Part shown: positions 1 through 64,000 of the stretch, in pieces
How the letters are laid out: every line of letters begins with the position of its first letter
Numbering within the stretch: position 1 is the first letter of the stretch
Assembly (NCBI RefSeq): GCF_001922345.1
Contig: NZ_CP018811.1
Coordinates: forward strand, 1,302,001 to 1,366,000
DNA: 64,000 bases
Origin: Paraburkholderia sp. SOS3
GTDB taxonomy: Bacteria; Pseudomonadota; Gammaproteobacteria; Burkholderiales; Burkholderiaceae
Direction of reading: 5' to 3'
The notes under the pieces: model-generated
The model's database searches: none
Told to the model about the DNA's origin: nothing
The model's input: the letters and a program-made list of their open reading frames with translations, nothing else
Position numbers and translations under genes: made by a program

Positions 1-312
1 GCGCATGACGCGCCGCTCAAGCAGCACCTGTGTGCCTATCTCGGCGTGTCGAGTGCGGCGCTCGCTAACGAAGGGTTCGTCATTTACGCGTTCGCGCGCG
101 ATGTGATGCTCGAGGCGCTCGAGCGCGTTGAACGCCTCGAACGCCTTGGAGGCGGCGACGCGCATGCGTTGCCCGCCTCGGAATGGCAATTCGTTTCCAA
201 CCGTCGCGCGACCGTAGATGCGCTCGCGTCGATCGAAGCCCATCACGCTGTTGCGTCGTCTTTAACGGAAGGGCATGTGCGCTACATGGAGTTCTTCGCG
301 TCGGACCTATGA
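1..312 (+). CDS. C-terminal part of an unknown protein (5' end outside window)
   Basis: The frame is open from the first base to a TGA at 310-312, giving 103 codons with no stop, so the gene probably starts upstream of the window. The translation is rich in Ala, Glu and Leu, with a likely amphipathic helix around the LEALERVERLERL stretch. I recognise no family. Its stop codon overlaps the stop of the convergent sigma-factor gene by three bases, which fits a genuine tail-to-tail pair. It could instead be a chance open frame in GC-rich DNA, so confidence is modest. Confidence 0.4.
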   Translation, partial: AHDAPLKQHLCAYLGVSSAALANEGFVIYAFARDVMLEALERVERLERLGGGDAHALPASEWQFVSNRRATVDALASIEAHHAVASSLTEGHVRYMEFFASDL

Positions 313-903
313 CGCGCTCGTTGCCGACGGCGCGCGCGATGCGTCCATTCGTCTTGTCAGGCTTTTCATGCCGCGGTGGAGGCTGGCCTTGATAGCGGCT
401 TGCGACCAGCCCGTCAGTTGCGCGGCCTCGATGACCGAGAAGCCTTGCAGTTTGATCCACACGATCAACACCTGCTGCTTGCGCGGCAGTCGCTTCAGCA
501 TGGTTTCGATATCGCGCTTTGCGTCGGCGCGTTCGGTGTCCGACGTGCCGTGGACTTCGTAACCCGTATCCAGCATTTGATGCAGCGCGGCCCAACGCGA
601 TTTCGCGCGCCAGTAGTCCGTAAGCTTGTAGCGCGCAATCGCGTACACCCATGCCGTGAGCGGTTCGTTCCATCGATACGTTGCGCGCGCATCGTGAACG
701 GCAAGCATGATCTCCTGGACGATGTCGTCGACGTCGTCGAGAAGCGGGTAGAGGCGCCGGCGCAGGTAAGCGTGCAAATGAAGCGCCAGCGCATCGAGAA
801 ATGCGCGATACGCGGCGCCATCGCCATCGAACGATCGCTTCAGCAGTGACCGGAGCGCATGCTCGACCGCGTTTTGTTGCGAGGCATCAGTGGATGTGAC
901 CAT
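307..903 (-). CDS. ECF-type RNA polymerase sigma factor
   Basis: This 198-residue protein has the two-domain layout of extracytoplasmic-function sigma factors. Sigma region 2 lies at about residues 30-100, with the DDVDDIVQE motif near 57-64 and the core-binding WVYAIARYKLTDYWR segment. Sigma region 4 lies at about 132-184, with LPRKQQ and a helix-turn-helix around FSVIEAAQLTGWS. Such proteins direct RNA polymerase to a small stress or envelope regulon and are normally held by an anti-sigma factor encoded next door. None is visible here: downstream is a convergent unrelated frame and upstream a small unknown gene. The ATG at 903 is the start, and length is normal for the family. Confidence 0.93.
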   Translation of the reverse strand: MVTSTDASQQNAVEHALRSLLKRSFDGDGAAYRAFLDALALHLHAYLRRRLYPLLDDVDDIVQEIMLAVHDARATYRWNEPLTAWVYAIARYKLTDYWRAKSRWAALHQMLDTGYEVHGTSDTERADAKRDIETMLKRLPRKQQVLIVWIKLQGFSVIEAAQLTGWSQAAIKASLHRGMKSLTRRMDASRAPSATSAS

Positions 904-1069
904 GGCGTTGTTTTCCCGGTATGTCGGGTGGAAGACAACGCGTTGGTCGGATCAGCGCGTGAGATATGACAAGGGGCGTTAGTCGTAGTCTTTGTCATGC
1001 CCTGGGCGTGGGTTGTTTGCGTGGCTGTCGTGGGACGAAGCAGCGCCCCTGGCGGTTGGTGTCGGGTTT

Positions 1070-1366
1070 TCAAGCCTCGGTGTCGGCTTCACCGGTGGCG
1101 AGGCCTCGCCGTAGCAACTCGTCGAGCAGGCCCGTCATCCCGCCCGGGTGCGTCGCGGCACGCGCCTTCAGTGTGTCCACGAGTTCGCTGTTGAGCTTGC
1201 ACGCAAACGCCACGAGTCCTTGAGCCTGATCCAGCTTGCGCTGCTCGCGCCGGTCCAGCGGGGTTTCCGTCACGCCTTTGCCGAAGCGCTCGGAGCGCGT
1301 CTGCTTCATCGAGTGGGTCAGTTTCAGCGCCTTGTTCTTTTCGAGGTCGGTCTTTTTCATTGCCAT
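1070..1366 (-). CDS. Small basic conserved-type hypothetical protein
   Basis: This encodes about 98 residues beginning MAMKKTDLEKNKALKL. The frame is open further upstream, but that part is low quality and a start at 1366 (or ATG 1360) fits better. The first half is very basic (SERFGKG, LDRREQRKLDQAQGLV). The second half, KLNSELVDTLKARA followed by LLDELLRRGL, looks like a ribbon-helix-helix-type or oligomerisation helix pair. I know similar small proteins in Burkholderiaceae only as hypothetical. There is no strong Shine-Dalgarno sequence. A DNA-binding role is possible but is inference. Confidence 0.7.
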   Translation of the reverse strand: MAMKKTDLEKNKALKLTHSMKQTRSERFGKGVTETPLDRREQRKLDQAQGLVAFACKLNSELVDTLKARAATHPGGMTGLLDELLRRGLATGEADTEA

Positions 1367-1504
1367 ATGACAGGGTCTCGCGGTTGGAATCGGTGAGGCC
1401 GTATTGTACGAGTTGTCACGGGCGTTCGAGTACCGGGGGTGCGAGCGGCAACGGCCGTTGCCGTCCTTGATATGATCGTCGCCTGACGAACTGGAAATGC
1501 CTTC

Positions 1505-1969
1505 ATGCAAGTGCTAATCGATGCGGACGCTTGCCCCGCTGTCATCAAAGACATGCTGTTTCGGGCTGCGCGACGTACTGAAGTCACGGTGACGCTGGTG
1601 GCGAATCAGTATCTGCGCACGCCGCCATCTCCATATATCCGGGCCATTCAGGTGCCGGCGGGTATCGACGCGGCCGACGCGCGTATTGTCGAGCTCGTCA
1701 CGTCGGGCGATCTGGTGATTACCGCGGACATACCGCTTGCCGCCGCGGTACTCGACAAGGGCGCCCATGCGCTCGATCCGCGCGGAGTCTGGTTTACCAT
1801 CGAAAACATCCGGGAACGCCTGACGATGCGCGACGTGATGGATCAACTGCGCAGCGCAGGGATCGATACGGGCGGCCCCGCGCCCTTCAGCGCGCGCGAC
1901 AGCAAATCCTTCGCAGCTCAGCTCGATCGATTCCTTGCGATGCATGGCGCGTCGCCGCGCGGGACATGA
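1505..1969 (+). CDS. yaiI: YaiI/YqxD family protein (UPF0178, PIN-like fold)
   Basis: The 154-residue product has the hallmarks of the UPF0178 family: the N-terminal MQVLIDADACP motif with clustered acidic residues, a central VTSGDLVITADIPLA segment and the C-terminal FSARDSKSFAAQLDRFL block. The conserved aspartates resemble the metal site of PIN-like nucleases, but I know of no established substrate. Length is standard. The gene stands alone, 140 bp from a divergent small gene and facing the convergent Pro-rich gene at 2009. Confidence 0.92.
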   Translation: MQVLIDADACPAVIKDMLFRAARRTEVTVTLVANQYLRTPPSPYIRAIQVPAGIDAADARIVELVTSGDLVITADIPLAAAVLDKGAHALDPRGVWFTIENIRERLTMRDVMDQLRSAGIDTGGPAPFSARDSKSFAAQLDRFLAMHGASPRGT

Positions 1970-2008
1970 TCGTGGCTGCGAGCCAGCGCCGCACATCGAT
2001 GCTGCAAA

Positions 2009-2938
2009 TCAGGGCTGCACGGGCGGCGTCGCGACGTTCGCGCGCACGCGATACAGCAATGAAGGATCCTCGTTGACGATTTGCCAGTTGACCCATTGAC
2101 CCGCCGGCACGATCAGTCCCGGATGGTTCGCATGCACCTGGCTCGGTTGCGGCGGTAGTTTGCAGCCGCTGGGGCTTTGACGCGCCGTATTGCTTTCGAC
2201 GGTGTCCTGCGCATCGATTGCGAGAACCGACTCGCTCGGGTTCGCCCGCAACGGCGAGACCGTGATGGTGCGCTGCAGATCGATACTTCCCGCAGCCTGA
2301 TCCTTGCAGCCTACCTTGTGCGTGACCACCTTGTGATGTCTTTCGGTCTGCGCCTGACCGAGCGCGGTCGTGCCGTCGAATGAATCGATCTGCTGACCGT
2401 CGCGAATGACCTGCAGCGTCCAGTTGACGACGGGCTGCACGCCCGGCTGCGCGGACGGTTGAGCTGCAGGGACCGCCGGCAGCGGTGCCGGGGGCTGCTG
2501 CGCTGGCGGTGCGGGTTGAGCGTAGGGCGGCTGCGGCGGCGCCGGTTGCGCATAAGGCTCGGATGTCGGCGCGGGCTGCTCCGCGGGCTGCGGCGTCGGC
2601 GCTGGGAGCAACGGGGGCTCTGGCTGTAGGGCGGGCGCTGGCGCGCTCTTGTGAGTTGCTTCATGAGCACGCTTACGCGCGGGCTTATGAACCGGCTTCT
2701 CGGCGGGCTTCGCAGCGGGTTTCGCGGCGCCTTTTTCAGACGGCTTCCCAGCAGGCTCTTGCGCAGCGGGCTGCACAGCAGACGCCGGCGGATGCAGAGG
2801 AACGGCGTGCACCACCGGTGGCGGCGCCGGAACCTCCGGCTGCACCACACCCTGCACCTGCGTCTGCGCATGCGCGGATATGAACGCGGCGGTCGAGACG
2901 GAAAGAGCAACGGCGAGGCAGTTCTTCCACGACATCAT
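2009..2938 (-). CDS. Exported Pro/Ala-rich protein of unknown function
   Basis: The best start is the ATG at 2936-2938, preceded by GGAG at a good distance. The 309-residue product opens with a signal peptide (MMSWKNCLAVALSV, cleavage near SAHAQ). A long low-complexity stretch of Pro, Ala, Lys and Gln follows (about residues 30-180), first Lys-rich and then Pro-Gln-rich, like a periplasm-spanning linker. The C-terminal 130 residues look folded and contain two cysteines (KVGCKDQ and PSGCKLPP) that could form a disulfide. No family is recognised. It lies directly downstream of the FAH gene on the same strand (81 bp gap). A periplasmic or cell-wall-associated role is inference. Confidence 0.75.
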   Translation of the reverse strand: MMSWKNCLAVALSVSTAAFISAHAQTQVQGVVQPEVPAPPPVVHAVPLHPPASAVQPAAQEPAGKPSEKGAAKPAAKPAEKPVHKPARKRAHEATHKSAPAPALQPEPPLLPAPTPQPAEQPAPTSEPYAQPAPPQPPYAQPAPPAQQPPAPLPAVPAAQPSAQPGVQPVVNWTLQVIRDGQQIDSFDGTTALGQAQTERHHKVVTHKVGCKDQAAGSIDLQRTITVSPLRANPSESVLAIDAQDTVESNTARQSPSGCKLPPQPSQVHANHPGLIVPAGQWVNWQIVNEDPSLLYRVRANVATPPVQP

Positions 2939-3019
2939 GTAGGCAGGCTCCGGGCACGCGTTCCGTTGCAACGTCGTTGCACAACGCGTGCCTGGTCGCC
3001 ATGAAAACCGCGAGCGCAT

Positions 3020-3844
3020 TCATCGCAGGATCTCGTGCCGCTGGCTACCGAGATGCTCGATGCCGCACTCGAGCACATCGCCTTCCTGCATGAAGCGGTT
3101 CTTGCCGAAACCGACGCCCGGCGGAGTTCCCGTCGCGAGCACGTCGCCGGGAAGCAGTGTCATATGAGCTGAGAAATAGGCGAGCATCTCGTCGACCGAA
3201 AACAGCATGTCGCTCGTATTGCCCTGTTGCTCGAGCCGACCGTTCAGCTTCGTCCACAGGTCGAGCTTCATGCCGTCGACGCCGGTGACGAGGTACGGGC
3301 CAATCGGCGAGTAGCCCGGCCGGGACTTGGCGCGCACGAGGTGCTGTTGGCCTTCCGCGTCCACCTGAGTGGTGCGGTCCGACACGTCGTTGATGCAGAC
3401 AAAACCGAAGATATAACCGGCCGCATCGGCTGCCGCGATGTCGCGGGCCTCGCGGCTCACCACGATCGCCAGTTCGACTTCCCAATCAAGCTTCGCATCC
3501 GCGTTCGGGCCGCGGGAGATCGGATCGTTCGGCCCCGCAAGCGACGTCACCGCCTTCAGAAAGACTTCGGGCTCCGTGGGCGGCTTCATCTTGAACTCCT
3601 CGATATGCTTGCGGTAGTTGAAGCCGGTTGCGGCGATCTGCCGGATGCCTTCGATCGGCGCGAGGTAGGTGAATTCGCCTTGCAGCGGCGTGAGTGCGCT
3701 CGTATCGACGCGGTTCAGCACGCCGCTGGCGATCGCAGCGGGCGTGATGTCCGCCACGACCGGACGCAGGTCCAGATGTTCGTCGCCAACGATGATGACG
3801 GGAACAGCACGGTCTTTCACGAGAACCCGGGCAAACTTTTGCAT
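3020..3844 (-). CDS. Fumarylacetoacetate hydrolase (FAH) family protein
   Basis: This 274-residue protein matches the FAH superfamily, which hydrolyses or decarboxylates 1,3-dicarbonyl or oxo-acid intermediates of aromatic and sugar-acid breakdown using Mg2+ or Mn2+. Visible motifs include GFNYRKHIEEF, the metal-ligand segment DWEVELAIVV, the FGFVCINDVSDR block and the C-terminal LLPGDVLATGTPPGVGFGK signature. The exact substrate cannot be read from the sequence. The gene is divergent from a LysR regulator at 4028, the classical arrangement for an inducible catabolic gene. The start at 3844 has GGAG a few bases upstream. Confidence 0.93.
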   Translation of the reverse strand: MQKFARVLVKDRAVPVIIVGDEHLDLRPVVADITPAAIASGVLNRVDTSALTPLQGEFTYLAPIEGIRQIAATGFNYRKHIEEFKMKPPTEPEVFLKAVTSLAGPNDPISRGPNADAKLDWEVELAIVVSREARDIAAADAAGYIFGFVCINDVSDRTTQVDAEGQQHLVRAKSRPGYSPIGPYLVTGVDGMKLDLWTKLNGRLEQQGNTSDMLFSVDEMLAYFSAHMTLLPGDVLATGTPPGVGFGKNRFMQEGDVLECGIEHLGSQRHEILR

Positions 3845-4008
3845 TTCAACTCTCCTTGAATGTGCGGCTGCACACGGCTCCTGTCACGGGTGTCAGCCAA
3901 TCGATGGATACTTTCCGCCATCCCGGAATCGACGCCATGCAGTGCGCGTCTGACTGCAGAATAGAGAAGGAAGGTATAAGCTTCAAAGACTCATTTCTTA
4001 CGCTTCCC

Positions 4009-4023
4009 ATAAGCAGGGCTTAT
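4009..4023. promoter_or_regulatory. Candidate LysR operator (6-3-6 dyad)
   Basis: A perfect inverted repeat, ATAAGC-AGG-GCTTAT, ends five bases before the LysR start codon and so overlaps its ribosome-binding region. A second ATAAGC half-site occurs at 3976-3981. The dyad lies in the 183-bp divergent gap between the FAH gene and its LysR neighbour, as expected for a LysR-type site that autorepresses the regulator and activates the divergent gene. The binding assignment is inference. Confidence 0.5.
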
Positions 4024-4027
4024 AGAG

Positions 4028-4918
4028 ATGCTGCTTCGCCATATCCGGTATTTCAAGGCGGTCGTGGACCACGGCGGCTTCACCCGCGCGGCGCAGATGC
4101 TGCATGTCTCGCAGCCTGCCTTGTCGCAGCAGATCAAGGAACTCGAAGAGAGCCTCGGCGCGCAACTGCTCGACCGAACGGGCCGCCAGGTCCGCCCAAC
4201 GGATGCGGGCGCCGTGTATTTGCGTTATGCCGGTCATGTGCTCGAGCAGCTGGACGAAGCGGCCCGCGCGGTCCGCGACGTCGAGGATCTTTCGACCGGG
4301 TCGCTGCGCCTGGGGGTCACGCCGAGTGTGGCGGCCTATCTCGTTGGCCCGCTATTGCAGCGCTTCAGATCGGCTTACCCCGGGATCACGCTGTCGATTC
4401 GCGTCGCGGCGCAGGAGGAGGAAATCGAGCCGGCACTGCGCAACGGCGAACTCGATCTGGGCATCGGTTTTGGCGACTTGCCCGCAGAGGACATCGAGGC
4501 GACGCTGCTGCATAAGGAGCGTTTGACGTTGCTCGTGGGGAGGGGACATCCGCTCACGAGCAAGGCCGCCGTTACGGCCGCCGAGGTGGCGGCGCTTCCG
4601 CTCGCTTTGCTCGATACATCCTTTTCGACCCGCAGGATCGTGGACGGCTATTTCAGAAGTCGACGCTTGCGTCCGACCGTTGCCGTGGAAGCGAACTCTT
4701 TGCTTGCGCTCATGCAGGTCATCCGGCACACGGGCCTCGCCACCATCCTTCCCGAAAATATTGCGGATGCCGAACTAGCTACGGTGAGGTTTCGTCCGGA
4801 GCTCGAACTTCGGCGCGCGGCGCTGCTGCAACGACGCGGCGCGTATCGGTCGGCGGCGGCGCGCGCATTTGTCGCGATCGTTCATGAGGTGACGCAGGCG
4901 TTTGCGGACGGACGATAG
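4028..4918 (+). CDS. LysR family transcriptional regulator
   Basis: The 296-residue protein starts MLLRHIRYFKAVVDHGG, the canonical beginning of a LysR winged helix-turn-helix (residues 1-60, with AQMLHVSQPALSQQIKELEE as the recognition region). A linker helix follows, then the periplasmic-binding-protein-like co-inducer domain (about 90-290, LRLGVTPSVAAYLVGP). It resembles the CynR/CbbR side of the family. Divergent orientation from the FAH gene suggests that it controls that gene. Confidence 0.93.
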   Translation: MLLRHIRYFKAVVDHGGFTRAAQMLHVSQPALSQQIKELEESLGAQLLDRTGRQVRPTDAGAVYLRYAGHVLEQLDEAARAVRDVEDLSTGSLRLGVTPSVAAYLVGPLLQRFRSAYPGITLSIRVAAQEEEIEPALRNGELDLGIGFGDLPAEDIEATLLHKERLTLLVGRGHPLTSKAAVTAAEVAALPLALLDTSFSTRRIVDGYFRSRRLRPTVAVEANSLLALMQVIRHTGLATILPENIADAELATVRFRPELELRRAALLQRRGAYRSAAARAFVAIVHEVTQAFADGR

Positions 4919-5068
4919 TGCGGTTCTCGTCCATTCGAAACAGGCGAGCAAGCGAATCTTCATAGCGTGCAATCGTCGGATTTAAGCGGTTCGTGCGAAA
5001 GCGTAACAGTCGCTCGGAAGTGCTATCTACAATTACAATAGCCTTTCAATCAATCGCCTGACGAGCAC

Positions 5069-5305
5069 ATGGTCCTCTATCACTGCGGCGCTGCAATCTG
5101 GCCCTCCAGCACCCGACATGGCAACACCTTCGTTGCGCACGCGTGCGTTCTGAAGGATGACGGTGAGCCCGTGTCACTGGCTGATCTCGGGCAGTTCGCA
5201 AGCCGAAGCTGCGCCTATGCGTTCGCCTTGCGCTGCGCAACGGCGTTCGTCGACGGCAAGCCGCTACCTCGCAAGCCCTTTTGCGCCAATCCCGACGCGC
5301 AATAA
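5069..5305 (+). CDS. Small hypothetical protein
   Basis: A 78-residue frame begins MVLYHCGAAIWPSS. Its composition is protein-like (varied residues, conserved-looking GEPVSLADLGQFASRSCAYAFALR block) and unlike the low-quality shadows around it. Two TACAAT-like -10 elements lie at 5028-5039, suggesting its own promoter. The ribosome binding site is weak. No family is recognised. The next gene, at 5394, is on the same strand and also small. Confidence 0.55.
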   Translation: MVLYHCGAAIWPSSTRHGNTFVAHACVLKDDGEPVSLADLGQFASRSCAYAFALRCATAFVDGKPLPRKPFCANPDAQ

Positions 5306-5393
5306 GCGGATGCACGGCAAGCAGCTTCGCTTGCCCGGATGGCAATCCACTGTCAAACAAGGTCGACCTTTAACCGTTCAACAGAGGAACGTT

Positions 5394-5648
5394 ATGCACA
5401 CGCCTCAGATAAGCCGCTTCAAGTACACGCGCGGGCACGGCGAACGTCGTACTTACGACGTCACGCTCAACGTCACGCGCAAGAATTCCGGCGTCTATGC
5501 TTACGCGGCCTGGGTGCAGTTTCAGGCGGAATACAAGGGCTCGGGACTGATGCTTCCGCTCGTCGCAAGGACTCGCGAGCATGCATTGGATGAGGCGCGT
5601 ACCCGCATCCAGAGCGAGATCGACAGCCTTATCGGCGTAGTCGAGTAG
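5394..5648 (+). CDS. Small hypothetical protein
   Basis: The open frame extends upstream, but the convincing start is the ATG at 5394, preceded by AGAGGAAC. The resulting 84-residue protein is basic at the N-terminus (ISRFKYTRGHGERRTYDV) and seems to form beta strands (YDVTLNV, YAYAAWVQFQAEY) followed by a C-terminal helix (ALDEARTRIQSEIDSLIG). No function is recognised. It sits 88 bp after another small gene on the same strand. Confidence 0.65.
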   Translation: MHTPQISRFKYTRGHGERRTYDVTLNVTRKNSGVYAYAAWVQFQAEYKGSGLMLPLVARTREHALDEARTRIQSEIDSLIGVVE

Positions 5649-5704
5649 CCGTGCGCGTAGAAGCACCAACCCGAACGGCAGGTAATACGACATAAAGAAC
5701 GCCG

Positions 5705-5728
5705 GCGCCCGGGGGAAAACCCTGGCGC
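5705..5728. terminator. GC-rich hairpin, possible terminator
   Basis: GCGCC at 5705-5709 pairs with GGCGC at 5724-5728, and a shorter inner stem follows one mismatch; the loop is A-rich. It lies 57 bp after the small gene ending at 5648 and before the IclR gene. There is no T-run, so it is at best a weak factor-independent terminator. Confidence 0.3.
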
Positions 5729-5816
5729 ATCATTCCCATAGGATGAGAATCGCTTTTTTGTCCGGCGGGAATCTCGTGGCATGCTCTGCGCATCGCCTCA
5801 GTTTTAAGCCCTTACC

Positions 5817-6602
5817 GTGAATCAAGACCCGAGCGTCACGGGCGCCGAACGCCTGCTTCTCGTGCTCACCGCGTTGGCGAGCCACGGCAAAGCCATGTCC
5901 GTCAAAGACATGCTTGCCGTCACGGGCCTCGCGCAAAGCACGCTCTACAGGCAAGTTGCGCTGCTCAAGCGCTGGGGCTTCGTCGCGGAAGACGCCGGCT
6001 ATTACGCGCCGGGACCCGTCAGCCTGCAGCTTGCCGTTGGCTTCGACATCAACTCTTTGCTTGTCGAATCGAGCCGCGACGGCATGACGCAACTCTCGCG
6101 CACCACGCAGGAAAGTATCGGCCTCGTCGTCGCAGTCAACGATCAGGTGATCTGCCTCGAGATGATCGAAAGCACGCACTCGCTGCGCTGCTCGTTTGAA
6201 AAAGGCCGCGCGGTGCCGCTAAGAGCGGGCGCCTCCGCGAAGTCGCTGCTTGCCTTCATGCCCGACAAGACGCGCGCCGAAACGCTCGACCGCCAGTTCG
6301 CCAACGACCCGAAAGGTCGTCAGGCAATCGAAGCGGAACTGAACGAGATCCGCATGCGCGGCTATGCAGTCAGCGACAGCGAAGTCGATCCGGGCGTATG
6401 GGGCGTCAGCGTGCCGGTTTTCCGCCGCGCGCCGCGCGGTGCGGGTGCAAGCGTGGGCGCAACGGCAAGCGCCTCGATCACGCTGATGGCGCCATCTTCG
6501 CGCGCCGCGGGCCGCGAGCAGCAACTCGCCGACTGGACCGTGCGCACTGCACAAAGCATTTCGGCTCGTCTGCAAGCCGAATCATTCCAACGCAACGCCT
6601 GA
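5817..6602 (+). CDS. IclR family transcriptional regulator
   Basis: The gene starts with GTG at 5817 and encodes 261 residues. The N-terminal winged helix-turn-helix (about residues 8-70) includes GAERLLLVLTALASHG and VTGLAQSTLYRQVALLKRWGF. The C-terminal IclR effector domain (80-250) contains RTTQESIGLVV, the VPLRAGASAKSLLAFM segment typical of the family and the SDSEVDPGVWGVSVPVF block. It lies 40 bp upstream of the ABC transporter and Hut genes on the same strand, so it probably regulates them in response to histidine or a degradation intermediate. That link is inferred from position; classical hut operons use HutC, a GntR-type regulator. Confidence 0.92.
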   Translation: MNQDPSVTGAERLLLVLTALASHGKAMSVKDMLAVTGLAQSTLYRQVALLKRWGFVAEDAGYYAPGPVSLQLAVGFDINSLLVESSRDGMTQLSRTTQESIGLVVAVNDQVICLEMIESTHSLRCSFEKGRAVPLRAGASAKSLLAFMPDKTRAETLDRQFANDPKGRQAIEAELNEIRMRGYAVSDSEVDPGVWGVSVPVFRRAPRGAGASVGATASASITLMAPSSRAAGREQQLADWTVRTAQSISARLQAESFQRNA

Positions 6603-6642
6603 TCACCCATCAACAAACCACTTTGGGGAAGAGGAACCACCG

Positions 6643-7401
6643 ATGATCAAACTGCACAAAGCCCTTTTTGCCGCCTGCCTGACGGTCGCGATGGCTTGCG
6701 CCATTGCGCCGGGCACCGCCGCCGCGCAAGACTCGAACGTGTTGAACGTCGCCACCGACGCGACGTTCCCGCCGATGGAATTCGTCGACAAAGGCCAGCG
6801 CACGGGCTTCGACATCGACCTCATGAATGCGCTCGCCAAAGCGATGGGCAAGCAGATTCAATGGACCGACATCGATTTCAAAGGCCTGATTCCAGGCCTC
6901 ATTGCCCATCGCTTCGATGCGGCGATCTCGGGCATCTACATCACGCCGGAACGCAGCCAGGTGGTGGACTTCACGCAGACATATTTCGCCGGCGGCTTGT
7001 CGGTGCTCGTGAAGGCCGATTCGCCGATCAAAACGCCCGCCGATCTGAACGGCAAGAAGGTAACGGTGCAGGTCGGCACGAAGTCGGTCAACTTCCTGCG
7101 CGACAACTATCCGCAAGTGCAGCGCGTCGAAGTCGAGAAGAATCAGGAAATGTTCGATCTGGTCGGTATCGGCCGCGCCGATGCAGCCGTAACCGGCAAG
7201 CCGGCCGCCTATCAGTTCGCGCGCACGCGTCCGGGCTTTCGCGTGCTCGACAAGGAACTGACGAAGGAAGAGTACGGCATCGCGGTGCGCAAGGATGAGC
7301 CGCAACTGCGCGATCAGATGAACGCCGCGCTCGCGAAGATCAAGGCGGATGGCACTTATGCCGCGATCGTGCAGAAGTGGTTCGGCACCACCGCGAAGTA
7401 A
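6643..7401 (+). CDS. Polar amino-acid ABC transporter, periplasmic binding protein
   Basis: The 252-residue product has a signal peptide (MIKLHKALFAACLTV, cleavage near GTAAAQ at about residue 28) and then a type-II periplasmic binding fold of the HisJ/GlnH kind. Visible blocks are LNVATDATFPPMEFVD, GFDIDLMNALAKAMG, WTDIDFKGLIPGL and DAAISGIYITPERSQVVDFTQTY. It should capture a polar amino acid and deliver it to the permease encoded 17 bp downstream. Because HutF and HutG follow in the same operon, histidine or a related imidazole compound is the likely ligand; that is inference. GGGGAAGAGGAA lies shortly before the ATG. Confidence 0.94.
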   Translation: MIKLHKALFAACLTVAMACAIAPGTAAAQDSNVLNVATDATFPPMEFVDKGQRTGFDIDLMNALAKAMGKQIQWTDIDFKGLIPGLIAHRFDAAISGIYITPERSQVVDFTQTYFAGGLSVLVKADSPIKTPADLNGKKVTVQVGTKSVNFLRDNYPQVQRVEVEKNQEMFDLVGIGRADAAVTGKPAAYQFARTRPGFRVLDKELTKEEYGIAVRKDEPQLRDQMNAALAKIKADGTYAAIVQKWFGTTAK

Positions 7402-7418
7402 CCGCCCGGATCCGACCT

Positions 7419-8087
7419 ATGCAACTCGACTTCACGCCGGCCATCGCCGGCTGGGCCGACATCGCACACGGCGCGCTCGTCACCGTCGAAGTGACGGCCG
7501 CCGCGCTGGTGCTGAGCTGCGCGCTCGGCCTGTTCATCGGTATCGGCCGGCTCAATCCGCGGCATAGACTGATCTATGGTTTTTGCACCGCGTATCTCGT
7601 GTTTTTTCGCGGCACACCGTTGCTCGTGCAACTATTTCTGCTGTTCTTCGGCTTGCCGCAATTCAACATTCTGCTGCCGGCTTTCGTATGTGGCATGTTC
7701 GGGCTCGGACTCTATTCGGCTGCGTACGTTTCTGAAATCGTGCGCGGCGCGATCCAGTCGGTCGACCGCGGGCAAATGGAGGCGGCGCGTTCGATCGGTA
7801 TGTCCGCGGCCCAGGCAATGCGCGCAATCATTCTGCCGCAAGCGGTCGTGCGTATGATTCCGCCGCTCGGCAACGAATTCATCGCGCTCGTCAAGAACTC
7901 CGCGCTCGTCTCGCTGCTGACCATCGACGATCTGATGCACGAAGGCCAGAAGATCATCAGCGTGTCGTATCGCTCGCTCGAGGTGTATCTGGTCATCGCG
8001 CTCGTCTATCTCGTGCTGACGCAAGCGACCAACTACATGCTTCACCGCGTCGAGCGCCGTCTGCGCGCAGGAGGAATGGTCCAGTGA
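7419..8087 (+). CDS. Polar amino-acid ABC transporter, permease
   Basis: Starting at the ATG at 7419, this encodes 222 residues of the HisMQ/GlnP permease family with about five membrane segments. The cytoplasmic coupling loop is clear in [23 protein letters not shown] (EAA motif). The N-terminal half contains [21 protein letters not shown] and [21 protein letters not shown] single permease implies a homodimer. The gene sits between the binding protein and the ATPase, overlapping the ATPase start by four bases. Confidence 0.94.
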
Positions 8088-8851
8088 GCGGCTTGAGCGA
8101 ACCTATCGTCCGCATTCGCGGACTTGTGAAATCGTTCGGTACGCATCGCGTGCTGAACGGCATCGACTTCGATATTCAGCCACAGCAGGTGGTGGTGGTG
8201 ATTGGCCCGAGCGGTTCCGGTAAAAGCACGTTTCTGCGTTGCTGCAACGGACTCGAACAGCCGGAGAGCGGCACCGTCGACATATGCGGGCATCGTCTCG
8301 TCGACCATGGCGCCATGCTGAAGGATCGTGCGCTCAATGCGTTGCGCACTGAAGTCGGCATGGTGTTTCAAGCGTTCAATCTGTTTGCGCATCTATCGGT
8401 GCTGCATAACATCACCGTCGGGCCGCGCATGTTGCGCGGCGTGTCGAAAGCGGATGCCGAGGCGGCCGCGCTTGCGTTGCTCGAAAAGGTTGGACTTGCA
8501 CATAAGGCGCATGCGATGCCCGCCAGTCTTTCGGGCGGACAGAAGCAGCGCGTTGCGATTGCACGCGCGCTCGCGATGCAGCCGCGCGTGATGCTGTTCG
8601 ACGAACCCACGTCCGCGCTCGATCCCGAACTCGTCGGCGAAGTGCTGCAGGTCATGAAGCTGCTCGCGTCGGAAGGCATGACGATGCTGGTCGTCACGCA
8701 TGAAATGGGCTTCGCAAAGGAAGTGGCGGACGTGGTCGTGGTGATGGATGGAGGCGAAATCGTCGAGGCCGGACCGCCGGCGACGATCTTTTCCGCACCG
8801 TCGCAGCCGCGTACGCGGACGTTCCTGCAGGCCGTGCTGTCGCGCGCGTGA
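8084..8851 (+). CDS. Polar amino-acid ABC transporter, ATP-binding protein
   Basis: This 255-residue ATPase of the GlnQ/HisP family has Walker [10 protein letters not shown] at residues 41-49, a Q-loop in [11 protein letters not shown], the signature [15 protein letters not shown], Walker [15 protein letters not shown] and the H-loop VVTHEMGF. It powers uptake through the preceding permease. The GTG start overlaps the permease stop (GTGA), so the two are translationally coupled. Confidence 0.95.
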
Positions 8852-8923
8852 TGCGCGTGCGCGCAAAGCGCCAGTAGGCAACGCTAAATGTTCGGCTCAA
8901 GCAGGCACCGGGAACAGGAAACC

Positions 8924-10324
8924 ATGAATCAATCAACTCGCGCGATTTTTGCAGAGCACGCGTTGCTGCCCGAAGGATGGCGCAGCAACGTGCTGCTCGA
9001 ATGGAACGAGCAGGGCGCGCTGCTCAATGTCTCGCCGGATAGACGCGATGCGCCGGCGAACGTCGCGAAGGCATCGGGCCCGATCGTGCCCGGTATGCCG
9101 AATCTTCACTCGCACGCATTCCAGCGTGCGATGGCGGGCCTCACCGAGTATCGCGCGAACCCGACCGATAGTTTCTGGAGCTGGCGCGATCTGATGTACC
9201 GGTTCGCCGCGCGCATCACGCCCGACACGCTTGGCGCGATTGCACGCTGGCTCTATGTCGAAATGCTGAAGGCCGGCTACACGTCGGTTTGCGAATTTCA
9301 TTACGTTCATCATGCGGCGGACGGGCAACGCTATGCGAATCCGGCGGAACTTGCGCAGCGCGTGGTCGACGCGGCAAGCGAGACCGGCATCGGCATGACG
9401 ATGCTGCCCGTTTTGTACCAGTACAGCGGCTTCGGCGCGCAGCCACCGCGTGATGATCAGCGGCGCTTCATCAATTCGCCCGGGCATCTGCTTTCGCTTC
9501 TCGAAGCGCTAAGGCAAGCGAGGCCCGAACACGGCGCGCTGCGTTACGGCGTCGCGCCGCATTCGTTGCGCGCCGTCTCCGAAACCTCGCTGCGCACGCT
9601 GATCGAGGGGCTCGACGTACTATCGCCCGATGCGCCCGTGCATATCCATATCGCGGAACAGACGGCCGAAGTGGAAGCATGCCTTGCCGCCGAAGGCTCA
9701 CGGCCCGTCCAATGGCTGCTCGATCGATTCGATGTGACCGGGCGTTGGTGTCTCGTGCATGCAACGCATGTCGATGAGAACGAGACGATCTCGCTTGCAA
9801 AGCGCGGTGCGGTGGCTGGACTATGCCTGACTACGGAGGCGAATCTCGGCGACGGCATGTTCCCCGCGCAGGAATATCTCGACGCAGGCGGCCTGTTCGG
9901 CATCGGCTCGGATAGCCATATCGGCATCGACTGGCGCTCCGAATTGCGGTTGCTCGAATACGGGCAACGGCTCGTCAGGCGTCAACGCAACGTTTTGGCA
10001 TCGCCGCAGACCGCGCACGTCGCCGACCGGCTTTTTCACGGCGCGCTCTCAGGCGGCGCGCTGGCGACGGGCCGCACGGTCGGCGCACTGAAGCGCGGCA
10101 GCCGCGCCGACTGGCTCGTGCTCGATGCGCAGCATCCGCATCTTGCGGAACAGCAGGCGGATACGTGGCTTTCGTCGATCGTCTTCGGCGAGCACGGCGA
10201 AACGCCGGTTCTCGACGTCTATGTCGGCGGCGAGCGCGTCGTGCATCAACGCCGCCATCGCGATGAAGGGCGCCTCTATGCCGACTACCGCAAGGCGCTT
10301 TCGCATCTGCTTGCCGATGCGTGA
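8924..10324 (+). CDS. hutF: Formimidoylglutamate deiminase HutF
   Basis: HutF converts N-formimidoyl-L-glutamate to N-formyl-L-glutamate and ammonia in the five-step histidine degradation route. The 466-residue protein is an amidohydrolase-superfamily enzyme: metal-binding HSHAFQRAMAGL at about 62-73, HIHIAEQ in the middle, CLVHATHVDENE and the late GSDSHIGIDW containing the catalytic Asp region. The frame is open further upstream, but the ATG at 8924 with AGGAAA before it matches the family start. HutG follows 33 bp downstream. The earlier enzymes HutH, HutU and HutI are not in this window. Confidence 0.95.
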   Translation: MNQSTRAIFAEHALLPEGWRSNVLLEWNEQGALLNVSPDRRDAPANVAKASGPIVPGMPNLHSHAFQRAMAGLTEYRANPTDSFWSWRDLMYRFAARITPDTLGAIARWLYVEMLKAGYTSVCEFHYVHHAADGQRYANPAELAQRVVDAASETGIGMTMLPVLYQYSGFGAQPPRDDQRRFINSPGHLLSLLEALRQARPEHGALRYGVAPHSLRAVSETSLRTLIEGLDVLSPDAPVHIHIAEQTAEVEACLAAEGSRPVQWLLDRFDVTGRWCLVHATHVDENETISLAKRGAVAGLCLTTEANLGDGMFPAQEYLDAGGLFGIGSDSHIGIDWRSELRLLEYGQRLVRRQRNVLASPQTAHVADRLFHGALSGGALATGRTVGALKRGSRADWLVLDAQHPHLAEQQADTWLSSIVFGEHGETPVLDVYVGGERVVHQRRHRDEGRLYADYRKALSHLLADA

Positions 10325-10357
10325 ATGCGCGCAATCACCTGAACGGAGATCCACTCG

Positions 10358-11167
10358 ATGAGCGAACTGTTTTTTATCGAGCGCGGCACGGCGCCGTTGC
10401 TGATTTCGATTCCGCATCTTGGCACGCTTATTCCCGAGACGATGCGCGACCAGTACACCGATATCGCATTGACCGTTGCCGATACCGACTGGCACCTCGA
10501 TCGCCTCTATGCATTTGGCAAAGCGCTCGGCGCGACGATGCTCGGTGCGCGCATCTCGCGCTATGTGATCGACCTGAACCGTCCGTCGAACGACGAAAGT
10601 CTTTATCCGGGGCAAACGACCACGTCGCTGTGTCCGACCGAAACATTTCGCGGCGAACCGCTCTATCGCGACGCACGCACACCGGACGACGCCGAACGCG
10701 AGCGACGCGTCGCGACTTATTGGCAGCCTTATCACGATGCGTTGCGAGCGGAACTGCAACGCTTGCGTACGCAGCATGCGAATGTGCTGCTATGGGAGGC
10801 GCACTCGATCGCAAGCGTGCTGCCGCGTCTTTTCGACGGCAAGCTGCCCGATCTGAACATCGGTACGCAGGACGGCCGCACGGCCGCCGCGCCCGTGCTC
10901 GACGCGGTAAAGCAGGCGGCCGCCGCGAGCGCGTTCACGTGGATCGCGAACGGGCGATTCAAGGGCGGCTTTATCACGCGTCGCTTCGGCGCGCCTCAGG
11001 ACGGCATTCATGCGGTGCAGCTCGAGATGTGCCAGTCGACCTATATGAGCGAGAACGCTCCGTTTGACTATCTCCCGGAAGTTGCGCAGCAGGTCGAGCC
11101 GGTGGTGCGGCAGATGGTGAGTGGAGCGCTCGATGTCGTGGTCGCGATGAATGCTGCGGTTCGCTGA
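10358..11167 (+). CDS. hutG: N-formylglutamate deformylase HutG
   Basis: This 269-residue member of the N-formylglutamate amidohydrolase family releases formate from N-formylglutamate to give glutamate, the last step after HutF. Recognisable motifs are PLLISIPHLGTLIP, DTDWHLDRLYAFG, YVIDLNRPSNDESLYPGQ and LLWEAHSIASVLPRLFDG, which carry the metal and substrate ligands of the family. It is the last gene of the operon that begins with the ABC transporter. Length is normal. Confidence 0.95.
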   Translation: MSELFFIERGTAPLLISIPHLGTLIPETMRDQYTDIALTVADTDWHLDRLYAFGKALGATMLGARISRYVIDLNRPSNDESLYPGQTTTSLCPTETFRGEPLYRDARTPDDAERERRVATYWQPYHDALRAELQRLRTQHANVLLWEAHSIASVLPRLFDGKLPDLNIGTQDGRTAAAPVLDAVKQAAAASAFTWIANGRFKGGFITRRFGAPQDGIHAVQLEMCQSTYMSENAPFDYLPEVAQQVEPVVRQMVSGALDVVVAMNAAVR

Positions 11168-11674
11168 ACGCCCGAGGATGCGCAAAATTCAGCAGCCGGT
11201 GCGCGCCGTTTTGCACTTCCAGCGATGGCTAATCGCGCAGACAATGAAGCGCGCCAACGCAAACAGGCAGAGTTGGCACCAAGGGCAATTCCGAGTCTGA
11301 AGACCGGACGGATTGCACGGAGATATTCGACTGCCGACTCCCTATCGTTGAGGCTAAAGATGCGTATCGCGGGTAATGTTGTTTATCAGACGTTGGAGAT
11401 TGCCAACAAATTCGAGAGCTCGCTAAACAGCCAACGGCGCGGCAATCGGCAGAGCAATCCCGCTGCGGCCGTACCCACCGACGCGATCGGCGATGCGACA
11501 AAGCAGGGCTCGGCAGCCGTGCGGCCGAAGAATCTCGTTCCGGTTGTGGCGCTGCCCGGCCAAACTGGATTTTTGCCTAAAGGCGCATCGGGTCTCATCG
11601 ACGAGATCGTCTGAGAGGTCGATGTTCGGAAAGAGGCTCTCTGTCGGGTGTGATCCCGATCTCATCGATTGCCG
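11168..11674. other. Region with no confident gene
   Basis: About 500 bp separate hutG from the first tandem LysR gene. A plus-strand frame (11225-11614, 129 codons) is open but its translation is low-complexity and matches nothing I know. Minus-strand frames here (for example 11386-11598) contain hydrophobic-looking segments but are too short and broken to call. A decayed gene that was once divergent from the LysR regulator is possible. Confidence 0.5.
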
Positions 11675-12571
11675 GTGCAAGTGCCAGATATACGCGCAAG
11701 AAAAGTCGATTGGGAAGATGTCCGCATCTTTGCCGCTCTGGTACGTCATGGCAGCCTGACGGCGGCCGCGCGTGCACTCGCGGTGACTCACGCGACGGTC
11801 GCACGACGCGTTGCATCGCTCGAGCACGCGCTGGGCGAGACACTCGTCGAGCGGCGTCCGGACGGCTATGTGCTGACGGAAGCGGGAACGCGCGCGATTT
11901 CGACAGCTAACGAAATGGAAACGGCCGCGGCCACGCTGGTTCGCGGCGGACGTCCCGATGGTCCCAGGGGGCTTGTGCGTCTCAGTGCGACGCCGGCGCT
12001 TGCCGAACGTTTTCTGGCGCCAAGCCTCGCAGTTTTGACGGCGCAGCAGTCGGCGCTCGACGTGGAACTTGCATCTGATCTGCGCGACGTCAGTCTCGAG
12101 CGCCGCGAAGCCGACATCGTGCTGCGGTTTGGACCGCACTTCGACGACGCAACCGTTTCCACGCGGATTGCCACACTGGATTACGGCTTTTACGCCAACG
12201 CCGAATGGAAGCAACGGGTCGAGAATGGCGTTGCTCCCGTGTTCATCGGGTTTGACGAGGCAAACGCCGATATCCCCGACGCCTGGTGGCTATCCACGAC
12301 TTATCCGCGTGCCCGCATCGCCCTGCGAGCGAACAATCAGGCGGCACAAGCGGCCATCGCAGGGATGGGTGCGGGAATCGCGTTGCTGCCTCACTTCATA
12401 GGCCGCACCGACCGCCTTCTCGTTCCTTGTGCCTTGAGCGAGAAACCCCCGTCGCGCGAACTCTGGCTCGTGCGGCGCCGGCAAGAAAGCGAAAGTGCCG
12501 CGATCTCGACAGTCTGCGAGTTTCTGATGAACCAGTTCAAGCAGGAAAGAGCCTTGTTCGAAGATCGATAG
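11675..12571 (+). CDS. LysR family regulator, tandem paralogue 1
   Basis: This encodes about 298 residues with an N-terminal helix-turn-helix (VDWEDVRIFAALVRHG, LAVTHATVARRVASLEHALG) and a LysR substrate-binding domain. No ATG is present at the start. The GTG at 11675 is chosen because it places the same number of residues before the WEDVR motif as in the paralogue at 12921; GTG 11681 or TTG 11669 are alternatives, and no clear ribosome binding site helps. The two paralogues share nearly continuous similarity (ARALxVxHATVARR, LVERRPxGYVLT, SLERREADI, LDYGFYA, PPSREL). The target genes are unknown. Confidence 0.88.
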   Translation: MQVPDIRARKVDWEDVRIFAALVRHGSLTAAARALAVTHATVARRVASLEHALGETLVERRPDGYVLTEAGTRAISTANEMETAAATLVRGGRPDGPRGLVRLSATPALAERFLAPSLAVLTAQQSALDVELASDLRDVSLERREADIVLRFGPHFDDATVSTRIATLDYGFYANAEWKQRVENGVAPVFIGFDEANADIPDAWWLSTTYPRARIALRANNQAAQAAIAGMGAGIALLPHFIGRTDRLLVPCALSEKPPSRELWLVRRRQESESAAISTVCEFLMNQFKQERALFEDR

Positions 12572-12920
12572 TGACCTGCTCGTGCAGCACGTCGGGATTG
12601 CCTCGCGAACGGCGTGCGCGTACTTTTGCACAATCGATGTGCGAAAATGCCGGTTCAGCGTCGCCGCATACGTGGGCAATAATGCGTATTGCGTGGACAC
12701 CGGCCGGACACTTCGGCGCGTGTGCGCGATAAACACGAATATCCGGTTGGGATCGCCCTGAGTTCGAGGTCGGTTCGCATGATCGGGCAACATCCCGGCG
12801 CATATTTAGTCCCCGGGCATGGCGAACACATTTACGGCGCGACGTTCAGCCACGACTCACACCGTGCACAGCGCGCATTGATCGGGCATGCTCTCCATCG
12901 GAATCGTTGGTTGACGCACT
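12572..12920. other. Intergenic region between tandem LysR genes
   Basis: Nearly 350 bp hold no convincing frame. It presumably contains the promoter of the second LysR gene, but I see no clear -35/-10 pair or long dyad. Short frames on both strands here are of low quality. Confidence 0.5.
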
Positions 12921-13841
12921 ATGGATTTGAACGACAAAAGCCCCGCGGAATTGAGCTGGGAAGACGTACGTTTTTTTGCGACACTGGCGCGCCATGGCAG
13001 TCTCTCTGCGGCTGCGCGTGCACTTTCGGTCAACCATGCAACAGTCGCGAGGCGAATTTCGTCGCTCGAACAGGCGCTGGGCCAAAAGCTCGTCGAACGG
13101 CGGCCAGAAGGCTATGTGCTGACATCGGCCGGTCTGGACGCGATTGCCGCCGCACAAGATATGGAAGCGGCTGCGGCAACGCTAGGGCGTTCCGGCGCCG
13201 CCGACGACGCCCCGAAGGGTCTCGTGCGAATCAGCGCCACTCCCGGTATCGTGCAAGGTTTCCTTGCCGCGCGGCTCTCCGAGCTTTCCGCACATTACCC
13301 GGGAGTCGATATCGAGCTCGCATCCGATGTCCGCATCGTGAGTCTCGAGCGTCGCGAGGCCGACATCGCATTGCGTCTTATCCGCCCGTCCGACGGAGAT
13401 GTCATTGCCCGGCCGCTCGCCACGTTGGACTACGGCTTTTACGCGTCGGCACATTGGCGCCGGCTGCTCGAAGACGGACACGCCCCGGTGTTTGTCACCT
13501 TCGACGAAGCCAATTCCTATATTCCCGACGCGGCGTGGCTCGCACAAAACTTTCCCCGCGTGCGCCGTGCGTTTCGGGCAGACAGCCAGTCGATCCAGGC
13601 TGAGGCCGCAATCGCGGGGGCCGGCATTGCGATGCTGCCGCATTTCATCGGGCGTGCGCATGAACGGCTTTTCGCCGTCTCGCTCGGCCACATGCCCCCT
13701 TCGCGCGAGTTGTGGATGATCACACGTCAGCGGGACAACAAGAGCCGCCTGATCAGAACAGTGACCGAGTTTCTCACTAACCTGTTTCAGCAGGAACGCG
13801 AACTGTTCGCCCATCGCGTCGATCAGTTCGGCACGACCTGA
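12921..13841 (+). CDS. LysR family regulator, tandem paralogue 2
   Basis: The 306-residue protein begins with ATG at 12921 and has the LysR helix-turn-helix (LSWEDVRFFATLARHG, LSVNHATVARRISSLEQALG) and effector-binding domain. It is clearly a paralogue of the upstream gene, with matching blocks along the whole length including a GIAMLPHFIGR element near the C-terminus. This subfamily (W-x-D-V-R-F/I-F start, HATVARR recognition helix) is common in Burkholderiaceae. The gene converges with the alcohol dehydrogenase at 13884, so its target is not obvious. Confidence 0.93.
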   Translation: MDLNDKSPAELSWEDVRFFATLARHGSLSAAARALSVNHATVARRISSLEQALGQKLVERRPEGYVLTSAGLDAIAAAQDMEAAAATLGRSGAADDAPKGLVRISATPGIVQGFLAARLSELSAHYPGVDIELASDVRIVSLERREADIALRLIRPSDGDVIARPLATLDYGFYASAHWRRLLEDGHAPVFVTFDEANSYIPDAAWLAQNFPRVRRAFRADSQSIQAEAAIAGAGIAMLPHFIGRAHERLFAVSLGHMPPSRELWMITRQRDNKSRLIRTVTEFLTNLFQQERELFAHRVDQFGTT

Positions 13842-13883
13842 ACGCTCGGGCCGCCGCGGTTGCGCAACCCTGCGCAACCCTGC

Positions 13884-14909
13884 TTATCGCCCGGTGACCA
13901 GCACGATGCGAAAGCGCGCTTCATTGCGCATCATGCGCTGGTAAGCCTCGCTGGCACGTTCGAGCGGAAAGATCTCGCTCATCGCCTGTACGCCCTGCAG
14001 CGCACTGAAGCCGAGTGTGTCTTCACTGTCGATCGGATCTCCCGTCAACGAGCCGGTAATAGCGCGGCTGCCGCGAACGAGCGGCAGGGCGTGGACCTCG
14101 ATCGGCGCACTTCCGCCAAGGCCTGCAATAATCATTTCTCCACGCGGCGCAAGGCCGTTGATCAGTGCCGACATCGCGCGATTATCGACGGCGGTTGCCA
14201 GGATGCCCATCGCGCCCCCCAGGTCTTGCAATGCGGCAGCCACGTCTTCAGAGGTGCTGTCGATGTAGTGATGCGCGCCGAGCTTGATTGCGATGTCGCG
14301 CTTGTCTATGCCGCGCGAAACGACGGCGACCCGGAAGCCCATGTGCGCAGCGTATTGAACCGCGAGATGCCCGAGACCGCCCACGCCCTCAATCGCGACC
14401 AGTTCGCCGGCGCGCGCCTTTGCATTGCGCAACGCGTTGAACGTCGTCAACCCGGCACATAGCAATGGCGCCGCGTCGGCCGACGACAGTTCATCGGGAA
14501 TGGACACAAGCGCATTGGCTTTGGCGATCATCATTTCGGCATATCCGCCATCGACACTGATGCCGGTGATGTTTCGCGTCTCACAGCTGATCGTGTCGCC
14601 GCGGCGGCAATGCTGACATATTCCGCAGTGGCCGCCGAGGAAACCGACGCCCACGCGTTGTCCCGGCACCCACGGTTCGGCCTGCTCGCCGATCGCATCG
14701 ATGGTGCCGACGACTTCGTGACCAGGCACACGCGGATACGCGATCCCCGGCAGATAGTTTCCTTCGACGGTCCACGAGTCGCTATGGCAAACGCCGCACG
14801 CTTCGACGCGGATGCGCACATGACCAGGCGGCGGTTCGATCAACGGTAGTTCGACCAGTTCGAGTTTGCCTGGGGACGTTGCCTGCACGGCACGGTACGT
14901 AGTTTTCAT
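13884..14909 (-). CDS. Zinc-dependent alcohol dehydrogenase (MDR superfamily)
   Basis: Starting at the ATG at 14907-14909 (GGAGAG upstream) this encodes 341 residues. Features: catalytic-zinc Cys in CGVCHSD (about residue 41), PGHEVVG with the zinc His/Glu, the four-cysteine structural zinc lobe GGHCGICQHCRRGDTISC, and the NAD-binding GVGGLGHLAVQYA motif. It oxidises primary alcohols or reduces aldehydes with NAD(P); the AdhP/AdhA type is the closest. The frame extends upstream but that part is not protein-like. The gene appears monocistronic. Confidence 0.94.
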   Translation of the reverse strand: MKTTYRAVQATSPGKLELVELPLIEPPPGHVRIRVEACGVCHSDSWTVEGNYLPGIAYPRVPGHEVVGTIDAIGEQAEPWVPGQRVGVGFLGGHCGICQHCRRGDTISCETRNITGISVDGGYAEMMIAKANALVSIPDELSSADAAPLLCAGLTTFNALRNAKARAGELVAIEGVGGLGHLAVQYAAHMGFRVAVVSRGIDKRDIAIKLGAHHYIDSTSEDVAAALQDLGGAMGILATAVDNRAMSALINGLAPRGEMIIAGLGGSAPIEVHALPLVRGSRAITGSLTGDPIDSEDTLGFSALQGVQAMSEIFPLERASEAYQRMMRNEARFRIVLVTGR

Positions 14910-15139
14910 CTCGCGATCTCTCCTCGACGACACGCGACACGCGGCGGCCATGTCCGGCGTAGTCAGCCGTGATGGTGTAAGGGCGGCATTATCGGTCTGC
15001 CGATCGGGATGGCGAAACTCGCTAAAAGCGAACATCGGGTGTTCATGTATGCACATCGGGACCTGTCATTGCAGAGGAATAGATGGCGCGTGAAGCGCGT
15101 TTTATGAATATGAGCTCCACGAAGTCAGGATGAACCCGG

Positions 15140-15166
15140 TTCAGTCGACAGTCGTGATTGACTGAA
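15140..15166. promoter_or_regulatory. Inverted repeat upstream of small gene
   Basis: TTCAGTC (15140-15146) and GACTGAA (15160-15166) form a perfect 7-bp dyad with a 13-base spacer. A second short dyad, CACGCA/TGCGTG, follows at 15170-15188. Both lie just before the small gene at 15205. They could be an operator and a leader hairpin; no known consensus is matched. Confidence 0.3.
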
Positions 15167-15204
15167 ATGCACGCACTTTTAATGCGTGAACATGGAGGAT
15201 GGTT

Positions 15205-15411
15205 ATGGAAGCTGTCATGAACCAATTCGACCTGTGGCCCGTTGCTTCGACCGGAGAACGGATCGACAAACCGCGCCATTTGCCTGAGCGCGGTGGCACG
15301 CATCAGCTTGTCGATGGTCTTCCGGCAAGACCGCGCGCACGGTGGGTGAAGGAAGCCGGACAGCTCAAGATGGTATGGACGGCGGACCAGGTTAGCCACC
15401 CGGATAGGTGA
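15205..15411 (+). CDS. Small hypothetical protein
   Basis: A 68-residue frame starts MEAVMNQFDLWPVAST and ends WTADQVSHPDR. A strong GGAGG lies six bases before the ATG at 15205, which is the main support. The opposite strand also has an open frame, but of poor composition. The basic middle (PARPRARWVKEAGQLKMVW) resembles small orphan proteins of Burkholderiaceae annotated only as hypothetical. Two short dyads precede it. Confidence 0.55.
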   Translation: MEAVMNQFDLWPVASTGERIDKPRHLPERGGTHQLVDGLPARPRARWVKEAGQLKMVWTADQVSHPDR

Positions 15412-15531
15412 CTTCCAAAGCGTAGGATCGCTGATGATCGCTTGCAGGCGATCGCGCCGCACGTGGGCAGGCCGCGCCTCGTAGTGCGCCGTCAACGCAT
15501 ACGAGGCGGGTGCCCGAAGCGGTATCCCTGA

Positions 15532-16305
15532 TCAGGTCCGGTAAGCTGCGGCGCCGAAAGTTGCGCCCGACACGCCGCCGTCCACGGCCAGTTCCGCGCC
15601 ATGCATGTAAGACGCGTCATCGGAAGCGAGAAACAATGCAGCGCGTGCGATCTCATCGGGGTGCGCCATCCGTCCCACCGGAATCATCCGATTCAGCGCC
15701 TTCGTTCTGGCCTCTATCGCCGCCTCGTCAAGTCCCTCCGTGGCAAACCCGGTTGCTGTGTAGCCAGGCGCCAGCACGTTGATGCGAATGTTCTGCGGAG
15801 CGAGTTCCGCTGACATGCTGCGCACCATCGCAAGTACCGCATGCTTGCTGGCCGGATAGGCGCCGCCGCCGGGCAGGAAGCCGGCCTTGCCCGCAATCGA
15901 GCCGTTCACCACGATGGCCGCTCCGGCGCTCATTAACGGCAGAGACGCCTGAATTGTCAGAAACACAGCGGTCACGTTGGTCAGCAGGATTTCGTCCAGG
16001 TCGCGCTTCGTCGTGTCGGCAATAGCTTTCCCGCGTGCAGTCCCCGCGTTGGCAAAGAGGATGTCGAGTTTGCCGTACGTGTCGGATAACTTGCCGAACA
16101 GCGCCTCCCGCTCCTCGCTCACATTAAGGTCCGCACGCACCGCGAGGGCGGAGTGGTTCAGTTCCACGACGGCGCGATCGAGCTTCTCCTGATTCCGGCC
16201 GGTGATGACCACTCTTGCTCCTTCCGCCAGAAACAGCTTCGCAGCAGCAAGGCCAATCCCTCCGTTTCCACCTGTTATCAGTGCAATTCTGTCCTTCAGC
16301 TTCAT
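15532..16305 (-). CDS. Short-chain dehydrogenase/reductase (SDR)
   Basis: The start is the ATG at 16303-16305 with GGAGAACG upstream, giving 257 residues. Classical SDR features are present: the nucleotide-binding TGGNGGIG near residues 10-17, LFANAGTARG, the catalytic Ser in VVNGSIAG, the YPASK motif and the PGYTATGF segment. It should reduce a ketone or oxidise an alcohol with NAD(P); the substrate is not evident. It lies 45 bp downstream of the ATP-grasp gene on the same strand, so it is probably the third gene of the peptide/ATP-grasp operon. Confidence 0.94.
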   Translation of the reverse strand: MKLKDRIALITGGNGGIGLAAAKLFLAEGARVVITGRNQEKLDRAVVELNHSALAVRADLNVSEEREALFGKLSDTYGKLDILFANAGTARGKAIADTTKRDLDEILLTNVTAVFLTIQASLPLMSAGAAIVVNGSIAGKAGFLPGGGAYPASKHAVLAMVRSMSAELAPQNIRINVLAPGYTATGFATEGLDEAAIEARTKALNRMIPVGRMAHPDEIARAALFLASDDASYMHGAELAVDGGVSGATFGAAAYRT

Positions 16306-16350
16306 CGATCGTTCTCCTGGATAGTGGCGCTTCAAGTCGAGCCGTTCGCG

Positions 16351-17604
16351 TCAGTCAGTCATGTGATCAATGCTCCCGGCGCGATGGGCCGCGCAGAGCA
16401 GCATTTCATCGAACGCGCGAAAGATCCGTTGCATCTGCGCGTGCTTGTAGGGGAAGACTTCGCGGGAGTCCATGTCGTGCACGAGCATCGCTGTCGAGAT
16501 TTCGAAAATGAGCAGCCGGCCGTCTGCTGACTCCGCGCAGTCGAGCCCGACGTACTCGAGTCCCGTGAGGCGGGCCACGCTCGAGAGCGCTGCGCGGTGC
16601 CGGGCGGCGAAGCCGTGCTCGAATGTCTCGATGAAACGTGCTTCTTCCTCGCGAAGTCGGCCATCGTTCGTCATCTCTTCGTATGGGTAATGCACCATCC
16701 AGTCTTTCGAGATGCCCATATGGCACGCGTAGGGAACGCCGTTCAGCAGCACGATCCGGTATTTCCTGTACAGCCCGTCAGAACTGCGATAGTCGATAAA
16801 CGACGCGAGGTAAAAGGCTTTGTCGCCAACTTCGGCGAGATAGCTGCGCAATGCTTCGCGATCGCCGACGCGAGCCAGACTTCTGCCGGCGTGCGAATCC
16901 ACGGGCCGTACGATGAGCGGAAAGTCTATTCCGGCAAGCGACCTGAAGTCGTCTTTCGACGCGAGCGCATCGATCAGCGACGCCTGATCGAGTCGAACGA
17001 CCTCTGCCATGCAGACACCGGGTTCGCGGGCGAGCAGCCGTGTGGCTGCTTCGCGCATGGTCAGCCATACGTGGGCTGGCCGGTTCAGCACCGGGCGCGA
17101 CGACGACGCGACGAGGCTGGCAATTTTCGCGAGCGCACCGCGATTGCTATCGAGAGCGCCGGCGGCTACCAGCACCATATCGTGTTCGGGAAGGCGATCT
17201 TCAGGCGTCCAGTCATCGACATAAAGCATGTCGACGTGCAGTGTCGAATCCTTGACGAGAAATTCGAACGGCGTGTTGGCAACGAGCCTGCCAGGCGCCT
17301 TCAACACGAGCACGCGTGCGCCCGATGCATGGCGAGCTTGTGTACGGAGTCGATAGAGTCGCTGAGAGAGAAGCGCAAGGCGCTGCACCGACAGCGCGGC
17401 ATCGGGCTGGTCTTTCGATTCCAGCACGAGAGCAAGATCCAGTAGCGCGCGCGGATCGTCATGTACACGCGTGTATTCGATCAGCCACTGTCCAAGCTCA
17501 GTCAGGTCTACTCCGGTAAAGGCCTTCTCGAGCATGACGGCAACGCCAGCCATTTCGTATCCAGCCGTCGGCTCGACGGATGCCTCGTCTGGAGCGTCAT
17601 ACAT
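16351..17604 (-). CDS. TPR-containing RimK-like ATP-grasp protein
   Basis: The chosen start, ATG at 17602-17604, has GAGGGG seven bases upstream; the product is 417 residues. Residues about 15-90 look like TPR-type helices (ALLDLALVLESKDQPDAALSVQRLALLSQRL). From about 195 to 400 there is a RimK-like ATP-grasp fold: PLIVRPVDSHAGRSLARV (nucleotide loop), FYLASFIDYRSSDGLYRKYRIVLLNG, and LEYVGLDCAESADGRLLIFEISTAM. ATP-grasp enzymes join a carboxylate to an amine or thiol through an acyl-phosphate, often on peptides. The usual metal-binding Glu-x-Asn near the end reads Glu-Ile-Ser here. The start overlaps the stop of a 30-residue ORF, so the two are likely coupled. The substrate is unknown. Confidence 0.85.
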   Translation of the reverse strand: MYDAPDEASVEPTAGYEMAGVAVMLEKAFTGVDLTELGQWLIEYTRVHDDPRALLDLALVLESKDQPDAALSVQRLALLSQRLYRLRTQARHASGARVLVLKAPGRLVANTPFEFLVKDSTLHVDMLYVDDWTPEDRLPEHDMVLVAAGALDSNRGALAKIASLVASSSRPVLNRPAHVWLTMREAATRLLAREPGVCMAEVVRLDQASLIDALASKDDFRSLAGIDFPLIVRPVDSHAGRSLARVGDREALRSYLAEVGDKAFYLASFIDYRSSDGLYRKYRIVLLNGVPYACHMGISKDWMVHYPYEEMTNDGRLREEEARFIETFEHGFAARHRAALSSVARLTGLEYVGLDCAESADGRLLIFEISTAMLVHDMDSREVFPYKHAQMQRIFRAFDEMLLCAAHRAGSIDHMTD

Positions 17605-17689
17605 GGCCGATCCCCTCGTCATGCAGCAGATAGAACCGGTGGACGAGCGACATACCGTCTGCTGCGCTTTGTACGGTCAGGTTTCTCAT
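17597..17689 (-). CDS. 30-residue peptide gene coupled to the ATP-grasp gene
   Basis: A short frame starts at the ATG at 17687-17689 directly behind AGAGGAAC, the best ribosome binding site in this area. It begins MRNLTVQ and ends DEGIGHV. Its TGA at 17597-17599 lies inside the first codons of the ATP-grasp gene, giving an 8-base overlap and strong translational coupling. The frame stays open further upstream (ATG at 17764, TTG at 17785) and a 55-residue form is possible. It may be the substrate of the adjacent ATP-grasp enzyme, or only a coupling leader. It does not match any precursor family I know. Confidence 0.5.
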   Translation of the reverse strand: MRNLTVQSAADGMSLVHRFYLLHDEGIGHV

Positions 17690-17790
17690 GTTCCTCTTTG
17701 GCGAACCAATGCAACGCAGAAAGCCCGCTGAATCAAACCTGCTTTGATCGATGAATTTCGACATCAGGACCTGCAGATCTTGCAATGCGC

Positions 17791-17809
17791 ATCGTTTAAA
17801 GAAAACGAT
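17791..17809. promoter_or_regulatory. 19-bp dyad in divergent promoter region
   Basis: ATCGTTT (17791-17797) and AAACGAT (17803-17809) are perfect arms around AAAGA. The dyad lies in the AT-richer 355-bp gap between the leftward peptide/ATP-grasp/SDR operon and the rightward flavoprotein gene at 18045, about 100 bp before the peptide start. It looks like an operator for a dimeric repressor that could control both directions. No regulator gene is adjacent. Confidence 0.5.
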
Positions 17810-18044
17810 TGTTTCCTGCGGGTCGCTGTGCGAATTTGCCGATCTTGAGGCTCATTGAAATCCGAGGATATTTGTTCGTGATCCGGCCATTGATATTTTT
17901 GCGTCGGACAGTTTTGCGACCTCAATTTCGATCAGCGGATGCGCGGAAATATTCGATGTTTCGTTGCTTCGACGGTTTGATAATGACTGGTCGTTAAGGC
18001 GGTGACGGGCATTCGATGCCGCGTCCATAGCGGGACGTAATGCG

Positions 18045-19238
18045 ATGACATATTCGATTGCGCAATTGCTTCACGATGAATCCGCTGTGGAGGCATTCAT
18101 CGCTTCAGTCACATCCATCGAGCCGTTGATCCACGCGCACGCAAGCGATCTGCGGCACGGCCCTGATCTTCCCGGCCCGATTGCAAATGCGCTTGGCGAA
18201 GCGGGTCTGACATCGCTGTGGGTTCCCAAGTCGCTTGGCGGGCCCGAACTGTCGCCGGCCGGGCTGATTCGCGTGGTGGAGGCGCTCGCGCGTCTCGATG
18301 GATCGGTGGCATGGTGCGCCGGCGTGGCGGCGGCCGGCTCGAGGATTGCGGGACTCGTTCCGCGTCACGTATCGCGCAGCATTTTTTCGGCACATGGCTC
18401 GGTTGCCGGCAGCCTGATGCCTGGCGGCACGGCGCTGCGCGAAAGCGGAGGGTGGCGTGTCAGCGGGCGATGGCAGTGGGGCAGCTTCGTGCGCCATAGT
18501 CGAGCCGTTGTCGTGGCCTGTCGTGAACGGCACGAAGGCGCCGATATCTCGGAGAATGGTCCGACTGTGCTGAGGCTCGCCATCGTCCCCACATCGGATA
18601 TCGCCATTCTCGACAACTGGCGTGCAGCCGGCCTGCGTGCGACCGGCAGTCACGACTACACGATCGACCGTGTGTTCGTGCCTGACGACTGGACGATCTC
18701 GTTGTCCGACTATTCAGCCGCGCCGCACGAGTCCGGCGCATTGTACGGACTACCTTTCGTGACCGTGCTCGGACTAGGCATCGCGGCGGTGCCGCTGGGC
18801 CTCGCTCGCGCGGCCATCGACTCGCTGTGCGAACTCGCGAAAGCAAAGATGGGCAATGGATCGCCGGGCCTGCTCGAAGACGAAGCCCATGTCCAGTCGG
18901 ATATCGCGCGCGCCGAAGCCATGTTGCGCAGCGCACGCGCCTTTCTGCTCGATTCGGTCGACGACATGTGGAAAACCGCTGGGCGAAAAGGCGGCAATAC
19001 GCTCCACGACCGCGCCTTGGTGAGGATGGCCTGCTGGCATACCGCCCAAACCGCGCGCGAGGTGGTGCAAGCAATGCATCTATTGGCCGGGGGCACCGCG
19101 GTGAGCGACAATTCCGCGTTTGCAGCTCAACTGCGGGACGTGCATACGGCATCGCAGCATATTTACTTCTCAATGCGCAATCTGGAAGCCGCGGGCCGTG
19201 TAATGCTCGGCATGAACGTCGGCACCGAACGTTTCTGA
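18045..19238 (+). CDS. Acyl-CoA-dehydrogenase-like flavoprotein (probable flavin-dependent oxygenase type)
   Basis: The 397-residue protein has the three-part acyl-CoA dehydrogenase fold: N-terminal helices (LPGPIANALGEAGLTSLWVPKSLGG), a middle beta domain (GGWRVSGRWQWGSFVRHS) and a C-terminal four-helix bundle (ACLALA-like LARAAIDSLCELAK to EAAGRVMLGMNVG). The late QHIYFSMRNLEAAGR block and absence of the usual catalytic Glu context place it closer to DszC/HsaA-like monooxygenases than to fatty-acid dehydrogenases. It would bind FMN or FAD. It is divergent from the ATP-grasp operon, and its stop coincides with a strong hairpin. The substrate is unknown. Confidence 0.88.
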   Translation: MTYSIAQLLHDESAVEAFIASVTSIEPLIHAHASDLRHGPDLPGPIANALGEAGLTSLWVPKSLGGPELSPAGLIRVVEALARLDGSVAWCAGVAAAGSRIAGLVPRHVSRSIFSAHGSVAGSLMPGGTALRESGGWRVSGRWQWGSFVRHSRAVVVACRERHEGADISENGPTVLRLAIVPTSDIAILDNWRAAGLRATGSHDYTIDRVFVPDDWTISLSDYSAAPHESGALYGLPFVTVLGLGIAAVPLGLARAAIDSLCELAKAKMGNGSPGLLEDEAHVQSDIARAEAMLRSARAFLLDSVDDMWKTAGRKGGNTLHDRALVRMACWHTAQTAREVVQAMHLLAGGTAVSDNSAFAAQLRDVHTASQHIYFSMRNLEAAGRVMLGMNVGTERF

Positions 19239-20735
19239 CGGCAACATGGCGCGAGCGCCATGTTGCCGTGGCTGCGCTCGACCGCGGAAAACATCAGTCG
19301 GGCCGGACGCCGAAGCACTGGGCGACACATCGGCGGACATATCCCAACCGCCGCCTAACGATCGATACAACGCGACCGCGGCTCGCGCATGCATGCGTTT
19401 CGCCTCGTTCAGCGCTTCGGCGTCGACAAGATAGGCCTGCTGCGCATCGAGCACGTCGAGGAAACTCGATGCACCGGCTTTGTACAGTTGCGTCGACAGC
19501 TTCAATGCCTTGTCCGATGTGGTCAGTGCGCCGCCGAGCTGTTCTGCCTGCGCCGCGCCGCTGAAGAGGTCGCTGCGCGTGTCTTCGATTTCCTTTAGCG
19601 CGTCGAGCATCGTCTGGTTCAGCGCCAGCTGCGATTCACGCATGCGGCTCTCGCTCGCGTCGATATTCGCGGCGATGCGCCCGGCGTTGAAGATCGGGCT
19701 CGTCGCGCTCAGCGCGGCGCTAAACAGGTTATCGGTCAGCGTCGGTGTGTTGACCCACGACGCGGAAAGAAATCCGTCGCTCAGGTCGAATCGGAATTTC
19801 GGGTAGCGCTCGGAGCGTGCGAGCCCGACCTCTGCCGCACGCTGCTCGACTCTGGCGTAGGCGGTGCGCACGTCCGGGCGGCGCAGCAGCGCATCGGACG
19901 GCAGTGTCGACGGCACGCCTTGCGACGGCACCGGAATCGGACGCGCATCCGTCAGAACCAGCGGGCTCACGCTCTCGGGCGTGCGGCCCGACAACACCGC
20001 AATGAGGCTCAACTCGTGCTGGATGTCCGATTGAATGCGCGGCATGCGTGCCTGCAGAACCTGCAACTGGTTGCGCGCGCGGGCGACATCGAGCTGCGTC
20101 GACAGCCCGAAGCGCAGGCGGTCCTCGGTCAGCTTCAGCGCGCGGCTACGGATCTGCTCGTTGTCGGTGAGGATTTGCAGTTCCGATTGTGCCCATCGCA
20201 AGTCGATATAAGCGGTTGCGGTATTGGCGGCGAGCGCGAGCCGCAATTCGTTCAGCGCAAAGCGTCGGCCCGACACCTGGGCTTGCGATGCGAGCACCGC
20301 GAGACGTTGGCCCCCGAAGACGTCGAGATCCCAGCTGGCAGAGAGCCCAAAGCCGGCAGAGTCGACGTAGCCGAGCGGCGGCGGCGTGATCTGCCGCGCG
20401 TGCGCCGCGATCGCGGACGCATCGACTTCCGGCAACAGATCCGCATGGCGCACGGTCACCACGTCCTCGGCCTGCTTGACGCGTTCGACGGCTGCCTGCA
20501 CGTCGAGATTGCCGTTCAGTACCGACCGCACGAGTTCGTGCAGGGTCGAGTCGCCGAACTGTGCCCACCACGTATCGGCGTTCACCGCGTCTTGCAGCGC
20601 GTCCATGTTCCACGCCGCAGGCGAAAGGGATGTTACGTTTTCCGTAAGATTCTCGTGGCTTGCAGGTTGGAGTGCGCACGCAGTTAGCATCAGCGCAGCG
20701 GCAATACAGGTGATCGATTCTATTGTCCGTTTCAT
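19170..20735 (-). CDS. NodT-family outer membrane efflux lipoprotein
   Basis: From the ATG at 20733-20735, 521 residues are encoded. A lipoprotein signal ends in LTAC with Cys at residue 20, and two OEP repeats follow (AVERVKQAEDVVTVRHADLLPEVDAS; QAYLVDAEALNEAKRMHARAAVALYRSLGGGW). It is the TolC-like channel of a tripartite pump with the EmrB- and EmrA-type genes immediately upstream. About 45 residues follow the SLGGGW element where family members usually end. That tail reads through a strong hairpin and overlaps the convergent flavoprotein gene by 69 bp, so the true end may differ. Confidence 0.92.
   Translation of the reverse strand: MKRTIESITCIAAALMLTACALQPASHENLTENVTSLSPAAWNMDALQDAVNADTWWAQFGDSTLHELVRSVLNGNLDVQAAVERVKQAEDVVTVRHADLLPEVDASAIAAHARQITPPPLGYVDSAGFGLSASWDLDVFGGQRLAVLASQAQVSGRRFALNELRLALAANTATAYIDLRWAQSELQILTDNEQIRSRALKLTEDRLRFGLSTQLDVARARNQLQVLQARMPRIQSDIQHELSLIAVLSGRTPESVSPLVLTDARPIPVPSQGVPSTLPSDALLRRPDVRTAYARVEQRAAEVGLARSERYPKFRFDLSDGFLSASWVNTPTLTDNLFSAALSATSPIFNAGRIAANIDASESRMRESQLALNQTMLDALKEIEDTRSDLFSGAAQAEQLGGALTTSDKALKLSTQLYKAGASSFLDVLDAQQAYLVDAEALNEAKRMHARAAVALYRSLGGGWDMSADVSPSASASGPTDVFRGRAQPRQHGARAMLPSETFGADVHAEHYTARGFQIAH
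19238..19269. terminator. Strong 15-bp hairpin, probable bidirectional terminator
   Basis: The arms at 19238-19252 and 19255-19269 are perfectly complementary (core GGCAACATGGCGC and GCGCCATGTTGCC) with a two-base centre. The hairpin begins at the last base of the flavoprotein gene. It lacks a clear T-run but is the most stable stem I see in the window. It falls inside the unusually long C-terminus of the convergent NodT gene. Confidence 0.65.
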
Positions 20736-20740
20736 GGCAG

Positions 20741-22339
20741 TTATTTGGTGGGCGTCCCCGGCGGCGCAGTCAGGCCGAAGGGCCGTGAAAACAGCAGTGC
20801 GAAAAGCGCGACGCCGAAGCACAACGTCACCGCAAGGAACGTATCGGAGTAGGTCAGGACCAGCGCCTCGCGCATGACCAGGGAATGGAGCATGGCCATC
20901 CCGCCCTGCGCGCTGTTCAACGTATCACCCGCCACGGCGCCCAGATGCGCCATCTGTCTTTCCATCGCGAGGTCGATACGCGGCCTGCCGGCCGTCACAT
21001 GTTCGGCAAGCCGCTCATAATGCAGATTCAAACGGTCGTTCAACATCGTGCTGACCACCGCGATGCCGATTGCGCCGCCAAGATTACGCATCAGATTGAA
21101 CAGGCCGCTGGCCGATTTCAACCGCGCGGGCGGCAAACTGCCGAGCGACATCATCACGATCGGCGAGATGCAGAACTGCTGGCCGAAGCCGCGCAGCATC
21201 TGCGGAATCAGCAGTTGCTGCCAGCCCCAGTCGTGCGTCACGGGCACGTACAGCGCGCTGCCGATGCCGAACAGCAGGAGTCCGAATACGAGGAGCCTGC
21301 GCAACGGCACGAAGCGCGCAAACCACGTGTACACGACGAGCCCGACCAGCTGTGCGGAACCGACCGACAGCATCGCGACGCCGATCTGCAACGAATCGAA
21401 TCCGCGTACGCGCGAAAGGAACCCCGGCGTCAGGAACACCATGCAATAGATGCCGATGCCGATCACGAACGATTGCAGACTGCCGATGGCGAAGTTGCGT
21501 AATCCGAGCGCCCGCAAATCGACGATGGGCTCTTTGGCGGTGAATGCATGGACGAGAAACAGAAAACCCGAGATGCCCGCGATCCACGCGCAGGCGAGTA
21601 TCGCGTCGTCACCGAACCAGTTCTTGCGTGGACCTTCCTCGAGCACGTATTCGAGGCAGCCGAGGAAGGCGGACATCAGCACGATGCCGAGATAATCGCC
21701 GCGCTTGAGCAGCGACAGGTCCGCTTCGTCCACATGCACGAACTTCGGCACAAGCACCGTGACGGCGATGCCGGGCACGAGGTTGATGAAGAACAGCCAG
21801 TGCCACGACCACTGATCGGTGAGCCAGCCGCCGATCACGGGTCCGATGGTCGGCGCGAGCGACGCGAGCGTGCTGACCGCCGTCGACGCGATCAGTCGCT
21901 GCTTGCCGGGTGGAAACAGCACGAACACCGTCGTGAACACCGTGGGGATCATCACGGCGCCGAGCGCGCCTTGCAGCGCGCGAAAGAGGATCATCGAATC
22001 GATGTCCCATGCGAGGCCGCAGACCATGCTGACCGCGGTAAAGCCCAGCGCCGAGGCGGCGAAGAGCCACCGCGTCGAGAATACGCGAGAGAGCCAGCCC
22101 GACATCGGAATCACGATGATCTCGGCGATCAGATAGGAGGTCTGCACCCACGAGAGCTCATCCTGACTCGCCGACAAGCCACCGCCGATGTCTTTTAAGG
22201 ACGAAGCGACGATCTGGATATCGAGCGTCGCCATGAAGAAGCCGACGCACATCAACACGAACGCGAATACTTTGGCGCGAAGCGGCTGGTCGGCCGGGTT
22301 TAGCGTTGGGGCGGGCGCTGCCGCGATTGCCGTCGTCAT
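20741..22339 (-). CDS. emrB: DHA2 family drug:H+ antiporter (EmrB type)
   Basis: The 532-residue protein has about 14 hydrophobic segments, as in the DHA2 branch of the major facilitator superfamily. Visible signatures are FMATLDIQIVASSLKDIGGGL in helix 1 and the ALQGALGAVMIPTVFT and VGPxxGGWLTDxxSWHWLFFINLVPG-like blocks. It would export hydrophobic compounds through the EmrA-like adaptor and the NodT channel. It overlaps the adaptor gene by four bases and ends six bases before the channel gene. Confidence 0.95.
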   Translation of the reverse strand: MTTAIAAAPAPTLNPADQPLRAKVFAFVLMCVGFFMATLDIQIVASSLKDIGGGLSASQDELSWVQTSYLIAEIIVIPMSGWLSRVFSTRWLFAASALGFTAVSMVCGLAWDIDSMILFRALQGALGAVMIPTVFTTVFVLFPPGKQRLIASTAVSTLASLAPTIGPVIGGWLTDQWSWHWLFFINLVPGIAVTVLVPKFVHVDEADLSLLKRGDYLGIVLMSAFLGCLEYVLEEGPRKNWFGDDAILACAWIAGISGFLFLVHAFTAKEPIVDLRALGLRNFAIGSLQSFVIGIGIYCMVFLTPGFLSRVRGFDSLQIGVAMLSVGSAQLVGLVVYTWFARFVPLRRLLVFGLLLFGIGSALYVPVTHDWGWQQLLIPQMLRGFGQQFCISPIVMMSLGSLPPARLKSASGLFNLMRNLGGAIGIAVVSTMLNDRLNLHYERLAEHVTAGRPRIDLAMERQMAHLGAVAGDTLNSAQGGMAMLHSLVMREALVLTYSDTFLAVTLCFGVALFALLFSRPFGLTAPPGTPTK

Positions 22340-23472
22340 TGCACATCATCCGTCGCCGTCGCGGTTTTTTCCGGCTCGCGCGAAGTCGGAGTACCGCTGC
22401 CGAGATGCACGCTTACGGTTGCCGACAAGCCCGGCCGCAGTACGTGATGCAGGTTCTTCGGCACGTCGAGCCAGATACGCACCGGCACCCGCTGCACGAT
22501 CTTCGTGAAGTTGCCGGTTGCGTTTTCCGCGGGCAGGATGCTGAAGGTCGCGCCGGTGGCCGGGGCGAGGCTTTGCACGACGCCGGTAATCGGTTCGCTC
22601 GATGCGTCGAGCTTCACGTCGACCTTGTTGCCCGCCTGCATGTGCCGGAGCTGGTCTTCCTTGAAATTCGCATCGATCCAAAGACCGTGCTCGGGCACCA
22701 CGGTCAACAGCGAGATGCCGACATTGGCGAGCATGCCGACGCGCGCCGTGCGGTTGCCGATGTAACCGTCTATGGGCGAGCGGATCGTCGTGTATTCCAC
22801 ATTCAGTTGCGCGACGCGCTGCGCGGCTTTTGCCGTCGCGACGCGCGCCTGCGCGTCGCCGATCTGCGCATCGACCACGGTAAGCTGACGCTGCGCGGCA
22901 ACCAGCGACGCATTGCTGCGATCGACTGCGGCGCGCGCTTTCTGCAGGTCCGCATCGGCGCGCTCGACCACCTGATCCGATACGGCCTCGTCCTTCACGA
23001 GCGCGCGATAGCGATACTGGTCGGCCGCGCTGCGCGTGAGCTCGGCGCTCGATGCGTGGACGCCCGCCGCCTGCTCGTTGATCAGGGCGAGCTGCAGCGT
23101 GCGCTTCGCCTCGAGTTCGGTCACGGCGGCTTGCGCGCTCTGCACTTCGGCGTTCGCCTGTGCGAGCCGCGCGTCGTAGTCGCGCGAATCGATGCGGATC
23201 AGTACCTGATTCGCATGCACGAACTGGTTGTCCTTCACGAGCACGTCGGTCACGAAGCCGCTCACGCGCGGCGCCATCACGGTGACGTCGCCGCCGACAT
23301 ACGCATCGTCGGTGGTTTCGATAAGGCGGCCGACGAAGTACCAGTACGCGGCAGCGGCAAGTGCGACGGCGACGACGGAGAATATCGCAAGGGCCATCCA
23401 GGGAATGCGTCGCGCCTTGATCTGGCTGCCGGTGTCGCTGACCGGGGTGGCTGCTGATGAGGAAGAAGTCAT
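22336..23472 (-). CDS. emrA: HlyD/EmrA family membrane fusion protein
   Basis: This 378-residue adaptor has one N-terminal membrane helix (about residues 27-50, PWMALAIFSVVAVALAAAAY), a lipoyl/barrel-sandwich half (DDAYVGGDVTVMAPRVSGFV), a long alpha-hairpin coiled coil (about 95-215, rich in Ala, Gln, Arg) and a second lipoyl half (YTTIRSPIDGYIGNRTARVG). It links the inner-membrane antiporter to the outer-membrane channel. It is the first gene of the three-gene efflux operon and is divergent from the diguanylate cyclase gene. No MarR or TetR regulator is adjacent. Confidence 0.95.
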   Translation of the reverse strand: MTSSSSAATPVSDTGSQIKARRIPWMALAIFSVVAVALAAAAYWYFVGRLIETTDDAYVGGDVTVMAPRVSGFVTDVLVKDNQFVHANQVLIRIDSRDYDARLAQANAEVQSAQAAVTELEAKRTLQLALINEQAAGVHASSAELTRSAADQYRYRALVKDEAVSDQVVERADADLQKARAAVDRSNASLVAAQRQLTVVDAQIGDAQARVATAKAAQRVAQLNVEYTTIRSPIDGYIGNRTARVGMLANVGISLLTVVPEHGLWIDANFKEDQLRHMQAGNKVDVKLDASSEPITGVVQSLAPATGATFSILPAENATGNFTKIVQRVPVRIWLDVPKNLHHVLRPGLSATVSVHLGSGTPTSREPEKTATATDDVQ

Positions 23473-23791
23473 GATGTGGTCTGTCGATCCCGTGATTGCT
23501 CATCCGGAAGAGGCCTGGCGGCGCACTGCCGGCGGCGCACGCTGGCGGCGCGCCTTAGCGCTCAATTGTGGTGACGTCGACCGTGTGAATAAATCCCCCA
23601 ATCGCGAGCACTGGTTGATGAAATTTGCACAGCCGGCGCAGGGTGCCCTTCGGATCGAATGATTCGGATACGGAAGGAACGGGACGAGCGCGTCGACATG
23701 CACGCGCAAACGTTTCCTCGGGAAGAGCTTCCGATTCAGCGTAAAATGCACTCCCGCCGCGATGTTCCGGCGGAGTGCCGTTACGCCAGCG

Positions 23792-24967
23792 ATGCATGTC
23801 GACCTAATTACTCTCTATCTTCTTGCGATCGGGACGCTACTCGCCAGCTCGGCGATGACGCTGTGGGAGCATCGCGCCCATTCGAAGCGCAGCACGGAGT
23901 TGAAGATACTGGCAGCGGCGTACGCAACGCTTGCGATTGGCTGCGCGGCTGCCCTGTATCGTCATGGCGTGCCAGGCGTCATAGGCTCCGCGCTTAGCAA
24001 TCTCGTCATTTTTACCGGCTATCTGCTGATTCTCCATGGTGTCGCCTCGCTAAACGGCAGGCGATACGGCGTGGCTTCGCTGGGCCTCTTTGCCGTCAAT
24101 GCGCTCGCATGGGTCATTGCGGGTACCCGATGGCAGGAGACGATGTGGGCCTACGCGAGCGCGTTGCCGATTGCCATCGCTTCAGGCATGACGGCTTATG
24201 AACTGTTGCGCAACGACGGTCGGAAACGCTTCCAGCCGCAGTACATCGCCGCGATGGTGGCCGGCGTTCATGCGGTCTTCTATGCCTTCAGGGCGTTTAT
24301 CCTGCCGTGGCTTGCGCTCCGGTACGGCAAGGATGCGTTAATGGCGTCCAGCGTCGTCACGATGTACGAAGGCGTGCTGTATTCGGTCGTTCTCCCGATG
24401 ACGCTGCTCAAGCTCGTGCGCGAGGAAGCGCATGGCCAACTGTTGCGGGAATCGCAAACGGACTATCTGACCGGTCTTGGCAATCGCCGATGGTTCTTCG
24501 AAGAGGGCGCGCGCGTGATCGACGATGCGGGCGCATCGCGGCCGGTTTCGCTGCTTGCGTTCGACCTCGACCACTTCAAGACGATCAACGACCAGTACGG
24601 TCATGAGACCGGGGACGCGGTACTCAGATCGTTCGCGGACGTGGTGCGCAGCGGCGTTGGATCCGACGCAATCGTCGCGCGCATTGGCGGCGAGGAATTC
24701 GTTGCATTGTTACCGGACCACGACAGCGGCGACGCGCACGTAGTGGGCGAGGCGGTGGTCAGGCGCTTCGCCGAGACGATTACGCAAGGTGCGAATCGGG
24801 TTGGCGTGCGCGCTACGGTCAGTATCGGGCTTGCGCAATTCGGGCGCGACGCTTCGACACTCGGCGATCTCTTGTCCGCTGCGGACCAGGCGCTGTATGG
24901 CGCCAAAGCGCGCGGGGGTAATCGGGTGGAGCTGGCGCAGACCGATGCGGGGTCGTCGGCTGCGTGA
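23792..24967 (+). CDS. Membrane-bound GGDEF diguanylate cyclase
   Basis: The protein is 391 residues from the ATG at 23792; an ATG at 23762 is an alternative and neither has a clear ribosome binding site. The N-terminal 200 residues contain about six membrane segments (LITLYLLAIGTLLASSAM, LGLFAVNALAWVIAG and others). The C-terminal GGDEF domain begins at DYLTGLGNRRWF, has LLAFDLDHFKTINDQYGHETGD and an intact active-site GGEEF in ARIGGEEFVALLPDHDSG. It should make cyclic di-GMP in response to an unknown membrane signal. The RxxD product-inhibition site is not evident before the motif. Confidence 0.92.
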   Translation: MHVDLITLYLLAIGTLLASSAMTLWEHRAHSKRSTELKILAAAYATLAIGCAAALYRHGVPGVIGSALSNLVIFTGYLLILHGVASLNGRRYGVASLGLFAVNALAWVIAGTRWQETMWAYASALPIAIASGMTAYELLRNDGRKRFQPQYIAAMVAGVHAVFYAFRAFILPWLALRYGKDALMASSVVTMYEGVLYSVVLPMTLLKLVREEAHGQLLRESQTDYLTGLGNRRWFFEEGARVIDDAGASRPVSLLAFDLDHFKTINDQYGHETGDAVLRSFADVVRSGVGSDAIVARIGGEEFVALLPDHDSGDAHVVGEAVVRRFAETITQGANRVGVRATVSIGLAQFGRDASTLGDLLSAADQALYGAKARGGNRVELAQTDAGSSAA

Positions 24968-24983
24968 GCTTCACGCGACACCG

Positions 24984-25794
24984 TCAGACGTGATGCGGAT
25001 CGTCTTCCTCGGGGTGGTGCGATGCGCCGCCGAAGGCGCCAATGCCGCCGGTGCCGCCGCTTGAAACCATACCCGCCGCGGCTCCGTTTCCACCGGCTTT
25101 GTCACCCCTGGCGCCGCCGCCTTCACGCGCTGCGTCCTTGCTGCCTCCTCCTTTTGCGGCCGCGGGCCGTGCCGGTCCCTGTCCGGGAATCTGCAAGCCC
25201 TGTGGCACGGCGTCGAGATCGAGCACCCCCCGGATGAAATCGCGTAGCGAGACGACTAACTGCGCTGTGTGAATGGGGCGGCCCTCAGTCATTTCCATTG
25301 CTGCTTTCGCCGCGAGGCGGACCTGTTCTTCAGTGCCTAGCAGGAGGATGTCGGCGAGCGCCGCTTCGACGGCGTCGCGGATTCGACGCGAACGGTCCGA
25401 GGCGCTCGCGTCGCTCGAGCGAGCGGCTTCGCTCGGTGTCGCATCGGTTTCGGCCCCGGGGGTCGTTGCCGGTGCGCTTGCGGTCGCGTCCGCTTTGGCA
25501 GTCTGAGCGTCGAGTTCCGCTTGCGCGGCGGCAGGTATCGCCATCGATGCCCGCTTCAAGTCGCGCAAATGGGTCGGGTCGACTGCGAGGTTGCCCGTGA
25601 ACGAGCCGCCTAGCGTTTTGTAGGCCGCGAAGCGTGCGCAGCCGCTCGTTGATCTGCCGGTTCTCACGCTCGCGCCGCTGCTGCACCGTCTGCATGAGTA
25701 GCAGGCGAATGCCGACGCCAATCAGCGTAATGACCGCTAGCCCGACGAGGGTGGAGAGGAGGCCTTGCCAGGAGCTGAAGTCGAGGTTGCGCAT
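24984..25794 (-). pseudogene. Frameshifted membrane-anchored protein (unknown function)
   Basis: The first part starts at the ATG at 25792-25794 (MRNLDFSSWQGLLSTLVG), with one membrane helix and then a basic coiled coil ending RQINERLRTL. The rest (AAYKTLGGSFTGNLAVDPTHLRDL, then an Ala-rich linker, a folded block with TEGRPIHTAQLVVSLRDFIRGVL and a Gly/His-rich tail) is in another frame. The switch falls near 25629-25632, where about two bases appear missing between the codons for LRTL and AAYKTL. I recall intact orthologues in Burkholderiaceae with these two parts joined. It is either a true disruption or a sequencing error. Confidence 0.75.
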
Positions 25795-25882
25795 AAGGCT
25801 CGTATGGACCTGGTCGTTACCGGACGGACATGGGGTTGATCGTCGAGCACGCAATGTATGGACCAGCCCGTGCGCTCGAAGG

Positions 25883-26319
25883 CTGCTCAGGCAGATTGCC
25901 GATGCCAGGGCGGTGGGCGCGACAATCGTCCGTGGCAAGCGTGTCGATCGCCCCGGGTTCTTCCTCGAGCCTACGATCGTGACGGACTTTGCGGTGAACA
26001 ATCCGCTTCATCAGCAGGAAGCGTTCGCGCCGGTGTTGTCCTTCTATGTCGTGAACAGCGAGAAAGACGCAATCAGCCTGGCCAGTGCGACCCGATATCG
26101 CTTGGGGGCGCTCGTCGTCTCGGCCGATATCGACCCCACGCGCAGCATGTCGCGTCGCTTATCGAGGCCGGTATGGGGTACATCAATTCGTGCTTCGCCA
26201 ATTCGCCGGGGCTGCCTTTTGGCGGCGTGAAGAATTCGGGCTTCGGGCGGGAATTGGCCGAGCACGGCATCGGCGAGTTCCTGAACCGTAAGCTGGTGCG
26301 CGTTGCCCACGCGGCCTGA
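25883..26319 (+). pseudogene. Aldehyde dehydrogenase C-terminal remnant
   Basis: Only the last third of an aldehyde dehydrogenase is present. One frame gives LLRQIADARAVGATIVRGKR, PGFFLEPTIVTDF and HQQEAFAPVLSFYVV; another continues with HVASLIEAGMGYINS, LPFGGVKNSGFGRELAEHGI and ends FLNRKLVRVAHAA. The shift lies near 26130-26140. The nucleotide-binding part and catalytic cysteine are missing. Wording of the motifs points to succinate-semialdehyde-dehydrogenase-like enzymes. It begins abruptly next to another frameshifted gene, suggesting an old deletion or rearrangement. Confidence 0.8.
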
Positions 26320-26488
26320 TATCGATCGGCAAGGCGACGGCGCCGGCTGCGCAGAGGCGTCAGGCGTCGTCGCGTTCGCTCCGACGAATTCGTATGTTGG
26401 GCGATGCATGCGTTGCAGCTGCGCGATAATGGCCGCGTGACGGTTGACGTTTTAAAGACCGTACCTGTCATCTCTTTTGGGCACAGCT

Positions 26489-26842
26489 ATGTCTACGCGC
26501 AGCACGAACACGATCCAGAGCTGGCACGCGCATGTCTATTTCGATGCCGCAAGCCGCGACGCGGCGTGGGCATTGCGGCAAATTATCGAGCACGCACTCG
26601 GCGCGACCATCGAACTCGGGCGATTTCACGAGCGTCCAGTCGGACCTCATCCGCAGTGGTCGTATCAGATTGCATTCACGCCTGCTCATTTCGCCGAGAT
26701 CGTCTCGTGGCTCACGCTGAACCATGGGGCGCTCGACGTATTCATCCATCCGAACACGGGCGATTCGTTGAGCGACCATCGCGATGGTGCGCTGTGGATC
26801 GGGCAGTCGTATGAGCTGAAGCTTGGCGTATTCAGCGGTTGA
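26489..26842 (+). CDS. DOPA 4,5-dioxygenase family protein
   Basis: From the ATG at 26489 this encodes 117 residues. The family hallmarks are SWHAHVYFDAAS near the N-terminus, GPHPQWSYQIAF in the middle and LDVFIHPNTGD towards the end, which supply histidine metal ligands. Plant and fungal members open the ring of DOPA; bacterial members are small and of unproven substrate. The gene stands alone between the aldehyde dehydrogenase remnant and the metal-export operon. Confidence 0.9.
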   Translation: MSTRSTNTIQSWHAHVYFDAASRDAAWALRQIIEHALGATIELGRFHERPVGPHPQWSYQIAFTPAHFAEIVSWLTLNHGALDVFIHPNTGDSLSDHRDGALWIGQSYELKLGVFSG

Positions 26843-26982
26843 TGTCTCGCCGGACACTACACGATGGCGAGCATCGATCTGCCTGCCTTCGCATAGATGC
26901 CCGGCTGCATACCGTTCGTTGATTCCATATCGGCGCCCGTGCGATTGCTGTCGCGGCGATCATACAAACACGATTCTTTCCC

Positions 26983-27017
26983 AGCAACACTAGTTGCTGA
27001 TAGTGCAAACGTTTGCA
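26983..27017. promoter_or_regulatory. LacI/PurR-type palindrome and adjacent dyad
   Basis: TGCAAACGTTTGCA at 27004-27017 is a perfect 14-bp palindrome with the central CG and arms typical of LacI/GalR-family operators; E. coli PurR sites share the GCAAACGTTTGC core. Immediately upstream AGCAAC-ACTA-GTTGCT (26983-26998) forms a second dyad. Both lie 130-165 bp before the DUF1007 gene, in its promoter region. No LacI-family gene is in the window, so the regulator is unknown. Confidence 0.55.
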
Positions 27018-27146
27018 ATGACGATTTGAACGTCGTGCACTGAACTTTAACGAAACCGCACACCCGCCTTCCTGGTTTCTTCATGCCACGCCGGCTCATA
27101 GTCATGCGAAAATGCCGCGCCATCGACGAACCATCAAGCGAATGCG

Positions 27147-27740
27147 ATGTGGAACCTGCGTGTCATCCGGCTGTTGCTGTCCGTTGCCGTGTTGCTCGTA
27201 TCGGGCACGGCAAGCGCGCATCCGCACGTATGGATCCGCTATACCGCGCAAGTGCAAATGCAAGGTACGAGCGTGATTGCGATCGCTGAAGTCTGGCGCT
27301 TTTCGGAAGGTTTCCCCGTTCAACTGGTCGGCATCGATGCATTGCCCGATAACGGACCGCTCGACTCGAAGCAGACCGCCATCTTCCGCGAACAGGCATT
27401 TTCGTCGCTCGCGGGCACCCAATACTTCAGTCATCTTTTTGCCGACGGTGAAGCGCTAACGCTGGGCGATCCCATTGGCTTTCGCGTTTCGGTCGATCAC
27501 GGCAAGCTCGTCTATACGTTCACATTGCCGCTCAGGAAGCCGATCGACGTCACGGCACGCAAAGTCTCGCTAGGCATCTGGGACGACTCGTTCTTCGTCG
27601 ACTACGAACCCGATGGCGCGAATGCCGTGACGATCGGGGGGCATGCGGCGGCGACGTGTACCGCGAAGCCGTTTACCGATCACGCGCATCCGATTTTCAA
27701 CGGCATCGTCTTGCCACAGGCGATCGCGCTCGCATGCTGA
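27147..27740 (+). CDS. DUF1007 family exported protein
   Basis: The 197-residue product has a signal peptide (VIRLLLSVAVLLVSGTASA) followed by HPHVWIRYTAQV, the characteristic start of the mature DUF1007 domain. The domain continues through IAEVWRFSEGF and the ending DYEPDGANAVTI. DUF1007 genes regularly precede NicO/RcnA-type nickel-cobalt exporters, as here, and probably serve as a periplasmic partner; the mechanism is unknown. Its stop overlaps the start of the exporter gene (ATGCTGA). Confidence 0.92.
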   Translation: MWNLRVIRLLLSVAVLLVSGTASAHPHVWIRYTAQVQMQGTSVIAIAEVWRFSEGFPVQLVGIDALPDNGPLDSKQTAIFREQAFSSLAGTQYFSHLFADGEALTLGDPIGFRVSVDHGKLVYTFTLPLRKPIDVTARKVSLGIWDDSFFVDYEPDGANAVTIGGHAAATCTAKPFTDHAHPIFNGIVLPQAIALAC

Positions 27741-28894
27741 CATTCAATCGATCGATGCTGCGTGTTCTGCTGGCGTTATGGATTGCCGCCGCTGCAGGCT
27801 TCGGCCCGATTGCGCCGGCAAACGCGGCTTCTTCGCGCGTCGATGTATTTGGCCGCCCTGTCGAGGCGGCGTCGGCGCCTGCGCATGCGGACCATGCACG
27901 CGCATCGGGTGCATCGGGTGCATCGGGTGCAACGAGCACATCGCGCCCAGCGGAGCCGGCAAGCGCGTTCGTATTGCCCGACTTCGTTCGCAAAGTGCTG
28001 GTCTCCTCGATCGTCTGGCAGGGCAGACTCAACGCGCGAATGGCCGATGCCACCGAAGCGTTGCGTCGCTCGTCCGCGCCCTTCACATGGCTCACATTGA
28101 TCGGCCTTGCATTCGCCTATGGTGTCTTGCATGCGGTCGGACCGGGGCACGGCAAGCTCGTCGTCGGCACGTATCTCGGTTCGCGCAAAACGCGCGCCGT
28201 CGAAGCCGTTTTACTTGCCGTATGGACGGCGGCCGTGCAGGCGATGAGCGCGATCGTGCTGGTGTTCGGCGCCGCATGGTTTGCCAAAGAGGGGATGTCG
28301 AACGTGCTGTCGAACGCGGCTTCGCTCGATATCGCGAGTTGCGTGCTGCTTTGCGTGGCAGGCGGCTGGACGATCTACACCACGCTTGCGCAACGCGACT
28401 GCTGCGACGATATCGGGACGGTGAAGCTTGTGCCAGACGAGCGATCTATGGCGCAGCCTGCGTCGCGCGACGAACCGGCATATCTCGGTCGAAAGCTACA
28501 GCTTCATGCGCGAAGCTCCGCGCGTGTCAGCAGGTCCGCACGCTCGAAGCTTGCCACCCCATCGCAAATCCTCGCGACAGGATTCGCATCGGGCGTGCGG
28601 CCATGCGTCGGTTCGATCTTCGTTCTGATCGCGGCGATCGCCGCCCACACACCGTTTGTCGGGATCGCGGCAACCTTCGCGATCGGCGCCGGGGTCGCGC
28701 TGACGGTTACGGTATTCGGTCTCGGCGCGGTCGGCGCGAACCGGCTGATCAGCGCGCGTGGCATTCGCATTCGTTCGAAAATGAAAACGGCGCGGCGTGT
28801 ATTTGCCATAATGGGCGCACTCGTTATCGTGCTATTCGGTGCCGTGCAGGCGGCGCTGATCCTCACGGGCTATCTCCAACCCGCCATCACGTAG
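27734..28894 (+). CDS. NicO/RcnA-type nickel-cobalt transporter
   Basis: This encodes 386 residues with about six membrane helices and the family motif HAVGPGHGK (near 135), plus the later GFASGVRPCVGSIFVLI element. Members move Ni2+ or Co2+ across the inner membrane, RcnA types outward. The N-terminus has a signal-like helix and a short ASG repeat encoded by three perfect 9-bp copies at 27902-27928. The cytoplasmic loop between the two halves is not strongly His-rich, unlike E. coli RcnA. It is translationally coupled to the DUF1007 gene, and a palindrome at 27004 probably controls the pair. Confidence 0.92.
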   Translation: MLTFNRSMLRVLLALWIAAAAGFGPIAPANAASSRVDVFGRPVEAASAPAHADHARASGASGASGATSTSRPAEPASAFVLPDFVRKVLVSSIVWQGRLNARMADATEALRRSSAPFTWLTLIGLAFAYGVLHAVGPGHGKLVVGTYLGSRKTRAVEAVLLAVWTAAVQAMSAIVLVFGAAWFAKEGMSNVLSNAASLDIASCVLLCVAGGWTIYTTLAQRDCCDDIGTVKLVPDERSMAQPASRDEPAYLGRKLQLHARSSARVSRSARSKLATPSQILATGFASGVRPCVGSIFVLIAAIAAHTPFVGIAATFAIGAGVALTVTVFGLGAVGANRLISARGIRIRSKMKTARRVFAIMGALVIVLFGAVQAALILTGYLQPAIT

Positions 28895-29030
28895 CCTCGG
28901 TGTGTTTCTTACCCGCCAGGTACAAATGATGTTCTGCTGACTGTATTTACGCTCCTCGGCGTGCGCACGCACAATCACGCCATCTTCCGTGAACGAGTCC
29001 GGTTCGCGGATCACGCTAAAGGAGCTGGAT

Positions 29031-30362
29031 ATGTCTAACGATACTTTTCCCTCGGTCCCGTCCCGCCGTCGCTTTCTCGGTGTGGCGGCGGCAGCGGTCG
29101 CAGCAGGTACCTTGAGCACGCTCGCGTTTGCCGATACGAATCAGGCGATCGTCGAAGTTGCACAAGCGGAAGGCGGCGACAAAACCGCACTGCGTCGTCT
29201 GCGCGTGCACGCGCCGCAAGCTCAACTGACCGATTTGCGCAGACGCATCAAGGCGACGAAATGGCCTGAACGCGAAACGGTCACCGATGCATCGCAAGGC
29301 GTTCAGCTCGCGACCATGCAAAGCCTCGCGCGTTACTGGAGCACGGGTTACGACTGGCGCAAGGTCGAGGCGAGATTGAACGCGTTACCGCAATTCGTCA
29401 CGCAGATCGACGGGCTCGACATCCATTTCATCCACGTGCGCTCGAAACACGAAAACGCGCTGCCGATGATCGTTACGCACGGCTGGCCCGGTTCGATCAT
29501 CGAGCAGATGAAGATCATCGATCCGCTGACGAACCCGACCGCGCATGGCGGCAGTGCGTCGGACGCGTTCGATCTGGTGATCCCATCGCTGCCCGGCTAC
29601 GGTTTTTCAGGCAAACCGGCGCAGACCGGCTGGGATCCGGCTCGCATTGCACGCGCGTGGGTTGCGCTGATGAAGCGTCTTGGCTATACGCGCTATGTCG
29701 CGCAGGGTGGCGATTGGGGCAATGCGGTGACCGAGCAGATGGCGCTTATCGCGCCGCCGGGTTTGCTCGCCATTCACACGAACATGCCCGCCACCGTGCC
29801 GGACAACATTGCGCAGGCGCTCAAATACGGCAACCCGCCGCCGGCCGGTCTTGCCCCCGACGAACAGCATGCGTTCGACCAGCTCGCGTACTTCTACAAG
29901 CACGGCCTTGGTTACGCGCAGGAAATGGCGAATCGGCCACAAACCTTGTATGGGATCGAAGATTCGCCGATCGGTCTTGCAGCGTGGATGATCGATCACG
30001 ACGCAGCCAGTCAGGCACTGATTGCGCGTGTATTCGCAGGCCAGACAGAGGGTCTGTCGCGCGACGACATTCTCGACAACATTACACTGTACTGGTTGAC
30101 GAATACGGGCGTTTCATCGGCGCGGCTGTATTGGGAAAACAGACTCGACTTCTTTGCGCCAAAGCATGTTGCCATTCCGGTTGCCGTCAGCGTGTTTCCC
30201 GATGAAATCTATGCGGCGCCGCGCAGCTGGACCGAAAATGCGTACCCGAGGCTGATTCACTATAACCGTCTCCCAAAAGGCGGACACTTTGCCGCCTGGG
30301 AACAGCCGGTGGAATTCACGGCTGAAGTTCGCGATAGCTTTCGTTCGTTCCGCGAGGCGTGA
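29031..30362 (+). CDS. Exported epoxide hydrolase (EHN domain, alpha/beta fold)
   Basis: The start is the ATG at 29031 with AAAGGAG upstream; 443 residues. A twin-arginine signal (SRRRFLGVAAAAVAAGTLS) precedes the epoxide-hydrolase N-terminal domain (LRRLRVHAPQAQLTDLRRRI). The hydrolase core has the oxyanion-hole HGWPGS, the nucleophile Asp in QGGDWGN, and the catalytic His in PKGGHFAAWEQP. It probably acts on epoxides in the periplasm after folding in the cytoplasm. The gene is monocistronic. Confidence 0.93.
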   Translation: MSNDTFPSVPSRRRFLGVAAAAVAAGTLSTLAFADTNQAIVEVAQAEGGDKTALRRLRVHAPQAQLTDLRRRIKATKWPERETVTDASQGVQLATMQSLARYWSTGYDWRKVEARLNALPQFVTQIDGLDIHFIHVRSKHENALPMIVTHGWPGSIIEQMKIIDPLTNPTAHGGSASDAFDLVIPSLPGYGFSGKPAQTGWDPARIARAWVALMKRLGYTRYVAQGGDWGNAVTEQMALIAPPGLLAIHTNMPATVPDNIAQALKYGNPPPAGLAPDEQHAFDQLAYFYKHGLGYAQEMANRPQTLYGIEDSPIGLAAWMIDHDAASQALIARVFAGQTEGLSRDDILDNITLYWLTNTGVSSARLYWENRLDFFAPKHVAIPVAVSVFPDEIYAAPRSWTENAYPRLIHYNRLPKGGHFAAWEQPVEFTAEVRDSFRSFREA

Positions 30363-30714
30363 GCCGCGCTGTATTTGCGCCTCAATGGCATGAATGCGCG
30401 ACCTCGTGCGTTGGGCCGCGCACGCGCTTCGATTCGGGGATTGGTGCATATGGCGCAACACCGCGAGCCTGTTTGCGCGTCTACTGCGCTAAAGGCCGCG
30501 TGCCTAAGATGCCGATGTGAAGCGTATTCATCGGGCGTTGCCGCCTGATTCGACTTCGCACATTCCATCCGAAGGCGATCATCGGCGCATCGCGCCCGTG
30601 GTTGCCTTCCCTCGGCTTGTATTTAGCGGTATTCGGCCTATGCTGAAGACCATCCGATGCACTGCAACCAGGGCCTGCAGTGAGAGGCTCAGTCTTCGAT
30701 AAGAGAGGCTAAGC
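30363..30714. other. Intergenic region, no gene seen
   Basis: About 350 bp separate the epoxide hydrolase from the NmrA-like SDR. Open frames here are short and of shadow quality. An AGAGG element before 30715 serves the downstream gene. Confidence 0.5.
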
Positions 30715-31470
30715 ATGAAAATCGTCGTTATCGGCGGCACCGGGCTGATCGGCTCGAAGGTCGTCGCGATTCTGCGCGAAGGCGGTCATGAGGTTGTCGC
30801 GGCGTCACCGAGAAACGGTATCGATACGATCACGGGCGAAGGCCTGAAACAGGCGCTGGCCGGCGCACAAGTCGTGGTCGATCTTGCCAATTCGCCATCC
30901 TTTGAAGACAAGGCCGTGCTCGATTTCTTCGAGACGTCGGGCCGCAATCTGCTCGCGGCGGAGAGCGAGGCCGGCGTAAAGCACCACGTCGCGCTCTCGA
31001 TCGTCGGCATCGAACGGACGCCCGAGAACGGCTATTTCCGGGCAAAGGTCGCGCAGGAGAAATTGATCGAGCGCTCGGGCATCCACTACACGATTGTCCG
31101 GTCGACCCAGTTCTTGGAGTTTCTCGGCGGTATCGCCGATAGCGCCATGGAAGGAGGCAAAGTCAGGGTTTCGCCAGGCCTGTTCCAGCCGATCGCATCG
31201 GACGACGTTGCCGCGATCGTTGCGGACGTGGCGGTGGCGCAGCCTGTAGATAGCATCGTCGATATCGGCGGCCCAGAACGTGCGCCGTTCAATGAAATCA
31301 TCGCGCGGTATCTGAAAGCCGTAGGCGATCCGCGCGAAGTCGTGCGCGACCCCGACGCGCGTTATTTCGGTGGGCTCGTCGACGACCAATCGCTTGTGCC
31401 TTTAGGCGAAGCCCGCCTTGGAAAGATCGGCTTCGACGAGTGGCTCAGGCGTTCCCGCGCGAAAAACTGA
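30715..31470 (+). CDS. NmrA-like atypical SDR (NAD(P)H-binding protein)
   Basis: The 251-residue protein opens with MKIVVIGGTGLIGSKV, the GxxGxxG nucleotide motif of atypical SDRs, and continues with HHVALSIVGIER and YFRAKVAQEKLIERSGIHYTIVRSTQF, the pattern of NmrA/QOR2-like proteins. There is no YxxxK catalytic pair in the classical place. Such proteins act as redox sensors or quinone reductases. It stands alone. Confidence 0.92.
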   Translation: MKIVVIGGTGLIGSKVVAILREGGHEVVAASPRNGIDTITGEGLKQALAGAQVVVDLANSPSFEDKAVLDFFETSGRNLLAAESEAGVKHHVALSIVGIERTPENGYFRAKVAQEKLIERSGIHYTIVRSTQFLEFLGGIADSAMEGGKVRVSPGLFQPIASDDVAAIVADVAVAQPVDSIVDIGGPERAPFNEIIARYLKAVGDPREVVRDPDARYFGGLVDDQSLVPLGEARLGKIGFDEWLRRSRAKN

Positions 31471-31637
31471 TAATCCTGTTCAAGGGTGTCGGTTTCGTTC
31501 GTCGTCGACACCTCTCGATTGCGAATCGCGTTGTTCGCAAGGCAACACGCCGATTCGACAAGCCGCCTTCCGCGGCGCTTCGTTGAAATCTATTGTGCCG
31601 ATCGAGGCACACGTTTCTTTCTACGACGGAGCGAACC

Positions 31638-32216
31638 ATGCGATCGGCGCACACGCTACAGAGCACAGTCTTTATCTCGTCAGTTCTCGCGATGACGATG
31701 ACCTCGGGCGTCGCTCACGCCGAGCCATTCACGGTGAAGGTGGACAATCTCGATCACGGACGCTTCTCTAACGAGCAGGTGTACGGCGGATTCGGTTGCC
31801 ACGGCGATAACGTGTCGCCGCCTATTTCGTGGAGTCGTCCTCCGGCGAACGCAAAGAGTATTGTCGTGACGATCTACGACCCCGATGCGCCGACGGGCGG
31901 CTTAGGCTGGACGCATTGGGAGGTCGTCAATATACCGGCGTCGCAATCGTCGCTCGAAAAGGGCGCGTCGGGCAATGCGGCGCTGCTGCCGATGGGCGCC
32001 GTCGAAACATTGACCGACTTCGGCGAATCGAAATACGGCGGACCATGCCCGCCTAAAGGAACGTCGCATCGATACATCGTGACCGTGTCGGCGCTCGACG
32101 TTCCGCATGTCGACGTCGGGAAGAAGTCGAGCCCGGCGCTCGTCGCCTATCAGATGCACGGGAAGGTGATCGCGCAGGCGCGGTACGTGGCGAAGTATCG
32201 CCGCGCAGCCAATTGA
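31638..32216 (+). CDS. YbhB/YbcL family Raf-kinase-inhibitor-like (PEBP) protein, exported
   Basis: From the ATG at 31638, 192 residues: a signal peptide (SSVLAMTMTSGVAHA) and a phosphatidylethanolamine-binding-protein fold. The family motifs YDPDAPTGGLGWTHW and YGGPCPPKGTSHRYI form the ligand pocket. GCHGDNVSPPISW is also typical. Bacterial members are periplasmic or cytoplasmic and their roles are largely unknown. Confidence 0.93.
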   Translation: MRSAHTLQSTVFISSVLAMTMTSGVAHAEPFTVKVDNLDHGRFSNEQVYGGFGCHGDNVSPPISWSRPPANAKSIVVTIYDPDAPTGGLGWTHWEVVNIPASQSSLEKGASGNAALLPMGAVETLTDFGESKYGGPCPPKGTSHRYIVTVSALDVPHVDVGKKSSPALVAYQMHGKVIAQARYVAKYRRAAN

Positions 32217-32302
32217 CGGGACGGGGCTGGCACGCTATCGACAGCCTTGCGCGAATTGCGGACAATCGAACGACTTGACCGCACGACGCGCAAGAGGAAT
32301 CC

Positions 32303-33466
32303 ATGCAGAACACAAACACGGCACACCTCGCGTTCGACACCCTCATCGTCGGCGCAGGATCGATGGGCATCGCTGCGGGCTACTACCTAAGCAAAGCCGG
32401 AAACAGGGTGCTGATGATCGACGCCGGCAATCCGCCTCACGATACGGGCGCACATCATGGAAGCACACGCCTTATCCGTCATGCGTACGGGGAAGGCGTG
32501 GCTTACGTGCCGCTCGCATTGCACGCGCAGCAGCTTTGGCACGAGCTGGAACAGCAGGCGCGCACGGCCATCTTCGCGCGCACTGGTGTCACGAACATCG
32601 GCTTGGCCAGCGACCCGTTTCTGCAAAAGGTTCAGCAAAGTGCGACGCAGTACGGCTTGCATCTGGAAACGCACAGCGGCACCGAGGCGAGCAAACGCTG
32701 GCCGGCGTGGCAGCTTTCGGCTGCCCAAGTGGTGTGCTTCGAGCCCGATGCGGGCGTGCTGTTTTGCGAGCGTGCAATCAGCAGCTATCGCGAACTCGCA
32801 ACTGCGCTCGGTGCAACGCTGCTACCAGACACGCGCGTCGCGCGCATCGACGTGCACGGTCAGAGCAGCGTCAGCGTCGTGACCGACAAAGGCGAGCGGT
32901 TCAGCGGACGTGATCTCGTCGTATGTGCCGGTAGGCGGACCCGTCAGTTGCTTGCGCCTTTAGGCGTCGATCTTCCCGTTACGCGCGTTCGCAAGTGCTT
33001 CGCGTGGTTTGAATCGGGGCACAAGGTGTTTACGCCCGACGTGTTTGCAGGCTTTATCGCCGAGTCGGCTGTGGGCCACTTCTATGGTTTCCCCGATCTG
33101 GACGGCAGCGGCCTGAAGATCGGCCGTCACGACGCAGGCCAACCGGTCTCCGCGGACGCGCCGCTCGCGCCGTTCGGTGACGAAGCATCGGATCTGGCCG
33201 ACCTGCAGAGTTTCCTGCAATTGCATTTGCCGGCCGCGGGCAAGCTGCGCACCGGCAAAGTCTGCGAATACGACATGACACCCGATGCCGATTTCATTAT
33301 CGACCGGATACCTGCTTGCCCCAATGTGCACGTTGCAACGGGCTTTTCAGGACATGGATTCAAATTCGCCAGCGCGATCGGCGAAGCATTGGCCGAAGGC
33401 ATCCTGCACGGCGAGAGCCGCATCGATCTTTCGATGTTCTCATGCGAGCGCTTTAACGTGGGTTAA
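32303..33466 (+). CDS. solA: FAD-dependent N-methyl-amino-acid oxidase (SolA/MSOX type)
   Basis: This 387-residue flavoprotein has the dinucleotide motif DTLIVGAGSMGIAAGYYLSK at the N-terminus, followed by GAHHGSTRLIRHAYGEG, the signature of monomeric sarcosine oxidase and N-methyltryptophan oxidase. Late in the protein are VCEYDMTPDADFIIDR and GFSGHGFKFASAIGEALAEG, which include the covalent-flavin cysteine context. It oxidatively demethylates N-methyl amino acids, making formaldehyde and hydrogen peroxide. The choice between SolA and sarcosine oxidase is tentative. Confidence 0.9.
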   Translation: MQNTNTAHLAFDTLIVGAGSMGIAAGYYLSKAGNRVLMIDAGNPPHDTGAHHGSTRLIRHAYGEGVAYVPLALHAQQLWHELEQQARTAIFARTGVTNIGLASDPFLQKVQQSATQYGLHLETHSGTEASKRWPAWQLSAAQVVCFEPDAGVLFCERAISSYRELATALGATLLPDTRVARIDVHGQSSVSVVTDKGERFSGRDLVVCAGRRTRQLLAPLGVDLPVTRVRKCFAWFESGHKVFTPDVFAGFIAESAVGHFYGFPDLDGSGLKIGRHDAGQPVSADAPLAPFGDEASDLADLQSFLQLHLPAAGKLRTGKVCEYDMTPDADFIIDRIPACPNVHVATGFSGHGFKFASAIGEALAEGILHGESRIDLSMFSCERFNVG

Positions 33467-33678
33467 CGCTTGAGCGGCGTCTGACGCAATGCATCGCCTC
33501 GATGCATCGTTCGCGCATTCAAGGCCTGCAGAATCGGCTGCAGGTTTCGCTCATAACGTGTCGAGTTCGGTGCCGACGTGCGGCGGTACTCCGTGTAGAC
33601 TGGCTCCACTGGAGCGCGCGGTCCCGCGGTGCTCTCGTCCGATCCATTTTTCACATACGGAATTCGAAAGGGAACGTC

Positions 33679-34686
33679 ATGGCAAAAGATGAGATTGTCT
33701 GGGGAGTCCTCGGCGCAGCGAATATCAACGACAAAGTCGTCGTGCCGATGCACAAGGCGCCTAAATGCCGCGTAAAAGGCATTGCGTCGCGCGATCCGCA
33801 GAAAGCGAAAAGCGCTGCGGCGAAATATGGTCTCGCCGTCGCGTATGACAGTTATGAGGCGCTCCTCGCCGACCCGGAAGTCGACGCAGTCTACATTCCG
33901 TTGCCCAATCACGTGCACGTCGAATGGACGATCAAGGCCGTCGAGGCGGGCAAGCATGTGCTGTGCGAAAAGCCGATCGGACTCGACGCGGCTCAAGCCG
34001 GGCGGCTGATCGCCGCTCGCGATAAAAGCGGGAAGTACATCCAGGAAGCGTTTATGGTTCGCACGCATCCACAATGGCTGAAAGTGCGCGCATTGATCGA
34101 AGAGGGCGTGATCGGCGAACTGCGAGCCATATCGGGTGGCTTCACTTACAGCAATACGAACCCGAACGACATTCGCAACCAGGCCGCCATCGGCGGCGGT
34201 GGCCTGCTCGATATCGGCTGTTACCCGATCACCACGTCTCGCTTCGTCATACGGCGTGAGCCGCGGCGCGTGGTGGCAATGCTCGAGCGCGACCCGAACT
34301 TCAAGACCGATCGTCTCGGCTCGGTGATGATGGATTTCGACGGCGTGCAGGCGAGCTTTTTCTATTCGACGCAAATCCACGGCTATCAGCGCATGCAGTT
34401 TCACGGCACGCAAGGGCGCATCGAAGTCGAAATCCCGTTCAACGCGCCGAACGACAGACCGACGCGCCTGCTAGTCAGCGAGTGCGCGAGCGATGGAACC
34501 GCGAACGAGCGTTGGCTCGAGATTCCGGTGTGCGATCAATATGGCGTGGCCGCCACGGTATTTGCAGAAGCGATCTTGAGCGGCGGCCAGCAGGCTATCC
34601 CGCTCGAAGACACACGCGCGAATATGCGTGTGATCGATGCGGTGTTCCGCTCGGCTCAAACGGGCGCATGGGAAAGCATCGCGTAA
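33679..34686 (+). CDS. Gfo/Idh/MocA family NAD(P)-dependent oxidoreductase
   Basis: The start is the ATG at 33679 behind AAAGGGAACG; 335 residues. The N-terminal Rossmann fold shows WGVLGAANINDKVVVP and VYIPLPNHVHVEWTIKAVEAGKHV, then the catalytic-lysine motif LCEKPIGLD. The C-terminal domain has GGGGLLDIGCYPI. These enzymes oxidise or reduce sugars, inositols or similar compounds; the substrate is not apparent. The gene converges with the unknown gene at 34693. Confidence 0.93.
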   Translation: MAKDEIVWGVLGAANINDKVVVPMHKAPKCRVKGIASRDPQKAKSAAAKYGLAVAYDSYEALLADPEVDAVYIPLPNHVHVEWTIKAVEAGKHVLCEKPIGLDAAQAGRLIAARDKSGKYIQEAFMVRTHPQWLKVRALIEEGVIGELRAISGGFTYSNTNPNDIRNQAAIGGGGLLDIGCYPITTSRFVIRREPRRVVAMLERDPNFKTDRLGSVMMDFDGVQASFFYSTQIHGYQRMQFHGTQGRIEVEIPFNAPNDRPTRLLVSECASDGTANERWLEIPVCDQYGVAATVFAEAILSGGQQAIPLEDTRANMRVIDAVFRSAQTGAWESIA

Positions 34687-34692
34687 AGCGGT

Positions 34693-35223
34693 TTATCGCG
34701 GCTTCGCGTATCCGCTTTCTATCCAGTCCGAGGCGCTGCGCGTGGACAGCTTGAACGTCGGCGCGACGCGTATTCTGGCGAGCGATTCGCCCGACGCGTT
34801 TTCGGCCGCAAGCATCGCGTGCGGGTCGTCTTCGTCGGGTACGATGTCGAGCGTCACGCTGATGCGCTCGCTCGCCGTGTCGACCCACACCTGCTTGTGA
34901 AGTTGTGCGTGCAACTGTTGCTCGTGACGGCGCAGCACTTCCGATGCCGTCTTCACGAGCGTATTGAAGGCGGAGACATCGAGCGGCTTCGGGTTTTTTT
35001 TGTCGCGGCCCATCGTCCACGGGCCGACGAGCGCGGGCTCTGCTTCGCCTTCTTTCGTCATTTCGACGGCCCAGCCGTCGTCCTCTTCGTTCTTGATGAC
35101 ACGGCACGTCCATCCGTTATCGCGCCAGAGGCGGTCTTCGTGGACGACGTCATCCGTGCCGGCTGCGTCGTGCGTATCGTGCGTATCGTGCTTGTCTTGC
35201 GCGGAATCGGTGGCTGAGTTCAT
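34693..35223 (-). CDS. Conserved-type hypothetical protein, acidic
   Basis: The 176-residue protein has a very acidic, His-rich N-terminus with a small repeat (DTHDTHD) and then a folded-looking body: LWRDNGWTCRVIKNEEDDGWAVEMTKEGE, GPWTMGRDKKNPKPLD, and a C-terminal ISVTLDIVPDEDDPHAMLAAE. No membrane segment or signal peptide is seen. I know this kind of protein only as hypothetical in Burkholderiaceae. Confidence 0.82.
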   Translation of the reverse strand: MNSATDSAQDKHDTHDTHDAAGTDDVVHEDRLWRDNGWTCRVIKNEEDDGWAVEMTKEGEAEPALVGPWTMGRDKKNPKPLDVSAFNTLVKTASEVLRRHEQQLHAQLHKQVWVDTASERISVTLDIVPDEDDPHAMLAAENASGESLARIRVAPTFKLSTRSASDWIESGYAKPR

Positions 35224-35446
35224 ACGGATCAGGCGGTGGGCAATGATTGAATACGGCGGCGGGTCGTGCCAGTGCGAGCGGCTATTCTACGCGAGTAGCG
35301 ATATTGCACGTCGCCGCGCGCATAGCGAGCCGGGCCGCAGCGTCTGTTATTCGCTGGCGGCATCGGAGCAACGCAGTAAAATGACGTTCGTCCCAAAACA
35401 CGACGAGCCCGTTGCATGCTATAGCCGGCTCAAAAGTTGAACCTCT

Positions 35447-36214
35447 ATGTCCTATTTCGGAATCGGTCTTCACGTCATTATCGCGATCGGCTTTGCGATC
35501 CACGCCGTCCACACACGGCAGAATATTTACTGGCTTTTTATTCTTTTCGCGTTTCCGCTGCTTGGCAGTGTCGTCTATTTCTTCGCCGTATGCCTGCCGG
35601 GTATGCGGCAGTCGCGCAGCGGCTATGCGGCGTCGCGGGCGATCTCGCAGCTGGTCGACCCCGATCGCGCATTGCGCGAGGCGCGCGCCGATTTCGATCG
35701 TGCGCCCACGGTGCAGCATAGAATGCGCCTCGGTGCGGCCTTGCTCGAAGCCGGGCGCGCCGGCGAAGCGCTCGAACAGTATCAGACGGCCGCCAACGGC
35801 CCGTTTGCCGACGATCCGGGACTATTGCTCGGCCTCGCGCAGGCGCAGTTCGCGGTGGGCCAGCCTTCGGCCGCGGACGAAACGCTGACGCGCCTGTTCA
35901 AGGCCAACCCGCAGGCGCGCAATCAAAGCGAGCCGGCTCTGCTTTACGCGCGCACGCTCGATGCGCTTGGCGCGCCCGGTACGCGTGCGGCTTACGAGGC
36001 GGCGCTCAAGTGCGCGAGCGACGCGGCGCCGCGGTGTCTGTTCGCTGACTGGCTCGTCAGGCAGGGCGATCAGGCGGACCGGGAAAGCGCGCGCAGCCTG
36101 TATGCCGATATCGTGCAGGACGCGAAATACTGGCCGCGTCACGCGAAAGATCACAATCGCGAATGGCTGCAGCGGGCGCAGTCCGCGTTGGCGTCGATGC
36201 CGGCGCGGGGCTGA
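35447..36214 (+). CDS. Membrane-anchored TPR protein
   Basis: Two membrane helices (IGLHVIIAIGFAIHAVH and IYWLFILFAFPLLGSVVYFFAV) are followed by a cytoplasmic part made of TPR-like helical pairs (RMRLGAALLEAGRAGEALEQYQTA, LLLGLAQAQFAVGQPSAADETL). The total is 255 residues. The N-terminus resembles the two-helix phospholipase-D-type nuclease leader domain (PLDc_N). It may be a scaffold; no specific role can be given. Confidence 0.88.
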   Translation: MSYFGIGLHVIIAIGFAIHAVHTRQNIYWLFILFAFPLLGSVVYFFAVCLPGMRQSRSGYAASRAISQLVDPDRALREARADFDRAPTVQHRMRLGAALLEAGRAGEALEQYQTAANGPFADDPGLLLGLAQAQFAVGQPSAADETLTRLFKANPQARNQSEPALLYARTLDALGAPGTRAAYEAALKCASDAAPRCLFADWLVRQGDQADRESARSLYADIVQDAKYWPRHAKDHNREWLQRAQSALASMPARG

Positions 36215-36252
36215 GGGTGCAAAGCGGCTCAGCGGTGGCGGCGAGCCCAACG

Positions 36253-37395
36253 TCAACGCGCATCGCGTCCATCTTTTTGTCGCAATACGTTTCGCGCGCT
36301 ACGCGTCTTGCGCCTGCGCCACCAAAGCCACCATCCGGTCACGGCCATCCCCGCGAGCGTGGCACCATTCACCATGACGACTGCCTCGAGCAGAGGTCCG
36401 CCGAGCACACCGGTATGCAGTGGATAAACGACTGCCACCGCGCGTGCGCCGACATCGAGCCTGTTCCATCGATGCGCCGCGAGAACCTCGCCCGTAACGG
36501 GATCTACCCAGATCAACGTGCGCCCGTTCGGATGCGGATCGTCGGGAAGATGCAGCCGCACGTGCACGGGTCGATCTGCTTTAGCGGGCACCTGGACGAG
36601 ATAAACGCGGCCTTGCGGAAACGCCGCGCGCGCCGCATCGACGCTTGCATCGAGCGGAAGCCGCGCGCCAGGGGCGACGCGTGACGCTGAAGGCAGCGCG
36701 GGCGGGCGCATCGGCATTTCGCCGTTCAGCGTCGTGACAAAACCCCGCAGCGGCTGCCAGGCCATATACGCACCGGTCGCGATCGAAATCGCAATCAGCA
36801 CGCCAAACGTCGCGCCGCTCACGCGATGCAAATCGAAGAGGCTGCGCACCAGCCCCCTGTGCAACTCGATGCGCCATCCGGACTGCACGCCGCGCGGCCA
36901 CCACAAGATCAGACCTGTTACGAGCAACAGCAGATAACACAGCGCTACGATCGCAAGCACCGAGCGGCCGATGTCGTCCATGAACAGCGAACTGTGCAGC
37001 CTGAACAGAAAGTTGACGACGCCTTCGTTTTCGCCGCGCCGGCCGAGTTCGGTGCCGCTATACGGATCGAGATAAACGGTGCCGTTCCACGCACCGCGCA
37101 CGATCACCGACAGGCTATCGTTCGCTTTGCGTGGCGGCAAAAACGACAAAACTGCTTTATTGCCGAACTCGGCGGCGAGCGCGGACCGTATCGCTTCGAG
37201 CGGTAAAGCCGCGCGACGTTGGACACCGGAACTATCGTGCAGCGCGACCTTGAACAGTTGCGGATGCAACTGTTCGTCGAGTGGCGGTGCGACGACAAGC
37301 AATGCGCCGGTCAGCCCCATCATGCCCAGCATCCAGCCGAGGCTTAGGGCGAAGCATCGGTGCATGCTGAGCCAAAGGTCACGCAGTCGCCGCAT
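36253..37395 (-). CDS. PepSY-associated membrane protein (probable siderophore-iron reductase type)
   Basis: From the ATG at 37393-37395 this encodes 380 residues with four or so membrane helices. Visible elements are the first-helix start LWLSMHRCFALSLGWMLGMMGLTGALLVV, the periplasmic PepSY-like region with VYLDPYSGTELGRRGENE, FLFRLHSSLFMDDIGRS and the last-helix GWWLWWRRRK. Histidines in the helices could bind haem. It follows the TonB-dependent receptor by 60 bp on the same strand, so it likely works in ferric-siderophore uptake by reducing the imported iron. Confidence 0.9.
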   Translation of the reverse strand: MRRLRDLWLSMHRCFALSLGWMLGMMGLTGALLVVAPPLDEQLHPQLFKVALHDSSGVQRRAALPLEAIRSALAAEFGNKAVLSFLPPRKANDSLSVIVRGAWNGTVYLDPYSGTELGRRGENEGVVNFLFRLHSSLFMDDIGRSVLAIVALCYLLLLVTGLILWWPRGVQSGWRIELHRGLVRSLFDLHRVSGATFGVLIAISIATGAYMAWQPLRGFVTTLNGEMPMRPPALPSASRVAPGARLPLDASVDAARAAFPQGRVYLVQVPAKADRPVHVRLHLPDDPHPNGRTLIWVDPVTGEVLAAHRWNRLDVGARAVAVVYPLHTGVLGGPLLEAVVMVNGATLAGMAVTGWWLWWRRRKTRSARNVLRQKDGRDAR

Positions 37396-37455
37396 CACAC
37401 ATCCAGGGCGCAAACATATGAAGCGTTACCGTTTGATCGCGTTCCGCGTGCCGCA

Positions 37456-39591
37456 TCAGTAAACGAAGTGGCCTTGCACATAAACCATCCGCGGCGCGCC
37501 GACCATACGCCCGGCGTTGCCGTCGACATTGCGCGTGTAATACCGCTTGTCGGCGACGTTATTGATGCCCACGGCGATGTCGCTACCTTTCCAGTTCGGA
37601 ATCTTCCAGTCGGCCTGCAGGTCCCAGACGCGGAAACCCGGCACGCGTCCAATGCGTGCATCTGGCGTTTCGGCCACCGTATTGGCCGCGTCGGAATACT
37701 GCGAACTCTGGTGCGTCGTCGACACGTTGAAGGTCCACGCATTCAGGGTGTATCGCAAACCCATCGTATCGGTGATGCGCGAGTAGAACGGCACGTCCTT
37801 GCCCGCATTGACGCCCTGCAACTGAATGGCCTTCGTGTACGTGAAATTCGCGTAAGCATCGAGTCCGCGCAGCACGCTGTCTTCGTCGAACTGGTAGTCG
37901 ATCGCCGTTTCGACGCCCTGGTGGCGCGTCTCGCCGACGTTCTGGAACAGCGGCGGCTGCGTGCCCGCAATCTGTTCGATCTGGTTGTCGAAGTGCAGGT
38001 TGAACGCGGTCACTTCCGCATGCAGATTGCGGCTCGACCAGCGCGCGCCGACTTCATAGGTTTTCGCTACTTCCGGCTGCAGCGGGTTCGTCGCCGATAG
38101 CGAATTAAGCTGCAGATTCTGCACTGGCCCGAACGACGTGTCGTAATCCGTGAATAGCGTCAGCGCCGGCGTCAGCAGATATGCGACGCTGATCGCCGGT
38201 AGCCCCCGGTTGTTATTGTTGTCGAAGGACCGATTGGTCGCGTCCTCGATACGCGACGATTCGATATGTTCGAACCGGATGCCCGGTGTGATGCGCCAGC
38301 GCTCGTAAGCAATGCGATCGTCGATATAAACAGCGCTCGCATCGGTCGAATTGTCGAACTTCGTGGTCGGTCCGTTCAGACCGGTTGCGATCGACTGGCT
38401 GAAGCTCGAATCGTCGCCGCGTTCGCGCACGTAGCGATAGCCGACCGTCACGTCATGGGTCGTCGGCCCGAGCCGGAAACGCTGCGTGAAGCGCGGCTCG
38501 ATGCCGAACACCGAGTAATTGCGCGGCTGGTGTTGCAGTTGCGTGCTGGCCGAGTTGATCAGCACGCTGTTGCGGTAGCTCTCGTTGTAGAAGGTTCGGA
38601 CTTCGAATTCCTGCGTTGACGAGATCGTGTTCAGATAGCCGATATCGAACGCTTTGCGGTCGCCTTGCCAGTAGTCGGTGGGCCGCGTGTTCTGGAACGG
38701 GTTCTGGTCGAATTGCGCGACAGTCAGTCCGCCCGGTGTGCGCGACTTCACGTCGTAGTATGAGAATTTGCCGTAGATCTCGGACGTCGGCGTCAGTTCG
38801 TAGCGGTACTTGAGCTGCAAGTCGTTGAACCAGTCGTTGCTGCCTTCGCGCCAGTCGCGGCCTTGCTGGCCCGAGTAGAGCAGCGCGACGCCGAGGCCGT
38901 TATCGAGTTGCGTGCCGAGGAACGTACTGTATTGCGTGTTGGCGCCGCCGCCTTCGGTGTAGACGTTCTCGCGCACCGAGGCATCGGCGGTCAAACCGGC
39001 TTTGTTCGGAATCGCGCGCGTCTCGAAGTTGATCACGCCGCCGACGTTTTGCGGACCATAGCGCACCGAGCCGCCGCTGCGCACGACATCGATCGATTCG
39101 ATATTGCCCAGGCTCACCGGCGCAAACGACAGCTGCGGCTGGCCGTAAGGTGCAAATGCAAGCGGAATGCCGTCGAGCAGCACCGTCGAGCGCGGTGTAT
39201 AGCGTCCGGTCAGGCCGCGCACGCCGATATTCAGCGAAATCGAACTGCCCGCCGTGCCGGAATTGTCGGTCGCCTGCACGCCCGGAATGCGCCGCATCAC
39301 GTCGCCGATGCTGGTTGCGCCGCTCTGCTCGATCTCTTTCCTGTCAACGATGTCGCGCGCGCCCGCAAATGTTTTTACGCTGTTCTGCAGTCCGGAACCG
39401 AGCCAGTCGCCCGATATCGAGATCGGGTCGAGCACGGTCGATTTGTCGTCTTTGACGCGGGCGGCCTCTTCCTGCGAGGCGGTTTCGACCGCGAAGGCGC
39501 TGTCCGGCATCGAAAAAATCATGATGGCGGCGGCTGCCGCATAAGGAGTCAGTTTGCCGATCGGTGCACAGCGTAATCCTGCTAAAGCCAT
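37456..39591 (-). CDS. TonB-dependent siderophore receptor (FecA-like)
   Basis: The 711-residue outer-membrane receptor has a signal peptide (cleavage near DSAFA), a plug domain (about 60-170: ATSIGDVMRRIPGVQATDNSG, IGVRGLTGRYTPRSTVLLDGIPLAFAPYGQ, GPQNVGGVINF) and a 22-strand barrel ending in VYVQGHFVY, a typical terminal aromatic. There is no N-terminal signalling (STN) extension. It probably imports a ferric chelate such as citrate or a siderophore. A Fur-box-like sequence lies about 90 bp upstream and the PepSY reductase gene follows. Confidence 0.94.
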   Translation of the reverse strand: MALAGLRCAPIGKLTPYAAAAAIMIFSMPDSAFAVETASQEEAARVKDDKSTVLDPISISGDWLGSGLQNSVKTFAGARDIVDRKEIEQSGATSIGDVMRRIPGVQATDNSGTAGSSISLNIGVRGLTGRYTPRSTVLLDGIPLAFAPYGQPQLSFAPVSLGNIESIDVVRSGGSVRYGPQNVGGVINFETRAIPNKAGLTADASVRENVYTEGGGANTQYSTFLGTQLDNGLGVALLYSGQQGRDWREGSNDWFNDLQLKYRYELTPTSEIYGKFSYYDVKSRTPGGLTVAQFDQNPFQNTRPTDYWQGDRKAFDIGYLNTISSTQEFEVRTFYNESYRNSVLINSASTQLQHQPRNYSVFGIEPRFTQRFRLGPTTHDVTVGYRYVRERGDDSSFSQSIATGLNGPTTKFDNSTDASAVYIDDRIAYERWRITPGIRFEHIESSRIEDATNRSFDNNNNRGLPAISVAYLLTPALTLFTDYDTSFGPVQNLQLNSLSATNPLQPEVAKTYEVGARWSSRNLHAEVTAFNLHFDNQIEQIAGTQPPLFQNVGETRHQGVETAIDYQFDEDSVLRGLDAYANFTYTKAIQLQGVNAGKDVPFYSRITDTMGLRYTLNAWTFNVSTTHQSSQYSDAANTVAETPDARIGRVPGFRVWDLQADWKIPNWKGSDIAVGINNVADKRYYTRNVDGNAGRMVGAPRMVYVQGHFVY

Positions 39592-39966
39592 GATTTCCTG
39601 GGTTCCCTTCGCTCAGCGAATGCGGCCCGCGAGGCTCGCGGACTGTTACGGAATGTTTCAGTAAAAATTGAGACCGCATTCTAATTGCGAATCGTTGTCA
39701 TTTGCAACTGTAAATATTCGAAGGCGAAATGATGGCTAGTGAAGCGAAACGAACGTCCGGCGTGCTCCGGCCGTCAACGCGGGTAGGCGGTTTGCAGCGT
39801 GCTGAGGCGAAGGGGCAGGATCGCGCTGCGGCGAGGTGGACGTGCTACGAGGGGATTGGGAAGAGAAGAGATCGAGACGAACGACCGTTCGTCTCGATCG
39901 CCGCCGCCGAGATTCAATTGAAGGCCAATGCGTTTATCGAATCTGGCATGGCGTCTGTGACGTGCC
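39592..39966. other. Intergenic region upstream of the receptor
   Basis: The stretch between the receptor start and the glucosidase stop contains the Fur-box candidate and an AT-rich promoter area (39650-39730). No gene is convincing in the remaining 240 bp; a plus-strand frame from 39729 runs into the glucosidase antisense and is judged a shadow. Confidence 0.5.
39682..39706 (-). promoter_or_regulatory. Candidate Fur box
   Basis: On the minus strand, GCAAATGACAACGATTCGCA followed by ATTA contains overlapping NATWAT-like hexamers (AAATGA, AACGAT, GCAATT) matching the loose Burkholderia Fur-box pattern. It lies about 90 bp before the TonB-dependent receptor start, where iron repression would be expected. 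Confidence 0.55.
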
Positions 39967-42705
<2,739 letters not shown>

Positions 42706-43043
42706 GCGTTCCTCCGTAACGTCTGAATGAACTCGACCCGTGGCGATGCGACCGCGCGATGCCGGCGGTCGCCTTTGGTCTGCGATTCAAACAACGGCGA
42801 TACATCGTATGGGGGCTGGTGGGCGTTCCAGTTGTCACGCATACGGCAAAGAGAGAACTCTGGCGGCGATCTCTAAACAATGTAGGTGCCGTCAGTGCGC
42901 ATGGCAACCAGATGGTCGATGGACTGCATCGCGCACGCCAGCGTTTCGTTGGCCGTCAATGGTGCTTTTTGCCGGCGGACAAGGAAATCCCTGCGCCGCT
43001 GGCGCGCATTCCGTCTTGCGGCCGCGCTTCATATCATCAGGTC
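42706..43043. other. Intergenic region before GNAT remnant
   Basis: The 338 bp hold no convincing complete gene. The acetyltransferase frame is open through part of it, but its translation here does not look like a GNAT N-terminus, so the remnant may be scrambled at its 5' side too. Confidence 0.45.
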
Positions 43044-43280
43044 ATGGCCGAGTTGCGCCCGCATATGAAGGACGTCGACTCGTTCGTTCAGCAGGTGATG
43101 CGCCAGCGCGGGTGCGGTTACCGTCTCTCGGCCGCCTGGTGCAACGGCCGTGTGATCGGCGCGCAACTGCTTTCCACTGCACGGGACTACGCACGGAAAC
43201 AGGGCCGCCGCGAACGCGAATTGAATCGATGCGGCGAAGCAGCTTCCGCCCGCGGAAACAAGTCTGAAATGGGTCCATGA
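43044..43280 (+). pseudogene. GNAT acetyltransferase with internal deletion
   Basis: The frame reads MAELRPHMKDVDSFVQQV, then GYRLSAAWCNGRV, exactly as in a common GNAT family of about 150 residues. It then jumps straight to IGAQLLSTARDYARKQG, which normally follows the acetyl-CoA-binding loop. The intervening strands (an ALAGYR, LYVDDLVT and RGxGxG region in relatives) are absent; the junction is at about 43152-43158. The C-terminal part is also short. The product cannot bind acetyl-CoA normally, so this is a pseudogene. The comparison rests on memory of the family. Confidence 0.7.
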
Positions 43281-43306
43281 TTGCGTCATGAGGAGGAGGG
43301 CCCACC

Positions 43307-43693
43307 ATGACCGATATCGATCTCGCCGATGTTTACCGCCGCTACATCGCCTGTCTGAATACGCAGGACTGGCCGTCGCTCGCGCAATTCGTCGACAATG
43401 ACGTGAAATACAATGGCCAGCAGATTGGTCTGTCGGGTTACCGGCAAATGCTGGAGCGTGACTTCCGCGACATTCCCGATCTGCAGTTCAAGATTGAATT
43501 GCTAGCCGTCGCGCCGCCGTTGGTGGCGAGCCGCCTGCTATTCGACTGCGCTCCCAAGGGCATGTTTCTCGGGTTGCCCGTTCAAGGGAAGAGGGTGAGT
43601 TTTAGCGAAAACGTGTTTTATGAGGTCCAGGCTGGAAAGATTGTGCGCGTATGGTCGATCATCGACAAAGCGGCAATCGAAGCGCAGCTATAA
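43307..43693 (+). CDS. SnoaL-like / ester cyclase family protein
   Basis: A 128-residue alpha+beta-barrel protein of the NTF2/SnoaL type: VYRRYIACLNTQDWPSLAQFVDNDVKYNGQQIGLSGYRQML, then IPDLQFKIELL and the ending GKIVRVWSIIDKAAIEAQL. The family includes polyketide cyclases, hydrolases and isomerases; the substrate cannot be inferred. AGGAGGAG lies shortly before the ATG. Confidence 0.88.
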   Translation: MTDIDLADVYRRYIACLNTQDWPSLAQFVDNDVKYNGQQIGLSGYRQMLERDFRDIPDLQFKIELLAVAPPLVASRLLFDCAPKGMFLGLPVQGKRVSFSENVFYEVQAGKIVRVWSIIDKAAIEAQL

Positions 43694-43816
43694 CGGCCAG
43701 GCGGGCATGGAAGGCAACGCAGCGAACGGGCCGCCATAGGCGGGGCGTATTGGCAGAGCTGTCATCATGCGCGACAATCGCGGCGATTTGTCGGCATTAG
43801 ACACTTGGAGCCTGCG

Positions 43817-44395
43817 ATGACAGTTCTGATCCTGGGGTTGCTGATATTCCTTGGCGCGCATTCGGTGCGGATTTTCGCGGAAGGCTGGCGCGAGGCGCGC
43901 ATCGCGCAGCTCGGCGAAAAGCGCTGGAAATCCGCGTATTCGATCGCATCCGTTATTGGACTCGTGCTCATCATCTGGGGCTACGCCATCGCGCGGCGTG
44001 AGCCTACTTTGCTCTGGTCGCCGCCGATATGGGCGCCGCACCTTGCCGCCTTGCTCACGCTTATCGCGTTCATCCTGTTTCCGGCTGCGCATATGCCGGG
44101 CAATCACTTCAAATCCATGCTCAAGCACCCGATGGTGATCGGCGTCGCATTATGGGCGTTCGCGCATCTGGTCGCAAACGGCACGCTAAACGCCGTCGTT
44201 CTGTTCGGCGCGTTTCTTGTCTGGGCGGTCGTCGATTTCGCGGCCGCGCGACGGCGGGATCGTTCCGCAGCAATCGACTATCCGAAGGGGGCGTTGTCGA
44301 GCGACCTCAAGGCCGTGGTGGCCGGCATCGTCGGATGGGTGATATTTGCGTTTTTTCTGCATGGGTGGTTGATCGGCGTCAAGCCGCTAGGCTAG
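43817..44395 (+). CDS. NnrU family membrane protein
   Basis: From the ATG at 43817, 192 residues with about five or six membrane helices. The NnrU pattern is visible in ILGLLIFLGAHSVRIFAEGWR, LHLAAHMPGN-like AAHMPGNHFKSMLKHPMVIGVALWAFAHLVANG and WAVVDFAAARRRD. NnrU was described as needed for nitric-oxide-reductase-dependent growth in rhizobia and is related to isoprenoid-side-chain enzymes of the 15-cis-zeta-carotene isomerase type. No denitrification gene is nearby. Confidence 0.9.
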   Translation: MTVLILGLLIFLGAHSVRIFAEGWREARIAQLGEKRWKSAYSIASVIGLVLIIWGYAIARREPTLLWSPPIWAPHLAALLTLIAFILFPAAHMPGNHFKSMLKHPMVIGVALWAFAHLVANGTLNAVVLFGAFLVWAVVDFAAARRRDRSAAIDYPKGALSSDLKAVVAGIVGWVIFAFFLHGWLIGVKPLG

Positions 44396-44410
44396 CGCGG
44401 AGCGTGAGAT

Positions 44411-45388
44411 ATGGCTGCGGGCTACCCAAGGCGCATCGGCAATCCACGCGCGACGCATTGCGCATCGCGCCGGCGCTTGATGCATGCGCTGATCGGCCTG
44501 GCCGCGTTTGGCGCGACTGCGGCGATTGGCCACGCTGCGCGAGATGCCCGGAGCGCGCCGGAAGGCACCACCAGGCGCGCCGCGGCGCATCGCTTTAGCA
44601 CAGTGCTTTTTATTCCGTTCGGCGACCATGATCTCGGCTTTAGCGAAGCCGCTTATCGTGGATACGTGGCGTTGCAGCGCGACGGCTATCGGATCGACGT
44701 CGTTCGCAACGCGGACAGCCTTGGAGAAAAGCGGATACTCGAGATCATCGGTACGCGCTACGCAGCGGGCGCGCGCGGTTTCATCCTGGCAGGCTCGGAA
44801 CTGAGCGCCGCGACCACCACTGCCGCCGCGCGCTACCCCGACGCGTTTTTCGCCACGGTGGCCGGCTCGGCGCGTGGGCCGAACGTCGTCAATTATTGCG
44901 TCGACTGCCGGCCGCTCGGCGGCGCGCTCGCGGGCCAGGTCGCCGCGCGCGCCTCCATAACGAAAATCGTCGGCTTCGTGGGCGGCGTCGAGTCGGTCGA
45001 CGGCGGCGAGGCAAATCGTTTCAGGCAAACCGTGCTCGATTCGGCACCCGACGCGAAAGTGCTGATCGACTGGACCGGCGACTGGAGCGACCGCAAGCGT
45101 ACTCGCGAACTGACCGAGCAGCAGATTCGCGCGGGCGCCGACATCGTGGTCGCCGATGCGAACGACGCGGTCATCGCCACGGCTTCGCGTTGCGGGCGCG
45201 TGAAAGCGATCGGCTGGATGACGGACGCGTCGCACCGGTATCGTAACGTCGCAGCGAGCGTGATCGTCGACATGAGTGTCATTTTTCGACGCTTCGTCGA
45301 CGCGGCCGCGACCGGGCGCTTCACAGGCGGCGACTATGTGGTCGAGGAATCGGACAACGTGTGGAAAATCGTCTGGCCGCGTCGCTAG
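44411..45388 (+). CDS. BMP-family periplasmic substrate-binding protein
   Basis: The 325-residue protein has an N-terminal signal-like helix (LMHALIGLAAFGATAAIGHA) and a basic-membrane-protein (PnrA-like) binding fold: FIPFGDHDLGFSEAAYRGYVAL, EKRILEIIGTRYAAGARGFILAG, GPNVVNYCVDCRPLGGALAGQVAA and IVVADANDAVIATASRC. Relatives bind nucleosides or purines for ABC import, but no permease or ATPase follows. A histidine kinase gene starts 30 bp downstream, so the protein may be the sensor's periplasmic ligand detector; this is inference. Confidence 0.85.
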   Translation: MAAGYPRRIGNPRATHCASRRRLMHALIGLAAFGATAAIGHAARDARSAPEGTTRRAAAHRFSTVLFIPFGDHDLGFSEAAYRGYVALQRDGYRIDVVRNADSLGEKRILEIIGTRYAAGARGFILAGSELSAATTTAAARYPDAFFATVAGSARGPNVVNYCVDCRPLGGALAGQVAARASITKIVGFVGGVESVDGGEANRFRQTVLDSAPDAKVLIDWTGDWSDRKRTRELTEQQIRAGADIVVADANDAVIATASRCGRVKAIGWMTDASHRYRNVAASVIVDMSVIFRRFVDAAATGRFTGGDYVVEESDNVWKIVWPRR

Positions 45389-45418
45389 CGGTCGATAAAT
45401 TGAGCGGAGCCGTGCGGC

Positions 45419-46759
45419 ATGAAATCGCTTAAAAACCGAATCATCGGAACATTGATCGTGCTGTTCGCGGCCGTCGGCGTGGTCGATGCGTGCCTGACTT
45501 ACTGGCTGTCGATGCGGCATATCGACGAGCTGCTCGACGTGCATCTGCAAGGCGCGGCTGTGTGGCTCGCGGCCGGCAGGGTGGGCACGATCGGCACGAG
45601 CGGCCCGCCGCAGCATTCGATCGACGGTTTTGTCGGGCAGATCTGGGAAGCGGGGCGTGCCACACCGACCGACAATACGGATCCCGAAGTCATTTTCAAT
45701 CGCAATGAGCCGGGCGGCTATTCGGTCGAACTCATCAACGGTCATCACTACCGCATCTATACCCTCAGAAAAGACGCCGACGGTCTGACCTACCAGGTTG
45801 GCCAACCCGTTTCGTATCGCGAGCAGACTGCGGAACGCGCGGCGATCGAAAGCCTCGCGCCGACCGTATGCCTGATCGTACTCGTATGGATTGCGATTCC
45901 GATTGTCGTCAATGCGGCGTTCGCTTCGCTCGGCCGCGCGAGTTCGGAGGCGGAAGCCGTGGGTATCAGCCATCTGACACCGCTCGATGTCTCGCATGTG
46001 CCCGACGAAGTGCGCCCGTTCGCCGATTCGATCAACCGGATGATCGGGCGCCTGCAGGTCGGCATCGACAGCGAAAAGCGCTTTATTGCCGATGCCGCGC
46101 ACGAACTGCGCACGCCGATCGCCGCTTTGCAGCTACGCATCGACAACCTCGAAAATGCGTCCGACAAGACTGCTCGCGGCGAGCGTCTGCGCGAATTGCG
46201 CGAAGCGATCGTGCGCACGGCGACGATGATCCGGCAGCTACTGGAACTCGCGCGCGCGGATGCGCAACCCGATCCCGGCACGGCATCGGATCGGGTCGAC
46301 GTGCGCCAGATGGTTCAGGCGCTCGTCGCGGACCTGCTGCCGGTTGCCGACTCGCGCTCGATCGATCTCGGCGTCAAGCGCTTCGAGCCTGCCTATGTGA
46401 AGGCGCATGCCGGGGAGTTGCGCATGGCGGTGCGCAATCTCGTCGAAAACGCGCTGCGCTACACGCCCGCCGGCGGAAGCGTGGACATCGACGTGTACGA
46501 AGATTGGTCGGGCGCCATCGTGCGCGTGACCGATACGGGCCCCGGCATTCCGGAGGACGCGCTTGGCCGCGTATTCGACCGCTTTTTCCGCTTGAACTCG
46601 GAAACGGTCGAAGGCAGCGGCCTCGGGCTATCGATCGTGAAGTCGGTCGTGGCGAAGCACGGCGGTTCCGTTTCGCTCGAGAACCGGCATGACGGCCACA
46701 CCGGTCTGATCGCCACGCTCGTCTTGCCGGCGCACGCGTCGGCTGCGCTCGAGGCCTGA
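45419..46759 (+). CDS. Sensor histidine kinase (TctE/QseC-like)
   Basis: The 446-residue kinase has two membrane helices flanking a periplasmic domain (about 30-140), a HAMP-like stretch, and the phosphoacceptor FIADAAHELRTPIAAL near residue 230. The ATPase has the N box NLVENALRYTPAGG, G1 DTGPGIPEDALGRVFDRFFR and G2 GSGLGLSIVKSVV. No response regulator gene lies on either side within the window, so it is an orphan by position. The preceding gene encodes a BMP-type binding protein. Confidence 0.93.
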   Translation: MKSLKNRIIGTLIVLFAAVGVVDACLTYWLSMRHIDELLDVHLQGAAVWLAAGRVGTIGTSGPPQHSIDGFVGQIWEAGRATPTDNTDPEVIFNRNEPGGYSVELINGHHYRIYTLRKDADGLTYQVGQPVSYREQTAERAAIESLAPTVCLIVLVWIAIPIVVNAAFASLGRASSEAEAVGISHLTPLDVSHVPDEVRPFADSINRMIGRLQVGIDSEKRFIADAAHELRTPIAALQLRIDNLENASDKTARGERLRELREAIVRTATMIRQLLELARADAQPDPGTASDRVDVRQMVQALVADLLPVADSRSIDLGVKRFEPAYVKAHAGELRMAVRNLVENALRYTPAGGSVDIDVYEDWSGAIVRVTDTGPGIPEDALGRVFDRFFRLNSETVEGSGLGLSIVKSVVAKHGGSVSLENRHDGHTGLIATLVLPAHASAALEA

Positions 46760-46955
46760 ACGCACGAGCGCAGCTTTCACTGTTGACGGGACGCGTTCCC
46801 TGTATCGACATTGTTACGGCTCTGTGAAATCCTTATGAAAGCCGGGAGACGTTTCGCCGGTCACACCAGGTAACACGTGTAAGTGCAGGCGAAACCTGGC
46901 AAAGAGCGGGCAGCACTAGACTTGAACTGTCTATTTCAATTGGCGGGACAAGCCG

Positions 46956-47129
46956 ATGACACGCCTCCTCATTGCTCTCACTCTAATCAGCGGCCTGTGC
47001 GGCTGCGTCGTTGCGCCGCCGGGTTACGGTTATGGCTATGCCGCGCCGGCTTACTACGGTTACGCCCCGGGCTATTACTACGGGCCGCCGGTCAGCGTCG
47101 GTATCAGCGGCAGGTTCCATATTCACTGA
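46956..47129 (+). CDS. Tiny Tyr/Gly-rich lipoprotein
   Basis: A 57-residue frame reads MTRLLIALTLISGLCGC followed by VVAPPGYGYGYAAPAYYGYAPGYYYGPP-type repeats, shown here in part only, and ends ISGRFHIH. The lipobox is LCGC with Cys17 as the lipidated residue. GGCGGGA lies about ten bases before the ATG. Small YG-rich lipoproteins of this kind are common in Burkholderiaceae and presumably sit in the outer membrane; the function is unknown. Confidence 0.75.
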   Translation: MTRLLIALTLISGLCGCVVAPPGYGYGYAAPAYYGYAPGYYYGPPVSVGISGRFHIH

Positions 47130-47315
47130 TGCCGCGGTGCGTCAGGCCGTGGCGCGCATCGGTCTGGCGCATCGACTGATGTGCTTGCAGCAACAGTGTT
47201 TTCGGCGAACGCAACTCGACGCCGCGCTTGCGGATGGCGATACTTTCCCTACCGCACAAGCGCCTGACGATCACGGCGCAACAAGGCGATCAAAAGAAAA
47301 CTGGAGGTAGCGAAA

Positions 47316-47648
47316 ATGGACGAGCGTAAGCGTGAAAGCATGATTGCCTATCTGCGTCGCCGGATGGCCAAGGTGGGAATGAAGGCTGCGGACCTTGCGG
47401 CCGCGCTCAAGGAAGAACAATTGCGCCAGAAGTCGGTGCGCTATCGCAATGCGTTCGGCGACACATGGGACGGCAAAGGCGGCATGCCGCAATGGCTGCA
47501 GCAGGCGACGAGCGCCGGCCAATCGTTGCAGCACTTTGCCGTAATCGGATCGGAAAAGCCGGCGGCGACTGCGCAGCGTCGCTCCGGCGTTGATTGGAGC
47601 AAGGATCCGTTTGCAGGCACGCGGCTCGCGACGGCGCCGCGCGGCTGA
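47316..47648 (+). CDS. H-NS family nucleoid-associated protein
   Basis: The 110-residue protein starts MDERKRESMIAYLRRRM with CTGGAGG upstream (a start at 47340 is possible). A short helical N-terminus (VGMKAADLAAALKEEQLRQ) precedes the H-NS DNA-binding core YRNAFGDTWDGKGGMPQWLQQA, which keeps the W-G-x-G-x-x-P-x-W-L pattern. Classic H-NS proteins silence AT-rich genes. The oligomerisation domain is shorter than in MvaT or enterobacterial H-NS. It could help silence nearby accessory genes, but this is not testable here. Confidence 0.88.
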   Translation: MDERKRESMIAYLRRRMAKVGMKAADLAAALKEEQLRQKSVRYRNAFGDTWDGKGGMPQWLQQATSAGQSLQHFAVIGSEKPAATAQRRSGVDWSKDPFAGTRLATAPRG

Positions 47649-47670
47649 GCGGCATGGCCGCTCGATATGT

Positions 47671-48264
47671 CTAGCTGCCGGTCTGGCCGTCGCCAAGCAG
47701 CTTTGCTCTAAGCGTTTTAGCGCGCGTTCCGGGATCGAACCAGATATTGAAGAACGCCCGCGCGAATTGGGGATCTTCGATCGTCGCGGTCGGCGCGCCA
47801 TTCGCAAAGAAGCGCACGCCGGTGCCCGGCAGAAATACTCCGCATAACCAGTCGCCCGGTGCGACATCGACGAACGCCTTCAGCATGTCGTCGCGCCAGC
47901 GCGCCACGAGCGCATCGGGTAGCGGCGTCGGCGCGAGGCGCTTCATTTCGTTCAGCCCGAGGCTGGTCAGGCGTTCGCGCGTGGCGGACGTGGCGTAGGT
48001 CAATTGCAGCGCGAAACGGTTATCGAAGCTGACCGGCAGGCGCGCGCTCCACAGTTGCGCATCGTACAGATGCAGCCCGAGAAAGCGGTACTCGCCCGAG
48101 CCGGAGAATTGCGCGGCGGGTATTTCGGTGCGGCAGTCCTGAGCGGCCATGGCCGCGCCCGATGGCACGGCACACAGCCCTGCCACGCATGCGATCGCTG
48201 CGATGGCGAGCGCGATTTGCCGGCCGGCGGCGCGCGCCGCGCGCCGCGGCGCATCGGGCTGCAT
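47671..48264 (-). CDS. Exported chalcone-isomerase-like protein
   Basis: The start is the ATG at 48262-48264 with GGAGG upstream; 197 residues. A signal peptide (IALAIAAIACVAGLCAVPSGAAMA) precedes the domain. FLGLHLYDAQLWSARLPVSFDNRFALQLTYA is the typical start of the bacterial chalcone-isomerase-like fold, and GDWLCGVFLPGTGVRFFANG and FARAFFNIWFDPGTR complete it. No catalytic activity is known for these bacterial proteins. It converges with the H-NS gene. Confidence 0.88.
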   Translation of the reverse strand: MQPDAPRRAARAAGRQIALAIAAIACVAGLCAVPSGAAMAAQDCRTEIPAAQFSGSGEYRFLGLHLYDAQLWSARLPVSFDNRFALQLTYATSATRERLTSLGLNEMKRLAPTPLPDALVARWRDDMLKAFVDVAPGDWLCGVFLPGTGVRFFANGAPTATIEDPQFARAFFNIWFDPGTRAKTLRAKLLGDGQTGS

Positions 48265-49165
48265 TGAAACGACGGCCTCCTGCGTGCCGCCGGCGACTGC
48301 AGGTACGCCGCCTGTGTGGTGAAAAGTCGGTTTCACTATTCCGGGGTTCCGTATCACCCGGCCGGGCGGGGGCCGTGACCGGCGCTCCGTTCGGCCGGCG
48401 TGCTCATTCGTCTGAAAGAAGCAGAAAGCCAAATGCAGAATATTAACCGGTAGTGCGCATGCGTCCGTATAGAAAAATAATGGCGCCGTGTATGTGCGCT
48501 GGCCCACCATCGCGAGGTGTTTCTTCCATTTCAGCCATCCTGCCTGATGAAGCGCACTTCCTGGCCACGCATCTTTCATTAATAGGGATCCGAAATTTAT
48601 CGAATATTGTGTCGTTAAACCGATATGCGTGATCCGGTTTCCAACACAAGGCGTGACGGTGCGCACAGGCCACCGAAAGCACGCGTGTCTGCGGTAGTCG
48701 TCACCTACACTTTCATTTCGTTCGCAAGCTGCGCGCCGGCCTGTCGGAAAACAGAAAAGGAGACGGGCGATCAACAATGTCCATTCGTCGGACGCGCAGC
48801 GGTGGCCAACGAAGCGATGTTTCCGTTGAAAGCCAGCGCCAGCTCGAACTTGAACACCACAGACAAAGAAGCGTAACTACTTCAAGCAAATCAAGCCTCT
48901 GGCGCGCGACGGCAAGCGGATCGCGTTACGTCGCACCTGCTTACGGCGCGGGAGGCCAGCGGAACCGCCGGAACCCGCTCGCATCGCCTTGCTCTATGCC
49001 TGCGGTCAAGAAGCGCGTGACCTCGCCGCAATGTCGGAAGGTCGATGTTTTCAACGCGCCTATTGATCCTTGAAATCCCCCTACAGCCTGTTCAAGACAT
49101 GTTGCGTCCGTCGAGCCGCACAGGACGCGCATGCCCTGACATTTCGTTTCGCGCTTGGAGACAAG
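48265..49165. other. 900-bp region without a confident gene
   Basis: The stretch includes an AT-richer segment (about 48470-48620) and the porin promoter. A plus-strand frame at 48777-49073 (98 codons, AAGGAG 16 bases upstream) and one at 48625-48876 are open but low-complexity. Neither resembles a known protein. I call no gene here. Confidence 0.45.
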
Positions 49166-50311
49166 ATGAAGAAGATGACGGCGGCTCTCGCGTTGACCGG
49201 TGCATTTGCAGGTCACGCTTATGGCCAAAGCAGTGTCACGTTGTACGGCATCATCGATGAAGGAATCACCTATACGAATAACCAGGCGGGTCATAGCACC
49301 TGGCAGGAGACCGATGGCGCAATCAATACGAGCCGTTTTGGCTTGCGCGGCAACGAAGATCTCGGCGGCGGCCTTCAGGCTATCTTCCGGCTCGAGAACG
49401 GTTTCAGCGCCGCTAACGGCAACTTGCGTCAGGGTGGCCGGCTGTTCGGCCGGCAAGCGTTCGTCGGGCTCGCATCGTCGCAATTCGGCACGCTTACATT
49501 GGGGCGCCAATACGATAGCGTCGTCGATTATCTCGGCCCGCTTGCGTTGACGGGTACGCAATACGGCGGGACATTCTTTGCGCACCCGTTCGACAACGAC
49601 AACCTCGACAACGACTTTCGCGTCAACAATTCGGTGAAGTATCAAAGCCCGAACTTCCGCGGGCTGCAGGCCGGCGCGCTCTATGGCTTTTCGAACGATG
49701 CAGGCGATTTCGCCAACAATCGCGCATACAGCTTTGGCGCATCGTATGCATTCAAAGGCGTGTCGGTCGCGGCGGCCTACCTGCAGATCAACCAGAATCT
49801 GACCAGCGCCGCCATCTCGAACACGAACGGCGCACTGAACGGCGATGCGACATTCTTTGCCGGCCGGCAAAGAATCTGGGGTGCCGGCGTGAAATATTCA
49901 TTCGGCCCGTTCACGACCGACTTCGTCTATACGACGACGCTGCTCGACAACGCACTCGGCATATCAGCGGCGGAGTCGGGCGTATCCGGCGGCTTCGGGC
50001 TGAACGGCGGCAGCGCGCGCTTCAACAACTACGAGGTGAACGGACGCTATACGCTCGGCTCGCCGTGGACGATCGCCGTCGGTTATGTGCATACCGACGG
50101 CAGCATCGACGCTGCGCGTCCGCACTGGGATCAGGTCAATGTGCAGGCCGCGTATCTGCTCTCGGTCCGCACGCAGGTCTATGTGCAGACCGAGTACCAG
50201 CATATCGCGCAGGACGGCCTGCCGCTCGGCGCGATCATCAGCGGCTTGCCGGCAGCGTCGACGACGCCGAATCAGGTTGCCGTGACGCTAGGGCTGCGTC
50301 ATACGTTCTGA
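49166..50311 (+). CDS. General porin (Burkholderia-type, Gram-negative porin family)
   Basis: From the ATG at 49166 (TTGGAG upstream) 381 residues are encoded: a signal peptide (MKKMTAALALTGAFAGHAYG), then SSVTLYGIIDEGITYTNN, the standard first strand of the family. RFGLRGNEDLGGGLQAIFRLENGF, the constriction-loop region near GRQYDSVVDYLGPL, and a terminal GLRHTF with C-terminal Phe follow. It forms a 16-strand trimeric channel for small hydrophilic solutes. Confidence 0.95.
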   Translation: MKKMTAALALTGAFAGHAYGQSSVTLYGIIDEGITYTNNQAGHSTWQETDGAINTSRFGLRGNEDLGGGLQAIFRLENGFSAANGNLRQGGRLFGRQAFVGLASSQFGTLTLGRQYDSVVDYLGPLALTGTQYGGTFFAHPFDNDNLDNDFRVNNSVKYQSPNFRGLQAGALYGFSNDAGDFANNRAYSFGASYAFKGVSVAAAYLQINQNLTSAAISNTNGALNGDATFFAGRQRIWGAGVKYSFGPFTTDFVYTTTLLDNALGISAAESGVSGGFGLNGGSARFNNYEVNGRYTLGSPWTIAVGYVHTDGSIDAARPHWDQVNVQAAYLLSVRTQVYVQTEYQHIAQDGLPLGAIISGLPAASTTPNQVAVTLGLRHTF

Positions 50312-50373
50312 TCGGAAGGCCCGAGGCAGTCGCGAGCGGCGCAACGGTGGCTCGAGGGTCGCGTAAGCGCGGC

Positions 50374-52164
50374 CTAAAGGTCGATCACGACGTCGCCGAC
50401 GGGTTGCGAGCAGCATATGAGCAGGTTGCCGTCGGCGGGCTTGTCGAGCGGCTCCGGCCCGTAAGCGACGTTCCCCGACACCAGTCCGCTCTCGCAGTTG
50501 TGGCATACGCCGGTTCGGCACGACCACCGGACCGGCACGTCGCACGCTTCGGCCAGTTCGAGAATGCTTGGATACACAGCCGCATTCCAGTGCGCGGCAA
50601 TGCCGCTGCGCGCGAACGAAACCAAAACGCCGGTCTGCGCATCGTTTTCGGGCAGATGCGGCGCTCGCGCACGGGCGCCGACGATGCCCGGCGTCATCGA
50701 TTCGCCGCCGTTGAAGGTTTCCGCATGAATTCGCCGGGCCGCAACGTTCATCGCGGCGAGTGCCTCTTTCATTTCCGCCATGAAGCGAGCCGGTCCGCAT
50801 AGATAAAAATCCGCTTCGCGCTCGATGCCGGCTTGCTCCAGAACGGCGCGCGACAGCCGGCCCACTGCATCGAAATGCAGGCCGGGCTGGTCGCTCGCGT
50901 CGGGCTTGCTATAGCAGACGTAGCTCTGGCCATGCGCGAGCGCGCGAGACAGACGTTGTGCCTCGCCGGCAAATGCGTGGTGACGGCCATCGCGAGCGCC
51001 ATGCAGCCACCACACGCGTCGCGCCGAGTTCTGCGCAGACAGCGCATGCAGCATCGCGAGCACCGGCGTTGCGCCGATGCCGGCGCTTATCAACACGACC
51101 GGACCCTCTCCGGGCTGCAGAACAAAGCTGCCGCGTGGCGCGCTCACATCGAGCCTCGCGCCGACACGCAGCTGACGATGCAGATACGTGCCGCCCGCGC
51201 CATCCGGTTCGAGCTTCACGCTAATGCGATAGCACTGCGTCGACAGCGCGCCCGACAGCGAGTAGCTGCGGAAAAACGGCGAACCGCCGTCGGGACGCGG
51301 CAAACGCAATACGACATATTGACCCGGCAGCGCCATCGGCAGCGGCTCGGCGTCGGTGCTTTCGAGCGTGATCGACAGCACGTCCGCCGACTCCTGATCG
51401 AGTGCGGCCACCTTCAGCGAGCGGAAGCCCGGCGCAACCGGATGCGAGGCGGCGGCCGGCGTGAGCCCGGCGTTACCGCCAGTCGAACCGCTCTTCGCGC
51501 CGTCCTTCTCACTGCTGGTCTGCTCGCGCAGCAGCGCATCGAAAGAGCCGCGCCAGCCTGGCGACAGCGCCTCGATCCGCAATGCGCGCTCGAGTCCGTC
51601 GCGCGGATGGTGCGAAGAATAGAGCAGGGCGTTGATCTCGGCGACCGTCATACGTTCGTCGGCCTCGCCGACCTTGACGATGGCGTCGCCCGCGCCGACA
51701 TCGCCTTCCTGCAGCACACGAAGATAGAAACCCGGGCGCCCGCTCGACGTGAGCAACGCTGCCATGCGCGGTTCGTTGGTCCGGATACCGACGCGATAAC
51801 AGGTTACACGCGGTTGCGTGACTTCGAACAACGCATCGCCGATCTGATAACGGTCGCCGATGCAGACGTCGGAATCGGGCAGCCCTTCGATCGTGAAGTT
51901 CTCGCCGAACTGCCCATACGTGAAGTCGCTGCGCTGGAGTTCTTGCTGCCAGTAGCGATACGATTCGATCTGATAGACGAACACGGCGCGCTGTTCGCCG
52001 CCGTGCCCCGCGGTATCGCCTTGACCGTCGCCGGCAAGATTGAGGCGGCTCGCGCGGCAGCGGCCCTGCACCGGATTCTTCCAGATGCCGGTGTATACCG
52101 TGCGGCCTTTCCAGTCGATATTGCGCGGCAATCCGACGTTGACCGATAGTAGTCGACTCATCAT
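50374..52164 (-). CDS. MOSC domain fused to ferredoxin-type oxidoreductase
   Basis: The 596-residue protein starts at the ATG pair 52159-52164 with GGAGAGGA upstream. Residues 1-220 are a MOSC domain (YiiM-like: GENFTIEGL, GDALFEVTQPRVTCYRVG). Residues 260-500 form a FAD/NAD reductase (SPFFRSYSLSG, YLHRQLRVG, VVLISAGIGATPVLAML, FYLCGPARFMAEMKEAL). The last 90 residues are a plant-type [2Fe-2S] ferredoxin with CRTGVCHNC and a late ICC cluster. The MOSC domain handles molybdenum-sulfur cofactors, so the fusion may deliver electrons to a molybdoenzyme reductase for N-hydroxylated compounds. It precedes a DUF427 gene on the same strand. Confidence 0.9.
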   Translation of the reverse strand: MMSRLLSVNVGLPRNIDWKGRTVYTGIWKNPVQGRCRASRLNLAGDGQGDTAGHGGEQRAVFVYQIESYRYWQQELQRSDFTYGQFGENFTIEGLPDSDVCIGDRYQIGDALFEVTQPRVTCYRVGIRTNEPRMAALLTSSGRPGFYLRVLQEGDVGAGDAIVKVGEADERMTVAEINALLYSSHHPRDGLERALRIEALSPGWRGSFDALLREQTSSEKDGAKSGSTGGNAGLTPAAASHPVAPGFRSLKVAALDQESADVLSITLESTDAEPLPMALPGQYVVLRLPRPDGGSPFFRSYSLSGALSTQCYRISVKLEPDGAGGTYLHRQLRVGARLDVSAPRGSFVLQPGEGPVVLISAGIGATPVLAMLHALSAQNSARRVWWLHGARDGRHHAFAGEAQRLSRALAHGQSYVCYSKPDASDQPGLHFDAVGRLSRAVLEQAGIEREADFYLCGPARFMAEMKEALAAMNVAARRIHAETFNGGESMTPGIVGARARAPHLPENDAQTGVLVSFARSGIAAHWNAAVYPSILELAEACDVPVRWSCRTGVCHNCESGLVSGNVAYGPEPLDKPADGNLLICCSQPVGDVVIDL

Positions 52165-52198
52165 TCCTCTCCGCGACGTTACATGCGCACTGTTACCG

Positions 52199-53074
52199 CT
52201 ATGCCGACGGCCGCTCGCGCAATTGCACTTCGTGCACCGTGAGTTCGCGATCGACGCCATGCGGAATGACCGTTTGTCCCGGCTCGAGATGCAGCGCTTT
52301 GCCGTCGAGAGTCACGGATACGATATCGGGCTCGAACGACACGTAGTTCGCGACCCGCCTCACTTCCGGATAAGTGTCCGGATACGTCCACGCGGCAAGA
52401 CGCGCGTCGTCGATGTCGTAGTAGCTGCACACTCCCTTGTACGGACAGAACGTCTTCGTCTCCACGCCCGTCAGCGCGGACTCGTCGATATCGTCGCGCG
52501 GCACGTACCAGCGCGGCGCGAAGCCCGATTCGTAAAGCGCGAGCGGCCGCTTCGTATCGGCGATCACGCGGTCGCGATGACGAACCACGAGGTGCCGCGA
52601 CGTTTCGCGAATGTCGATGCGGTGATACGGGTCCGCGGCGTGACCGACGATCCGTTCGTCTTCCTCATAGAACGCATCCATCATGCGCCACGCAAACGCG
52701 ACGCGATGTTCGAGCACGCTAGCGTGTTCCGGCAAGGCCGTATGTTGCCACGCACCGCGCTGGGCGGTCTGTTCGCCCGCGTGCACCGCGAACCACGCGG
52801 TCGCGCCGAGATCCTGATGGCGCGTCGTGTGCTCGAGCCGCTCGAGCACCCCCGCAGCAATGTCGCGTTCCGGGAAATATGCAACCGGGTAGCGTGCAGG
52901 TTCGAAAAGCAGCACGACGTTTTCGCTATCGGCAATCCACTTGCCGCCGAAGTGCACGCGCATCCGGCGGCGCAGCGGCTCGGCGTAGAGCAGGCGCCTG
53001 GGCAGCGGGTCGGGCACGAGGAAGCGGCCGATCGCGCCAGCCGCGAGCGGGCCTTGTTGCCATGAGAGTCCCAT
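52199..53074 (-). CDS. DUF427 protein, two copies
   Basis: The 291-residue protein has two DUF427-type segments: VHFGGKWIADSENVVLLFE at about 40-70, and the stronger one at about 165-270 with HLVVRHRDRVIADTKRP, PRWYVPRDDID and TFCPYKGVCSYYD. DUF427 is a small beta domain of unknown function. The stop at 52199 is 34 bp before the MOSC-fusion start, so the two are cotranscribed with DUF427 first. Confidence 0.9.
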   Translation of the reverse strand: MGLSWQQGPLAAGAIGRFLVPDPLPRRLLYAEPLRRRMRVHFGGKWIADSENVVLLFEPARYPVAYFPERDIAAGVLERLEHTTRHQDLGATAWFAVHAGEQTAQRGAWQHTALPEHASVLEHRVAFAWRMMDAFYEEDERIVGHAADPYHRIDIRETSRHLVVRHRDRVIADTKRPLALYESGFAPRWYVPRDDIDESALTGVETKTFCPYKGVCSYYDIDDARLAAWTYPDTYPEVRRVANYVSFEPDIVSVTLDGKALHLEPGQTVIPHGVDRELTVHEVQLRERPSA

Positions 53075-53372
53075 TTCGGTTTCTCCTTGTTTATCGATCG
53101 ATTGCGCATGGCGCCGGCTATCGCCCTATGCGAGCGGCGCATAACGTGTAACCGGTAAAATAGCGGAATGTGCCATGCGATGGCGTCATACTTCATATGA
53201 ACCGCACGCGATCGGCAAACGACATGAATTCGAGTGTCGCCGAATTCGGCCGGTTGCGTAATGTGTGTATGCAGAGCAGATCTCTTCGAATCGCGTTAAC
53301 CTGTTTCGCGATGGCCGCCTTTCGAACATGAACGGGCGGTGCCCGAAACCGGTTTTCTTTATCAGGAATACG

Positions 53373-54020
53373 ATGACTCCGTTACGAATCGACTTCATCT
53401 CCGATATTGCGTGCCCATGGTGCGCGGTTGGCCTCGCGTCGCTGCAACGCGCGCTCGCCAACTTCGGCGAAGAGATTCACGCCGAGTGGGTGATGCACCC
53501 GTTCGAGTTGAATCCGAAGATGGGCCCCGAAGGCCAGGGCATTGTCGAATACCTGGGCAACAAGTACGGCCGTACGCCGGCGCAGATTGCCGAAACGCAG
53601 GCCGTGATACGCGAGCGCGGCGCGAGCGTCGGCTTTGCGTTTGGCGAACGTAAGTTCGTCTACAACACGTTCGATGCGCATCGGCTGCTGCAATGGGCAG
53701 GCGAAAAAGAGGGCAAGCAGGTCGCGCTCGAAGCGGCGCTGATGCAGGCCTATCACGGCAACGGCGACGACGTGAGCGACCATGACGTGCTGGTCGCTGC
53801 CGCGGAATCGGTCGGGCTCGACGCGCGTGAAGCGCGTCGCGTGCTGCAGAGCGACGACTATGCCGACGCGGTGCGCGCCGACGAGCAGGAAACGCATGCG
53901 ATGGGCATTCACTCGGTGCCGGCGATCATCTTCAACCGGCGCTATCTCGTGTCCGGCGGGCAGCCGGTCGAAGCGTTCGAGCAGGCGCTGCGGCAAATCC
54001 TCGCCGAAGAAAAAGCCTAG
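53373..54020 (+). CDS. FrnE-like DsbA family oxidoreductase
   Basis: The 215-residue protein, from the ATG at 53373, is a thioredoxin-fold DsbA-like isomerase with active-site CPWC at residues 14-17 (DFISDIACPWCAVG). The conserved middle includes HPFELNPKMGPEGQ and the end has GIHSVPAIIFNRRYLVSGGQP with the cis-proline. There is no signal peptide, as expected for the cytoplasmic FrnE group, implicated in thiol handling or polyketide chemistry. Confidence 0.92.
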   Translation: MTPLRIDFISDIACPWCAVGLASLQRALANFGEEIHAEWVMHPFELNPKMGPEGQGIVEYLGNKYGRTPAQIAETQAVIRERGASVGFAFGERKFVYNTFDAHRLLQWAGEKEGKQVALEAALMQAYHGNGDDVSDHDVLVAAAESVGLDAREARRVLQSDDYADAVRADEQETHAMGIHSVPAIIFNRRYLVSGGQPVEAFEQALRQILAEEKA

Positions 54021-54185
54021 CGGCGATGGTTTCGAGTGCCGGCAGCGCGAATCGATCGCGCGGCAGCGGACGGGGCATGAACCGCGCTCGCTGCATCGCC
54101 GGATTGTCGTGCGACATCGATCGGGGAGCTCATTCGACGTTGGGACGCTCGATATCCCAATAGTCGGACTACTTTAGGGTATACA

Positions 54186-54216
54186 TTGATTATTCGGCCA
54201 GAGGCCGTGTTATAGG
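54186..54216 (+). promoter_or_regulatory. Candidate promoter with operator in the spacer
   Basis: TTGATT (54186-54191) and TATAGG (54211-54216) are spaced about 19 bases, and the spacer contains the dyad CGGCC-AGA-GGCCG (54195-54207). It lies 130 bp before the sugar ABC binding-protein gene, a plausible repressor-controlled promoter. The spacing is one or two bases above the optimum. Confidence 0.35.
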
Positions 54217-54345
54217 ATTTTCCGCAGTTGTCAGGAGCACATGCATGCACGTGGTTTGTAAGGTGTATTGATGTCCGGCTCCGGCGCTGTTCTGGCCTGC
54301 GCCGTCATGCACAGCAAGTCAATAACTAAGAGACTGGAGGATGAC

Positions 54346-55428
54346 ATGGCCGGTAAGCCGGAACGCGATGGGGAAGAAGTGCAGGAAATGCGCCGTGGAT
54401 TGCTGCAAGGCGCAGGCCTCGGTGCCGCGCTGGCGCTGTTAGGAGGCGCAATCACACCGGCGCAAGCAGCGGAAGGCGCGCCATTCCCGAGTCACAAGCG
54501 CTGGAAGATCGTGTTCGTCAATCACGTGACGACGAATCCGTTCTTCGTGCCGACGCAATATGGCATTCAGGACTCCACCGCTTTGCTCGGCATGGACTAT
54601 CAGTGGACCGGCTCGGCCAATGCCGATATCGGCGAAATGGTGAACGCGGTCAACGCGGCCGTGGCGGCGAAGGCCGATGCGATCGCCGTGCCGATCGTCG
54701 ATCCGAAGGCATTCGACAAGCCGATCCAGGCCGCGCTCGACGCGGGCATTCCGGTGTTCTCGTACAACGCCGATGCGCCGCAGGGATCGACGAATCCGCG
54801 TCTCGCGTATATCGGACAGGATCTCTATCTGTCCGGCTATCAGATGGGCGAGCGCATCGCGAATCTCGTCGATAGCGGTCTCGTGGCGCTGTTCATCGCT
54901 ACGCCAGGCCAGCTCAATATCCAGCCGCGTCTGGACGGCGCCGTGGCGGCGATCAAGAAATCGGGCAAGAAGATCGACGTGCAGACCATCGCGACCGGTG
55001 CGACCGTCAACGAAGAGCTGTCGAAGATCAAATCGTTCTACCTCGGCCACCAGGACCTGAAGGGCATGTTCGCGGTCGACGCGGGCAGTACGCAGGGTGT
55101 CGCACAGGTGATGAAGGAGAGCAATCTGCCGTCCAAGGGCGTGCACGGCGGCGGCTTCGACCTGCTGCCGACCACGGTTCAGCTGATTCACGACGGCTTC
55201 CTCGACTTCACGATCGATCAGCAGCCCTACGTGCAGGGCTTCTATACCGTGGTCGAGGCATTCACGTATCTCGCGTCGGGCGGACTTGTCGGGCCGGCCA
55301 ATATCAACACCGGCCTTAAGTTCGTGACGAAGGGTTCAGTCGATCCGTATCTGAACACGTCGACGCGTTACGAAGGCAAGAGCACGAAGCCGCAGATTGT
55401 CCCACACACGGGAGCGATCAAAGGGTGA
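54346..55428 (+). CDS. Sugar ABC transporter, periplasmic binding protein (RbsB/FrcB type)
   Basis: The start is the ATG at 54346 behind GGAGG; 360 residues. A twin-arginine-like signal (EMRRGLLQGAGLGAALALLGG) is followed by a type-I periplasmic binding fold: VNHVTTNPFFVPTQYGI, ANADIGEMVNAVNAAVAAKADAIAVPIVDP and GIPVFSYNADAPQGS. It resembles fructose or rhizopine binders. Permease and ATPase genes follow with overlapping ends, so this is a complete ABC importer; the sugar is not determined. Confidence 0.94.
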   Translation: MAGKPERDGEEVQEMRRGLLQGAGLGAALALLGGAITPAQAAEGAPFPSHKRWKIVFVNHVTTNPFFVPTQYGIQDSTALLGMDYQWTGSANADIGEMVNAVNAAVAAKADAIAVPIVDPKAFDKPIQAALDAGIPVFSYNADAPQGSTNPRLAYIGQDLYLSGYQMGERIANLVDSGLVALFIATPGQLNIQPRLDGAVAAIKKSGKKIDVQTIATGATVNEELSKIKSFYLGHQDLKGMFAVDAGSTQGVAQVMKESNLPSKGVHGGGFDLLPTTVQLIHDGFLDFTIDQQPYVQGFYTVVEAFTYLASGGLVGPANINTGLKFVTKGSVDPYLNTSTRYEGKSTKPQIVPHTGAIKG

Positions 55429-56426
55429 TGTCTTCGGTCGCGGATCAACATAAGGCTCGCCGGCGGCCGCGATTGCTATCGCGGTCGCTGATTCGTTCGA
55501 GCGAAGTGCGCATCTTCGTGGTCGCGCTGATTCTGTGCGCGTACTTCCAGTTCGCCAATCACGATTTTCTGCTGTCGAGCGCGAGCCTGCAGAACCTGTC
55601 GCAATACATTGCGCCGGTCGCGCTGATTGCGTTCGGTGAAATCATGCTGATGATCGGCGGCGAGATCGATCTGTCCGCCGGGATGGTGTTCGCGTTTGCG
55701 CCGTTCATCATGTATTTCGGTATCGAGGCGGGCTTTCCGGCCTGGCTCGCGATACTCGCAGGCCTCGCGGCCGCGGGTGTGGTCGGTTTCATCAACGGGG
55801 CGGTGACGGTCTATCTGCGCATTCCGTCGTTCGTCACGACACTCGGCACGCTGTTCTTCGTGAACGGCTTCACGCTGACGATTTCGCAGGGCACGCCGGT
55901 GCCCTCGCCGCAAAACACCTGGCTTGCGAACTTCATGGGCGAGTGGGGCTATAGCGAGATCATCTGGGCCGTCGCGCTGGCGGCAATCATGCATGTGCTG
56001 CTAAGACATACGCGTTGGGGCCTGCATACGGTGGCATCCGGCGCGAACCCGCTTGGCTCGAGCGAAGCGGGTATTCGTATCAGGCGGCTCAAGCTCGGCA
56101 ACTTCGTGATTGCGGCGGTGCTCGCGGGCTTGACCGGCATCCTCGAATGCCATCGCATTGCGTCGATCGATCCGCAAGCCGGCGGCAATCAGATCATGTT
56201 CCTCGCGGTCGCCGCGGGGGTGATCGGCGGCACGCCGCTCGCGGGCGGCTCGGGCACGATCATCGGCGGGCTGATCGGCGCCGCGGTGCTTGGCATTCTT
56301 AGCGATGGGTTCACGCTGATCGGCATCAATGCATTCACGTTCAACATGATTCTCGGCGCAGCGATTCTTGCGGCGATGATCTTCAATATCCACGTGGTCC
56401 GCCTCGCGCGCAAAGGAGGCCCCTGA
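55428..56426 (+). CDS. Sugar ABC transporter, permease (RbsC type)
   Basis: The 332-residue membrane protein has about ten hydrophobic segments and family motifs LIAFGEIMLMIGGEIDLSAGMVFAF and a GGTPLAGGSGTIIGGLIGAAVLGILSDGF block near the end. The ATG at 55428 overlaps the binding-protein stop; a GTG three bases upstream is an alternative. It forms a homodimeric channel with the ATPase encoded immediately downstream. Confidence 0.94.
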   Translation: MSSVADQHKARRRPRLLSRSLIRSSEVRIFVVALILCAYFQFANHDFLLSSASLQNLSQYIAPVALIAFGEIMLMIGGEIDLSAGMVFAFAPFIMYFGIEAGFPAWLAILAGLAAAGVVGFINGAVTVYLRIPSFVTTLGTLFFVNGFTLTISQGTPVPSPQNTWLANFMGEWGYSEIIWAVALAAIMHVLLRHTRWGLHTVASGANPLGSSEAGIRIRRLKLGNFVIAAVLAGLTGILECHRIASIDPQAGGNQIMFLAVAAGVIGGTPLAGGSGTIIGGLIGAAVLGILSDGFTLIGINAFTFNMILGAAILAAMIFNIHVVRLARKGGP

Positions 56427-57238
56427 TGTCCGACGTGCCAGGCATGCCCGGGATGCCGGTCGACACGCGCGACGAGGCGCCCGCCGAAGCGCTGCGCGGC
56501 GACGATATCGTCAAGCGGTTCGGCGCGGTAACCGCGCTCGATGGTGTTTCGTTGACGCTCAGGAAGGGCGAGATTCTCGGCATACTCGGCGATAACGGCG
56601 CGGGCAAATCGACGCTGATCAAGATCCTCACAGGGTTTCTTCAGCAGACGAGCGGCAAGCTGTTCCTCGACGGCGTCGAAACGATGCTGCGCTCGGTCGA
56701 TCACGCGCGCTCGCTCGGTATCGAATGCGTGTATCAGGATCTCGCGCTCGCGAACTCGCTGAGCATTTATCACAACATGTTCCTGAACCGCGAGATCATT
56801 CATCGCGGTCCGATTCCGCTGCTCAACAACCGTGCAATGCGCAACCGGACCGCCGAATTTCTCGAAGAGATCGGCGTGCACGTGCCGTCCGTCGATTTGC
56901 CGGTCGAGCAACTCTCGGGCGGGCAACGGCAAGCGATTGCCGTTGCGCGGGCCGTTCATTCGAACGCGAAGATCCTGCTGCTCGATGAACCGCTCGCGGC
57001 GATGGGTGCACGCGAAGCCGGTTTGATCATCGATCTGATCCTGCGTTTGAAGGCGAAGGGCGATCTGTCGATCATTATGATCATGCACAACTACGCGCAG
57101 ACGCTCGACATTGCCGATCGCGTGATGCTCATGCAGCGAGGCCGCGTCACCTATCAACGCGAAGCAGCGAACACATCGGTCGCCGAACTGATGGACATCG
57201 TACGGCGCGAATATCGCGCGATGCGCACCGCGTCCTGA
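56426..57238 (+). CDS. Sugar ABC transporter, single-domain ATPase (FrcA type)
   Basis: The 270-residue ATPase has Walker A ILGDNGAGKST, signature LSGGQRQAIAVARAV, Walker B ILLLDEPLAAMGARE and the H-loop IMHNYAQT. It is half the length of RbsA/XylG-type ATPases, having one nucleotide-binding domain as in FrcA. The ATG overlaps the permease stop by one base. It completes the transporter that starts at 54346. Confidence 0.94.
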   Translation: MSDVPGMPGMPVDTRDEAPAEALRGDDIVKRFGAVTALDGVSLTLRKGEILGILGDNGAGKSTLIKILTGFLQQTSGKLFLDGVETMLRSVDHARSLGIECVYQDLALANSLSIYHNMFLNREIIHRGPIPLLNNRAMRNRTAEFLEEIGVHVPSVDLPVEQLSGGQRQAIAVARAVHSNAKILLLDEPLAAMGAREAGLIIDLILRLKAKGDLSIIMIMHNYAQTLDIADRVMLMQRGRVTYQREAANTSVAELMDIVRREYRAMRTAS

Positions 57239-57417
57239 GCGCGCGGAACGTTAATACCCCTTTATTTGCGGTTTATTTCCGCGATATTTTTCGTTTTTCT
57301 TCAGACCGGGTCGTCGGTACCGTGCGAATTTTTTTCCGCCGCGCGAAAGGGCGTGTTGGCGGAAGCGTCGGCTATCATGAAAGGATCGTTGGCAAGGCCG
57401 TCGTTGCAGGTACAGAT

Positions 57418-58254
57418 ATGACGAAAGTAGGTAAGACACTCATCGGCGTGCTGGTCGCAGTGGACCTGGCGTTCGTTTTTTACATCATGTCGCCGCAGAT
57501 CGAGCACTCGGGCAGTAAAAGTGACGACTCCGCGGAAGCAGCAGCAAAAGGAGCCGAACTCGAAGCGGGCGTGATTGCGAATGCGAGCAATGGCGCGCAA
57601 GTCGCGTCGGGTTCGATCGCAGGCAGCGCATCCGGATCAGGCATGCCGGATTCGACTTCGGATGCGGGCCGCGTCGTGGCGCCGCCGCCCCCTTCGACAT
57701 CGGATGGCGGGCGTGTTGCGATGGCGCCTGCGCCAAGCCCCGTCGCGGTGCCGAATGTGATGCTCGAGCGCAAATCCAGCTCCGCCGCGGTGGCGGCAAT
57801 GGCTCCGGCGGCGTCGGTCCCGGTCGCTTCAGGCAATGCGAACGAGCAGCGCGTGGCCGTGCGTCGACAGCCGGTCAAAACCGTCGACGTGACGAATGTA
57901 CGCAGGCCGGCCGATGAGAAACCGAATGTCGCTTCGCGTAGCGAGCGGTCCGCGGTTGAGGCGCGTTCGAGTGCATCGAATTCGGGCTCAAGCTCGGGCT
58001 CAAGCCCGGGCGCGGGTTCGAATGCGGTCGCCGCGGCCATGACGGAAGCGCTCGTCAGACAATCGGCAATGCTCGATCCCAATCTGCCGCCGCCCGATAT
58101 GTCGAAGTCGGTTTCGATGCGCGATGTTCCCGAAACATCGTCGCGCGCGGGTGCGAATCCCGTGGCGGCCGCGATGACCGAACAGCTGGTGAGGGAGTCG
58201 ACGAAATTCAACCCGCCCGCCCAGCATGCGCCGGCCCAGCCGGGCGCGCAGTGA
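57418..58254 (+). CDS. Membrane-anchored low-complexity protein with C-terminal repeat
   Basis: The 278-residue protein starts at 57418. One membrane helix (TLIGVLVAVDLAFVFYIM) is followed by a long Ala/Ser/Pro-rich linker. Two related elements near the C-terminus read NAVAAAMTEALVRQSAMLDPN and NPVAAAMTEQLVRESTKFNPP. The start ATG lies in an AT-rich upstream area. I know no family. It may be a periplasmic or envelope linker protein. Confidence 0.7.
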   Translation: MTKVGKTLIGVLVAVDLAFVFYIMSPQIEHSGSKSDDSAEAAAKGAELEAGVIANASNGAQVASGSIAGSASGSGMPDSTSDAGRVVAPPPPSTSDGGRVAMAPAPSPVAVPNVMLERKSSSAAVAAMAPAASVPVASGNANEQRVAVRRQPVKTVDVTNVRRPADEKPNVASRSERSAVEARSSASNSGSSSGSSPGAGSNAVAAAMTEALVRQSAMLDPNLPPPDMSKSVSMRDVPETSSRAGANPVAAAMTEQLVRESTKFNPPAQHAPAQPGAQ

Positions 58255-58292
58255 TCCCGTAGCGCATCTCGTCGCATGTAACACGTTGCTTG

Positions 58293-59441
58293 TCACGCAT
58301 GCAGAATCAGCTTTTGCACGCGCCAGTTCAAAAGCTCGCCGACCCAAAGCACGTTTTCGGACGGACACGCCATCTCGTGTATCCAGCCGAACTGCTTGAG
58401 CTGCTTGCCCGATTCGCCAAGCACGCCGAGCAGTTGACCATCGAGCGTCAACTTGTAAATGCGGCCCGGCCACGCATCCGCGCTATAGAGCACCTGGTGC
58501 GGCCCCGGCGAGATGCAGATGGCCCATGGCGAACCCGGCGCGAAGGTGCCGGCCGCGACTTCCGCTTCGCTCGGAATATTGCCGATCGCGGGACGCGCGC
58601 CCGAAGGCACGGGCACATCGATCGTGAACTGGCGCAGAAAGTTGCCATCGGTGTCAAACACCTGAATGCGCCGGTTGCTGCGGTCCGCCACGTAGACGTG
58701 GTCGTTCCGATCGACCGCGATACTGTGCGGTGTATGAAACTGTCCCGGCCCCGTGCCGCGATCGCCCCATGATTTGAGCCAGTTGCCGTTGCTATCGACC
58801 TTGGCGACACGCGAGTTGATATAGCCGTCGCTGATGTATGTGTTGCCGGCCGAGTCCCATGCGACATCGGTCACCTGGCGAAAGCGCCCCGGTTCCGCAG
58901 GCAGAGGCGGATTCGGATGCTTGAGCGGCGCGGTCTCTTCATCGGAGGCTTCCTGCTTGCGGCCGAACACCATCGCGACGCGCCCTTCGGGCGTGAACTT
59001 GATGATCATGTCCGAGCCCTTGTCGGTCACCCAGATGTTGTCGTGCCGATCGATCTTGACCGTATGCGCAAACGACCACGCATAGAGGTTGTGGCCGATC
59101 TCGCGAACGAACTTGCCGTTCGGCGCGAATTCGAGCAACTGTGCGGCTGCGGCGCCATAGGCAGGGCCGGTGGAATTGCCGCGCGACAGCACGAATATGT
59201 GACCGCGCGAGTTGACGGCCACGCCCGAGCATTCGCCGAAGTAGATATCGTTCGGCAGCGTGACCGGATTGGGGACCGACTCGTACGAAATCGAAGGAAC
59301 GGTCTGCGCGCTCGCAAGTCCCGGCGCGGCGGCGAGCGCGGCGGCGGCGGCGAGGAATTGCCGACGCGTGACAGGCGAACCGGGGCCGCGTTGAGAAGGA
59401 TCGGTACAACACGGGCAGAACAGCGTGTGCTGCGCTCTCAT
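58293..59441 (-). CDS. Exported NHL-repeat protein (PAL-like beta-propeller)
   Basis: From the ATG at 59439-59441 (GAGGGGACG upstream) 382 residues: a Tat signal (TRRQFLAAAAALAAAPGLASA) and about six NHL-type repeats such as YAWSFAHTVKIDRHDNIWVTDKG and FHTPHSIAVDRNDHVYVADRSNRRIQVFD. The pattern resembles peptidylglycine alpha-hydroxyglycine lyase and other NHL propellers. Function in bacteria is unproven. Its short N-terminus has CPCC, possibly metal-binding. It faces the sugar porter gene's tail. Confidence 0.88.
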   Translation of the reverse strand: MRAQHTLFCPCCTDPSQRGPGSPVTRRQFLAAAAALAAAPGLASAQTVPSISYESVPNPVTLPNDIYFGECSGVAVNSRGHIFVLSRGNSTGPAYGAAAAQLLEFAPNGKFVREIGHNLYAWSFAHTVKIDRHDNIWVTDKGSDMIIKFTPEGRVAMVFGRKQEASDEETAPLKHPNPPLPAEPGRFRQVTDVAWDSAGNTYISDGYINSRVAKVDSNGNWLKSWGDRGTGPGQFHTPHSIAVDRNDHVYVADRSNRRIQVFDTDGNFLRQFTIDVPVPSGARPAIGNIPSEAEVAAGTFAPGSPWAICISPGPHQVLYSADAWPGRIYKLTLDGQLLGVLGESGKQLKQFGWIHEMACPSENVLWVGELLNWRVQKLILHA

Positions 59442-59604
59442 CGAACGTCCCCTCGTCAATGGATGACCGCGACGATGGTTGCAACTTTCGTCGTACAGGT
59501 CAATCCTGTGTAACGAGAGATCGAGCGTATTTCCGGTTCGAGCGCCGCGCGAGCAGCGTGTGTTCACGCGTCGCGCATACGCACACGCATCGAACCCAGG
59601 CCGT

Positions 59605-61026
59605 TCAATCGACCTTTCCCAGATCGCGCAGCCGCTTGCCCGCCAGCAGATTCCGGCCAATGCGCTCGAGCGATACGCCGCGCGTCTCGGGCACATACAG
59701 GAACACGGCCACGCCGAACGCGACGTTCAGAATCGCATAGAGCAGGAACGTGTTCGATTCGCCAAGCGACGCGAGCAAACTGAGGAAGGTTGCGGCCACC
59801 ACCATATTCGCGGCCCAGTTCACGAACGTCGACACGGCAATCCCGAAGTCGCGTCCTTGCTGCGGCTGGATTTCCGAACACAGGATCCACACGAGCGGCC
59901 CCGCCGACATCGCGAAACCCGCGATAAACAGCAGCAGCGAAGCGACGGCGATAACCTGTGCGAGTGTGCTCGTAATGCCGGCATGCAGAAGCAGGCCGAG
60001 CACACCCATTCCCGCGGCCATTACCGCACATCCGGCGTAGAGGATCGGCTTGCGGCCCCAGCGGTCGACCAGCGCGATCGCCCCGAACGTGGCGATCACA
60101 TTGACGAGCCCGACGACGACCGTGGCCCACAACTGCTGTTCATGCGTCGCAAAACCGGCGAGACCGAAAATGCGCGGCGCGTAGTACATCACGACGTTGA
60201 TGCCCGTAAGCTGCTGGAAAATCTGCAGCACCGCGCCGAGCGCAACCGAACGGCGGAAATTCGAGTTTGCGCGCAGCAGGCCCCAGCCCTGTTTCGGCTG
60301 CGCGTTCTGTTCGGTTACCTCGCGAATTTCGGCTTCGACGTCGGCTGGCGCGTCGTAGAGACGCTGCAGCACCGCTTGTGCTTCGCGCATGCGGCCGCGT
60401 GCCAGCAACCAGCGCGGGCTATCGGGCAGCGCGATCACACCGAGCAGGAAAATCACGGCGGGAATGGCGATCACGCCCAGCATCCAGCGCCAGTCCGCCA
60501 CATACGAAAGGCCGATGTTCGACAGAAACGCCGCAAGAATGCCGGCTGTGATCATCAACTGATACGTCGAGATCATCGCGCCCCGGACTTGCCGCGGCGC
60601 GACTTCCGACAGGTACAGCGGCGCCGTGAACGACGCGACGCCGACCGCGAGGCCGAGCACCAGCCGCGCGGCGATCAGGTGCCCGGGGTTGCTCGCGAAG
60701 CCGGACCATAGCGAGCCGACCACGAACAGCAACGCGGCGAGCCCGAGCGCATAGCGGCGCCCGATATGCCATGCGAGCCAGCCGGCGCCGATCGCGCCGG
60801 TCGCGGCGCCGACCATCATCGAGCTGACGATCCATTCCTGCACGCGATCGTCGAGCATGAACTGCTTCGCGATAAAAGGCAGCGCGCCGGAGATGACGCC
60901 GATGTCGAGCCCGAACAACAGGCCGGCCAAGGCGGCCATCAGGCAGACGAAGACGCCATAGCGATTCGAACCCAATGAGGTAAGGACAGACGCTTTCGCG
61001 GCAGGAGGTTTGGCGATCGTGGTCAT
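59605..61026 (-). CDS. MFS sugar:H+ symporter (GalP/XylE/AraE type)
   Basis: The 473-residue protein starts at the ATG at 61024-61026 with CGGAG upstream. Twelve membrane helices and the sugar-porter signatures are seen: GLDIGVISGALPFI, GRRYALG, DSPRWLLARGR, ALVDRWGRKPIL and the VPETRG after helix 12. It couples proton flow to uptake of a hexose or pentose. The OprB porin gene lies 207 bp upstream on the same strand, so the two may work together in sugar entry. Confidence 0.94.
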   Translation of the reverse strand: MTTIAKPPAAKASVLTSLGSNRYGVFVCLMAALAGLLFGLDIGVISGALPFIAKQFMLDDRVQEWIVSSMMVGAATGAIGAGWLAWHIGRRYALGLAALLFVVGSLWSGFASNPGHLIAARLVLGLAVGVASFTAPLYLSEVAPRQVRGAMISTYQLMITAGILAAFLSNIGLSYVADWRWMLGVIAIPAVIFLLGVIALPDSPRWLLARGRMREAQAVLQRLYDAPADVEAEIREVTEQNAQPKQGWGLLRANSNFRRSVALGAVLQIFQQLTGINVVMYYAPRIFGLAGFATHEQQLWATVVVGLVNVIATFGAIALVDRWGRKPILYAGCAVMAAGMGVLGLLLHAGITSTLAQVIAVASLLLFIAGFAMSAGPLVWILCSEIQPQQGRDFGIAVSTFVNWAANMVVAATFLSLLASLGESNTFLLYAILNVAFGVAVFLYVPETRGVSLERIGRNLLAGKRLRDLGKVD

Positions 61027-61232
61027 GTAGACGGCTCCGGTTGAGCGCATGGTCGCGGGAGCGGCGTCATCGGTTGCGTCGCGGCATCGACTATTGTCGT
61101 TTCGCCGGTATATCCGGCCCCCACTGCACCATGATCGAACATCGCAATGAGCGCAGACTTAGCTCAAGTGTGCAAGTTTGGCGAAATTGCACGATCGCGC
61201 AAGTCGCGCACTAGCATCCGGACCTCGTCAGT

Positions 61233-62822
61233 TCAGAACGTCAACGTCGTCCGCACGCCGAGCACGAACTCGTTGCCGATACGCTCCGACGGATTGTCCG
61301 GATTCGGAATGCCGCCCGACGGCCGGAAAAAATATTGCGCGTCACCCTGCAATTGCCACCATGGCGCGATCTGATAATCGTACGTCGCCTCGATCACGGT
61401 TTCCGCGCTGCGCGACGGAAAACCGGGCGTGGTTTGTGCGGTAGCGCTCGCGAGATCGCGCGCATGCGAACCGATTTGCGCATAGCCTACCGCGATGCCG
61501 GCGACATCGTTATCGCGCCCCTCGAACGGCGCTTTGAGCGTGACGCCGGCATTCATGCCGAAACTGACCAGATTGCGGTCGCCGGGCGCGCCCATGAGCC
61601 GCGCGAACACACCGACCGAGCGCGGGCCGCCGTTGCTGTCGCGCCAGACCATCTGATCGGCGACTGCGTAGACGCTCCAGTTGCCGTGATGGCTTTGAGG
61701 TATGCCGCTGCTGTCCGCACTTGCGAGCGACACGCCGTTGCTCGCGATACTCTGATCGTCGAACGATTGCGTGTCGTACCAGAAGCCGAGCTTCCACGTG
61801 CCGGGCAAGCCTGCGGATGGCGCGTCGGCCGCAGCGGCGGAATTGCCGGAACTGGCGGGCGGCGCATTGAACGCGTACTGGATCTCGCCGATGATCAGCG
61901 CGCCGTCGCGCAGGCTGAAGTTCGTGCCGTGCGCGTTGAACTGCTGCGGGTCGCCCGCGCCGTTGCCGGCAGGATTGCTGCCGAATACGCCGGCCAGTAC
62001 GGTGACCTTGTCGCCCGGTGTCGCGCGCACGCGCACACCCGGCGATGCTAGCGGGTACGACGGGCCGCCGGCGGGCAAATCGACCGAGGGCAGCGCGGAC
62101 CAGCCGAACGTCGCATTCATGAACGTGCTTGCGTATTCGCTCGTCATGAATTCCTGGTCGACGCTTTGCTCGCCGAGCTTGATATCGACACGGCCGCCCG
62201 CGAGCGACTGCTGGTACCAGAGTTCCCAAAGACGCGTCGACGCATCGGCCTCGATGCCGCTCGCGAACTGCAAGGCTTGCAGATTGCGCGTGCTCAGATT
62301 CGTGCCGTGAATCTGCAGGCCGGACACGTTGAACGTGCCGCCCGGCAGGCCGAACGCCTTTTGCGTATCGAGGCCGACGCTGAATTCCGTGAGCCCGTCG
62401 TACGCGCCGCCGCGCGCTGTACCGCCCGACAGGTTGTTCAGATACTCGCTTGTTTCCTGCAGGCCGAGGGTCACGCCGAAACGGTCGAGCCAGGGGCGCA
62501 GGCCGCCGATATCGCCGAACAGGGTCGCGCGGTTCCAGAGATCCGCGGGTGCACTATCCGGCGCCGCGGTTTGTACCGACGGCTGTGCCGGCGCGTGCGG
62601 CGCGGGGCTCGCGTCGTCGGACTGCGCGATGGCCTGCACGCTGCAGAACGCGAACGGTACCGCGAAGCCGAACGCGCGACCGCTTTTCAGCAGCCAGGCG
62701 CACGGTTTGCGCTTCTTCAAGCGTATGAGCGGCAACGACGACGGTATCGCGCGAGCCGTCGCCGGCGCGAGAGCGGAGCGCATCGCATTCGCGTAGTGCA
62801 TCACAATCGGGCGAACGAACAT
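61233..62822 (-). CDS. oprB: OprB-type carbohydrate-selective porin
   Basis: The 529-residue protein, from the ATG at 62820-62822 (AGAGGTG upstream), has an N-terminal signal-like helix that is unusually long and basic (RLKKRKPCAWLLKSGRAFGFAVPFAF), a Pro/Ala-rich linker, then the OprB domain: LFGDIGGLRPWLDRFGVTLGLQETSEYLNN, SGLQIHGTNLS, LWELWYQQSL and the end FVLGVRTTLTF with terminal Phe. It forms an outer-membrane sugar channel. The sugar porter gene follows on the same strand. Confidence 0.93.
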   Translation of the reverse strand: MFVRPIVMHYANAMRSALAPATARAIPSSLPLIRLKKRKPCAWLLKSGRAFGFAVPFAFCSVQAIAQSDDASPAPHAPAQPSVQTAAPDSAPADLWNRATLFGDIGGLRPWLDRFGVTLGLQETSEYLNNLSGGTARGGAYDGLTEFSVGLDTQKAFGLPGGTFNVSGLQIHGTNLSTRNLQALQFASGIEADASTRLWELWYQQSLAGGRVDIKLGEQSVDQEFMTSEYASTFMNATFGWSALPSVDLPAGGPSYPLASPGVRVRATPGDKVTVLAGVFGSNPAGNGAGDPQQFNAHGTNFSLRDGALIIGEIQYAFNAPPASSGNSAAAADAPSAGLPGTWKLGFWYDTQSFDDQSIASNGVSLASADSSGIPQSHHGNWSVYAVADQMVWRDSNGGPRSVGVFARLMGAPGDRNLVSFGMNAGVTLKAPFEGRDNDVAGIAVGYAQIGSHARDLASATAQTTPGFPSRSAETVIEATYDYQIAPWWQLQGDAQYFFRPSGGIPNPDNPSERIGNEFVLGVRTTLTF

Positions 62823-63131
62823 AGACACCTCTGTCCAGCTTGTCCGGTGCGGACAGGCGACGTATCGGAACGCGGCCATTTCCGCGTGATGGGCATGCGC
62901 AACGGTCAGACAAGGTGAGCGCGCGGAACCACAGGCGGGCGGATTTTATTCACGGCCGCGCCAAAGCCGCAAGCAGAAATTTCATCACGGTGTTCGTTCA
63001 ATACCACGCGACCGCTTGCGATGAAAAGTGGGTCGCTATGCTTCGCCATCGACCCTTAGGGATCGATTCGCCTGGGTGCCGTAAGCTTTGAAGGCTTGAG
63101 TGGTTTATCGGACATCCGTTCGCGGTTAAGG

Positions 63132-63161
63132 TTGACTCGGCAATGTCCGCCTGATTAAAAT
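63132..63161 (+). promoter_or_regulatory. Sigma-70 promoter candidate
   Basis: TTGACT at 63132-63137 and TAAAAT at 63156-63161 (or TTAAAA at 63155) are 17-18 bases apart, close to consensus. The stretch 62823-63131 between the OprB start and this site shows nothing else I can name. The promoter reads into the structured leader that ends at the window's right edge. Confidence 0.6.
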
Positions 63162-63393
63162 CCGCGAGTCTTCACAAAAGGGGCCGTCATTGGACTCCAG
63201 CAGTAGTCGATCTTCGAACAGTTTCGCTGTCTGAACGACAGAGCGTCCGCCCCCCAGCAGTTCCCGGCCGCCGTTCTGCCTTCAGGCAGGCGGTGCGCGT
63301 CTTGCAATATCTCCCGTGCACCCGTTGAGTCTTTCTGGACGCATCGTTCATGCGCCCGGATGACCGTGATTGCGAATTCGCGTTCGCAGTGTT

Positions 63394-63482
63394 GCCCGTT
63401 CGTGGGCGCGCTTTTCTCGGGCGCCCGTTGGCGGGCTGAATATTTACGTCCGCTTTATGCGGACGCCGTTAGCATAAAGCGG
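63394..63482 (+). promoter_or_regulatory. Structured leader with mutually exclusive hairpins
   Basis: Three overlapping stems compete: GCCC 63394-63397 with GGGC 63404-63407; GGGCGC 63404-63409 with GCGCCC 63421-63426; and GCCC 63423-63426 with GGGC 63433-63436. A separate perfect 11-bp stem follows, CCGCTTTATGC 63450-63460 with GCATAAAGCGG 63472-63482. Overlapping alternatives are typical of riboswitches or attenuators. No known riboswitch class is recognised. Confidence 0.45.
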
Positions 63483-63530
63483 CGTCATGCACAGGCGTGT
63501 TGGCCCAATTTCATCGGTAAGGATGTCGAA

Positions 63531-63620
63531 ATGCCAGACAGTGACAGTTACCCCATACGTCGATTCCATCGATTTAGCCCATTCACATTGCGCTTGTGTC
63601 TGGCCGAAGCCATCCGGTAG
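63531..63620 (+). CDS. Short leader ORF (29 residues)
   Basis: An ATG at 63531 with AAGGA seven to ten bases before it opens a frame ending in TAG. It begins MPDSDSYPIRRFHRF and continues with a hydrophobic-basic stretch ending CLAEAIR. Short leader peptides with early prolines and arginines, such as MgtL of enterobacteria, control magnesium transporter genes; the resemblance here is slight and from memory. It lies directly after the 11-bp hairpin. Confidence 0.45.
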   Translation: MPDSDSYPIRRFHRFSPFTLRLCLAEAIR

Positions 63621-63706
63621 ACGTTCACCTTAGCGAAGCGAGGTGTGCGTTTCTCCGCTGGAGCGTGCTTCGGCATATTGCGTCCACAGGACGCCTGGAG
63701 AACCTC

Positions 63707-63847
63707 ATGAACTTCGCTCTTCTGTTGCCTCAATTGCCTGACATTCTCGCGTCGCACGACTCGTTCGATGCGATGCCCGCCGCGCGGCCGCGCGCGGTCC
63801 ATCGGCTCGTCGATTTCTGGCGGCGCCTGAGATCGGGCGGTCGCTGA
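63707..63847 (+). CDS. 46-residue unknown protein
   Basis: The ATG at 63707 has CTGGAG at good spacing. The product begins MNFALLLPQLPDILASHDSFDAM-like and ends in a basic LVDFWRRLRSGGR tail. It has a short hydrophobic start but no full membrane helix. It is the last frame with support before the window ends. It may be the first gene of an operon, or a second leader ORF, for a gene beyond 64000. Confidence 0.5.
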   Translation: MNFALLLPQLPDILASHDSFDAMPAARPRAVHRLVDFWRRLRSGGR

Positions 63848-64000
63848 CACGATCGCGTTCGTGTCCCGCGGGGCGCGACGCACATGCGGCGGTGCAGGTC
63901 TGATTCTTCAGGCCACCGTGCTGTCGCAAAAGCGGCGCTGCGTCCCGCTTCCGATGTGCGCTGAACCGCGCCGGGCGCGGTCAAACGTCGGGCGCATCTC

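Follow-up and report, generated by a model that had tools for sequence, protein, structure and literature searches.

The window analysed here is a stretch of 64,000 nucleotides from the genome of Paraburkholderia sp. SOS3 (G000; 7.5 Mb in three contigs). Three genes follow one another on its minus strand. The first is a 30-codon ORF (17597-17689) encoding MRNLTVQSAADGMSLVHRFYLLHDEGIGHV, proposed here as a reduced member of a peptide family, A1. The Shine-Dalgarno-like sequence AAAGAGGAAC (17690-17699, minus) stands immediately 5' of its ATG and resembles the AGAGAGGAATAAAC of a related locus, L046. A longer reading of the same frame (55 aa) is also open, with a Shine-Dalgarno sequence that is weaker by eye. 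The second gene (16351-17604, minus) encodes an ATP-grasp ligase of 417 aa with an N-terminal helical (TPR-like) domain and a RimK/LysX/ArgX-like fold. Its ATG lies 5 nt before the peptide stop, within ATGTATGA (17597-17604, minus), where the TGA of the peptide and the ATG of the ligase overlap; the initial annotation, which had the small ORF end in the first ATP-grasp codons, is thus confirmed. This ATG is the likely start of the ligase, and a start 18 nt upstream of it, at another in-frame ATG, would give 423 aa. The third gene is an SDR oxidoreductase (15532-16305, minus), the ATG of which, at 16305, follows the ATP-grasp stop after 45 bp. A flavoprotein gene, acyl-CoA-dehydrogenase-like (18045-19238, plus), and efflux genes (19170-23472, minus) lie nearby. 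The position of the SDR and the presence of these two neighbours agree with what had been annotated.

The window ligase matched no family of Pfam or NCBIfam at E ≤ 0.001, and neither the ligases nor the peptides gave anything at or above a curated cut-off. The homologue P0007 had sub-threshold matches only, the best of them to CofF (E 6.9e-6; 25 bits, where the cut-off is 300), and ligase homologues scored 18-22 bits against the NCBIfam RimK model (cut-off 143.4). The TPR/ATP-grasp label was upheld by the AlphaFold model (mean pLDDT 92.5), which predicts an ATP-grasp fold beginning near residue 95, preceded by four helices (residues 21-80). The top structural matches were ArgX, RimK and LysX, including ArgX with LysW, and also D-Ala-D-Ala ligases. 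Graspetide synthetases were not among the best 50 matches listed in either structure search, an absence that excludes nothing. PADLOC returned no match for the ligase, the SDR or the family peptide P0128.

At E ≤ 1e-60 the ligase was found in 17 of 144 congeneric genomes, its own included, the best match in the others being 49-54% identical. It was found in 21 of 398 genomes sampled across the family, five of them shared with the genus set, at 39-55% identity when its own genome is excluded. Two relatives among the fetched ligase loci carry species names, Paraburkholderia panacisoli and P. metrosideri. In the ligase tree, from which L024, L061, L079, L080 and L081 were omitted, the window falls inside a clade of 37 rows (support 100/99) that contains every peptide locus; DNA was available for 27 of these rows. 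Duplicates (L023 = L048, L024 = L052) were dropped before counting. The peptide loci nearest to the window are L044, L045 and L059, with weak support (88/76). When labels were shuffled on the tree, 84 of 500 shuffles gave a value as low as the observed one, so intact peptides did not stand out as clustered among the labelled rows. The window genome holds a second, truncated ligase copy (L061, G000:C2:599837-600514), a 240-aa open frame corresponding to about residues 180-408 of the query, and the family model finds no peptide there.

An intact, uncharacterised peptide of 63-77 residues is encoded just upstream of the ligase in 16 of the 27 clade loci with DNA (L044-L051, L054-L057, L059, L062, L067, L068). 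The 65-aa peptide at L059 is read here from a TTG; its public record, P0140, is 55 aa long, with a later start. In five further loci the peptide is broken or truncated: it lacks the core in L052 and L053, carries an in-frame stop inside the core in L060, and is reduced to its tail, by eye, in L058 and L069. Two loci, the window and (by eye) L043, have a divergent peptide ORF. No upstream peptide was found in the remaining four (L063-L066); for L065 and L066 the available sequence reaches just some 330-360 bases ahead of the match, so a peptide may have been missed there. The small ORF, whose constant presence beside orthologous ligases the initial annotation had proposed to check, is therefore usually but not always there, and ligases kept beside no upstream ORF (4/27) or a broken one (5/27), which had been named in advance as grounds against the proposal, do occur. 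No significant peptide match was obtained in any of 50 ligase loci outside the clade; the peptide, as found here, is restricted to one Burkholderiaceae ligase clade.

The tie between peptide and ligase is supported at the family level. The family model matched 18 of the 144 congeneric genomes at E ≤ 0.01, and 16 were kept after two weak matches (G089 and G046, E 0.005-0.007) had been set aside as chance. In 15 of these 16 the ligase is also present (E ≤ 1e-60), and the last, G120, retains a ligase relic adjoining the peptide; in three (G036, G038, G057) only damaged peptides are present. Conversely, two of the 17 ligase genomes (G000 and G093) have no match to the family model, and both have divergent ORFs. 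In the sample of 398 genomes all six peptide matches adjoin a ligase; three of these genomes are also in the genus set, and one match is truncated. A search of public proteins gave 19 members, called hypothetical protein wherever the source names them, with the exception of P0138, which bears the apparently wrong name transposase in UniRef. At L148 (G120:C2:1465706-1465879) the intact peptide is followed by what reads by eye as a ligase relic, the peptide having outlived its enzyme.

The members share a near-constant core of 11 residues, WF[ED]EEVGY[VI]GE, and a leader motif, LSLV, which most often occupies residues 13-16, with residue 13 as its first position in 24 of the 36 members. Two subfamilies, L044/L045 and L046/L050, were distinguished, one of which is extended at its N-terminus and carries NPFVLID where the LSLV leader would stand. 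The core is internal and is followed by a variable tail of 15-23 residues; conservation had been expected at the C-terminus, and was found in mid-peptide instead. EVGY is invariant across the 19 public proteins. The core exceptions in the DNA members are Y to L in L057 and L148, V to I in L054 and L057, and E to S in L068. The 36 cores (21 different) conserve acidic residues but no Ser, Thr or Lys that could act as donor. The codon comparison proposed in the initial annotation gave purifying selection on the core: over 16 DNA members, all pairs pooled, pN/pS was 0.26 in the core, 0.79 in the leader and 0.81 in the tail. Synonymous change was alike in the three parts (0.66, 0.62 and 0.70, respectively). 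The core is thus kept as protein and the remainder hardly so. Among the 20 closest pairs, dN/dS of the whole peptide ranged from 0.33 to 1.24, apart from a meaningless 5.66 produced by half a synonymous change. The predicted structure shows no fold (mean pLDDT 59.7), and its best block, residues 11-20, contains the leader motif. The arrangement at the family level is RiPP-like, a small ribosomal peptide divided into leader and core beside a candidate modifying enzyme. Clustering of the neighbours over 41 stretches, with the 25 widest clusters inspected, revealed no peptidase or exporter common to many loci; most neighbours are unannotated.

The SDR, taken at first for the operon partner, is not conserved in that place. 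At E ≤ 1e-90 it has one relative outside its own genome among the 144 genomes (66% identity) and is therefore no conserved partner of the ligase. In 25 of the 27 clade loci the ligase is followed immediately by a gene for a SerC-like aminotransferase, recognised by the NCBIfam phosphoserine transaminase models. It is missing from this place in the window and in L050, and is broken by a stop in L058. The 64-kb window contains no SerC-like gene, and the SDR follows the ligase instead; the SerC-like gene of this genome is at C1:729501, beside the paralogue L080, another TPR/ATP-grasp gene. The 50 loci outside the clade include 27 with a group II PLP-decarboxylase-like gene and 11 with a SerC-like gene, and 25 also encode a further protein, roughly 500 aa long and with no NCBIfam match, that is taken as a PLP enzyme. 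Together these neighbours indicate that this class of ligase goes with PLP enzymes. Such an arrangement is seen in many Burkholderiales loci (L129-L165), where the ligase orthologue stands between a diaminobutyrate/aspartate-decarboxylase-like PLP enzyme and the protein of about 500 aa. The peptide model finds nothing in these PLP-decarboxylase operons, in which the ligase usually begins a short distance past the end of the decarboxylase.

Whether the 30-codon ORF of the window belongs to this family was judged from its motifs and geometry. GMSLV occupies residues 12-16 (17642-17656, minus), corresponding to GLSLV in L046 and L050 and to RLSLV in other members. A weak core-like LHDEGIGHV (17600-17626, minus) corresponds to WFEEEVGYV of the family; it scores 3.9 bits, against at least 26.7 in family members. 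When the ORF was shuffled, the leader score at the fixed place was reached with p 0.0007 (0.07%), the best core score with p 0.015, and both with p 1.5e-5. The position matrices were built without the window ORF. Of 23,660 ORFs, 11 reached both scores; ten of these belong to the known family, and the window ORF was the sole non-member. The background comprised every ATG/GTG ORF of 25-80 aa, each start being counted, in 1.25 Mb from 92 stretches including the window. The thresholds were the window ORF's own scores. An overlap with the ligase ATG 5 nt before the peptide stop is also possible, for one ATG, in L046 and L050, in which the peptide ends in GHD, as it ends in GHV in the window. The ORF thus most resembles L046/L050, while the tree places L044, L045 and L059 nearest.

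One rival explanation is that this ORF is a chance or dead frame before a ligase whose peptide is lost, the situation of L052, L053, L058 and L069. Loss of the peptide is common within the clade, the window ORF is not matched by the family HMM, no homologue of it was found and its core is weak. The ORF was already known when its motifs were compared, and DNA similarity to relatives is mostly at the level of shuffled sequence: the alignment to the window was matched by 7 of 300 shuffles for L046, 7 of 300 for L044, 23 of 300 for L067, and 30-217 of 300 for the other nine relatives, L050 included. Against this stand the leader motif at the family position, the L046-like Shine-Dalgarno and overlap geometry, and a two-motif match that is unique among non-members. 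The explanation is possible but unlikely, and it would be compatible with the reading of the family given below. Membership in family A1 is considered fairly probable; the ORF is probably not a chance frame, and its core is judged degraded or much altered. Three ligases, P0003-P0005, are 80-84% identical to that of the window. Reading back the N-terminal extensions of P0003 and P0004 by hand allows a TGA at the same place in both, with core positions that are unlike; this sequence reading, kept out of the evidence count, points weakly towards decay. The proposal of a peptide tied to the ligase is supported for the family, whose peptides, from soil bacteria, occur almost only beside the ligase, and not for the window 30-mer as its type member, since that is a reduced outlier with a weak core; its copy of the unit may no longer be fully working.

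The reading preferred here, to which about an even chance is given, is that the window holds a diverged and reduced copy of an undescribed Burkholderiaceae unit of peptide, TPR/ATP-grasp ligase and SerC-like PLP aminotransferase, in which the peptide of the intact unit most likely serves as ribosomal substrate or carrier. In the intact unit the LSLV leader would dock the peptide on the ligase. The ligase would activate a carboxylate of the WFxEEVGYxGE core and join an amino acid or amine to it by LysX/RimK-type chemistry, and the SerC-like aminotransferase would supply or alter the amino acid to be joined. The window peptide would have lost the spacer and most of the core; with the SerC-like gene elsewhere in the genome and the SDR in its place, the copy appears remodelled or decaying. 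Weighing against a substrate role, the peptide is broken or was not found in nine of the 27 loci that keep the ligase. L052 and L053, from related genomes, have lost the core alone, in frame, with the leader, the peptide end, the ligase and the aminotransferase still open; they provide the strongest argument for a peptide-free role of the ligase or for a regulatory peptide.

A regulatory or coupling leader peptide, never modified, whose translation, perhaps with stalling at the EVGY core, sets the expression of the ligase, is another alternative, regarded as rather unlikely. The ligase persists where the core is lost, and the peptide has no predicted fold. The ligase start overlaps the peptide stop or lies within 9 nt of it in the window and in six of the 16 intact loci (L044, L045, L046, L050, L059, L068), but in the other ten the likely start is 58-109 nt downstream of that stop, so translational coupling is not general. 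Arrest motifs sit near the end of a peptide, whereas here 15-23 variable residues follow the constrained core. A graspetide pathway, in which the ATP-grasp enzyme would close ester or amide rings between core side chains, is very improbable. The enzyme does adjoin a leader/core peptide whose acidic residues are conserved, but the core offers no Ser, Thr or Lys that is conserved as a donor, and the top structural matches of the ligase are LysX/ArgX/RimK and D-Ala-D-Ala ligases. The predicted fold, the acidic core lacking conserved hydroxyl or amine donors, and the PLP partners fit ligation of an amino acid or amine better than ring closure, and they suggest, from modelled structure, that the ligase adds an amino acid to an acidic peptide.

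Several known systems resemble the preferred substrate or carrier reading in part. LysW is a folded, zinc-binding carrier that ends in an acidic C-terminal motif. Its ligases LysX and ArgX share the RimK-type ATP-grasp fold with the ligase of this unit, which has an extra helical N-terminal domain; unlike LysW, the present peptide has no predicted fold and its acidic motif is internal. The other enzymes of the LysW pathway were not recognised beside the ligase, where most neighbours are unannotated. RimK adds poly-glutamate to ribosomal protein S6; the homologues found here score far below the NCBIfam cut-off for RimK, and the ligase has a peptide of its own and a SerC-like enzyme as partners. 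In graspetides, such as microviridin and its relatives, an ATP-grasp enzyme likewise adjoins a leader/core peptide, but their cores have conserved Thr, Ser or Lys donors with Asp or Glu acceptors, of which only acidic residues are found in the present core. The main text of one graspetide survey names neither Burkholderia nor Paraburkholderia (0 occurrences; PMC8939145). Pearlins are described as scaffold peptides extended by one amino acid (PMC12424672, PMC9303977), and the PEARL enzymes as using aminoacyl-tRNA (PMC12424672). The idea of extending a scaffold peptide is common to pearlins and the present unit; the enzyme here has a RimK/LysX-like ATP-grasp fold, unlike the PEARLs.

A bolder, speculative version, considered unlikely, is a new peptide-borne amino-acid chemistry. 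In it the TPR/RimK-fold ligase would load the WFxEEVGYxGE core of an unstructured ribosomal peptide with an amino acid that a dedicated SerC-like enzyme makes or remodels, as a bacterial counterpart of the LysW system on a disposable peptide; the window would then hold a miniature version of 30 residues with an SDR instead. Full-text searches of a literature library found no paper describing a unit of peptide, ligase and SerC-like enzyme. It offers a testable three-gene unit of peptide, ligase and PLP enzyme in a well-studied bacterial family, and the constancy of the core predicts the site of modification.

SerC-like genes of this kind occupy 50 places in 44 of the 144 congeneric genomes. Seventeen of these places adjoin a window-type ligase, one is the window genome's own, and 32 are others. 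Among the 32, the 20 less divergent ones were examined, and a TPR/ATP-grasp gene of one of two other types was near the SerC-like gene in all 20 (18 L080-like, two L081-like). A search for conserved small ORFs at 21 ligase loci of other types (L080, L178-L197) yielded gene starts and overlapping frames, and no recognisable peptide gene. SerC-like enzymes are paired with three kinds of TPR/ATP-grasp ligase, which points to an unassigned pathway. At L080 and L178-L197 the two genes form a module whose order is collinear, reversed or divergent, and at L180 the ligase match is split in two pieces.
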